Positions 1 through 44,529 of a stretch of 44,529 bases of DNA are shown here, piece by piece. The stretch is taken from positions 1-44,529 of the forward strand of contig JAFGBN010000098.1 in NCBI GenBank assembly GCA_016933195.1, read 5' to 3'. How positions within the stretch are numbered: position 1 is the first letter of the stretch; the number at the start of each line of letters is the position of its first letter. This DNA comes from Dehalococcoidia bacterium. GTDB lineage: Bacteria; Chloroflexota; Dehalococcoidia; GIF9; AB-539-J10. The position numbers were made by a program, and so were the translations under genes. The notes under the pieces are model-generated. The model worked only from the letters and a program-made list of their open reading frames with translations, was not told the DNA's origin and did no database searches.

Positions 1-1287
1 GCCGGTGGTGGCAGACCTGGTGCCATCGGTGACCGTGGCGCCGCTTATGGCCTCTCCGCTGGCGGCATCGGTGACCACTCCTGATATTTGACCGGTAAGC
101 GGGGCTGAAGAGCCCTGGACTGCCTGGCAGGCGTTTATGCGACCATAAACAACATCGACCCCAACATTATCGCAGGTGCTTTCTATCTTTGCTCTCACCT
201 CGTCGTTGAGCTCCCCATCGCCATTGCTATCAGTGGCTATGGTGAAAACCAGAGCAGATAGGCCGGCCACGAAGGGGGAAGCCATGGATGTCCCCGCTTT
301 GGAGCCATATTGGCCATCGGGCATAGTGGAGTAAGCTAATCCAGGGGCGGCGACATCTACCCAATCGCCGCGATTTGACCATGAGTATAAGTTATCAAGG
401 CTGTCAGTGCCACCAACCGCTATACAGTTGGTGTAGTAAGCCGGGTAGAAGGGCGAGGAGCTGCCATAATTGCCAGCGGCTGCTACTACTACCGCTCCTT
501 TGCTCCAGGCATAATCCACTGCCTGCTCCAGGGTTGTGGAAGGGCTGGTACCCCCAAGGCTGAGGTTAATCACATCAGCTCCGTTATCTGCTGCCCAGAT
601 AATGCCCTGTGCCACCCAGGAGTAATAGCCAGAACCGTCATCACTGAGCACCTTCACATTCATCAGGCTCGAGTTGTGACCCATGCCAGCAACGCCGATG
701 CCATTGTCAGTTGCCGCGGCGGCAATGCCGGCAACATGAGTGCCATGATTATGACCATTGGCGTCCGGTGTAGTGCTATCACTGAAGTTTATGTTGTCTA
801 CTATCTTGCCTGCCAGGTCGGGGTGCTCCATATCGATACCGGTGTCGAGGATGGCGATATGGATATCAGCACTACCTTCTGTTATGCTCCAGGCTTGCGG
901 GGCTTGAACCTTAGTCATACCCCACTGGTTGTCAAAATAAGGGTCATTCGGCACATCAACAGCCTCAACCAGAGAGTCGAGCTCAACATACTTTACTTGT
1001 CTATGCAAACGATAAGCCTGGGACTTAATAAAACCCCTTCCTGCAGGAACATCTACTACCTGAACTCCAATCTCGGGGATTATGCCTCCAAGCTTGCCGC
1101 CCAAGTGTCGGTGCACCCGGGCCATATCGCTCCAGCTTGTGCCTGGCTTGAACTGGACCAGGAGACGTTGGGAGGCAGGGTTGCTGTTTTGCCCAGTGGC
1201 AGCAGATATCGGTGAGGCAAAGGCCGCCACGCTGAGCAGCAAACTCAGGATAATGACTATTGTTGAAAGCTTCCATATACTTTTCAA
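1..1287 (-). CDS. S8 (subtilisin-like) serine peptidase, partial; continues past the window edge into a carboxypeptidase-regulatory-like (Ig-fold) region
   Basis: Manual reverse-strand translation from a TTG start at 1287 behind GAGGAGGT: LKSIWKLSTIVIILSLLLSVAAFA (signal peptide) ... AILDTGIDMEHPDL (Asp), NGHNHGTHVAGIAAA (His), GTSMASPFVAGL (Ser). Absent from the ORF track because it is open at the window edge. Confidence 0.93.
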   Translation of the reverse strand, partial: MKSIWKLSTIVIILSLLLSVAAFASPISAATGQNSNPASQRLLVQFKPGTSWSDMARVHRHLGGKLGGIIPEIGVQVVDVPAGRGFIKSQAYRLHRQVKYVELDSLVEAVDVPNDPYFDNQWGMTKVQAPQAWSITEGSADIHIAILDTGIDMEHPDLAGKIVDNINFSDSTTPDANGHNHGTHVAGIAAAATDNGIGVAGMGHNSSLMNVKVLSDDGSGYYSWVAQGIIWAADNGADVINLSLGGTSPSTTLEQAVDYAWSKGAVVVAAAGNYGSSSPFYPAYYTNCIAVGGTDSLDNLYSWSNRGDWVDVAAPGLAYSTMPDGQYGSKAGTSMASPFVAGLSALVFTIATDSNGDGELNDEVRAKIESTCDNVGVDVVYGRINACQAVQGSSAPLTGQISGVVTDAASGEAISGATVTDGTRSATTG

Positions 1288-1645
1288 TTGTGACCTCCTC
1301 TTAGCCCTATTACGTATTACGGATTAACCAAGTATTGTGCATGTTAATGATAAGGCTGTTGAGGGGGGTTATGAATCCCCCAATGGTCATATTTGGGATG
1401 GTAAAATGGTACTAGATAGAGCAGTCTGATTTTGGCTTGGTGACTAGCACTATTTCACCGCACATCTTGATCATGTCAACGGTCTTGTGTTGTATTCACC
1501 TTTAAAATAGCGGCAAAAACACCTTTTTCCCAGGACTCTTGACGAGGGCAGGGGCTGCCAAACTTATGTCGCAGGACTTTTTGGTGATAGACAGGAAAAG
1601 GAGCTTAAGTTAGTATAAGTAGAGTATTGTGAAGATAAAGCAGGT

Positions 1646-1873
1646 ATGAATATGGTAGAAGTCAGACTAAGCAATTCAAGGATGTTGACCACCAGTGAGG
1701 TGGCTCACCTGCTGCATGTTCATCCCAACACGGTGAGGCACTGGGCGAACAAAGGACTCCTTGCTGCCTGTTGTCTCGGCACCAGGGGTGACCGCAGGTT
1801 TAAGCGGGAAGACCTGGAGAGATTTATCGAGCTTGATGGCTACAATGGGCGGCGGCCCGAAGGTCAACCGTAA
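1646..1873 (+). CDS. Excisionase/MerR-type helix-turn-helix DNA-binding protein
   Basis: LTTSEVAHLLHVHPNTVRHWANKGLLAACCLGTRGDRRFKREDLERFI is a typical HTH_17/BldC-like pattern. Confidence 0.8.
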   Translation: MNMVEVRLSNSRMLTTSEVAHLLHVHPNTVRHWANKGLLAACCLGTRGDRRFKREDLERFIELDGYNGRRPEGQP

Positions 1874-1951
1874 ACACATAGAGAAACTTCTTCCCTATTA
1901 GCCGTCTTCTTGCCGGGGGTAGCGCTTTTATACTACAACCTTGAATCACAG

Positions 1952-2227
1952 TTAAGCTTTTCTGGGCAGAGGTATATGGCAGCCCAGCAACCGGGCGATT
2001 AGCGCCAGTACCAGAAGCGCAACGAGATAGAATACCAGGCTGGAGTAATCGTGGAAGTATGTCATGGCTACCTCCCCTCCCCAGTGGTTGCCGATGAGGA
2101 GCAGGGAGACAATACGGACGATATTTGCCAGAATGGCTATGGGGAAGGCCAGGGTGCGGGCGCAGCCCTTGCCTCGAAAATAAAGGATGAGTCCCAAGAG
2201 CACAGGCAATAAGGAGAAATCCAGCAA
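1952..2227 (-). pseudogene. C-terminal remnant of an exosortase/archaeosortase-family membrane protein
   Basis: FPIAILANIVRIVSLLLIGNHWGGEVAMTYFHDYSSLVFYLVALLVLALIAR resembles the conserved N-x-x-R ... FHD half of exosortases. The N-terminal part with the catalytic Cys is missing because a stop and the neighbouring gene lie upstream. Confidence 0.6.
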
Positions 2228-2287
2228 ACCCGGATTTCTTCGTCGCTGAGCTCAAACTTCCCATAACAGGAGCTACCCTCAGAAAGC

Positions 2288-3433
2288 TTACATCCGGGAT
2301 AGGAGGGTGAATATACCTTTGAATCCTCCCGTTCTTTCCTTGATGGTAGCATAATTTACCTCGCCGCGCATTAAAGAACAATAGCCTCTCCATGCTCTTC
2401 CATCTGGCCTTAGCATCTTGAATACCAGGTGAGGGAAGCGGACAAGAATTCTTGAAAGAGTTCGTGCTATGCCCAGCTCGGACATTATCTTCTCATCTAC
2501 TAACTGCTGGTAGTCTTGTAACTCGATTTTGTCCTGCAGCAAAGAGTTCTCAATCACCGGCGCAGCAAGCTGTGCACTTTGGATAGCGTGGCAAATTCCT
2601 TCTCCCGTCAATGGGTCAGCAAGCCCAGCGGCATCCCCCAGCAGTAACGTTTTACCCTGAGAGACAGTTGCTCTTTTTCCGCAAATCGGTATCAGGTGGC
2701 TACCAGTCCTGGCGATAGTGTAATTGCTGATACCTAGAGATCTCAAAAATTCCTGATAGCGGCGGTTCAAGTCCTTTGCCTTGGAGGCAAGGCATCCAGC
2801 TCCGATAGAGAGATGGTTGCGCTTGGGAAATACCCAGGCATAGCCTCCAGGGATGCATCCCAGGTCTATCGCAACTCGGGATTTCCACTTTGTCAGGTCT
2901 TCCTCAGGCACGATGACCTCCGACTCTAGCGCCGCAATATATTTTATGCCCCTTCTTATACCCGATTCTTTTGCCACTATGCTATAAGCACCATCGGCTC
3001 CCGCCACAACTCGGGAGTGAAACAGGCTATCGGCGGTTGCGATTTCAACCCAATCAGCATTTGTTTGTATCTGTGTTACCTGCTGTCCATCAATGAGCAC
3101 TGCGCCAAATTGCTGTGCCCTCTTGACTAAAAGATAATCAAACACATCGCGCATAACTGTATATATCAATGGTTGATTATGATGTCCTGTATAGGGGTTG
3201 CCAAAGTTATAACTCATGCTCACTTCATAGACTATGTCCTCCACTGCCTCGGAGATGTCGAAATCCAGAAGCCTGGTAGCCCTGGTAGTAACTCCGCCGG
3301 CACAGCACTTATATCGTGGCAGTTTTTCCTTTTCCAGGAGTAATACTCTTATGCCCTTCTTTGCCAGCTCATAAGCGAGCGTCGCCCCGGCAGGACCAGC
3401 GCCAACAACTATTACGTCATAGCTTTGTGTCAA
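2288..3433 (-). CDS. Geranylgeranyl reductase family FAD-dependent oxidoreductase
   Basis: VIVVGAGPAGATLAYELAKKGIRVLLLEKEKLPRYKCCAGGV; LLLGDAAGLADPLTGEGI. Confidence 0.88.
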   Translation of the reverse strand: MTQSYDVIVVGAGPAGATLAYELAKKGIRVLLLEKEKLPRYKCCAGGVTTRATRLLDFDISEAVEDIVYEVSMSYNFGNPYTGHHNQPLIYTVMRDVFDYLLVKRAQQFGAVLIDGQQVTQIQTNADWVEIATADSLFHSRVVAGADGAYSIVAKESGIRRGIKYIAALESEVIVPEEDLTKWKSRVAIDLGCIPGGYAWVFPKRNHLSIGAGCLASKAKDLNRRYQEFLRSLGISNYTIARTGSHLIPICGKRATVSQGKTLLLGDAAGLADPLTGEGICHAIQSAQLAAPVIENSLLQDKIELQDYQQLVDEKIMSELGIARTLSRILVRFPHLVFKMLRPDGRAWRGYCSLMRGEVNYATIKERTGGFKGIFTLLSRM

Positions 3434-3668
3434 TGGTTAAAAACTCCTGGCAATCAAAGTAGTTTACCATTATTTATTTCTCATACAAATCTCTTAATCG
3501 TTCAGCTATCCCATTTTACCCTGAACCATATAAAATTCTTCGCTATGCTCAGAACGACTGCAAGGTGGACTATTGTAAAATGCGATGAAGCGTTTTGTAA
3601 TCTATCTTCGATTGTATCAGCGTTATATGATAGCATTGCACATGGAAATTTGAACAGGGAGCAGTGAG

Positions 3669-4865
3669 TTGTCAAGCCAATTTTACGATGTCATTATAGT
3701 GGGGGCGGGACTGGCGGGAAGCTATGCCGCCTATGAGCTGGCCTCCTCAGGCTACCGTGTGGCTGTTTTGGAGCAGAAAAGTGCGCCGGGGCTCGATAGT
3801 TGCTGCACCGGGATAATCAGCACCGAATGTTTTAACGCCTTTGGCATCAGTCCAGAAATAATACGGGCGAAGGTGAACTCAGTCAGGCTTTTCTCACCAT
3901 CGGGAAGATGTTTGAGGTTGGAGAGCGAAAAGGTTCAAGCGTATGTAATAGACCGGGCTTCCCTTGATCAAGCTATTGCTCGCAAAGCCCAAGCCAGTGG
4001 GGCACACTATTTCCTTTCCTCTCGAGCTACTGACATTATCGTAGAAAAGGATAAAGCAAAGGTTGAGGTCTGGCATCTCGGCTCAAGGGAAATGTTTACC
4101 TCTAGAGCCATGATATTGGCTAATGGTTTTAAGCCCAAGCTGCCGCAGAAACTGGGTCTGGGCAAAATCAAGAATTTTCTAATTGGTGCTCAGGCAGAGG
4201 TTGAAGCCCATAACATTGGTGAAATTGAAATCTACTTCGGTCGGGAAATAGCACCGGGCTCGTTTGCCTGGCTGGTGCCTACTTCGGCAAATAAGGCATT
4301 AGCTGGACTCCTGTCAACATCTCAAGCTAAGTTAAGTTTGGAAAAATTTCTCCTCGGTTCTTTTTGCCGGGATAGAATGGTGACTGAGGAAGTTGAAATA
4401 AGACAAAAGACTATACCTCTGGGGGCATTACCTCGTACCTATGGAGATAGGCTACTGGTTATCGGGGATGCTGCTGGACAGGTGAAGCCAACTACTGGTG
4501 GTGGAATATACCTGGGGCATCTTGGTGCTAAGATGGCTGTTGAAGTACTTCATAGGGCTCTTGAAAATGATGACTTGGCTGCGGCTCAGCTTTCCCGTTA
4601 CCAGAAAGAATGGAAGGCGAAAATGGGCAGGGAAATTTCTCTTGGTTATCGAGCCAGGCAATTATATGGTAGGCTAAGCGATAAGAGGATTGATAAAATA
4701 TTTAATATGCTGGATTCCGGGGGTATGGCCGAGGCTCTGCTTAATTCTCCAAATTTCTCCTTTGATTGGCATAGTAAGTTAATCTTGACCGTTTTGAAAT
4801 ATAATCTAACTAATCCCTTACAAAGAGTATGGCGTTCTTTCACTGGGAGGCTGAATAATGACTGA
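3669..4865 (+). CDS. Geranylgeranyl reductase-like NAD(P)/FAD-dependent oxidoreductase (TTG start)
   Basis: VIIVGAGLAGSYAAYELASSGYRVAVLEQK, DSCCTGII, LLVIGDAAGQVKPTTGGGIYLG. Confidence 0.87.
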   Translation: MSSQFYDVIIVGAGLAGSYAAYELASSGYRVAVLEQKSAPGLDSCCTGIISTECFNAFGISPEIIRAKVNSVRLFSPSGRCLRLESEKVQAYVIDRASLDQAIARKAQASGAHYFLSSRATDIIVEKDKAKVEVWHLGSREMFTSRAMILANGFKPKLPQKLGLGKIKNFLIGAQAEVEAHNIGEIEIYFGREIAPGSFAWLVPTSANKALAGLLSTSQAKLSLEKFLLGSFCRDRMVTEEVEIRQKTIPLGALPRTYGDRLLVIGDAAGQVKPTTGGGIYLGHLGAKMAVEVLHRALENDDLAAAQLSRYQKEWKAKMGREISLGYRARQLYGRLSDKRIDKIFNMLDSGGMAEALLNSPNFSFDWHSKLILTVLKYNLTNPLQRVWRSFTGRLNND

Positions 4866-5556
4866 AGCGGGCTATCCTCCTCGTCATGTAGCCATTATCA
4901 TGGATGGTAATGGCCGGTGGGCAAGAAGGCGTGGGTTGCCCAGGTTTATAGGACATGTGGCTGGGGCTGATAATATTAATCGTGTTGTGAAGCTATTCGC
5001 CGATTGCGAAGTAAAGTACCTCACACTCTATATGTTCTCCTCGGAGAACTGGAACCGACCGAAGGTTGAAGTTGGCGGGCTTCTCAACCTTCTGGCGAGG
5101 AGGATTGATAGCGAAACTAAGGCTTTTCATAAGGATAATATCAGGCTCAGACATCTTGGCAGGTCAGATAGGCTATCTCCTAAGTTGAGGCAGAAAGTAG
5201 AGGCGGCAACCGAACTCACCAAGAATAATACCGGGCTTACACTTTGCCTTGCCTTCGACTATGGTGGCCGTGATGAAATTCTGCAGGCGGCTAGACATAT
5301 CGTAGGCACTGATATTTCCGGTGACAAGGTAGACGAGGCTGTGTTTAACCAACACCTCTATACCAGTGGTATTCCTGACCCTGATTTAATCATTCGCACC
5401 GGTGGCGAAATGAGGCTGAGCAATTTCCTCCTCTGGCAGGCAGCTTATAGCGAGCTCTATTTTACTCGGGTGCTATGGCCTGATTTTGGGCAAAAAGATA
5501 TCGAAGAAGCCATTTCTGAATATAAACGTCGCCAGCGCCGCTTTGGCAATGTATGA
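4858..5556 (+). CDS. uppS: Isoprenyl transferase (cis-prenyltransferase, undecaprenyl diphosphate synthase family)
   Basis: HVAIIMDGNGRWARRRGLPRFIGHVAGADN; LYMFSSENWNRP; DPDLIIRTGGEMRLSNFLLWQAAYSELYF. Confidence 0.96.
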   Translation: MTEAGYPPRHVAIIMDGNGRWARRRGLPRFIGHVAGADNINRVVKLFADCEVKYLTLYMFSSENWNRPKVEVGGLLNLLARRIDSETKAFHKDNIRLRHLGRSDRLSPKLRQKVEAATELTKNNTGLTLCLAFDYGGRDEILQAARHIVGTDISGDKVDEAVFNQHLYTSGIPDPDLIIRTGGEMRLSNFLLWQAAYSELYFTRVLWPDFGQKDIEEAISEYKRRQRRFGNV

Positions 5557-5607
5557 ACTCTTTTACAGCGAGACAATAGAGGTCGAGCCGCGGCATAGAC
5601 TCGCGTG

Positions 5608-7053
5608 TTAATCCTTCAGTTCTGCCAGTGCCTTGGCCATCTGTTTCTTCTGTTCAAGGTCCGTATCTCTGTAGAGCATTATCATCTGGTTCTGGCGAGG
5701 ACCTGCTCCGTGCCAGGTGCCCACCCCGTGAAGGCCAGCTATCCAGTTTTGTAAGAAACGGGTCATGCGCATCCTGTCCTTAGCTGAGGCATTCGTCTTG
5801 AGATACTTCTCTACCAGAGGTTTTGTTACCGGATTCTCTAGCTCTTTCTCCGATGGCATAGTTACAGTAAACCCACCGGCAATATCACCAGCCCACTTCA
5901 TGACTTCCCAGAAGCCGTCACAGGTATTAAGCTTGGCTGCATTGCCGAAAGTGTCATTGGGCAGGTAAAAACCAGAGCCTTTCGGCTCCTCTTCTCCTCG
6001 ATAGGCAGCAGCTATTGCGAGACCATAAGATATCTCCCTTACTTTAATCATTTCCGTTATCTGTTGCCGTATCGCGGGCGCTTTATCCAGACCGAGGTAC
6101 TCTGTTAAAACCTGCGTGGCGCCAATGATAAGGTCTATAAACCCTGCCTTGCATGAACCTCCGCAAGCCATTCGATGCTGTTTGGCAAAGCGGAGCAAAA
6201 TCTTGTGGGCATATTCTGTTTCCCCGCACATAAAAACCCTCTCCCAGGGAACGAAGACATTATCAAAGACTATCAGGCAGGTCTCTCTTTGCCCATATGT
6301 AGGATTCCCTAACTTTGAATTATCGCCCATGAACTCCCTTTCTGCTGACATGGCATTGTATTGAGCAATGTAGGTGATGCCCTCCTGGGAGTTCTTCACA
6401 GCACAAGCTACTGCGTAGGGTTCTTCACCTGGCCTTGGAGACACACCAGGTACAAGCAGAGTCTCGTCTGCGGCATAGGCACCACTTTGATGCATTCTAG
6501 CGCCTCTCAGCACGATGCCATCAGGGCGCTTCTCAGCGATTCTCAAATAATGGTCAGGGTCACCTTCCCCTGGCCTGAGGTTCCGGGGGCCCTTAACGTC
6601 CATGACGCCACCACTAACTGCCAGGTCATTCTTCTGAATATATTTTAGCCACTCAATAAACCTTTTGTGATATTCGGTGTTCAGCTTCTGGTCCATCTCA
6701 TAAGTAGCAGAAGCAGTTGCATGCATAGCATCGCACCCCGGGCAACGATAGTTGCAGGTGCCTAACTTCTGAGAAGTCAAAACGGCCATCTCGGCACGCA
6801 TTTCCAGGTCCTTGGCAGAGTGAGACGGATGTACGTTTCTACTCACCTTCCCTCCAATCAGGGGGGACACTACATTCATAATCTCATCATATTGAGACTC
6901 CAAACCCAGATCGAAGACCTTGACATTGGCATCTAGCACCGTCTTGGTATTGGGGTTATCCTGTAAATTTTCTACCTTGTTGCCATTAATATAAAGATTG
7001 TGCTTAATCTTTGACTGGCCTTCCCTGTACTGGTCTCCTGTTCTTAACGCCAT
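5608..7053 (-). CDS. 4-hydroxyphenylacetate 3-hydroxylase / 4-hydroxybutyryl-CoA dehydratase (AbfD)-family protein
   Basis: Start MALRTGDQYREG behind AGGAGGT. GTCNYRCPGCDAMHA matches the CxxxC Fe-S ligand region of AbfD-type enzymes; KQHRMACGGSCKAG matches the H...C ligand region. Confidence 0.85.
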   Translation of the reverse strand: MALRTGDQYREGQSKIKHNLYINGNKVENLQDNPNTKTVLDANVKVFDLGLESQYDEIMNVVSPLIGGKVSRNVHPSHSAKDLEMRAEMAVLTSQKLGTCNYRCPGCDAMHATASATYEMDQKLNTEYHKRFIEWLKYIQKNDLAVSGGVMDVKGPRNLRPGEGDPDHYLRIAEKRPDGIVLRGARMHQSGAYAADETLLVPGVSPRPGEEPYAVACAVKNSQEGITYIAQYNAMSAEREFMGDNSKLGNPTYGQRETCLIVFDNVFVPWERVFMCGETEYAHKILLRFAKQHRMACGGSCKAGFIDLIIGATQVLTEYLGLDKAPAIRQQITEMIKVREISYGLAIAAAYRGEEEPKGSGFYLPNDTFGNAAKLNTCDGFWEVMKWAGDIAGGFTVTMPSEKELENPVTKPLVEKYLKTNASAKDRMRMTRFLQNWIAGLHGVGTWHGAGPRQNQMIMLYRDTDLEQKKQMAKALAELKD

Positions 7054-7149
7054 GATAACTTTACCTCCTGGTTTAATGCTCAGCATCCAGCATTTTTATG
7101 CTGTTTTGAGCCTGTAGCTTTCCAATACCCCCAGCTGCACACTGGGGAA

Positions 7150-7653
7150 CTAATGGACAAGCCCGCTGGCGGTGCCAGCCATTATATTCTCTCCACGCTG
7201 GTTCAGGGCTGAGATATCTAAGGTCAGCCTGACGGCATCCCCCTCAGCTATCTTCTCTCGAACAATCCCTTTGATAGTCACCTCATCTTCTGGGTAAACG
7301 AAGCCAAGAAAGGAAACAGAGAGCTTTGCTCCAAGGTGTTCTTTACCAAAGAACTTGATGACGAACTCCCCCATATACTCAAGATATTGGCAGCCTGCTT
7401 CGATTGGTGCACTAAGGTTCAAATCATGGGCGGATGGGTAATCGTTATGGAAAGTCTTACTCTTCGGCCAAGGCTGGAAAATGCGCCCCTTGTCTAGGGT
7501 CCACTTCTTAGTGAAAGGCTCAGTCTCAAATCCAACTGGAATATCCTTACTAGCGGTGACTTTCATCGGCCGGAATGCAGTAGGGTCCTCTTCAAAATGC
7601 ATAGTTGTCGTTTTATATTTCTCCTTAGCTGGTCTTTTCCTCAGATTGAACAA
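7150..7653 (-). CDS. MaoC-like hot-dog fold dehydratase family protein (start may be ATG at 7602)
   Basis: FHNDYPSAHDLNLSAPIEAGCQYLEYMGEFVIKFFGKEHLGAKLSVSFLGFVYPEDEVTIKGIV; partner gene directly upstream. Confidence 0.7.
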   Translation of the reverse strand: MFNLRKRPAKEKYKTTTMHFEEDPTAFRPMKVTASKDIPVGFETEPFTKKWTLDKGRIFQPWPKSKTFHNDYPSAHDLNLSAPIEAGCQYLEYMGEFVIKFFGKEHLGAKLSVSFLGFVYPEDEVTIKGIVREKIAEGDAVRLTLDISALNQRGENIMAGTASGLVH

Positions 7654-8161
7654 CGATAGGCCAAGCGTTTCTTACTCTCATACGAACGATCTCTTTTCCA
7701 TCCTCATCAACGACTAGATGCTCGGTCACAATCCAATCCCTCCCCCTTCTAGAGTACTTCTCGACTGGTTTGCCTGTCATCCTGAGCTTCTTCCCTACTT
7801 TGATGGGGTTGATAAATTCGTATTCATGCTTGTTATGAACAACAGCACCGGGAGGATTGATTCCCTTTTGCTGTACGCCATAGTGGCCATAGATCTGCAT
7901 GAGTGTCTGCATTGCAAGGCAGGTTGGTGTGCCGATACACCCTCCCCATGGGGAATTCTCCATATACCAAGGATTGTAATCATCGTTAGCCCAGGCATAC
8001 ATATCTCTATCTTCCTCAGTGAAGGTGAACTCTAAAGGCTCAAACTCCTCGTTTATCTTGATATTACCCAATGTTAACTTTCTCTCTGCCTGCTGAGCCA
8101 TAAGCTGAAGGTGACTCTCTATCACTTCGCGGCAACTTGAGTAACTGAAGCTTTTCTCCAT
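7625..8161 (-). CDS. MaoC N-terminal / FAS1-like dehydratase domain protein
   Basis: EFTFTEEDRDMYAWANDDYNPWYMENSPWGGCIGTPTCLA ... HNKHEYEFINPIKVGKKLRMTGKPVEKYSRRGRDWIVTE. Confidence 0.78.
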   Translation of the reverse strand: MEKSFSYSSCREVIESHLQLMAQQAERKLTLGNIKINEEFEPLEFTFTEEDRDMYAWANDDYNPWYMENSPWGGCIGTPTCLAMQTLMQIYGHYGVQQKGINPPGAVVHNKHEYEFINPIKVGKKLRMTGKPVEKYSRRGRDWIVTEHLVVDEDGKEIVRMRVRNAWPIVVQSEEKTS

Positions 8162-8257
8162 CTCGTACCTGTTTTTCGGCTTACCTAGGCGATTTTAGAA
8201 ATCATCCGAAAAGTTCCTTGTGCCTATCCTTAAAGCTATGAGATTTGGTCCTTTTCT

Positions 8258-8653
8258 TTAGCGTTTAGTGTATTGGGGTGCCTTGCGGGCTCGCTTAAGT
8301 CCGTATTTTTTACGTTCTTTGATTCTAGCATCCCGAGTAAGAAAGCCTTCTTCACGCAACATAGGTTTGAAAAGCTCGTTCTCCTTAGCCAGAGCTCGAG
8401 CAATACCATGGCGGATGGCTGCGGCCTGGCCACTCACCCCGCCACCAGTTACCTTTATGGTAACATGGAACTTGTCCATGGTATTGGTAGCCAGGAAGGG
8501 ATGCTCAATCATATGGCGATGCTCAAGGCGAGGGAAGAGCTCCTCGTAAGGTCTATCGTTAATCACTATGCCTCCGCTCCCAGGAAAGAGCCTGACTTGA
8601 GCTATAGCACATTTACGCTTGCCCGTTCCCCAAACATAAGTTTTTTCAGCCAT
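8258..8653 (-). CDS. rpsI: 30S ribosomal protein S9
   Basis: VWGTGKRKCAIAQVRLFPGSG ... GGGVSGQAAAIRHGIARAL ... KKYGLKRARKAPQYTKR. Confidence 0.98.
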   Translation of the reverse strand: MAEKTYVWGTGKRKCAIAQVRLFPGSGGIVINDRPYEELFPRLEHRHMIEHPFLATNTMDKFHVTIKVTGGGVSGQAAAIRHGIARALAKENELFKPMLREEGFLTRDARIKERKKYGLKRARKAPQYTKR

Positions 8654-8734
8654 TAATCATTACCTCCCAAATAACTTGAATCCTAAATTCTAATCTTTTA
8701 GGATTTCGATATTAGTATTTAGTGCTTCTTTGTA

Positions 8735-9139
8735 TTAGCAGGGGTGGGGATGCTCACTTCCAGGATAAACTTTGAGTTTCTTAAACATGGCTCTACCTAA
8801 ACGATTCTTAGGTAACATGCCTCTAACCGCATGCTCAATTACGCGGGTGGGGTGCTTATCAAATATCTCTTTAAATGTTGGACTCTTTAGGCCGCCAGGA
8901 TATCCTGAATGCCTGTAATAAATCTTTTGCTCAGCTTTCTTGCCAGTTACCTTCACTTTAGCAGCATTAATTACCACGACGTAATCTCCAGTATCAATAT
9001 GGGGAGCATAGATTGACTTATGCTTACCCATGAGCCAATTGGCTACCTGGGATGCCATTCTTCCCAAAGTTTTATTCTCAGCATCAATTACCCGCCACTC
9101 GTGCTTGATATCTTTAGCTTTAGGGCTGTATGTTTTCAT
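8735..9139 (-). CDS. rplM: 50S ribosomal protein L13
   Basis: [27 protein letters not shown] ... [29 protein letters not shown]. Confidence 0.98.
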
Positions 9140-9945
9140 CTCTGACCTTTCACATCTCTGGAGGCTTTATCTAGGGGTTCAGGATAGTTGACTTTGGTAA
9201 GCCGTAAACCAAGGGCAGGAGCTGTAGGACCAGCTGAACCTAAATTTCTTGCTTCCAGAATATCACGAAAGTCTGCAAGGCTTATTTTGCCTAGGCCCAG
9301 CCTCATCAAGAGACCTATAGTGTTACGTACCTGGTGGGTTAAAAAGGAGTTGGCTACCACTCGAAAAATAACAAAATCTCCCTCTTTGTCAACCTTTGCT
9401 TCGTGGATATTGCGCACCGTGCTTCTGGCATCGTCCAAAGAGGTAGCGAAGGAGGCAAAGTCATGCTCGCCTTGGATAAGCGAGCATCCCTCATTCATCG
9501 CTTCTGTGCATAATGGCTGTGGTACAAATAGAGCAAACCTCTGACTAAATGGCGAGCGAGTATCGTTATTCAAAATGTAATAGCGATACTCTCGGCTTAG
9601 AGCGTCGCGTCGAACATTAAAGTCGCTGCTGGTTCTGTGAGCTGATTTGACTGCGATGTCCTTGGGTAAGTAGTAGTTTAGTGCTTTAACTAATGCTGTG
9701 GGAGATAATGAGGGCTTGGCCCAAAAAGTCACTACCTGCTCTTCAGCATGTACACCGGCATCAGTCCTACTAGCTGCCATAACTCGACTACTTTCTCCAC
9801 AAAATTTCTTTATAGCTTGCTCCAGCTCACTCTGAATGGTAGGCAAGCTAACTTGCCATTGAAAACCATGGTATCGTGTGCCGTCATACTCTATAATCAG
9901 AACATACTTTTGTGGCTTATAGCCACAACTTGTTCCTCTACTAAT
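9136..9945 (-). CDS. truA: tRNA pseudouridine synthase A; proposed start ATT at 9945 (the ORF track begins at an internal TTG, 9846)
   Basis: The frame continues upstream of 9846 as [31 protein letters not shown], the conserved TruA N-terminus; [20 protein letters not shown] catalytic Asp motif. No in-frame ATG/GTG/TTG covers the N-terminus. Confidence 0.88.
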
Positions 9946-9956
9946 TAGTGTAATTC

Positions 9957-9985
9957 CTTTTTTTCGTGCTTTAGTGCGAAAATTA
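9957..9985 (-). repeat. Hairpin element at the rplQ stop codon
   Basis: Minus strand TAATTTTCGCACTAAAGCACGAAAAAAAG; the stop TAA is its first codon. Confidence 0.6.
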
Positions 9986-10336
9986 CTTAAGCAATTGGAT
10001 TTGAATCATAGGAGCATTATCGCCAAGGCGAGGCGCTACCTTCGCTAAGCTTGTATAGCCCCCAACCCGGTCGGTATACCCCGGAGCAATTTCATTAAAT
10101 AGCTTTTCAACCACTTTCTTATCAGTAATAAGTGATAACGCTTGCCGCCTTGAAGCGAGACTACCATTTTTCCCCAAAGTAATCATCCATTCGGCTAAGC
10201 TGCGAACTTCTTTAGCTTTAGCTTCAGTGGTGGTAATCTTCTCGTAGGCTAAAAGGGCAGTGACCTGATTCCGGTATAATGCCCAGCGATGCTGAGTTGG
10301 CCTACTTAACTTCTGTCCCGCTACTTTGTGTCTCAT
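9983..10336 (-). CDS. rplQ: 50S ribosomal protein L17
   Basis: MRHKVAGQKLSRPTQHRWALYRNQVTALLAYEKITTTEAKAKEVRSLAEWMITLGK. Confidence 0.97.
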   Translation of the reverse strand: MRHKVAGQKLSRPTQHRWALYRNQVTALLAYEKITTTEAKAKEVRSLAEWMITLGKNGSLASRRQALSLITDKKVVEKLFNEIAPGYTDRVGGYTSLAKVAPRLGDNAPMIQIQLLK

Positions 10337-11270
10337 CCCTCCTCCTGCTGGAATTAGAAGTGAGAGGAAAGCCTAGGTTTGCCAGTACTTCTTCCACGTC
10401 ACTTCTGGATTTTGCTCCCAATCCAGGTAACGGTGGCAAGCCTCCCTTGCTCCTCTCTAATAATTGTCCTAGGGTGGAAATGCCTGCTCGTTTCAAACTG
10501 TTATAAGGGCGGGTTGATAAATTTAGTTCCTCTAAGGGAGTATTATATTGGTCAGGTTGAATGGCTAAAGCGCCGCCTACCTTTGCTTCCTCTGCTGTTG
10601 GAACCTGGAGATCCCTGAAGGAGGCAAAGTGATCAACTAAGATGGCGGCACCTTGAGTAAATGCTTCCCATGGAGGAATAGTGCCATCAGTCCAAATCTC
10701 TAAGATGAGTCTTTCTGGGCTTCCCTCTTGGCCAGGCCTGACGGGTTCTATAGAGAAGTTGGTCTTCAGCACTGGTGTAAAAATGGCGTCTACTGGTAGT
10801 GCTCCTACAGGTAAGTCGTCAGTCGCTTTAGCTGGCACATAACCTTTTCCCAACTCCACATTAAATTCCACATTAAGCTTAGCCTGGGAAGAATCCAAAG
10901 TAGCTAGGTAAAGCTCGGGGTTAGCAACGCGAAAGTCAGTTGTGGGTTTAATGTCGCCAGCACAGACACTGCCTTCCCCCTCTGCTTCTAACATCAACTT
11001 CCCTGGCTCATGAGAAAGGGGACAGAGCCTCAGTTCCTTGACGTTAAGTAAAAATTCTAGGGCATCCTCTTTAACATCAGGGATGGGGGTGAATTCGTGC
11101 TGAACCCCTTCTATCTTAACCCATGTTACTGCGGCACCAATCAGAGAGCTAAGAAGCACACGTCGCAGTGTGTTGCCTAAAGTGATGCCGGAACCTGCCT
11201 CTAAAGGCTCGGCAAGAAAGCGGCCATAATTACCAGCAATTTCAACACAACTTACATTGGACATAGGCAA
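10302..11270 (-). CDS. rpoA: DNA-directed RNA polymerase subunit alpha
   Basis: GRFLAEPLEAGSGITLGNTLRRVLLSSLIGAAVTWVKIEGVQHEFTPIPDVKED; alpha-CTD LNLSTRPYNSLKRAGISTLGQLL. Confidence 0.98.
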   Translation of the reverse strand: MPMSNVSCVEIAGNYGRFLAEPLEAGSGITLGNTLRRVLLSSLIGAAVTWVKIEGVQHEFTPIPDVKEDALEFLLNVKELRLCPLSHEPGKLMLEAEGEGSVCAGDIKPTTDFRVANPELYLATLDSSQAKLNVEFNVELGKGYVPAKATDDLPVGALPVDAIFTPVLKTNFSIEPVRPGQEGSPERLILEIWTDGTIPPWEAFTQGAAILVDHFASFRDLQVPTAEEAKVGGALAIQPDQYNTPLEELNLSTRPYNSLKRAGISTLGQLLERSKGGLPPLPGLGAKSRSDVEEVLANLGFPLTSNSSRRRDETQSSGTEVK

Positions 11271-11282
11271 CCTAATGATATA

Positions 11283-11912
11283 TCACCTCGAATAATACTC
11301 AACAATAGCTTTCCCGTCGAACTTAGCCTCAATATCGTCCTTACTGGGTAAGGTTGAAGCGCTGCCTGTCATTCCTTCTTCATCTAAGCTTAACCAGCTA
11401 GGGATAACCTTTCCCTTGACTTTCTCGACTAACGCTTTATAATATTCGGTTTTAGTGCTAGCTTCCCGCCATCTGATAACATCTCCCGACTTTATTAGGA
11501 AAGAAGGTATATCGGTTTTGTGTCCGTTAACAAGGATATGACCATGCTGAATTATTTGCCTGGCTTGGGCTCGTGAATCGGCAAAGCCCAAGCGATAAAC
11601 CACATTATCCAATCGTCTTTCTAGCAGTATGAGGAGGCCTTCTCCAGCAGCACCAGGAGTTTTTTCTGCCTCAGCAAAAAACTTGCGAAATTGTCGCTCT
11701 AGAACGCCATAGCTAAAGCGGACCTTCTGCTTTTCGCGTAATCGAAGTCCATAATCGGAAACCTTGCGCTGCCGAGCCTGAAAACGCCCTCTAGAAGGGG
11801 TAGTTCTCCTCTCCAAGGGACATTTGGGACTGGAGCACTTCTCCCCTTTAAGCATGAGCTTTTCACCGAGATACCGGCACAGGTGGCAAACAGGTCCTGT
11901 GTACCTTGCCAT
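11283..11912 (-). CDS. rpsD: 30S ribosomal protein S4 (C+ form, with Cys zinc motif)
   Basis: MARYTGPVCHLCRYLGEKLMLKGEKCSSPKCPLERR; RLDNVVYRLGFADSRAQARQIIQHGHILVNG. Confidence 0.98.
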   Translation of the reverse strand: MARYTGPVCHLCRYLGEKLMLKGEKCSSPKCPLERRTTPSRGRFQARQRKVSDYGLRLREKQKVRFSYGVLERQFRKFFAEAEKTPGAAGEGLLILLERRLDNVVYRLGFADSRAQARQIIQHGHILVNGHKTDIPSFLIKSGDVIRWREASTKTEYYKALVEKVKGKVIPSWLSLDEEGMTGSASTLPSKDDIEAKFDGKAIVEYYSR

Positions 11913-11914
11913 TT

Positions 11915-12292
11915 TTATACCCTTCTCCTTCCCCGCGGACGGCAACCATTGTGTGGGATAGGAGTTACGTCTCTGATGCTAGTAACGGTGAGTCCTGAGG
12001 CCTGTAGAGCGCGGATAGCTGCTTCACGTCCACTGCCTGGGCCTTTAATATAAACATCAACTTGGCGCAAGCCATCGTTTGCTGCCCGTCTTGCTGCCTC
12101 TCTAGCAGCTAGCTGAGCAGCATAAGGAGTACCCTTCCTAGAACCTTTGAATCTGGCGGTGCCAGAACTTCCCCAGGTGATAACGTTACCTTGCGTATCA
12201 GTAATGGTAACAACGGTGTTATTAAACGTAGATTGGATGTAGACTCTACCTTCACTAACCTTTCTATGAATTCTTTTCTTTTTCTTTGGCAT
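11915..12292 (-). CDS. rpsK: 30S ribosomal protein S11
   Basis: [46 protein letters not shown] ... [20 protein letters not shown]. Confidence 0.98.
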
Positions 12293-12310
12293 TTGTTAAA
12301 CGTAAACTCC

Positions 12311-12700
12311 TTATTTCTTAGCTACACCGCGCCTTTGGCCTCTACCTGCCACTGTCTTCCTTGCTCCTCTTTTAGTGCGGGCATTGGTGCGCGTTCTTTG
12401 TCCATGAGCTGGTAAATTCATACGATGTCTCATGCCCCGATAGCAACTGATTTCAACAAGCCTTTTTATATTAGACTGAACCTCTCTCCTAAGGTCGCCT
12501 TCCACTTTATACTGGTTATCAATAGCATTGCGAAGCTGGCCAAGCTGCTCCTCAGTAAGTTCTTTAACCCTGGTGCTGGGGTTGACCTCTGCGGTGTTTA
12601 GAATATGCTGGCTTGAGGTACGGCCAATACCATAAATATGTTGCAAGGCCACCCAGATTGGTTTGTCCTTAGGAAGATCTATTCCAGCAATACGTGGCAT
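12311..12700 (-). CDS. rpsM: 30S ribosomal protein S13
   Basis: [26 protein letters not shown] ... [33 protein letters not shown]. Confidence 0.98.
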
Positions 12701-12702
12701 TG

Positions 12703-12816
12703 TTAACCCTGCCTCTGTTTATGCTTTGGATTTTCGCAAATAACTCTAACCACACCTTCTCTCCTGATAATCTTACATTTTTTGCAACGCCGTTTAACTG
12801 AAGCTTTCACTTTCAT
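12703..12816 (-). CDS. rpmJ: 50S ribosomal protein L36
   Basis: Manual translation: [37 protein letters not shown] (37 aa, below the ORF-track cutoff). Confidence 0.97.
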
Positions 12817-12883
12817 TTCGCATCACCAGTCAAATAAACCTTACTATAATAAACTTCCTTGGCTGACCTGTCAAAGACTGAAT

Positions 12884-13102
12884 CTAGTTAAGCCGGTAAG
12901 TAACTCTGCCTCGGCTCAGGTCATAAGGAGAAAGTTCTACCAAGACCCTGTCTCCAGGCAAAATTCTGATATGATGCTTCCTCATCCTGCCTGAGATATG
13001 AGCCAACACTGTATGGCTGTTAGCTAACTCGACACGAAACATGGTATTAGGTAAGCATACAGTTACTTTGCCTTCAACTTCTATCCTTTCTTTCTTAGGC
13101 AT
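12884..13102 (-). CDS. infA: Translation initiation factor IF-1
   Basis: [64 protein letters not shown]. Confidence 0.97.
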
Positions 13103-13116
13103 GTTTTTCTTTGCTG

Positions 13117-13854
13117 CTAAGCAAGTATCTCTGCTTTATTGTCAGTAATAGCAATGGTATGTTCAAAGTGCGCTGAAAGGCTTCCGTCAGCCGTAAGCAC
13201 TGCCCATCGGTTGGCAGCCAATTTAGTTTGCCAACCTCCAGCGTTAACCATGGGTTCAATGGCTAAAGTCATACCTTTGCGAAGCAGAGTGCCCTTCCCC
13301 ACCACAAAATTGGGTATTTGCGGGTCTTCATGCAGCTCTCTGCCTACTCCGTGTCCCGTGTATTCCCTAACTATGGAAAAACCCTTTGATTCAACGTAAC
13401 CCTGGATAGCAGCTGAGATATCTCCAAGATATGCTCCGCAATTAGCTTGAGCAATGCCGGCTTGCAGGCTGCCTTCCGTGACCGAAATAAGTTCCTTAGC
13501 CTTCTGACTTACCTTCCCCACGCTAACAGTTATAGCTGCATCAGTATGAAAGCCGTTAAGCTTTACCCCTGCGTCTAAGGAGACGATATCTCCATCCTGT
13601 AATACTCGTTCACCGGGAATACCATGGACTATCTCGTCATTGACAGAAACACATATATTGGCGGGGAAACCCTGATAGTTTTTAAAGGAAGGCTCGCCTC
13701 CTCTCGCTTCCATTTCATGGATGGCAATGGAGTCTAGCTCACGCGTAGTAATTCCTGGTTTCACCTCTATTCTTAGTTTATTCAAGACCGCCACTAGTAT
13801 CCTGCCACATCGGCGCATGATATCTATCTCATCAGGAGATTTCACAATTATCAT
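13117..13854 (-). CDS. map: Type I methionyl aminopeptidase
   Basis: [44 protein letters not shown] ... [19 protein letters not shown]. Confidence 0.97.
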
Positions 13855-14505
13855 TTACTTGCTGCCTTTAAGCACAGAGAGTATTTCCTTAGCCACTTCT
13901 TGTATTCCCAAATTGCCATTGATTTCGATGAGTTTGTCCTGCTTTCTATAACGCTCGAGGAGAGGCATGGTCTGAGAAAAAAAGACCTTTAATCTCTCCC
14001 TCACTGTTTCTTCCCTATCATCAGGACGCTGGTACAGCTTACCACCGCATTTATCGCATTTCCCTGGTACTTTAGGTGGTGAGCTTATCAGATGGTAGGG
14101 TGTTTGGCAACTTTGGCAAATCCACCTTCCACTAAGGCGTTTTACAAGCTCTTCATCAGGCACATAAATATATATAGCCTTGTCTATGTTTTTCCCCTGG
14201 TCAACAAGAGCTTTATCTAAAACCTCTGCTTGCTCTAAGGTTCGAGGAAAACCGTCAAAGAGACAACCAAAGGTACAAGCGGGCTGGTTAATCCTTTCGA
14301 GTATCATCCGGCTGGTTATTTCGTTTGGGACTAGCTTGCCCTCCTCCATATATTTTTTAGCTAAGAGCCCTAATTCAGTCTTTTCCTCCAGCGCCCTGCG
14401 AAACAAATCGCCAGGAGCTATATGGGGTAAATGCATCTCTGTGGAAAGGATATCTGCCTGAGTTCCCTTTCCTGCCCCTGGAGCACCTAGTAGAATTACG
14501 TACAT
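13855..14505 (-). CDS. adk: Adenylate kinase (zinc-binding lid)
   Basis: MYVILLGAPGAGKGTQADIL; CQSCQTPYHLISSPPKVPGKCDKCGGKLYQRPDD. Confidence 0.97.
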   Translation of the reverse strand: MYVILLGAPGAGKGTQADILSTEMHLPHIAPGDLFRRALEEKTELGLLAKKYMEEGKLVPNEITSRMILERINQPACTFGCLFDGFPRTLEQAEVLDKALVDQGKNIDKAIYIYVPDEELVKRLSGRWICQSCQTPYHLISSPPKVPGKCDKCGGKLYQRPDDREETVRERLKVFFSQTMPLLERYRKQDKLIEINGNLGIQEVAKEILSVLKGSK

Positions 14506-14560
14506 CAAAAGAAAACCAAAAACTAAACCCAAAAGCCAAAAAGGCTTGTATTTTTTGACT

Positions 14561-15883
14561 TTATTTCAGAAAACCTTCATAGCGACGCATGGTTAACTGT
14601 GCCTCTAATTGCTTCATAGTATCTAAGGCAACGCCAACAGCTATAAGCAAAGCAGTACTGGAGATGGTCAAGGCTACAACACCTGTGATTGATCGAGCAA
14701 TAAAAGGCATGATTGCCACGAAGGCCAAGAAAAAAGCGCCGCCGAATGTAAGAGCCCTTATAACCTTATTTAGATAGTCAGATGTTGCTTTCCCTGGTCG
14801 GATTCCAGGGATAAAGCCACCTTGCTGTTGCAAAGTTTTTGCTAAATTCATTTGTTCAAATATGACCATGGTATAAAAAAAGGTGAAACCGATTACCAAG
14901 GCGAAGTACAATCCCTGGTAAATCAAACCTAGAGCGCCTGGAGTGTCAGGGCGAAAAATGGTATAGATTGAATTCCAGAAATTTGGATTTTGACTTGCCG
15001 GGTTCATAAAGTATGTAGCTATCGTACCGGGAAGCTGCATCATTGCGATAGCGAAGATAAGTGGTATCATTCCAGCAGTATTCACTCGCAATGGTATATA
15101 GGTTGAGCCTGATTGCCGATACATACGGCCGCCACGGAAAGTACTACGAGCATACTGTACGGGAATGCGCCGATGAGCTTCAATAAATGCAACTACGAAT
15201 ACCAGAGTAGCCAAGCCAAGTATAATAAAGACTGTCAATCCCATAGGGTCATTTGCAGCTATAAAGCCACGACCCACCATGTCTGGTAAGCTGGCTACAA
15301 TGCCAGCAAAAATTATTATTGATATCCCGTTTCCTACTCCCCGCTCGGTAATCAATTCTCCGAGCCAGACAAGCAATATCGTGCCAGCAGTCATCGACAT
15401 TATTATGGTGGCAGTAGTTAATGGGTCAAGGGAACCAATAATAGGAGGGCTCTGGCTACGTAGCAGAGCCAGCATACTATAGCCTTGGAGGGCAGCCAAG
15501 GGCACAGTTAATAAATGAGTAATCCGGTTTATCTTGCGCTGACCAGCTTCTCCCTGTTGTGCGATAGCCTGGAGACTAGGGATAACTGGGACCAGCAATT
15601 GCATAATTATGGAAGAGGTAATATAAGGGTAAACACCCATGGCAACCACGCTGAAGCGCCCCATAGCACCACCGCTAAAGAGGTCAAGCATGCCAAACAG
15701 GAGGTTTTGCTCAAAGAAACTGCGTAAAGTTTCGAGATCCACTCCAGGAAGAGGGACATGGGAGACAAAACGAAAAGCTACTAAGATGCCTAGGGTAAAA
15801 AGTATCTTTCGCCTTAAATCGGGCAATGTAAATGCATCTATCATTGCCTGGATGAGGCGTGGTTGTTTTTCCCTGCGCTGCAT
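14561..15883 (-). CDS. secY: Preprotein translocase subunit SecY
   Basis: MQRREKQPRLIQAMIDAFTLPDLRRKILFTLGILVAFRFVSHVPLPGVD ... VGNGISIIIFAGIVASLP. Confidence 0.97.
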   Translation of the reverse strand: MQRREKQPRLIQAMIDAFTLPDLRRKILFTLGILVAFRFVSHVPLPGVDLETLRSFFEQNLLFGMLDLFSGGAMGRFSVVAMGVYPYITSSIIMQLLVPVIPSLQAIAQQGEAGQRKINRITHLLTVPLAALQGYSMLALLRSQSPPIIGSLDPLTTATIIMSMTAGTILLVWLGELITERGVGNGISIIIFAGIVASLPDMVGRGFIAANDPMGLTVFIILGLATLVFVVAFIEAHRRIPVQYARSTFRGGRMYRQSGSTYIPLRVNTAGMIPLIFAIAMMQLPGTIATYFMNPASQNPNFWNSIYTIFRPDTPGALGLIYQGLYFALVIGFTFFYTMVIFEQMNLAKTLQQQGGFIPGIRPGKATSDYLNKVIRALTFGGAFFLAFVAIMPFIARSITGVVALTISSTALLIAVGVALDTMKQLEAQLTMRRYEGFLK

Positions 15884-15884
15884 C

Positions 15885-16328
15885 TTAGATGCTCTCTGCT
15901 TTTCCTCCAGCGGCCACAATCTTTCTCTCCGCGATTGAAGAGAATTTGTGAGCTTTGACTAACAATGGATTTTGGATATCGCCATCGCCAAGAATTTTAG
16001 TCGGCTGGTCCAGGGACTTAATTAGCCCTGCTTGGAGCAGTTTCTCAGGAGTTACCTCAGATCCTGCAGGGAAAATATCAAGCTTGCCAATATTTACAAT
16101 CGTATACACAGTTTTGAAAATGTTGGTGAAGCCTCTTTTTCGTGGCAGCCGTTTTATTAGAGGCAACTGTCCGCCTTCAAAGCCAAGGCGTACGCCACCA
16201 CCAGAACGAGCCTTTTGCCCTTTACAGCCTCTCCCTGAATAGGTGCCATATCCGCTGCCATTTCCTCGGCCTACGCGTTTCTTCTTATGCTTGGCACCTA
16301 TTGGAGGTCTTAGTTCATTCTGTCTCAT
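15885..16328 (-). CDS. rplO: 50S ribosomal protein L15
   Basis: [67 protein letters not shown]. Confidence 0.97.
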
Positions 16329-16884
16329 CCACTTTATCCTCTGGAGTCTTGGCATTAGTTTCAGTTTTGAGATCCTTTGCTAGGTTCAGAGCTTCGGCCT
16401 CTTTAGGCTTCCTCAGGTTAGTCAAAGCAAGCAGCGTTGCCTTGACTACATTAATCTTGTTTGAGCTACCTAGGGATTTACTAAGAATATCTCTCACACC
16501 AGCTAATTCGAGTACTGCTCGAGCAGTATTGCTAGCAATCAAACTAGTGCCAGGTGCTGCTGGCTTTAGTAGGATTTTGGATGCCCCGAACTTGGCTAGA
16601 ATCTCATGAGGGATGGTGCCGTTCATGATAGGGACCTCAATCAGTCCCTTCCTCGCCACAGAACCAGCTTTACGAATCGCCTCAGGAATCTCCGCTGCTT
16701 TAGCCAAGCCAAACCCTACGTGCCCATTGCTATCACCAACTATCACTAAAGCTCTGAAGCGAAGATGTCTGCCGCCTTTGACCACTTTGGTTACACGGTC
16801 AATGCTTAATAGTTTATCTTCAAGAGTTAGTTCTGAGGCATCGATTTTGCCTCTTTTCCCTATTACCTTGGTAATCGCTTTCAT
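16315..16884 (-). CDS. rpsE: 30S ribosomal protein S5
   Basis: [55 protein letters not shown]. Confidence 0.97.
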
Positions 16885-16890
16885 AAAATC

Positions 16891-17256
16891 TCAAAACTCC
16901 AATCCAGCTTTCCTGGCAGCCTCAGCTAAAGCTTTGATTCTGCCGTGGTACTTGTAGCCACCGCGATCGAAGAGCACGTGGTGGATTCCTTTATTTAACG
17001 TTTTCTCAGCAAGTAGAGTTCCTAGCACTTCGGCCTTCTTGCTTTTGGGCATCTCGTTGGTCTTGCTTTTTACCTGAGGGTCGAGAGTGCTTGTTGAAAC
17101 TAAAGTTTGGCCTATGGAATCATCAATAAGTTGGGCATAAATATGATTTAAGCTTCGGAAGACGCATAATCGTGGTCGTGATGTTGTCCCCACCATTCTT
17201 AGTCTCACCCGCCTATGTCGCATTTCTCTAGTTGTCCTCGATTTCCCTTTGGTCAT
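16891..17256 (-). CDS. rplR: 50S ribosomal protein L18
   Basis: [31 protein letters not shown] ... [28 protein letters not shown]. Confidence 0.96.
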
Positions 17257-17264
17257 TGTATCTA

Positions 17265-17813
17265 CTAGTCTTTACCTACTTTACCTGACTTGCCAGGTTT
17301 AAGATGTAGCCTTTCCTCGGAGTATTTAATGCCTTTCCCTTTATAGGGGTCGGTGGGACGTATGGCTCGAATTCTGGCGGCTGTCTCTCCCACAGCTTCT
17401 TTGTCAATACCAGTGACATGAATGCGGTTTGTCCCTTCGACAGTGATAGAAATGCCTGGAGGCGGGAGGAACTCCACGGGGTTGGTGAATCCTACCTGGA
17501 GCATCAGCTTGTCACCAGCTTTCTGTGCCCTGTAGCCTACGCCATTTATTGCCAAGACTTTATCAAAACCTTTACTTACTCCTTCAATCATGTTTGCCAG
17601 GAGACTGCGAGTAAGCCCATGCAAAGAACGATGAATCCTATTATCACTAGGCCGACTTACAATTAACATCCCATCCTTCAAAGTGATAGAAATGCTAGGG
17701 TGAAAGCATCGGCAGAGTTCTCCTTTATCCCCTCTTGCTATTACTTCGCTTCCGTTAATCTTTACCTCAATGTCTTGAGGTATAACAATGGGGAGTGAAC
17801 CAATACGTGACAT
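17265..17813 (-). CDS. rplF: 50S ribosomal protein L6
   Basis: [19 protein letters not shown] ... [24 protein letters not shown] ... [20 protein letters not shown]. Confidence 0.97.
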
Positions 17814-17870
17814 AATTCACTGCACCTCTTTGCCTAAGCCAAAAACTAATTTGAGTAACTTAATTTTAAT

Positions 17871-17901
17871 TTCCTTTTTGTGGCTTTAGCCGCAAAATTT
17901 A
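17871..17901 (-). repeat. Hairpin element at the rpsH stop codon
   Basis: Minus strand TAAATTTTGCGGCTAAAGCCACAAAAAGGAA; same layout as the rplQ-truA element. Confidence 0.6.
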
Positions 17902-18294
17902 CCATATGTAACATAGAAGTTCACCGCCAAGGCGATATTGCCATGCTTTTTGACCGGTTATAATGCCTTTAGGTGTAGATAAAATGGCAATACCTAAGCC
18001 TCCATATACACGCGGGATTTCGTGCCGGCCTACGTAAACCCTTAGACCCGGCTTGCTCACTCTTTCTAAGCCTAGTATTGCGGGTTGGCTATCTGTGTAC
18101 TTGAGATGAACTTTTATCATTGGTTCTGGTTTCTCCTTGAGCACTTCATAACGGTCAATGAAATTCTCCTCTTTGAGTATTTTGGTGATGGAGAGCTTTA
18201 CTCGAGAGGAGGGCACAAGTACATCATCGTGATTTGCCATGATGGCGTTGCGAATCCGAGTCAACATATCAGCGATTGGGTCAGTAACTGTCAT
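17899..18294 (-). CDS. rpsH: 30S ribosomal protein S8
   Basis: [43 protein letters not shown] ... [31 protein letters not shown]. Confidence 0.97.
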
Positions 18295-18304
18295 TAAAAA
18301 ATCC

Positions 18305-18490
18305 TCACCAGCTTGCTTTTCTTACTCCAGGAATCACGCCAGTTAAAGCGAGCTCTCGGAAGCAAATGCGACATAGGCCGAATTTACGCATATAAGCACG
18401 CGGTCTGCCACACAATTGGCAACGATTACGTTGCTGCACCTTATACTTTGGTGACCGCTTTGACTTGACGATCTTAGATACTTTCGCCAT
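18305..18490 (-). CDS. rpsZ: 30S ribosomal protein S14 type Z (zinc-binding)
   Basis: [61 protein letters not shown]. Confidence 0.97.
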
Positions 18491-18491
18491 A

Positions 18492-19034
18492 TCAATTTCT
18501 CCTAAAGGGCATGCCCATGATTTCCAGCAGAGCCATGGATGCATCATCATTCTTGGCGGTGGTAACTATAGTTACCTGGAGGCCACGGATTTTGTCCACT
18601 TTATCGTAACCAACCTCAGTGAAAGCTATCTGCTCTCTTATGCCTAGACTATAATTTCCTCGACCGTCGAAGGAATCTCTAGATACGCCACGAAAGTCAC
18701 GAAAACGCGGCAATACAATGGTAATTAATTTACCAAAAAAATCGTACATTCTCGCACCTCGTAGCGTCACCATCATTCCGATAGACATACCAGTTCTCAG
18801 CTTGAAAGAGGCCACCGACTTTTTAGCCCGCGTAATCACTGGATGTTGTCCTGAGATCTTAGCTAAGTCTCTCTCTGCTGCCTCAAGAGCTTTAGGGTTC
18901 TGTATCGCCTCGCCCAAACCGATGCTGAGCACGATCTTTTGCAGCTTGGGCAATTGCATTGGGTTGCTATATCCAAGCCTAGCCTTAAGCAGGGGAATCA
19001 TTTCCGTTAAATATTTATCTTTTGATACAGACAT
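18492..19034 (-). CDS. rplE: 50S ribosomal protein L5
   Basis: [20 protein letters not shown] ... [29 protein letters not shown]. Confidence 0.97.
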
Positions 19035-19049
19035 CGCAATCAAATTTTG

Positions 19050-19361
19050 TTAATCAATTCCTTCATTACAGGAACGGCAAATCCGTACCTTCTTGCCATC
19101 GGCAAGGAGACGGAAACTAACTCGAGTAGGTTTACCACATTTATTGCAGAGCAACATTACGTTAGATATGTGGATTGGAGCTTCAAGCTCAATTATGCCA
19201 GCTTGGCGGGCTGTCCTTTGGGCTCGGGAATGACGTTTAATCATATTGAGTCCTTCTACTAGCACTCTGTCTTCTTTAGGGATGACGCGTCGCACTTTTC
19301 CCCTTTTCCCGCTATCCTTACCAGCAATAATGGTGACAGTATCGTTTTTCCTGATCTTCAT
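19050..19361 (-). CDS. rplX: 50S ribosomal protein L24
   Basis: MKIRKNDTVTIIAGKDSGKRGKVRRVIPKEDRVLVEGLNMIKRHSR. Confidence 0.96.
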   Translation of the reverse strand: MKIRKNDTVTIIAGKDSGKRGKVRRVIPKEDRVLVEGLNMIKRHSRAQRTARQAGIIELEAPIHISNVMLLCNKCGKPTRVSFRLLADGKKVRICRSCNEGID

Positions 19362-19362
19362 T

Positions 19363-19731
19363 TCAAAGGACCTCTGGGGCTAAGGATATTATCTTAGCGA
19401 AATTTTTATCTCTGAGTTCCCGGGCTACCGGGCCGAAAATACGACTTCCTTTTGGGTTGTTTTTATCACCCAAAATGACAGCGGCATTTTCGTCGAACCT
19501 AACATAGGAGCCATCAGAGCGGCGATGAGGTTTAGCTACACGTACAACTACAGCCCGCACTACCTCGCCTTTCTCCACCATCCCATGAGGTATAGCTCGT
19601 TTCACCGTAGCCACAATAACGTCACCTGTATGGGCATATCTCCTTCTTGTCCCGCCAAGTATATTAATGCACATAATCTGCTTGGCCCCAGTATTATCAG
19701 CTATTTTGAGTCTGGTGTAAGCTTGTATCAT
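19363..19731 (-). CDS. rplN: 50S ribosomal protein L14
   Basis: [27 protein letters not shown] ... [25 protein letters not shown]. Confidence 0.98.
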
Positions 19732-20011
19732 CGGTCACTTCTGGCTTAGCTTCGGCCAGCTCTCCTTTAGATATTATTTCTATTACTCGCCAACGCTTTT
19801 CCTTAGATAAGGGGCGGGTCTCCATAATTTTCACCTTGTCTCCGGTTCTACAAGCATTATTCTCATCATGAGCCTTATATTTCTTATTATGCTTGACTAG
19901 TTTCTTATAAAATGAGTGATGCCTCGAAGTTCCTACAACTACCACCACAGTCTTATTCATCTTATCGCTTGCTACTTGCCCTGTTCTAACCTTTCTTCTT
20001 GTGTAACTCAT
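19697..20011 (-). CDS. rpsQ: 30S ribosomal protein S17; 3' end overlaps rplN by 35 nt
   Basis: [71 protein letters not shown]. Confidence 0.96.
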
Positions 20012-20205
20012 CTTATGCCCAGTTCTCTTTCCTTTAGAATGGTTTTTATTCTGGAAATCTTCCTCTTCGCTTTGGGAATTTCCCGATGATTCACTAATTG
20101 TCGAGTTGCCAAACGGAAGCGAAGGTTAAAAAGCTCCTCATGAGCCTCCTCTAGCCTTGTTGCTAGTTCTTCATTGTTGAGAGCGCGAATTTCACTAGTT
20201 TTCAT
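20008..20205 (-). CDS. rpmC: 50S ribosomal protein L29
   Basis: [61 protein letters not shown]. Confidence 0.96.
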
Positions 20206-20623
20206 CAACACTCAGTCTTTCCTTCAAGGCGAAACTGGTAGCAACGGGAAGTTTGTAAGAAGCAAGATGTATTGCTGCTCGAGCTGTGTCTTCCTTAATC
20301 CCGGCTAACTCGAACATAATCCTGCCTCGCTTAACTACAGCCACCCAATGATCAGGACTGCCTTTACCACTACCCATTCTTGTCTCGGCAGGCTTTTTGG
20401 TCACAGCTTTATCGGGGAAAACACGTATCCAAAGGTGACCGCCATGCCGCAGGTAACGTACAAACACGCGGCGGGTTGCTTCAATTTGTCTCGCTGTTAT
20501 CCAGGCAGATTCCTCAGCCTTCAGGCCAAAATCGCCAAAAACAACCCCGTTTCCACTGTGGGCTGCGCCCTTTAATCGTCCTCTATGAACTTTGCGGTGC
20601 TTTACTCGCTTCGGCTGTAACAC
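20195..20623 (-). CDS. rplP: 50S ribosomal protein L16; GTG start at 20623 inside rpsC
   Basis: (V)[35 protein letters not shown] ... the upstream part of track ORF 20195..20794 lies inside rpsC and is not L16-like. Confidence 0.96.
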
Positions 20624-21263
20624 TTTCTCTCTCCACTTCAGGTAGAATATCACCTTTATAAATCCATACTTTAACTCCAATATGTCCCATAACAGTATGG
20701 GCTTCGGTAAAACCATAGTCAATGTCAGCACGCAGTTTATGCAATGGCATTTGACCTTGATGAATGGTAGCTGACCTAGCAATCTCGGCTCCATGAAGCC
20801 TTCCGCCGCAGGTTATCTTAATTCCCTTAGCCCTAGCTTGCATGGTTCGAAAAGCTGCTTGTTTCATGGCTCGGCGGAAAGGTATCCTATCTTCAATACG
20901 TTCGGCTATGCTCTGACTTACCAAAGCAGCTTCAAGCTCAGGCTTGGCGACTTCCCTAATGGTCAATCTAATTTTCTCCCCGCTAATTTTCTCCAGTTCT
21001 GACCTCAGTATTTCTACGTTCTGCCCTCCCCGTCCAATTAAGATACCAGGGCGAGCTGAATAAAGGGTTAAGTATACCTCATCTCCTGGCCGTTCAATTT
21101 CCACCCTAGCAACAGCTCCTCCAGAACTTTTTTGGTTAATAGCCCTGCGCAGCTTTAAGTCACCCAGCAAAAACTGGGAATAGTTCTTCTCAGTGTACCA
21201 CTTGGCTTGCCAATCTTGGCTGATGCCCAGCCTGAAGCCACGAGGGTGAACTTTTTGTCCCAA
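20583..21263 (-). CDS. rpsC: 30S ribosomal protein S3
   Basis: [28 protein letters not shown] ... [18 protein letters not shown]. Confidence 0.98.
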
Positions 21264-21265
21264 AA

Positions 21266-21604
21266 TTATCCCTCCTCCTCAGCAACGAAGACGGTGATAT
21301 GGCTAGACCGCTTTAAAATAGGGCTTATACGAGATCTAGACTGGGGGCGAAATCTCTTTAAGGTATGTCCTTGATCAGCAAAGATCTCAGTGATTTTGAG
21401 GTCAGCCGGTGACATTTGAAGGTTGTTCTCCGCATTGGCTGCTGCTGATTTGATTGTTTTAGCTACTGCTTTGGCTGTCGGAGTAGGCAGAAAGCTAAGA
21501 ATAGTCAAAGCTTCATCAACTTTTTTGCCTCTAACCATATTGATCGCCAAACGAACTTTCCGAGGCAAAATACCGACGTCCTTAGTTACAGCTCTTACCT
21601 TCAT
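21266..21604 (-). CDS. rplV: 50S ribosomal protein L22
   Basis: KVRLAINMVRGKKVDEALTILSFLPTPTAKAVAKTIKSAAANAENN. Confidence 0.97.
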   Translation of the reverse strand: MKVRAVTKDVGILPRKVRLAINMVRGKKVDEALTILSFLPTPTAKAVAKTIKSAAANAENNLQMSPADLKITEIFADQGHTLKRFRPQSRSRISPILKRSSHITVFVAEEEG

Positions 21605-21610
21605 CGTGTC

Positions 21611-21898
21611 TTACCTTCCTGGTTGCGCAGTCATTTTGGTTTTGGTGACATGTCCCCTAAATGTCCGGGTAGAGGCAAATTCTGCTAACTTATGCCCTAC
21701 CATGTTTTCAGTGATAAAAATGGGCACGTGTCTTCTGCCATTATGAACGGCAATAGTATGGCCTATCATCTGAGGCAAAATGGTAGAGGCACGAGACCAA
21801 GTCTTTATCACTGTTTTCTCTCCCGAACTGTTAAGCGCTTCTATTTTCTTAAGCAGTTTAGCGTCATAATAGGGGCCTTTCTTACGCGACCTTGACAT
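21611..21898 (-). CDS. rpsS: 30S ribosomal protein S19
   Basis: [23 protein letters not shown] ... [33 protein letters not shown]. Confidence 0.98.
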
Positions 21899-21899
21899 T

Positions 21900-22721
21900 C
21901 TATTCCCTCCGCCTAAGGATCATTTTATCGGATACTTTACGACGCCGAGTTCTATAACCCAAAGCAGGCTTTCCCCAAGGTGTTTTTGGAGGCATTCCTC
22001 GTGGAGCTCTGCCTTCACCACCTCCATGCGGGTGATCCCGAGGAGTCATGGCAGATCCCCTGACTGAAGGGCGCAAGCCCAACCATCTCTTACGGCCAGC
22101 TTTACCTAATTTTATGTTTTCATGGTCAACATTGCCTATCTGACCAATGCTGGCCCAGCATTTATTATGAAATTTGCGCAATTCACTTGAAGGCAGCTTA
22201 ATCAAGACGTGCTTGTCCTCTTTACTCACGATTTGGGCCGAAGTTCCAGCGCTGTGAACAAGCTGGCCTCCTTTTCCTGGTTCAAGCTCAATGTTGTGCA
22301 GCAAGGTTCCTGTGGGGATAGAACTCAACGGTAAGGCATTCCCTGATCTTATCTCAGCGTCCTCAGCTGCCTTTATAGTGTCACCTAAGTTAAGATCTAG
22401 AGGAGCGAGGATGTAGCGTTTCTCTCCATCAACATAGTGAATTAGAGCAATCCGAGCTGACCTATTGGGGTCATATTCAATAGATGCTACTTTGCCTGGA
22501 ATACCAAGCTTATCCCTCTTAAAATCGATAACACGAAGCTTGCGCTTAGCGCCACCACCTCTGTGGCGCACGGTTATAACACCTCGGTTATTACGCCCTG
22601 CTTTCTTTTTCAACGACAAAAGTAAAGATTTCTCAGGGGCTATTTTGCTTAACTCCTCAAAATTGGCACTAGACATATATCTTCTGCCTGGAGAAGTTGG
22701 ATTATAGGTCTTCAATCCCAC
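21900..22721 (-). CDS. rplB: 50S ribosomal protein L2 (GTG start)
   Basis: [17 protein letters not shown] ... [43 protein letters not shown]. Confidence 0.98.
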
Positions 22722-22795
22722 AAATCACCTCGCATCCTTAAACTCTAACATCTAATGTCTAAATCTTAAACCCTGGAAACTTAGGGTTTCTAGAC

Positions 22796-22891
22796 TTAGG
22801 GATGTTTCCTCTGCCAGCGAGTCTTCTTAAGAAGCTTCTTGTGCTGGTGCTTTGACATTTTTTTCTTTCTCCACTTAATAACCGAGCCCAT
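22796..22891 (-). CDS. 31-aa bS22 / AURKAIP1-COX24-domain-like small basic ribosomal protein
   Basis: Manual translation: MGSVIKWRKKKMSKHQHKKLLKKTRWQRKHP*. Its ATG overlaps the rplW stop (TAATG). MGSVIK..RKKMSKxxHxKLLxKTRxQR is the recalled bS22-type pattern. Confidence 0.85.
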   Translation of the reverse strand: MGSVIKWRKKKMSKHQHKKLLKKTRWQRKHP

Positions 22892-23175
22892 TAAATACCC
22901 TCAAGGAAAGTAATTTTATCTCCTGGTTGCAAACTGACCACTGCCTTCTTCCAAGATGGGGTTGTTACCTGGCGTTTGCCCATCCTTCTCGTCTTTCCTG
23001 AAACTGCCATTACATTTACTTTAGCTACCTTAACTTTAAAGGCTAGTTCCACTGCCTCCTTAATCTGGAACTTGGTAGCTTTGCCGGCTACCTCGAAGGC
23101 ATATTTATCCTCTTCCTTAAGCATGGTAGCCTTTTCCGTAATTAAAGGACGCCGCAACACCTCATAAAGGTGCAT
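22891..23175 (-). CDS. rplW: 50S ribosomal protein L23
   Basis: LYEVLRRPLITEKATMLKEEDKYAFEVAGKATKFQIKEAVELAFKVKVAKVNVM. Confidence 0.97.
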   Translation of the reverse strand: MHLYEVLRRPLITEKATMLKEEDKYAFEVAGKATKFQIKEAVELAFKVKVAKVNVMAVSGKTRRMGKRQVTTPSWKKAVVSLQPGDKITFLEGI

Positions 23176-23851
23176 GACTCTTCCTCCTGGAATTCTCTGA
23201 ATTTTTAGAGCTCTCTTTTTTAGTTATATTTCGACCCCAAATTTGTTCTATACTGCGCACTGCAGGCACAGTAGCAATTATCATTTTGTAAGACAGTAAA
23301 TCCAATACATTAATTAGAGGTGAAGGTAGAACTTTGATGCTGGTTAAATTAGCCGCTGATTTGACCACATTGGGTAGGGATTGGGCAGTAAGGATTAAAG
23401 TGGGAGGAGTGACTCCGAGAGATGATAAGGCGTTGACCATAGGTTTCGTTTTTGGTTCCTCAAAGTCAAGTTCCTGTACTAATTTTATATTTCCCTCTTT
23501 AACTTTGGCGGAAAGAAGGCATTTCAAAGCTAATCGTCTCATCTTTTTGGGCATGGCTTGACGATATGAGCGTGGCCTAGGACCAAAAGCTACTCCACCT
23601 CCTCTAAGGAGAGGTGATTTTATATTTCCCCTCCGTGCCCTTCCGGTGTGCTTCTGGGGATAAAGTTTCCTTGTGCTTCCTCTAACCTCGCCTCTCGTCT
23701 TGGCGAAGGCCGTTCCTTGGCGCCTATTAGCTAGCTGCCTTGCCATAGCCTGATGAACTACTGCCGCGTTAAAGGGAAGGCCAAAAACGTCCTCGCTAAT
23801 CTCTGCTTGGTCAACAACTTCGCCTGTCAGGCTATAAATTGGTACTTGCAC
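23162..23851 (-). CDS. rplD: 50S ribosomal protein L4
   Basis: RQGTAFAKTRGEVRGSTRKLYPQKHTGRARRGNIKSPLLRGGGVAFGPRPRSY. Confidence 0.97.
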   Translation of the reverse strand: MQVPIYSLTGEVVDQAEISEDVFGLPFNAAVVHQAMARQLANRRQGTAFAKTRGEVRGSTRKLYPQKHTGRARRGNIKSPLLRGGGVAFGPRPRSYRQAMPKKMRRLALKCLLSAKVKEGNIKLVQELDFEEPKTKPMVNALSSLGVTPPTLILTAQSLPNVVKSAANLTSIKVLPSPLINVLDLLSYKMIIATVPAVRSIEQIWGRNITKKESSKNSENSRRKSHAPL

Positions 23852-24467
23852 TTCTTACTACCTTCCGAATAATTACTAAGCTCCCATTAGCTCCGGGCCC
23901 TGCTCCCTTCAACAAAAGCAAGCTGCGATTTGAGTCAGCTTGAATTACTTCAAGATTATGCACCGTGGTCTTCCTATTTCCCATGTGCCCTGCCATATGC
24001 TTTCCCTTGAGCACTCGGCCAGGGGATGTGGTAGCCCCAATTGAGCCGGGAGCACGATGCCGATCACTCTGGCCGTGGGTTTTCGGCCCACCGGCAAAAT
24101 GATAGCGTTTCACCACGCCGGCAAAACCCCTGCCTTTGGAAAAGCCAGTTACATTTACTAGGTCGCCGGAGTTTAGAGAGCTAATGTCTACTTTCTCACC
24201 GCGTTTGGTCGAGCTAATATCCTCGTTTCTGAATTCGTGAAGATAACGGACTTTATCTATGCCTTGGAGATGTCCTTTTTGTGGAGAGGTAAGGCGCTTA
24301 GCTTTTCCAAAGCCTAGCTGGATAGCATTATAGCCATCCTTGGCTTGGCTCTTCACTTGGGTTACAACGGAGGGTCCTGCTTCAATGGCAGTAACTGCGA
24401 TTGCCTCTCCGTTCTCTAGAAAGAGCTGAGTCATGCCTATTTTTTTGCCAATAATGCCAGGAAACAT
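23832..24467 (-). CDS. rplC: 50S ribosomal protein L3
   Basis: IIGKKIGMTQLFLENGEAIAVT ... KGRGFAGVVKRYHFAGGPKTHGQSDRHRAPGSIGATTSPGRVLKGKHMAGHMGN. Confidence 0.98.
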   Translation of the reverse strand: MFPGIIGKKIGMTQLFLENGEAIAVTAIEAGPSVVTQVKSQAKDGYNAIQLGFGKAKRLTSPQKGHLQGIDKVRYLHEFRNEDISSTKRGEKVDISSLNSGDLVNVTGFSKGRGFAGVVKRYHFAGGPKTHGQSDRHRAPGSIGATTSPGRVLKGKHMAGHMGNRKTTVHNLEVIQADSNRSLLLLKGAGPGANGSLVIIRKVVRSASTNL

Positions 24468-24475
24468 AGCTTTAA

Positions 24476-24784
24476 CTATAATTTAATATCTATCTCCACT
24501 CCAGATGCTAAATTGAGTTGACTTAAACTGTCTATAGTCTTGGAACCTGCTTGAAGAATATCAATTAACCTCTTGTGGGTCCTGATTTCGAACTGCTCTC
24601 TCGAATCCTTATCAATGTTGGAGGAGCGGATAACGCAAAAACTTTCAATATGCGTGGGTAAGGGGACTGGGCCAACAACTATAGCCCCGGTGCGTTCCAC
24701 CACTTCTACTATTTGCCTTGCCACTTGGTCAACTAACCTGTGGTCGAACCCTTTGATCTTAACGCGGACCTTTTCGCTGGTCAT
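24476..24784 (-). CDS. rpsJ: 30S ribosomal protein S10
   Basis: [71 protein letters not shown]. Confidence 0.98.
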
Positions 24785-26862
24785 CTATCTCGCCCCATTC
24801 TAGCCACAATTCGCTCTGTCAAATTAGCAGACAATTTCTCATAGCGATGAAACTGCATGGTGTGATTTGCCCTTCCTTGGCTGAGTGATCTCAGGTTGCT
24901 AGCAAAGCCGAAAGTTTCTGCCAAAGGAACAAGACAACGAATAGAGGAGAAGTCTTCGCGGCTCTGAATGCTTTCGACATGCGCTCTTCGTGAATTTAAA
25001 TCACCAACGATATCTCCCAAGAACCCAGATGGAGTTATTATTTCCATCTCCATAATTGGTTCCAGAAGGGCGGGTTTGGCTTTTCTTAGCCCGTCCTTCA
25101 CAGCTATAGAAGCTGCCATCTTAAAAGCCAAGTCTGAGGAATCAACCTCGTGAAAACTGCCATCGTATAAAGTCGCTTTAATATCTATTACAGGATAGCT
25201 TGCTAATGCCCCACTTTGCAATGCTGTCTTGATTCCTGCTTCCACTGGTGGAACAAACTCCTTGGGTATAGCTCCGCTTCTAATTTTGTCGTAAAACTCA
25301 AAGCCGCTGCCTTGTTCTCCAGGCTCAAGTTTAAGCCAAACATGCCCATACTGCCCCTTACCCCCGGACTGCCGAATGAATCGTCCTTCAGATTCTACAG
25401 GAATGGTGATTGTTTCTTTGTAAGCTACTTGGGGCTTACCAACATTCACCTTTACACCGAACTCACGGAACATGCGGTCCAGCAATACTTCAATATGAAG
25501 TTCACCCATTCCCGAAATGAGAGTTTGACCTGTTTCCGGGTCGTTGTGGATTTTGAAAGTGGGATCCTCAACAGCAAGCTTAGTCAGGACGTCATCTAGC
25601 TTATCTCGGTCAGCTTTACTTTTAGGTTCGACAGCCATAGAGAGCACTGGTTCAGAGAAGCGTATAGATTCAAAAAGTGCAGGCCGCGTGGCATCACAGA
25701 GTGTGTCTCCTGTCGATGTCTTCTTGAGCCCTAAGGTTGCTACAATGCTACCAGTATCAGCTAGGGCGACTTCCTCGCGGTGGTCAGCATGCATAACATA
25801 TAGCTTTCCTAATCTCTCCTTCTCACCTACGCTAGTATTGAGAACTTGTGCCCCTGGTTTTACTTTACCTGAATATACGCGTAGATAGGTCAACCTGCCC
25901 ATAAATGGGTCGGAAACCGTCTTGAATGCTAGAGCTGAAAAAGGTTCGTCATCACTTGCCTGGCAAATGATTTCCCCTTCTTTTTTAACTTTGCGCGCAT
26001 GGACAGGTGGAACATCTAAGGGTGAGGGAAGGTAATCCACAATAGCATCGAGCAATGGTTGAATGCCTTTCCCCCTTAAAGCACTACCGCAAAGGATAGG
26101 CACCACATGGCTTGAGGTGGTCAGCCTTCTTATAGCTGCCTTGAGTTGATGAACAGGAATATCTTGTCCATTAAGGTACATCAGCATAATCTGGTCATCA
26201 TTTTCAGCTAATTTCTCAACCAACGCTTGATGATGGCTAGCCACAACAGCCTTATCGCCTTCCGCTATAGCCTCCTCCACCGGTGTCATATCTGGGTTAT
26301 TGGAGAAAACAATAGCCTTATTCTCTATGAGGTCGATAATTCCGTGGAAAGAGCTCTCACTTCCTAAAGGAAGTTGTATAAGCAATGCATTAGCTCGCAA
26401 CCTTTCCTTAATCATAGCCACTGTGTGGTAAAAATCAGCACCCATCCTGTCCATCTTGTTGATAAAGCAAATCCTAGCCACATGGTATTTATCTGCTTGG
26501 TGCCATACAGCCTCTGATTGAGCTTCTACTCCAGCTACACCGTCGAAAATCACCACACCTCCATCTAGTACACGGAGGCTACGCTCCACCTCGGCAGTGA
26601 AATCCACATGCCCAGGGGTGTCAATGATGTTGATACAATGTTCACGCCAGTTACAGGTGGTGGCTGCTGAAGTAATAGTGATACCTCGCTCTCTTTCCTG
26701 CTCCATCCAATCCATTACCGCTGTCCCTTCATCCACACTTCCAATTTTATAAGTACGCCCTGCGTAGTAAAGAACTCTCTCCGTAGCAGTGGTTTTACCA
26801 GCATCTATATGAGCGATGATGCCTATATTTCGTATCTTCTCCAAAGGGAAAGTCCGTGACAT
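24781..26862 (-). CDS. fusA: Elongation factor G
   Basis: [35 protein letters not shown] ... [23 protein letters not shown] ... [25 protein letters not shown]. Confidence 0.98.
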
Positions 26863-26899
26863 AAGCTTATTTTTCTCCCCGAGTGCTGTTTTCAATTTC

Positions 26900-27373
26900 T
26901 CACCAACGATAATGAACAAAGGCTTTATTAGCCTCAGCCATCCTATGGAGGTCGCTACGTCTCTTAATTGTTGCTCCGCGCTCCTGAATGGCATCGACTA
27001 ATTCAGCAGCCAATTTTTCTTCCATAGATTTGCCGCTACGCGCTCGTGCTGAAGTAATAAGCCATTTCATGGCAAGAGCGCGACCCTGGTCTTTCTCTAC
27101 CTCCACAGGAACTTGATAGGTAGCCCCTCCAACACGCCGTGGCTTAACTCTCAGAAGAGGTGCGGCACTTCTGATTGCCTGCTCCAAAACTTCCGCAGGA
27201 TTGCTATCTATTTGCTGGCCAGCAAGCTCTAGAGCATTATAGACAATGTGTTCAGCCGTAGCTTTTTGCCCTCTGAGCATAAGTTTGTTAATAAATTTAG
27301 CCGTGGTGACGCTGCCATACTTGGCATCAGGAGGCGCTACTCTTCTTACTATTCTCTTAACTCTCCTTGGCAT
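26900..27373 (-). CDS. rpsG: 30S ribosomal protein S7
   Basis: [49 protein letters not shown] ... [17 protein letters not shown]. Confidence 0.98.
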
Positions 27374-27376
27374 TTG

Positions 27377-27802
27377 CTAACTCGCTAATTTCGCTGGTTT
27401 CTTGGCACCATACTGGCTGCGACCTTGTTTCCGGTCAGTTACCCCTTCAGTATCTAAGGTACCACGAATAATGTGGTAGCGAATTCCAGGGACATCCTTG
27501 ACCCTGCCACCACGAATTAAGACTACCGAATGTTCCTGCAAATTATGTCCTTCGCCAGGAATATAAGCATTCACTTCCATGCCATTTGTTAACCTTACAC
27601 GAGCAACTTTACGCAATGCCGAGTTCGGCTTCTTGGGGGTAGCAGTCTTAACTTGAATGCAAACACCTCTCTTCTGAGGTGCCCCATGGGTCCATTTGGT
27701 TTTGGCTTTCATGGCATTATAAAGGAGATGCAATGCCGGGGACTTAGTTCGTTTTTTAGGCTTCTGCCGCCCCTTACGAATAAGTTGATTAATTGTTGGC
27801 AC
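27377..27802 (-). CDS. rpsL: 30S ribosomal protein S12
   Basis: [24 protein letters not shown] ... [22 protein letters not shown] ... [38 protein letters not shown]. Confidence 0.98.
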
Positions 27803-27837
27803 TTCTATACTCCTTCCCCTATTTTAGGCAATTTAAA

Positions 27838-27900
27838 AAGCCGCCTGGTCATATGCCGATCTACTCATTATGAGAATTTCGCTCGGCTTCAGCCAGCCGA
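27838..27900 (-). promoter_or_regulatory. Candidate attenuator-like leader with mutually exclusive hairpins
   Basis: In the transcript, AAGCCGA (27889-27883) can pair with upstream TCGGCT (27900-27895) or with downstream CGGCTT (27843-27838), which runs into UUUUU. Confidence 0.4.
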
Positions 27901-27949
27901 CTTTCCTAACTCTCTAAACTTTTTACTTTCTAGTAGATACCAAAATAAC

Positions 27950-27978
27950 AAAGTAGCATAAAGAAATAAAAATGTCAA
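27950..27978 (-). promoter_or_regulatory. Candidate sigma-A-type promoter upstream of rpsL
   Basis: Minus strand TTGACA (27978-27973), 17-nt spacer, then weak -10 TACTTT (27955-27950); faces the rpsL operon. Confidence 0.5.
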
Positions 27979-28011
27979 TTAGCTATGGGCTCACTATATC
28001 ATAGCTTTTTT

Positions 28012-28269
28012 CTAACGACTAGCAAACTCAACTATGGTAACGCCATAGTCCCCTTCACCATAGCCGCCAAGGCGGTAAGATTTAACCAAAGGGTGCTTGG
28101 CTAATGCTTCTTGCACTGCCTGACGCAGTACTCCTATTCCCTTACCATGGACAATACGCACACAGGGCAAGCCAGCCATAAAAGCATCGTTAAGGTATTG
28201 GTCAAGTCTGAATAAGGCTTCATCAACCGTGAGATGGCGTAACCTCAATTCTCTATCCACTGCTTTCAT
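28012..28269 (-). CDS. Stand-alone Smr (MutS2 C-terminal-like) domain protein
   Basis: LRLRHLTVDEALFRLDQYLNDAFMAGLPCVRIVHGKGIGVLRQAVQEALAKHPLVKSYRLGGYGEGDYGVTIVEF. Confidence 0.9.
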   Translation of the reverse strand: MKAVDRELRLRHLTVDEALFRLDQYLNDAFMAGLPCVRIVHGKGIGVLRQAVQEALAKHPLVKSYRLGGYGEGDYGVTIVEFASR

Positions 28270-29816
28270 GGTGACTTTATAAACTCCAAGTGCAGAACCT
28301 CTTTAGTAGTTACAGTGACCTTAACTCTATCATCGATACGCCAGCCCACTACCCAGATTATTTGTTGAGGAGAGCAAACTATGGGAATATGCTTCCGCCA
28401 CGAGAGGTGTATTTTGGCATCAACCATAAAGTCCTGAAGCTTTTTAGGCATATTCATGCCCAGAGGCTGGAATCTGTCCCCTGGCTGGCGCTGGCGGACA
28501 AGTAATTCGGTTCCTGTTTTGTGCAAATCGAGTTCGGCAACAAAATCCCTGCCCTTTTGTTGAGATTGCTTTGCTGTGCTTGCAATGACAGGGAGGTTTC
28601 GTTCTTGCATAATGCTGGATATAACCCGCCAGCCGGGCAAAACAGTGTTACCTGGGATATTGAGGGGAAACTCACCTTGCAGCGGAGAAAGTGAGACCCA
28701 CTCAACACTGCCCCTTATCTGATGGGGGACAATTAAGTGGGGAGACCCTCGGTTTTCCCGCCCTTTATTTGGCGAGAGGCGTGAGGGCACAACAACAATC
28801 TCATTATACTCACTCCAGCAAACAAGGCCATGGGGCAGGGAAGTCTTTTTGCCCACAGGCTTGTCCAGCAAACCCCTTACTGCCTCGATGTGGCTTGCCT
28901 CAATATCCTGAGTGTCTCCTACCAGTTTATCTATGGCTAACCTTACTATCTGTCTTTGCAAAGCTATAGGCAAGGCGCGAGCCTTCCTCTTATTGAGATG
29001 GATAGCGTTTTCTTCTTGCTTGGCCACTTCACTCCATAACTGAAGAGCTTGCTGTTCAATGAAAGAGCTATCATCCCGGGCGATTTTAGCTAAACGAAGC
29101 AGCGCTTGGTCTATCGAGGGGTTATATCCTCTAAGCAGCGGCAGAAGCTCGAGGCGGAGGCGATTTCGAAAAAAAATTAATGAGAGGTTGGAGGAATCAC
29201 TTCGTGGCTCAAGCTGTTGTTCTTGACAGTAATTCAATGTTTCCTCTCTGGTGGTATCAAGAAGAGGCCTTATTACGGATAGATTGCTTCGCTTCGCTTG
29301 CGATGACGTTCCCTCTTTGCCATATACCATAGGTGAGTAAGGCTCAAGGCCACGTAGCCCAGAGGTCCCTGTTCCCCGCAGTATATGCATCAAGATGGTT
29401 TCTACTTGGTCATCCTTGGTATGGCCTATGGCTACTCGATTGGCTCCTATGTCATTTGCTACCCGGGCGAGAAAATTATAGCGTAGTCCTCTGGCTGCCT
29501 CCTCAATAGAGCAATTCCTTTGAGCCTTGTAGCTAGCCACATCTTGTTTATCAATAGTGATGGCTATGCTCAGCCTGTCAGCTAGATTAGCCACATAGCT
29601 GGCGTCTGCTTGAGATTCAGCGCCTCGAAGCTGATGGTTTAGATGGGCTACATGAAGGTTTATACCCAATCTCCTTTGACACCTTGCCAGGACGTGAAGC
29701 AAGCATACTGAGTCAGCACCACCTGATACCCCAGCAAGCACCGTCTCTCCAGGTGGAATCAGGCTGTGCTGCTGAATGAAATCCAGGATTCTTGACTCAA
29801 GCCTAATCTTTTTCAT
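28266..29816 (-). CDS. tilS: tRNA(Ile)-lysidine synthase
   Basis: VLAGVSGGADSVCLLHVLARC PP-loop; LNHQLRGAESQADASYV; RQPGDRFQPLGMNMPKKLQDFMVDAKI. Confidence 0.96.
   Translation of the reverse strand: MKKIRLESRILDFIQQHSLIPPGETVLAGVSGGADSVCLLHVLARCQRRLGINLHVAHLNHQLRGAESQADASYVANLADRLSIAITIDKQDVASYKAQRNCSIEEAARGLRYNFLARVANDIGANRVAIGHTKDDQVETILMHILRGTGTSGLRGLEPYSPMVYGKEGTSSQAKRSNLSVIRPLLDTTREETLNYCQEQQLEPRSDSSNLSLIFFRNRLRLELLPLLRGYNPSIDQALLRLAKIARDDSSFIEQQALQLWSEVAKQEENAIHLNKRKARALPIALQRQIVRLAIDKLVGDTQDIEASHIEAVRGLLDKPVGKKTSLPHGLVCWSEYNEIVVVPSRLSPNKGRENRGSPHLIVPHQIRGSVEWVSLSPLQGEFPLNIPGNTVLPGWRVISSIMQERNLPVIASTAKQSQQKGRDFVAELDLHKTGTELLVRQRQPGDRFQPLGMNMPKKLQDFMVDAKIHLSWRKHIPIVCSPQQIIWVVGWRIDDRVKVTVTTKEVLHLEFIKSP
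28561..28592 (+). repeat. Palindromic-type interspersed repeat within tilS (copy A)
   Basis: TGAGATTGCTTTGCTGTGCTTGCAATGACAGG; read in tilS as VIASTAKQSQ. Confidence 0.8.
29276..29308 (+). repeat. Palindromic-type interspersed repeat within tilS (copy B)
   Basis: CGGATAGATTGCTTCGCTTCGCTTGCGATGACG; read in tilS as TSSQAKRSNLSV. Confidence 0.8.
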
Positions 29817-29840
29817 AGAGATTGCTTTGTCCCTCCGCCC

Positions 29841-29920
29841 CGGATTCTTTATCGCTCCACTCTTCAGAATGACAGTAAGCGAAAGGCTCAGAGCTTTGGC
29901 TCATCCTCGCAATGACATTG
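29841..29920 (+). repeat. Palindromic-type interspersed repeats (copy C, two units) between tilS and the phosphatase gene
   Basis: GGATTCTTTATCGCTCCACTCTTCAGAATGACAG and CAGAGCTTTGGCTCATCCTCGCAATGACATTG; the latter encodes the phosphatase tail CHCEDEPKL. Confidence 0.7.
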
Positions 29921-30517
29921 ATGAGGGATGTTGTTAAATGCCACCAGCCGAGTTCCATAACCCCCGAATTCAAGGATGCTTACCCCGCCAGTATCTAGCC
30001 TTAGCTTGGTAATGTATTTCAATGGTAAATCTAAAGCTTTAAAGATGATAGTTAAGGTAACAAAGTAATGGCTAACCACCGCTACTGTTTCGTTGTTATG
30101 CTCTGCTAGCAAGCGTTCAACAATTTTCCAGGACCTTTGTTGCACATCAACAAAACTTTCCCCTTTGGGCAATTTCTCTTTGCCTGCATCTTGCCACCAT
30201 TGCATCAAAAATTGACTGAAAGTGGTCGTCAGGTTGGAAACGCCAAAGCCCTCCAATTCGCCGACTTCTATCTCCCTAAGCTCATCATCAATCTCCACAG
30301 GTAATTGATGGTGATTGGCTATGGCCTTGGCAGTAGCCATAGCTCGTTTTAAAGGGCTGGAGATTATGGCAGCGATATTCTCATTCTTCAAGAACGAAGC
30401 TAATCTTTGGGCTTGCCTTAACCCCGTATCATTTAATTCAATATCGCTACTGCCTCCCTGAATACGTCTTTCCTTGTTCCAGTGAGTCTCTCCGTGTCTA
30501 ACTAAAATAAGCTTCAA
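29888..30517 (-). CDS. Histidine phosphatase (phosphoglycerate mutase-like) family protein
   Basis: MKLILVRHGETHWNKERRIQGGSSDIELNDTGLRQAQRLA; VAVVSHYFVTLTI. Confidence 0.92.
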   Translation of the reverse strand: MKLILVRHGETHWNKERRIQGGSSDIELNDTGLRQAQRLASFLKNENIAAIISSPLKRAMATAKAIANHHQLPVEIDDELREIEVGELEGFGVSNLTTTFSQFLMQWWQDAGKEKLPKGESFVDVQQRSWKIVERLLAEHNNETVAVVSHYFVTLTIIFKALDLPLKYITKLRLDTGGVSILEFGGYGTRLVAFNNIPHQCHCEDEPKL

Positions 30518-30534
30518 GAATTCATCTCCTTAGG

Positions 30535-31698
30535 TTACTTTATTGCTACTTCGCTGACTTCATCCTGGCTTGCAATGACAGGGTAGTCGCGAGCTAACCC
30601 CACTCGCTCGTCGTAGGGAGGATGGTCATAAAACAAAAACTTTGCCCACCTGCTGGGTTTAGCTTCAGATAAGTTCTGGTTAGTTAGCTTGGCCATCAGA
30701 CTTATAAAGGCTTGCGGATTATTGCTCAGCTCCAGTGCGAACTTATCTGCCGCTAGTTCAATACGACGATTATACCAATTGAGCAATGGTTGGGATAGCA
30801 AGATGAGCACAGCTAGAACTAGGATTAGCCAGGGGAGAGCAGCCAAATCACTTATTCCCTGAAAGGAAAATAACACTACTCCTGTTTTAAGAGCGAGATT
30901 GGCTAGGTAAAATGCCAGCAAAAAAGCGATTGCCTGGATTGCCATGAGTTTGGCGATATCATGGTGGAGGTGATGGCCTAGCTCATGGGCTAGAGTTACC
31001 TCTATCTCGTCGGGTGAATATTCCTGCAGTAAGGTGTCACTGAAGATAATGCGCCTGGATTTGCCCCAGCCGCATAGCATGGCGTTAGCTGTGGTGAACT
31101 TGCTACTTAAATTCATAGTGAGCACATTTTTAATGTTAACTCTAGCCCGCTTGCTTAGATTTAGCAATCTCTCTTTAAGCTCCCCTTCCTCTAGAGGGTT
31201 CAACTTGAAAAATAAAGGCATAAGGAGTGTAGGATTTATCCAGGTAAGGAACAGGCTGAGCAAAATCACAATCAAGGCTGATATTAACCACCATAGTGTT
31301 GGAAGATATCCCATAAGCCCGTAGACAGCTATGATTAGGCATAAGCCGAGCGATAGAAACAGCGCTAAGGCTTTAGCCTTGTCTCTCAGCCAGCCTGCTA
31401 GTGCCTGGGCTGACAGACCGTAACGATGCAGCAATGTAAAATCATAATAGTAATCTAGCGGCGCTATTATCACTCCATAGCCCATTGCCAGAATCAATAA
31501 GTATAAAGCTGCTCTCCATGGTAAGGGGAAGGGCAATAGAGTAGCTAGCTTAGCCGATGCACCAGTGAAAAGGAAGACTAACAGCAAAATGAGGCTTATT
31601 CCGAGTTCCAGAAAGGACCCCCGCCGCGATAATCTACTATATTCTCTGGCTTTTCGTTGACGTGCTGGGTCCAGGGTGATATCTGCTAAGGTCGTCAT
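30535..31698 (-). CDS. M48 family (Ste24/HtpX-like) membrane metalloprotease
   Basis: VTLAHELGHHLHHDIAKL zinc motif; LAADKFALELSNNPQAF; multiple TM stretches. Confidence 0.92.
   Translation of the reverse strand: MTTLADITLDPARQRKAREYSRLSRRGSFLELGISLILLLVFLFTGASAKLATLLPFPLPWRAALYLLILAMGYGVIIAPLDYYYDFTLLHRYGLSAQALAGWLRDKAKALALFLSLGLCLIIAVYGLMGYLPTLWWLISALIVILLSLFLTWINPTLLMPLFFKLNPLEEGELKERLLNLSKRARVNIKNVLTMNLSSKFTTANAMLCGWGKSRRIIFSDTLLQEYSPDEIEVTLAHELGHHLHHDIAKLMAIQAIAFLLAFYLANLALKTGVVLFSFQGISDLAALPWLILVLAVLILLSQPLLNWYNRRIELAADKFALELSNNPQAFISLMAKLTNQNLSEAKPSRWAKFLFYDHPPYDERVGLARDYPVIASQDEVSEVAIK
30541..30584 (+). repeat. Palindromic-type interspersed repeat in the 3' end of the M48 gene (copy D)
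   Basis: TATTGCTACTTCGCTGACTTCATCCTGGCTTGCAATGACAGGG; encodes the C-terminus PVIASQDEVSEVAIK. Confidence 0.7.
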
Positions 31699-31725
31699 GC
31701 AGTGGCCAAATCTAGGGCGCAGGTG

Positions 31726-32991
31726 CTATGTAGCCTTCTCCCTGGTGACTACAACCATCTCTATTTTCATTCCGCGCATTTCGGTTATGACAAATTTCAG
31801 ATTCTTATATTTCAATTGTTCCCCCTGCTTCGGTATGCGACCCAGATGACTAAGGATAAAACCAGCCACCGTCTCGTAATCATCTAAAGGTAGCCCCAGC
31901 CCCAGTTCCTCGTTAGCTTCTTCAATTCGAAATCCACCATCAAGTTGGAAAGTACTATCACCGGTCACCACAAAATCCTTGTCCTCGCCAATCAGCTCAT
32001 CCCTGATATCGCCCATAATCTCCTCGGTTAACAACCCCAAGGTGACCATTCCGGCTATGCCTCCGAACTCATCCACAACGATTGCCATGCGATAGCCACC
32101 ATCCCTCATTTCGGCGAGAAGTTCTCCTAAATGCTTGCTTTCGGGTATAAAATAGGCGCTGCGCACTAAATCATCGATGACAGTTCTCTTACTGGCAGAA
32201 TCATCAGCCAGCTTCATCAGAACATCCTTGGCAGACAAGATGCCCACCACGTTATCAGTATTATCTTTGTACACGGGGAAACGGCTGTAAGGCTTCTGAG
32301 TATAAATATCCAGAAAATCGTTTACCTTAGTCCCCTGAGCTACCCAGACAATTTCAGTCCTGGGAATCATTACCTTGCTTACGGGTCGGTCGGTAAACTC
32401 GAAGACTTTGTGCAACATCTCTGCCTCATTCTCCTCTACCACCCCTTCAACCTCACCAGCATTTATCGCAGAGCGTATTTCACCCTCACTTACCAACCTG
32501 TCATCTTCCTCGGGCCGGGCTATCATTCTACTGAATCCCAAACCAATGCGACCCAGCGCCAGGACAAATGGGTAAAGACACCACTCCATTACCCTCAAGG
32601 GGGTAATATAAAGCAGAGATAACCGCTGAGCATGATGCACCGCCAGAGTCTTGGGGATAAGCTCACCAAAAACTAGAACCAGCGCCGTCACCCCGATGGT
32701 AGCTATGATTGGCCCCCATGGCAGGCCCAGTATTGCTACTGCCATGATAGTGCCCAATGTAGCCGCAGCGATATTCACCAGGTTATTACCCAGTAGAACG
32801 GTGGCTAAGAATCTCTCCGGTTTCTCAGATGCTTTAGCTAGCTGCTTGGCTCCCTTAACGCCGCTCTCTACAAGATACCTTATGCGGAGTTTAGGCAGGG
32901 CAATAAAGGCTGACTCAGCACTGGAGAAGAAAGCTGAAAGCGCTAAGCAGACCAGCAAGGCCAATAAAAGCCAACTATCGGCGTCGTCCAC
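31726..32991 (-). CDS. Hemolysin/CNNM-family protein (DUF21 + CBS + CorC/HlyC)
   Basis: LALSAFFSSAESAFIALPKLRIRYLVESG; VMIPRTEIVWV; MAIVVDEFGGIAGMVTL. Confidence 0.94.
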   Translation of the reverse strand: MDDADSWLLLALLVCLALSAFFSSAESAFIALPKLRIRYLVESGVKGAKQLAKASEKPERFLATVLLGNNLVNIAAATLGTIMAVAILGLPWGPIIATIGVTALVLVFGELIPKTLAVHHAQRLSLLYITPLRVMEWCLYPFVLALGRIGLGFSRMIARPEEDDRLVSEGEIRSAINAGEVEGVVEENEAEMLHKVFEFTDRPVSKVMIPRTEIVWVAQGTKVNDFLDIYTQKPYSRFPVYKDNTDNVVGILSAKDVLMKLADDSASKRTVIDDLVRSAYFIPESKHLGELLAEMRDGGYRMAIVVDEFGGIAGMVTLGLLTEEIMGDIRDELIGEDKDFVVTGDSTFQLDGGFRIEEANEELGLGLPLDDYETVAGFILSHLGRIPKQGEQLKYKNLKFVITEMRGMKIEMVVVTREKAT

Positions 32992-33261
32992 CTACCACCA
33001 CCCCCTAAACCCATCCTGTAAGAAAACTGATGATGTTATCCAAATAAGTTTTCATGCTAAAGGTATAATATTTGCTAGAATTATAATAGCATTGACCTGC
33101 AGGCTTGTCAAAAGGCTTACAGCCCCGCTCACATTTAGTGGTGTTTGTTACGGGGGTGTCCTGCCCTCGGTGTAATATCCCACAATTATGTATCTACTAT
33201 CACGCTGAGAAGGGGTATAATAGAGATAGTCACTAAACCAGTCTTGGGAGGAGGTGATGAA

Positions 33262-33456
33262 ATGCCCACATACGAGTTTTGGTGTCCAAAGTGTGGTAAG
33301 GAGTTTGAGGTCAAAAGACCGATAGCTGATTTCGACAAACCTGCTCTGTGTCCCGATTGTGACACCCAGGGAGAGAAATTGGTGTCAACTTTTGCCTCAA
33401 AAACTGGCGACTCCTTGCAAGTGCCGGCAAAGACACCTTTCAGAATGAAAGGATGA
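33262..33456 (+). CDS. FmdB-type zinc ribbon protein
   Basis: MPTYEFWCPKCGKEFEVKRPIADFDKPALCPDCDTQGEKLVSTFAS; RBS GGAGGTGATGAA. Confidence 0.88.
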   Translation: MPTYEFWCPKCGKEFEVKRPIADFDKPALCPDCDTQGEKLVSTFASKTGDSLQVPAKTPFRMKG

Positions 33457-33581
33457 ACAGCAAATCCCCAAAATGGCAGCACCCGGGTGGTAAGCTTCGG
33501 GAACTGGGCGCAGAAGCATGGTGCGATACTGGGTTCCTTTGCATCCTCGACTCCAAAGTTCGCCAGCGCCTCCTCCACCAA

Positions 33582-33672
33582 CTCTGGCAAGCAGTTATGG
33601 GATGAAAATAATGTGGATAAAGCCAGAGATGAATTATAAGAAAATTAAATGTAACTGCGGATGATAAAACTA
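33582..33672 (+). repeat. Dispersed element, copy 1
   Basis: CTCTGGC(33582-33588)...AATGTGGATAAAGCCAGAGATGAATTATAAGAAAATTAAATGTAACTGCGGATGATAAAA; similar to copies at ~34.6 and ~35.9 kb. Confidence 0.75.
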
Positions 33673-33810
33673 ACTCCGTAACATCGCCAGATTGGACTTG
33701 ACAAAATTAGTATTTGTGTTAAATTTACTGTAATGAATGACTCCTGCTGTTCCCACAACAGGAGTTATTGAATTCCCTTTGTTGTGCTGCCGATAAGGGG
33801 AACTGAAATC

Positions 33811-33836
33811 ACAAGCCCCGCTTTAAAGCGGGGCTT
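33811..33836. terminator. Perfect palindrome, probable intrinsic terminator
   Basis: CAAGCCCCGCTTTAAAGCGGGGCTTG, a perfect 13-bp inverted repeat; on the + strand followed by TTCTT. The NYN stop codon TAA lies at its centre. Confidence 0.75.
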
Positions 33837-34422
33837 GTTCTTCTAAAGGCGTTTCAAACAGGCAGTCCGTAAGATATTCCTCTGTTAAGGGAATCCGCTT
33901 GTCCGCTGCTTCCCTGAGCGTCTTCGCCCAGCTTTTCCCAGGCACACACGCATTCTCTACTTTTTTGTTCGTCTGTTCACGAATATAGTCAACCGCTTCT
34001 GCCAAGTCGCTATCACCAGAGACCAGAATAGCAGTATCATAAGCACCTCTCACTGCCAGCGTAACCATGTCCACTGCGATTCGCGCATCCACGCCCTTCT
34101 GCGTATAATCATTATACTCAAATGATTCCTTGCATTTGGGGCATTCGACTGTATGTCTCCTGGGCACGATTCTTCCACGCCGAATCTGGAGATTTTCAAC
34201 CCAGCCCAACTTGTCAAGAAATCGCTGGTGCGCCTTGCCCATGGATGAGTTAGGGCGAGGACTGGGAGTAGTGTAATAATAGGCCCGCACCAGGTGGCGC
34301 TCTGCAACCAGCTTCTTAACCAAGCTATCTATATTTACAGATTTCTGCAGATTGAGTCCAAATTTTACCCCAGCATAAAGATTCCCACCATCTATGAATA
34401 CCATAACACGCTCGTTCTCCAC
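33823..34422 (-). CDS. NYN (LabA/DUF88-like, PIN-fold) domain protein with a CPKC motif
   Basis: RVMVFIDGGNLYAGVKFGL ... QKGVDARIAVDMVTLAVRGAYDTAILVSGDSDLAEAVDYIRE. Confidence 0.93.
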   Translation of the reverse strand: MENERVMVFIDGGNLYAGVKFGLNLQKSVNIDSLVKKLVAERHLVRAYYYTTPSPRPNSSMGKAHQRFLDKLGWVENLQIRRGRIVPRRHTVECPKCKESFEYNDYTQKGVDARIAVDMVTLAVRGAYDTAILVSGDSDLAEAVDYIREQTNKKVENACVPGKSWAKTLREAADKRIPLTEEYLTDCLFETPLEEQAPL

Positions 34423-34535
34423 AGTTTAAAACCTCCTGCTTGCTAATCTTAACCACACTTTTACATAAGGAAAAGCCACGAAAAGCCATCCTCCAACTGA
34501 TTCTACAACATTGTCCAGAGCAAAGATAGATACCG

Positions 34536-34653
34536 TAGGCAGAAACAGGCCTTTATACAACTGGGAATAGAGTCTCTGCAAGGAAACCCTAGCAATGAGG
34601 GCAAAGCCAAGGGTGGACTACGAGAAGATTAAATGTGACTGTGTGTGCTAAAA
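34536..34653 (+). repeat. Dispersed element, copy 2
   Basis: GGCAGAAACAGGCCTTTATACAAC...CTGCAAGGAAACCCTAGCAATGAGGGCAAAGCCAAGGGTGGACTACGAGAAGATTAAATGTGACTGTGTGTGCTAAAA; aligned by eye with copy 3. Confidence 0.85.
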
Positions 34654-34862
34654 TCTAGCGAGAAGGGTTTTTGCCAAATTGACGAAGAAGTTCTTCTATC
34701 AGGGCATCTTTTCCCTGTATAATCATGCTTCAACTCGGCGATAGCTTCCCCCCAAAGTGATTTGGCCCGGAAGTAGTCGAGCTTGCTTGCACGGACAGAG
34801 TGAATGCAGTCAGATTGCGCCGAATCCATGATTAGTATTAGTAGAAAGGACTCTTAGCAGCG

Positions 34863-35849
34863 TTGTTCGAGGAAATATTACCAAACCTCTATAGAATTGA
34901 GGTCCCCCTCCCCAGAAGTCCCCTGAAGGCCCTTAACTCTTATGTAGTAAAAGGGGCTCAGCGGTCTTTAATTATCGATACTGGATGGAACCGCGAGGAC
35001 TGTATGAGAGCGTTAACTTCTGGCTTAACGGAATGCGGTGTGAATTTGCAGGAAGCTGATTTTTTCATCACGCATATGCATGCAGACCACTCAGGTTTAG
35101 TGTCAAGTCTCGCCGCAGATACAGCAAAGATTTACTTCGGTCGGGCGGATGCGGCAATTATTAACTCTAATACGCCGGGGCCTTGGGAAAGACAGACCGA
35201 TTTTGCCCGTAAACATGGCTTTCCCGAGGATGAACTCGCGCTGGCTATCAGAAATCACCCGGGTCGCAGGTATAGCCCAGCGGCCCGCCTGGACTTCCAT
35301 ATCCTGAAAGAAGATGACACAGTGAGCATGGGGGATTACTTATTTAGATGTGTTGAAACCCCGGGACATACCGAGGGCCATTTGTGTCTTTACGAACCCA
35401 GCAAGAAGATACTCATAGCTGGAGACCATGTTCTCGGTGATATAACCCCCAATATCTCACTTTGGTCCGATGAGTGGAATCCTCTGAAGGAATATCTGAT
35501 GAGCCTGGACAAAGTTTACGATTTGAATGTTGAACTTGTGCTACCTGGCCATAGGAGCATTCTTAAAAATCACCGGGAGAGAATTGGAGAGTTGCGGCGT
35601 CATCACCAACTGAGGCTTGATGAGATTATCTCTATCCTTGAAAAGGGCAGGCAAAACGCTTCCCAGATAGCATCGCAAATGACCTGGGATGTAACCTACA
35701 AATCGTGGGATATGTTTCCCCCGTCGCAAAAGTGGTTTGCTTTCGGAGAGGCTATAGCTCACCTGAAATTACTGGAGGAGGAGGGAAAGGTAGCTAAGGA
35801 GATAGGGGGGCGAGAAGTAGTATTTTTCGACAGGCCGTCAGGTGATTGA
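34863..35849 (+). CDS. MBL-fold metallo-hydrolase (TTG start)
   Basis: SLIIDTGWNREDC; FFITHMHADHSGLV; ETPGHTEGHLCLYEP; LIAGDHVLGDITP; VLPGHR. Confidence 0.93.
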   Translation: MFEEILPNLYRIEVPLPRSPLKALNSYVVKGAQRSLIIDTGWNREDCMRALTSGLTECGVNLQEADFFITHMHADHSGLVSSLAADTAKIYFGRADAAIINSNTPGPWERQTDFARKHGFPEDELALAIRNHPGRRYSPAARLDFHILKEDDTVSMGDYLFRCVETPGHTEGHLCLYEPSKKILIAGDHVLGDITPNISLWSDEWNPLKEYLMSLDKVYDLNVELVLPGHRSILKNHRERIGELRRHHQLRLDEIISILEKGRQNASQIASQMTWDVTYKSWDMFPPSQKWFAFGEAIAHLKLLEEEGKVAKEIGGREVVFFDRPSGD

Positions 35850-35861
35850 AGCAAAAAAGAG

Positions 35862-35984
35862 CTGTGGGTGGAAGCAGCCTTTATACGAGTGAGGATGGAA
35901 TTTCCTTTGCAAGAAAATCCTGGCAATGTGGGCAAAGCCAGGGATGGCTTATGAGGGGATTAAATGTGACTGTGTGTGGTAAGA
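35862..35984 (+). repeat. Dispersed element, copy 3
   Basis: GTGGGTGGAAGCAGCCTTTATACGAG...TTTGCAAGAAAATCCTGGCAATGTGGGCAAAGCCAGGGATGGCTTATGAGGGGATTAAATGTGACTGTGTGTGGTAAGA. Confidence 0.85.
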
Positions 35985-36093
35985 GCACCTGCTCTGATTA
36001 TGTGCCAGCTGGCACTTCAAATCAGTCTCTTAATTTCTCCTGGCGCTGACCTGTCTGCTATGCCTTTACGTCCTCGCTTATGCGAATATTAGA

Positions 36094-36486
36094 CTAGGAA
36101 GTCAAGGCCTTTTTCAGCTTTGCTACGAGGTCTTCTCGTGGCGGCGAAAAAACTTCGATGGCCTTGAATCCCTTATCCGAAATGTAGCTTCCATGCTCTA
36201 CATTTGAGGGTATAGTAATAACGTCACCCTTCTTAAGTGGATACAACTTGCCGTCCATTATCTGGTCGCACCCGCCATCCAGGACTATTAGAATCTGTTC
36301 CGCTTCATGGTGGTGGGTAGGGAAGTATGTATTGGGCTCAGTAGTGACAAAACTGAGTGTCATGTTTACAGCGGACACAAGGTGGCTGTTTGAACCGGGA
36401 GCTAATTCTACAAGGGGAACATCAGAGTAGTGGACAACTCGTTTACTGAATTCCTCTTTGCTGGCATATGGTTCTTTCTTTTCCAT
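36094..36486 (-). CDS. Small cupin-domain protein (paralog 1)
   Basis: MEKKEPYASKEEF...FPTHHHEAEQILIVLDGGCDQIMDGKLYPLKKGDVITIPSNVEHG. Confidence 0.92.
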   Translation of the reverse strand: MEKKEPYASKEEFSKRVVHYSDVPLVELAPGSNSHLVSAVNMTLSFVTTEPNTYFPTHHHEAEQILIVLDGGCDQIMDGKLYPLKKGDVITIPSNVEHGSYISDKGFKAIEVFSPPREDLVAKLKKALTS

Positions 36487-36654
36487 TGAACTCCTCCTCT
36501 TCAATTATACTTACTAATCCGCGCCAACAGGATGTAGATGGCCCATTCGAATGTAACAACATTCCCGAGTAAAATCAAAAATTTTCACTCGCTCAGGTGA
36601 TCAGGCAAGTAGCGCCTTCTACGTCTCTAGCTCCCCGGTTATACGAACATCAGG

Positions 36655-37047
36655 CTAGGAGGCCAAGGCCTTTTTTAGCCTTGCTGCGAGGTCTTCTCGT
36701 GCTGGCGAAAAAATTTCGATGGCTTTGAGGCCTTTATCATAAACATAGTCTCCATGCGGTACATTTGAAGGTATAATGAGAACGTCACCTTTTTTAAGTG
36801 GATATAACTTCCCATCCACTATCTGGTCGCACTCGCCGTCCAGTACTATCACAATCTGTTCCGCTTCATGGTGGTGAGGGGGAAAGTGCTTATTGGGGTC
36901 GATAGTGATGAAACTGACCGTCATGTTTACCGCAGACACAAGGTGACTGTTTGAACCGGGAGCCATTTCTACAATGGGAACATCGGGGTAGTGGACAACC
37001 CGTTGATTGAATTCCTCCTTGCTGGCATATGGCTCTTTCTTTTCCAT
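36655..37047 (-). CDS. Small cupin-domain protein (paralog 2)
   Basis: MEKKEPYASKEEF...FPPHHHEAEQIVIVLDGECDQIVDGKLYPLKKGDVLIIPSNVPHG; 130 aa, ungapped alignment to paralog 1 with about 27 differences counted by eye. Confidence 0.92.
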   Translation of the reverse strand: MEKKEPYASKEEFNQRVVHYPDVPIVEMAPGSNSHLVSAVNMTVSFITIDPNKHFPPHHHEAEQIVIVLDGECDQIVDGKLYPLKKGDVLIIPSNVPHGDYVYDKGLKAIEIFSPAREDLAARLKKALAS

Positions 37048-37273
37048 TGAAATTATTCCTCCTTAATTACGTTTCAGTTCCGCGCGAATAAGTTACATAT
37101 AGCTGGTTTGAATTTAACAGCATTAAACAGCAAAGTCAACTCTTTGTACCGGCTCACGCGACGTGTGTTCCCATTACCTGTAATTGCAAGGCACAAAGCT
37201 TTGAAGTAATATTCTATTTTATTTCGTTGATATCATAATCGCTTGCAAAACTAAGGACGGAGGAAAGAATTTG

Positions 37274-38140
37274 ATGTCCACAGCTGAAATAGGAATAATC
37301 GGGGGCAGCGGGCTTTACAAGATAGAAGGCATGACTGAGATGGAAGAGGTGAAGCTAAGCACGCCTTTTGGCGAACCCAGCGATGCTATTATTTTGGGCG
37401 AACTTGAAGGGGTAAGTGTTGCTTTTCTTCCCAGGCATGGTAAGGGGCACCACATCAGTCCTGGAGAACTGCCGGTTAAGGCTAATATCTATGCCTTGAA
37501 ATCTCTGGGGGTGGAAAGGATTATCTCGGTGAGTGCTGTGGGCAGCCTCAAGGAAGAAATCCAGCCTATGGATTTGGTCATTCCTGACCAGCTCATTGAT
37601 TGCACTAATGGCAGGGAGAGTACCTTCTTCAGTGATGGGATAGTGGCGCACATTGCCTTTGCCGAACCTTTCTGCCCCGTGTTGAGCCAAATTCTATTTG
37701 AGGCAGCCGATAAGGCAGGTGCCAAGGTACATAGAGGCGGTGTTTATCTGGCTATGGAAGGGCCGCAATTTTGCACCAAAGCTCAGTCACAGCTTTACCG
37801 TTCCTGGGGCGCCGATATCATTGGAATGACTGCTTTGCCTGAGGCTAAACTGGCGAGAGAAGCCGAAATGTGCTATGCCACGCTCGCCGTTGTCACCGAT
37901 TATGATTGCTGGCATCTGGACTATGAACCAGTGACTACAGAGATGATTCTAACCACTCTACAGAAAGGCATTGATACTGCCAAGAGAATCCTGAAAAGGA
38001 TAATTCCTCTTATCCCCTCCAAGCGGGACTGCGCTTGTGCCACCGCCCTTAAGAATGCTATTGTTACCTCGCCGAAATATATACCAGACAGAGCAAAAAA
38101 GGATTTGGATTTACTTATTGGGAAATACCTGGACAGATAG
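37274..38140 (+). CDS. mtnP: S-methyl-5'-thioadenosine phosphorylase family protein
   Basis: IGIIGGSGLYKIEGM; FLPRHGKGHHISPGELPVKANIYALKSLGVERIISVSAVGSL; YLAMEGPQFCTKAQSQLYRSWGADIIGMTALPEAKLAREAEMCYA. Confidence 0.95.
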   Translation: MSTAEIGIIGGSGLYKIEGMTEMEEVKLSTPFGEPSDAIILGELEGVSVAFLPRHGKGHHISPGELPVKANIYALKSLGVERIISVSAVGSLKEEIQPMDLVIPDQLIDCTNGRESTFFSDGIVAHIAFAEPFCPVLSQILFEAADKAGAKVHRGGVYLAMEGPQFCTKAQSQLYRSWGADIIGMTALPEAKLAREAEMCYATLAVVTDYDCWHLDYEPVTTEMILTTLQKGIDTAKRILKRIIPLIPSKRDCACATALKNAIVTSPKYIPDRAKKDLDLLIGKYLDR

Positions 38141-38167
38141 AAGGGAGGCGGGAGACTCTGATGCTAG

Positions 38168-38259
38168 AGTGCGTAGTTACCATGTTAATTCCAGTGCATG
38201 GAGGCGCGTTTCTGCAAGACCAGGGATAGCATGGCTCCTCTCTCTATCCTGGACGCACT
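38168..38259 (+). ncRNA. Candidate structured leader (three-way junction) upstream of the methionine synthase-like gene
   Basis: AGTGCGT (38168-38174)/ACGCACT (38253-38259); CCATG (38180-38184)/CATGG (38197-38201); CCAGGGATAG (38220-38229)/CTATCCTGG (38244-38252). Confidence 0.4.
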
Positions 38260-38298
38260 GCGATGAGTTTCCCCGACGTCTCTAACTAGAAGGGAAAA

Positions 38299-39327
38299 AT
38301 GTCAGCTAAATTTGAATTTGGATGTTTACCCACAGCCATTGGCAGCATGCCCCAAGACGAGCCTGAAGAAGCTTGCTCTCTGGTCATGGAACATCTTCCT
38401 GTTATGCCTGCCTGGCCACAACTACCGAAACGCTCCCCCAAAGAAAATATGTGTGTCCAGTTCAGCGAGGGCTTTCCCGGGGTAGCTGTGAATGAGGATA
38501 AAATTCACATTGAGCCATCGGCGGATTTTGATACTGAATTGGAGCAAATTTATATTGATTGTGAGGCGGGAAATTTCGGTGAATATGGTGTCTCTGCTGA
38601 ATATGCTGCAGGATTTCATACTTTTCTGGCCAAGGCGAATAAACAGCAAATAGTCAAGGGGCAGGTAACGGGGCCCATAACTTTGGGACTGACGGTTACT
38701 CGTCAGGATGGCTTAGCTGTCCTTTATGACGATACCCTGGCTGAAGTGGCGGCTAAATTCTTGCGTCTAAAAGCCTCCTGGCAGGAAAATGCTTTGAGAC
38801 AGGTCTCACCCAATACCGTTATATTTGTTGACGAGCCATACTTGCTTTCCTTGGGTTCGGTTTTTGTGCCTGTTCCTGAGGAGAAGGTACCTGCCTTATT
38901 AGAGGAGGTCTTCCAGGGGATTAAGGGAATAAAAGGACTGCATTGCTGTGGCAATACCAACTGGCCAGTCCTTTTAGGCACTTCAATTGATATTCTTAGC
39001 TTTGATGCTTACAATTATGCTTCCTCTTTAAGCGCTTATCCCGACGAAGTGAAGTCCTTTCTTGAGCGCGGGGGCGCTATTGCCTGGGGGATAGTCCCCA
39101 ATGATGAGGATGCTCTGGCTAAGGAATCCGTGCCCAGCCTTTCTGACCGCCTGGGAGAAGCTATGGCTCCCTTTACTAGAGACGGCGTCGGATTCAGGCA
39201 AATCATAGCTCAAGGATTAATAACCCCTTCTTGTGGACTGGCAACCTTGTCGTCTGAAGCGGCAAGCCGTGCTCTGGAATTAGTGGCAGAGCTATCAGAC
39301 AATCTGAGAAGAAAATATGCCCTGTAA
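38299..39327 (+). CDS. Cobalamin-independent methionine synthase C-terminal-like ('core MetE'-like) protein
   Basis: 342 aa; QVTGPITLGLTVTRQDG; IKGLHCCGNTNWPVLL; QGLITPSCGLATLSSEAASRALE; no MetE N-terminal half. Confidence 0.85.
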   Translation: MSAKFEFGCLPTAIGSMPQDEPEEACSLVMEHLPVMPAWPQLPKRSPKENMCVQFSEGFPGVAVNEDKIHIEPSADFDTELEQIYIDCEAGNFGEYGVSAEYAAGFHTFLAKANKQQIVKGQVTGPITLGLTVTRQDGLAVLYDDTLAEVAAKFLRLKASWQENALRQVSPNTVIFVDEPYLLSLGSVFVPVPEEKVPALLEEVFQGIKGIKGLHCCGNTNWPVLLGTSIDILSFDAYNYASSLSAYPDEVKSFLERGGAIAWGIVPNDEDALAKESVPSLSDRLGEAMAPFTRDGVGFRQIIAQGLITPSCGLATLSSEAASRALELVAELSDNLRRKYAL

Positions 39328-39651
39328 CCAGGAGGACTTTTTAAACTTGGGCAAAGTTATCTCACTGGTAACATCCTCGAAAACCACCTCCACCAGCATG
39401 CCAATATAGAGCTCCCCGGGCCTGACATCAACGATACTGGTTACTAACCTGACTTCCTCATCAAGCTCTACAATTACCGAAGCGTAGGGCACCTCATCTA
39501 TAAAAGCAGGATGGAAAGCTTGATGAGCTACGGTCCAGGAGTAGACCTTTCCCTTGCCACTAAGTTTTACCTGTTCCGTATCCCAGGAGCTACAGTTGGG
39601 GCACATTGTCCTGGGGTAATGGCGAAGGACATAGGGTAACAAAATAAACAA
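39295..39651 (-). CDS. DUF35 / Zn-ribbon-OB-fold protein, possibly truncated at the N-terminus
   Basis: MCPNCSSWDTEQVKLSGKGKVYSWTVAHQAFHPAFIDEVPYASVIVELDEEVRLVT; only one CxxC; in-frame TGA directly before the TTG start. Confidence 0.78.
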   Translation of the reverse strand: MFILLPYVLRHYPRTMCPNCSSWDTEQVKLSGKGKVYSWTVAHQAFHPAFIDEVPYASVIVELDEEVRLVTSIVDVRPGELYIGMLVEVVFEDVTSEITLPKFKKSSWLQGIFSSQIV

Positions 39652-39765
39652 TGTTCAAAAGATTTAGACATATCAGGTAAAATGCTTTAAGATATCGCAG
39701 AAGTCAGGATGGGAAAACTATAGTAGTTGGCTATCCAGGATTTTGTCACTTTAAGGTGAAAGGAT

Positions 39766-39861
39766 ATGAACAAGAAGAAGAGAGTGGCTGGCTTGAAACA
39801 GCGGCGGCGCCGAAAGAAGCTTGAGGAAAAGAGGAAATCTCAGGCTTTGGTTGAGAAATAG
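39766..39861 (+). CDS. 31-aa very basic small protein
   Basis: ATG behind AAGGTGAAAGG: MNKKKRVAGLKQRRRRKKLEEKRKSQALVEK*; below the ORF-track cutoff. Confidence 0.65.
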   Translation: MNKKKRVAGLKQRRRRKKLEEKRKSQALVEK

Positions 39862-39869
39862 CGGCAAGT

Positions 39870-40382
39870 ATGCTGTTATTAACTGGTAAGCCAGGCACAG
39901 GTAAAACTGCCATTATCAGGGAAGCCGTAACCAAGACAAAAGTTAAGGCTGGCGGTTTTTACACTGAGGAAATACGGGTAGGCGGGATAAGGCAAGGGTT
40001 CAGAATCGTTACCATTGATGGCCAGGAAGCAGTTCTGGCGCACGTCAATATCTCCAGCCCCTACCAGGTAAGCAAATACAAAGTTGACATTGATAACTTG
40101 AATAGACTTGGCGTCTCTGCCCTACGCCAGGCGCTGGAGGCGAGCGATTTAATAGTCGTTGATGAAATTGGCAAGATGGAGCTTTTATCACCGCAGTTCA
40201 GGAAGGTTGTTCTGCAAGCCATAGAAAGCGGCAAGAGGGTTCTGGGCACTATCATGCTTAACTCCCATCCTTTTGCTGACGAAGTCAAGCGCCATCCTGA
40301 AGTTAAAACACTTATGGTAACCAGAGCCAATCACAGTGAAGCGCTGAAAGAGGTGCTGGAATGGCTGGCAGGAGGAGCATAA
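39870..40382 (+). CDS. THEP1-type nucleoside-triphosphatase
   Basis: MLLLTGKPGTGKTAIIREAVTKTKVKAGGFYTEEIRVGGIRQGFRIV; LIVVDEIGKMELLSPQF. Confidence 0.9.
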   Translation: MLLLTGKPGTGKTAIIREAVTKTKVKAGGFYTEEIRVGGIRQGFRIVTIDGQEAVLAHVNISSPYQVSKYKVDIDNLNRLGVSALRQALEASDLIVVDEIGKMELLSPQFRKVVLQAIESGKRVLGTIMLNSHPFADEVKRHPEVKTLMVTRANHSEALKEVLEWLAGGA

Positions 40383-40400
40383 GGAACCAAATCATCGAGC

Positions 40401-41675
40401 TCAAACTTTAGCAGAGGCCTTGCTTGTGGTGGTTGAGGGAGTTGTCAGGATAGAAATTACGGCAGCAACAGCAAGGCCAGCAAATATAAACCATATACCA
40501 TCGTAATTACCCCGGTTATCAAACACCCATCCAGCTAGCACCGGGCCTACGAGGCCTCCCAGCAAGTTCACGCCCATTATTAAGCCAAAAACAGTTCCAA
40601 AGTTGGTTCTACCGAAATACTCTCTTACCAGAGATGGCCTCATTGCATTATTGCCACCGTAACCGGTACCAAGAAGGATGAGGAAAGGCACAATCAGCCA
40701 GAGACCGCCAATTGATGTATATCCAAAACAGAGTGTGCCGAGACCTATCATGGTAAAGGCTCCGGCCACTACTTTTCTTTTATCAAATCTGTCTCCCAGC
40801 CAGCCAAGGAGAAGGCGTCCGGCAATGCTCGCCAGGGGGATAGCAGTAGCTACCAGGCTGGACATGGACCTGGCGACTCCGATACTGCTGAGATAAGGCA
40901 TTACATGCGTGACTATGGCGCTTACTATCATGAGATGATATGTAAAGGGCAGTGCTATATGCCAGAAGGCGCGGCTTTTGAGTACCTGTTTCACCCCCAT
41001 ATGCACTTCAGCATTCTGTGATAAGCCTGGACGATGGCCGGATATCACTTCCTCTTTTACTTCACCGTCAGGGAGGTAGCCATACTGCTCAGGTTTATGT
41101 CGCAGCAGAAGCGACAGCGGTATAAGTATGACCAACATACCCAGGCCAAGAATGGTCATCGTCATGCGCCATTGATATACCTCGATGAGCCTGACTATTA
41201 CCGGGACCAGCAAACCGCCAAAACCGAAGCCAGAGACTGCTATGCCGCTCGCTGTTCCTATCCTTCTACGAAACCAGTTGGCCACGGCTGACATCAGCAC
41301 TGTCATGGTGCAACTACTCATCCCTATGGCAACTAGAATGAAGGCTCCGTAAAACATCGCGAGGGAGCTGGTGTAGCTGAGAAGAATCAAGCCGAGAGCG
41401 CTAATTATTGCCCCGGTGATTACGAGCTTTCTTGGGCTCCAGCGGTCGACAAGTAATCCGACGAATGGTGCGAGAATGCCCATCTCCAGACCACGGAGCG
41501 AAGCAGCAAATGAAACCTGCGTGTAACTCCAGCCAAGTTCATTCGCTACAGGTTCAAAGATAGCGGTGAACCCGTAAAAGACAGCTCCACCCACATACAG
41601 CGCAATAAAGAAACAGGCGACAACAATCCACCATCCGTAGAATATTCTCGGGGCTTTCCAGTGCAAACACATCAC
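40401..41675 (-). CDS. MFS transporter (monocarboxylate/oxalate-formate antiporter-like)
   Basis: FYGWWIVVACFFIALYVGGAVFYGFTAIFEPVANELGWSYTQVSFAASLRGLEMGILAPFVGLLVDRWSPRKLV; 12-TM-like hydropathy. Confidence 0.92.
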   Translation of the reverse strand: MMCLHWKAPRIFYGWWIVVACFFIALYVGGAVFYGFTAIFEPVANELGWSYTQVSFAASLRGLEMGILAPFVGLLVDRWSPRKLVITGAIISALGLILLSYTSSLAMFYGAFILVAIGMSSCTMTVLMSAVANWFRRRIGTASGIAVSGFGFGGLLVPVIVRLIEVYQWRMTMTILGLGMLVILIPLSLLLRHKPEQYGYLPDGEVKEEVISGHRPGLSQNAEVHMGVKQVLKSRAFWHIALPFTYHLMIVSAIVTHVMPYLSSIGVARSMSSLVATAIPLASIAGRLLLGWLGDRFDKRKVVAGAFTMIGLGTLCFGYTSIGGLWLIVPFLILLGTGYGGNNAMRPSLVREYFGRTNFGTVFGLIMGVNLLGGLVGPVLAGWVFDNRGNYDGIWFIFAGLAVAAVISILTTPSTTTSKASAKV

Positions 41676-42019
41676 CTGACAAGATACATTCTAAATATCC
41701 CGAAATGCAAGCTCATTCGCGGGAAGAGCTTTTCAAATGGGAACATGTCGAGGAAAGCCCAATACTAGCATTGCATATGTGTGTTGCACAAGTTTCACTG
41801 GGGCAAGTCATTGCCTTCTAGTGGGGCACGCTGTTTTCTTGCTGTAGAGGTGCTGTACTGTGAGTCCATAGTTGGATTTTCCTATTTTGAGCAACTCGAA
41901 AAATTGAGGAGTTGAAAGGACACTGCTGTTGACAGCTAGCTTGCGGGAGTCTAACATAGCTATACCTGTCGATACAGAAAATGGCGCATAGTGTGCAAGC
42001 TAATCATTAAGGAGGAGAT

Positions 42020-42403
42020 ATGAAGAAATTTCTGGTACTGGTTATGCTAACGGCGATAGCTATCTGCCTGCTGGCTGGATGTGCATCCGGGGCTAGTACT
42101 TACACTGACCCGAAGCAGGCAATAAATATCGACGTTAATAAGGAATTTATTATTGCCCTTGATTCCAATCCTACTACCGGTTATAGCTGGCAGGAAGACT
42201 ATGATGCGGGCATGCTTGAGTTGGTGAAAAAGACGTATGAGGAAGGTGAGACGGCAGGGAAAGACGTGGTTGGTGCTGGTGGGGTGGAGTATTTCCGGTT
42301 CAAGGCGCTAAAGGCGGGTCATGCCAGTGTAACTATGGACTATAAGCGGCCGTGGGAAGAGGAGGTTGCAGAACAGAAGGTATTCACCGTCAATATAGGG
42401 TGA
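42020..42403 (+). CDS. Chagasin-like (I42) protease inhibitor lipoprotein
   Basis: MKKFLVLVMLTAIAICLLAGC lipobox; SNPTTGYSWQ; GAGGVEYFRFKA; YKRPWEEE loops. Confidence 0.88.
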   Translation: MKKFLVLVMLTAIAICLLAGCASGASTYTDPKQAINIDVNKEFIIALDSNPTTGYSWQEDYDAGMLELVKKTYEEGETAGKDVVGAGGVEYFRFKALKAGHASVTMDYKRPWEEEVAEQKVFTVNIG

Positions 42404-42467
42404 TAATTTACTTCATACCTGCGGGCCGCTGATATAATTATGTTAGCCCGTCTGGGATGGCAGGTAA

Positions 42468-43829
42468 ATGGAGAATTTGCCTCTGTTTGATTTACCCGAC
42501 GAAGCTGGTCCCCCCCGCAGCATCCCTCTGGCGGCAAGGATGCGCCCCCGGACATTTGCTGAGTTTGTAGGCCAGGAGCATCTGGTTGCTGAGGGGCGTG
42601 TGTTCCGGAAATCTATCGAGTCAGACCAGCTGCCCTCCATAATCCTGTGGGGGCCGCCGGGTAGTGGCAAAACAACTCTAGCTCAGATTATTGCCAGTGT
42701 TACCAAGTCTTACTTCAGCCCCCTCAGTGCGGTAAGTGCCGGAGTAGCTGATTTACGGCAGGTTATCGGTGAGGCAGGAAAGCGCTCAAAGGTATCGGGG
42801 CAGAGGACGACTCTTTTTATCGACGAGATTCACCGCTTCAATAAGGCACAGCAGGATGCAGTACTGCCTTTCGTGGAAAATGGCACGGTTACTTTAATTG
42901 GGGCCACCACGGAGAATCCCTCCTTTGAGGTTATTGCGCCGCTGCTTTCCCGGTGCCGTGTCTTCCGGCTGAATTTGCTGAGTGAGCCGGAAATCAAGCT
43001 CATCGTAGAGCGGGCTATTAAGGATGAGGAGAGGGGACTGGGGGAGTTCAGGGTCGAGATAACTGAGGAGGCCCTGCAGCACCTGGTAGCCATGTCCAGC
43101 GGAGACGCCCGGGTGGCGTTGAGTGCCCTGGAGATGGCGACATTTGCTACTTTGCCTGACAGTGATGAGCGGCGCCCGATAACCCTGCCGGCCATTGAGG
43201 AGGCGCTGCAGCACCGTGCTTTACTGTACGACAAGACTGGCGAGCAGCACTACGACCTGGTTTCAGCTTTACATAAGTCCTTACGCGGCTCTGACCCAGA
43301 CGCTGGTTTATACTGGCTGGGGCGTATGCTCGAAGCTGGCGAAGACCCCCTGTATATTGCACGTCGGCTGGTGCGCTTTGCCTCTGAGGATGTGGGTATG
43401 GCCGACCCTCAGGCCTTGACCATAACGGTGGCTGCCCAGCAGGCGGTGCACTTTGTGGGTCTACCTGAAGGCAATCTGGCTCTGGCTCAGGCCGCCGTCT
43501 ATCTGGCGACTGCTCCCAAGAGTAACTCCCTGTACCGGGCTTATTCCAAGGTTCAGGAAGATGTACAGCGTGGCCAAAACGAGCCGGGGCCGCTGCATTT
43601 GCGTAATCCGGTAACTGGATTGATGCGCCAGGTGGGATATGGCAAGGGCTATAAATATGCCCACGATTACCCCGGCCATTTTGTCCAGCAGCAAAACCTG
43701 CCGTCTTCCCTTCAAGGCAAGCGCTACTACCTTCCCGGCGACCAGGGTTATGAAAAGGAGATTGCCGCCAGGCTCAAGAAGTGGTGGGGGACTCCTCGTA
43801 AGGGCTCGACCCCAGCCGAAAGCCCTTAG
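42468..43829 (+). CDS. rarA: Replication-associated recombination protein A (MgsA/RarA AAA+ ATPase)
   Basis: LAARMRPRTFAEFVGQEHLVAEG; IILWGPPGSGKTTLAQIIA; TLFIDEIHRFNKAQQDAVLPFVENGTVTLIGATTENPSFEV. Confidence 0.97.
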   Translation: MENLPLFDLPDEAGPPRSIPLAARMRPRTFAEFVGQEHLVAEGRVFRKSIESDQLPSIILWGPPGSGKTTLAQIIASVTKSYFSPLSAVSAGVADLRQVIGEAGKRSKVSGQRTTLFIDEIHRFNKAQQDAVLPFVENGTVTLIGATTENPSFEVIAPLLSRCRVFRLNLLSEPEIKLIVERAIKDEERGLGEFRVEITEEALQHLVAMSSGDARVALSALEMATFATLPDSDERRPITLPAIEEALQHRALLYDKTGEQHYDLVSALHKSLRGSDPDAGLYWLGRMLEAGEDPLYIARRLVRFASEDVGMADPQALTITVAAQQAVHFVGLPEGNLALAQAAVYLATAPKSNSLYRAYSKVQEDVQRGQNEPGPLHLRNPVTGLMRQVGYGKGYKYAHDYPGHFVQQQNLPSSLQGKRYYLPGDQGYEKEIAARLKKWWGTPRKGSTPAESP

Positions 43830-44078
43830 TTCGAATTTAGTCCCACTGGCAGAGAATATAGAACGCGCAAGTTGAGCTAACCTGCCTGTTCGTTTGTGAT
43901 GGTATTAAGAGTGAAAAATGTTCCGCTTTTTGGTTAATTTGTTGCGCTTCCCTGTGGACAGGTCATATATTGAACATCCCGCCACAATGTGCAGCCAACC
44001 CCGCGGATTACTTTATTATCAAACGCTATTTGTCTGACGGGTGCATGTCATAAAAGGAGGCAAAATTAGCAAACTCCA

Positions 44079-44342
44079 CTACCTACGTGGCATAAGTTTC
44101 ATCATCTCTTCAGTTTCCATTACAGGCACAAGTTCTTTCTTACCGAGGCCAACCCAGAAAGAAGTCATGGCAAAAAGAAGCTTGGGGTCAGCAACCTCAA
44201 CCAGTCTATAAGCTCGACAACCTGCAATAGCGACCCACTCGCCAATTACTTTTACCCCTTGAGGAATTTTCTCTTCTGCTCTATGTTTGATGACCTCTTC
44301 TGATCTCGCTGGTTCCCAGGTAAGAATGTCCATAATTAGCAT
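44079..44342 (-). CDS. DUF3303-like small protein
   Basis: MLIMDILTWEPARSEEVIKHRAEEKIPQGVKVIGEWVAIAGCRAYRLVEVADPKLLFAMTSFW. Confidence 0.65.
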   Translation of the reverse strand: MLIMDILTWEPARSEEVIKHRAEEKIPQGVKVIGEWVAIAGCRAYRLVEVADPKLLFAMTSFWVGLGKKELVPVMETEEMMKLMPRR

Positions 44343-44434
44343 TTTTCTGTCCTTTCTCCTCTAACAGGTTTATATATTGCTGCCTAACCCGACATGCACC
44401 CGCAGGTGAAGTTTAGTCCTTTGTCCGAAACTGG

Positions 44435-44529
44435 TCAATGGCTTGTGCTGGCTGACCACATAGGTAACAGTGGACTATGGATTTTAGCAAGTTCCTTTTC
44501 AATATACTCTACGGGAGCAAGATAGGCAA
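44435..44529 (-). mobile_element. C-terminal fragment of an integrase-core (IS481/IS3-like) transposase with adjacent IS end; runs off the window
   Basis: Manual translation AYLAPVEYIEKELAKIHSPLLPMWSASTSH*; followed by TTCGGACAAAGGACTAAACTTCACCTGCGGGTGCATGTCGGGTTAGGC, resembling an IS terminus. Confidence 0.5.

Follow-up and report, generated by a model that had tools for sequence, protein, structure and literature searches.

Worn 3' ends of a radical-SAM gene between small modules in Dehalococcoidia

The window, a 44,529-nucleotide stretch of DNA, holds three copies of a repeat, each of which, judged by homology, is a worn remnant of a lost radical-SAM (rSAM) defence gene, namely its final 18 codons and stop (in many cases ~28 codons). 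In relatives, near-perfect copies of the same 57-bp tail, in many cases lacking the rest of the gene, occur at a single locus per genome between small modules of shuffled adjacency; homology blocks run from tail to tail, the tail has no detectable structure, and no recombinase is consistently linked to it. This layout is well supported; from it we infer mechanism and direction of events, and we hold, with little more than even confidence, that the gene tails are seams for module exchange via short shared homology rather than a dedicated recombinase. A visible, repeated seam shared across many genera offers a concrete substrate for testing how small modules enter defence islands and replace one another with no harm to neighbouring genes.

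The repeat family in the window

A repeat search of the window identified a family of three direct repeats on the + strand (33590-33667, 34574-34651 and 35905-35982), with copy 1 and copy 3 showing 62% and 83% identity to copy 2, respectively, and a second block (34549-34576 and 35877-35904, 75%) common to copies 2 and 3 only. With copy 3 as the query, a search of the whole genome from which the window comes (G000) recovered copy 2 at E 7e-20, copy 1 fell below that threshold, and no copies were found beyond the three in the window. All three match a peptide-level pattern for which there were no control hits, and one reading frame is common to them (MWIKPEMNYKKIKCNCG*, MRAKPRVDYEKIKCDCVC* and MWAKPGMAYEGIKCDCVW*, the asterisk marking the stop). 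The repeat search and the peptide-level pattern thus confirm the three related elements described in a sequence-only reading of this DNA, which missed the point that all of them are coding in one shared frame. The locus comprises the following features:

33262-33456, + strand: zinc-ribbon (FmdB-like) gene (Pfam Zn_ribbon_8, 7e-13), whose stop overlaps the ATG of the next mini-ORF
33453-33605, + strand: in-frame fusion mini-ORF of 50 aa, RadC-like head (~25 codons) plus M tail, translation MNSKSPKWQHPGGKLRELGAEAWCDTGFLCILDSKVRQRLLHQLWQAVMG*
33542-33605, + strand: M-tail, 3' end (~20 codons and the stop) of the 1161-aa type IIG R-M gene seen in relatives (89% over 64 bp, E 3e-18)
33602-33664, + strand: in-frame mini-ORF of 20 aa, start codon at the tcmP position (+3 codons) plus rSAM tail, translation MKIMWIKPEMNYKKIKCNCG*
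33611-33664, + strand: repeat copy 1, rSAM tail (R-tail), decayed, within repeat unit 33590-33667
33823-34422, - strand: NYN-domain gene between tails 1 and 2 (Pfam NYN, 6.7e-24)
34574-34651, + strand: repeat copy 2, R-tail, decayed, coding for LCKETLAMRAKPRVDYEKIKCDCVC*, with weaker similarity to copy 3 upstream to 34549
34863-35849, + strand: MBL-fold hydrolase gene between tails 2 and 3 (Pfam Lactamase_B, 1.2e-15)
35905-35982, + strand: repeat copy 3, R-tail, decayed, coding for LCKKILAMWAKPGMAYEGIKCDCVW*, with similarity to copy 2 upstream to 35877
37271-38140, + strand: phosphorylase-superfamily gene, MTA-phosphorylase-like (Pfam PNP_UDP_1, 6.7e-48)

The Pfam matches uphold the names that the NYN and MBL genes had been given from the sequence alone. 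The head of the 50-aa mini-ORF (33453-33549) matches L145, L146 and L055, and its tail (33542-33605) matches M genes. The 20-aa mini-ORF begins in an ATGA overlap with the preceding stop, a junction that recurs in L059. These two overlapping in-frame fusions suggest that the RadC-like/M/tcmP/rSAM operon of relatives has been reduced to its ends; in the window, this operon, with its type IIG R-M gene, apparently collapsed into two mini-ORFs ahead of NYN and MBL. The MTA-phosphorylase-like gene is a conserved right flank in many relatives (matches in G003, G011, G014, G039, G057 and G080).

Relative to the nearest authentic tails, which serve as the reference for codon statistics and are not true ancestors, the window copies carry 10 synonymous and 20 non-synonymous changes (neutral synonymous fraction, 0.21). 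All three carry a CCA codon (L to P) that is otherwise unseen, indicating that the copies derive from one another or were homogenised. There is no remaining match to the rSAM protein in G000, where only the tail in the window is left, and the array of this genome, its operon bodies gone and its tails decaying, is probably an inert relic. The NYN gene is oriented against the tails, which is not the case for the toxin-antitoxin modules of relatives, and an MBL gene with 76% identity (DNA match) is found in G014 between Phd-PIN and the MTA-phosphorylase-like gene (MTAP), without flanking tails. A perfect 14-bp inverted repeat at 33811-33838 (ACAAGCCCCGCTTT/AAAGCGGGGCTTGT) spans the 3' end of the NYN gene and is terminator-like. 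Beside the array, tandem cupin genes (36094-36504 and 36655-37047; 80% DNA identity over 510 bp) represent an independent tandem duplication.

Structure tests and the identity of the parent gene

The sequence-only reading had proposed stems kept by selection on pairing. The arms are indeed complementary in the three window copies, but the pairing is no better than in shuffles: the proposed stem pairs in 76.0% of the cells compared to 77.1% after shuffling, and its covariation is 0.205 vs. 0.226, so that no significant covariation was found, a result that the reading itself had named as evidence against a structure. For nearly all tails, both strands gave fold z-scores close to zero; those of the bottom strand lie between -2.0 and 1.6 (20 tails), which is not the behaviour of an attC hairpin. 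The tails contain no inverted repeats above shuffles and no inverted-repeat core, and the tail has no match in Rfam. The apparent compensatory pairs arise because the arms are codons of the tail and of its upstream ETLA codons. On this alignment, we therefore practically discount a structured RNA or an attC-like folded site, for which the complementary arms remain the only favourable observation; read in one genome alone, the end of a coding gene can pass for a structured repeat. The suggestion of a dispersed, non-autonomous mobile element likewise failed, given one locus per genome, and a transposon or MITE was rejected on this count and on the lack of an inverted repeat above shuffles.

Among 393 genomes of the class, a degenerate-codon search identified the pattern in 18, compared to 0 hits for the reversed control; among the matches with 3 mismatches, one or two (G353, G117) are probably due to chance. 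In several genomes, the pattern is the C-terminus of an intact radical-SAM protein of ~320 aa with an SPL-like domain (PF20903), and the gene ahead of the intact rSAM gene encodes TcmP (TIGR04474, 3.7e-61), in the order tcmP, then rSAM, that is seen in relatives. The consensus of the rSAM tail is MWAKLGMDYKKIKCNCVW, and outside the window it is MW(A/D/E)KLGMDYKxIKCNCxx*. LCKE...KCNC is presumably the three-Cys motif of the protein's name. The assignment to the 3' end of rSAM draws on homology to the C-terminus of the intact gene and on identity by position. Intact rSAM genes were identified in 5 of the 84 genomes of the order searched (G003, G026, G005, G057 and G080), all genomes being MAGs, so that the absence of a gene is uncertain. 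The pair of radical SAM and TcmP, the three-Cys-motif partner, is a described one (TIGR04474; PADLOC candidate PDC-M30A), and the rSAM genes of relatives end in the same tail, whereas the window keeps the tail only. Because the window copies are decayed in-frame ends of rSAM, the window turns out to hold what the sequence-only reading had listed as a fatal alternative, namely, decayed ends of one protein-coding gene. A PqqA-like RiPP precursor, suggested by MWxKP in the window copies, was also rejected, given that relatives have MWxKL and that the peptide is the large rSAM gene's own C-terminus; a search for a RiPP precursor or other rSAM substrate yielded no Pfam match and at best 10.4 bits in NCBIfam (cut-off, 42).

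Orphan tails and module arrays in related genomes

Absence of further copies in the genome or in relatives had been named as another ground for dropping the repeat, but further copies are abundant in relatives. About 12 of the 84 genomes of the order searched carry a tail without an adjoining body, always at one locus per genome; these genomes are fragmented MAGs and the stubs were found partly via tail-based queries, so that shorter remnants would be missed. The mean identity of orphan tails to authentic genes is 0.83-0.95 at positions 0 to 57, compared to 0.34-0.48 upstream (bins from -60 to -15) and over the first 15 bases beyond the stop, whereas authentic rSAM genes compared with each other reach 0.69-0.92 upstream of the tail. 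The orphans thus resemble authentic genes closely only between about -5 and the stop codon, which defines a unit of about 57-75 bp that ends exactly at the stop. The 5' boundaries of the tails vary from about -35 to +6, with a retained length of about 45-95 bp, and longer rSAM fragments are uncommon, with examples in G072 and, as a weak match, G030 of the order searched and in G101 outside it. The same tail, together with the element nc110 described below, is present in L077, from a MAG labelled Sedimentisphaerales (Planctomycetes), by transfer or mis-binning.

With 46 synonymous and 38 non-synonymous differences (neutral synonymous fraction, 0.21), the orphan tails outside the window look protein-constrained by their codon pattern. 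Such synonymous-biased divergence, the preservation of frame and stop, and the in-frame mini-ORFs of the window with their ATGA overlap would fit a functional micropeptide of ~18-25 aa, for example, a free three-Cys metal-binding tail. However, 5 orphans have lost their start codon, no protein family matches, and the window copies are decaying, which makes a micropeptide very improbable.

In relatives, the tails separate the toxin-antitoxin modules HicBA, Phd-PIN and DUF433/DUF5615 (Pfam) in changing order, as in these three arrays:

G003: rSAM-tail / HicBA / tail / Phd-PIN / tail / DUF433 + second HicBA / MTAP-like gene
G074: tail / HicBA / tail / DUF433-DUF5615 / tail
G017: methylase / tail / Phd-PIN / tail / HicBA / tail remnant

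Other module combinations occur in G033, G026, G011, G014, G006 and G030. At 22 tails, we counted 20 distinct neighbour pairs, which are not phylogenetically independent. BLAST homology blocks start within one tail and stop within the following one, and their neighbours vary from genome to genome; the HicBA1 block, for example, has different neighbours in G003, G026, G074 and (from inside HicBA1) G011. In the congeneric genomes G017 and G026, the common left flank ends at the stop codon of M (methylase), the common right flank begins inside a tail remnant, and everything between differs. The modules are mostly 0.2-1.3 kb long, and a short non-coding element, nc110, acts as a further module, once per genome. 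The cassette-like layout suspected in the sequence-only reading is therefore borne out, the same repeat parting different small modules in shuffled order in relatives.

The nc110 element is conserved, ~110 bp long, contains an ACTAGC...GCTAGT palindrome and is usually found directly behind a tail (L055:7935-8020, L061, L054, L145, L146 and L077). A DUF3800-VII RNA (RF02967, 42.3 bits) lies within a tail array at L055:8686-8781 (- strand), and L061 (Pfam) and L057 (by eye) have DUF3800-like genes next to tails.

Module exchange, attachment sites and gene stubs

Under the reading that we favour, small modules (mostly toxin-antitoxin operons; NYN and MBL in the window) would have been joined directly behind the rSAM stop codon and exchanged with one another at the tails, so that each module junction would carry one copy of the tail; gene bodies would come and go while the tails stay. 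The exchange would proceed by recombination within the short shared tails, by RecA or by annealing at ~60-75 bp, and the other side of the module would be closed by illegitimate joining, with no dedicated integrase. Several points weigh against exchange by short homology. The protein constraint of orphan tails is not predicted for a pure DNA seam, unless the tails are refreshed from intact genes; a stretch of 57 bp with 80-90% identity is a poor RecA substrate; and random illegitimate joins should leave a wider spread of retained lengths than the one seen. Moreover, no crossover position emerged when tails were grouped by downstream module (p = 0.067 for the 3' half of the tail, all other groupings being non-significant), so that a trans-acting site-specific system keeps a small probability.

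Integrative elements insert at tRNA or ssrA 3' ends. In a site-specific system of the array, the last ~57 bp of rSAM would be the attachment site of a trans-acting recombinase, with circular module-plus-tail cassettes inserting at the rSAM 3' end and rebuilding its C-terminus. The sharp unit from about -5 to +57, the presence of one module per tail in shuffled order, the single locus and the rSAM reading frame kept by the tails argue for such a system, as do tandem islands at a 20-bp ssrA-end repeat known in Dehalococcoides (PMC3146451). Nevertheless, we consider it unlikely, given the variable 5' boundaries, the lack of an inverted-repeat core and of a hairpin on either strand, and the survey of recombinases. 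The integron integrase (TIGR02249) exceeded the cut-off in 0 of the 14 array genomes, in agreement with the sequence-only reading, which had seen neither an integrase nor attC; no tyrosine recombinase was found within the fetched array segments; and the large serine recombinase (PF07508) was present in 3 of the 14 array genomes, being on the array contig only in G028, where one lies ~11 kb from the array. Thus, no recombinase family is consistently linked to the array. The best match to dif, for which only the E. coli and B. subtilis sequences were tried, was no better than shuffled. A phage or plasmid origin was rejected, two queries giving no DNA match and viral contigs containing no tail. 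Quite unlikely, too, in our estimate, is the specific claim of a new cassette system in Dehalococcoidia in which the 3'-terminal ~57 coding bases of a defence gene are a true recombination site for a trans-acting recombinase; if true, a cell would collect toxin-antitoxin and defence modules behind a gene without ever breaking that gene.

The nearest precedent is found in the same class, in the ssrA islands of Dehalococcoides, which are kilobases long, stand in tandem, are bounded by a 20-bp repeat of the 3' end of ssrA (tmRNA) and in many cases carry the serine recombinase DsiB (PMC3146451). Here, too, direct repeats of a gene's 3' end bound tandem modules at one place, but the repeated end belongs to a protein gene and measures ~57 bp, the modules are mostly 0.2-1.3 kb long and no recombinase is consistently linked. 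Like integron arrays and CALINs, the tail arrays hold short, interchangeable modules, often toxin-antitoxin, shuffled between a repeated sequence (seen in the tail-to-tail blocks and neighbour pairs); unlike them, they show no IntI over the cut-off and no attC hairpin, and the repeat is a coding gene end. The plasmid dif (pdif) modules of Acinetobacter, shuffled between replicons (PMC13141974), similarly place shuffled toxin-antitoxin modules between short repeated sites, but the tail has no XerC/XerD-like 28-bp site and lies on chromosomal MAG contigs, not plasmids. In phage mosaics, short conserved boundary sequences at gene junctions have been proposed to promote module exchange (PMC3029335); the short homology at gene junctions is shared, whereas the seam described here comes from a single specific gene, whose end recurs several times per array. 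In a literature search of incomplete coverage, we found no description of arrays bounded by the tail of a protein gene.

Alternatively, the tails could be passive stubs, left when deletions removed the gene bodies but spared the terminal 60-100 bp as promoter or translation start of the downstream gene, with tandem tails resulting from repeated gain of tcmP-rSAM-TA units followed by body loss. The M-tail overlaps the tcmP start codon, a DUF433 module starts ~50 bp behind a tail with promoter-like sites inside it, and the window copies resemble decaying relics, all consistent with stubs. Other genes have left stubs as well: the last 64 bp of M, the 1161-aa type IIG restriction-methylase gene, are orphaned in the window, G003, G005, G033 and G006; G006 contains a 99-bp stub of another IIG methylase; and G165 contains a 91-bp stub (N-tail) of the 1076-aa 'N' gene. 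These 3' ends of 60-100 bp indicate that gene-end stubs are a wider feature of the islands. On the other hand, Phd-PIN has kept its tail although its own promoter-like pair (TTGTAA/TTGCAA-17/18-TATAAT) lies entirely beyond that tail; within an array, each of the different modules stands behind a tail; and identity ends exactly at the stop codon. A spared promoter thus fits the M-tail and tcmP and perhaps DUF433, but not Phd-PIN, and we regard passive stubs as a doubtful explanation of the arrays.

Besides the stubs, a pAgo-like gene and TcmP, the PDC-M30A candidate, are found in the islands. The former, a class II pAgo-like gene at L057:3791-6196 (PADLOC pAgo_II, E 5e-156), lies just upstream of a tail in G030.
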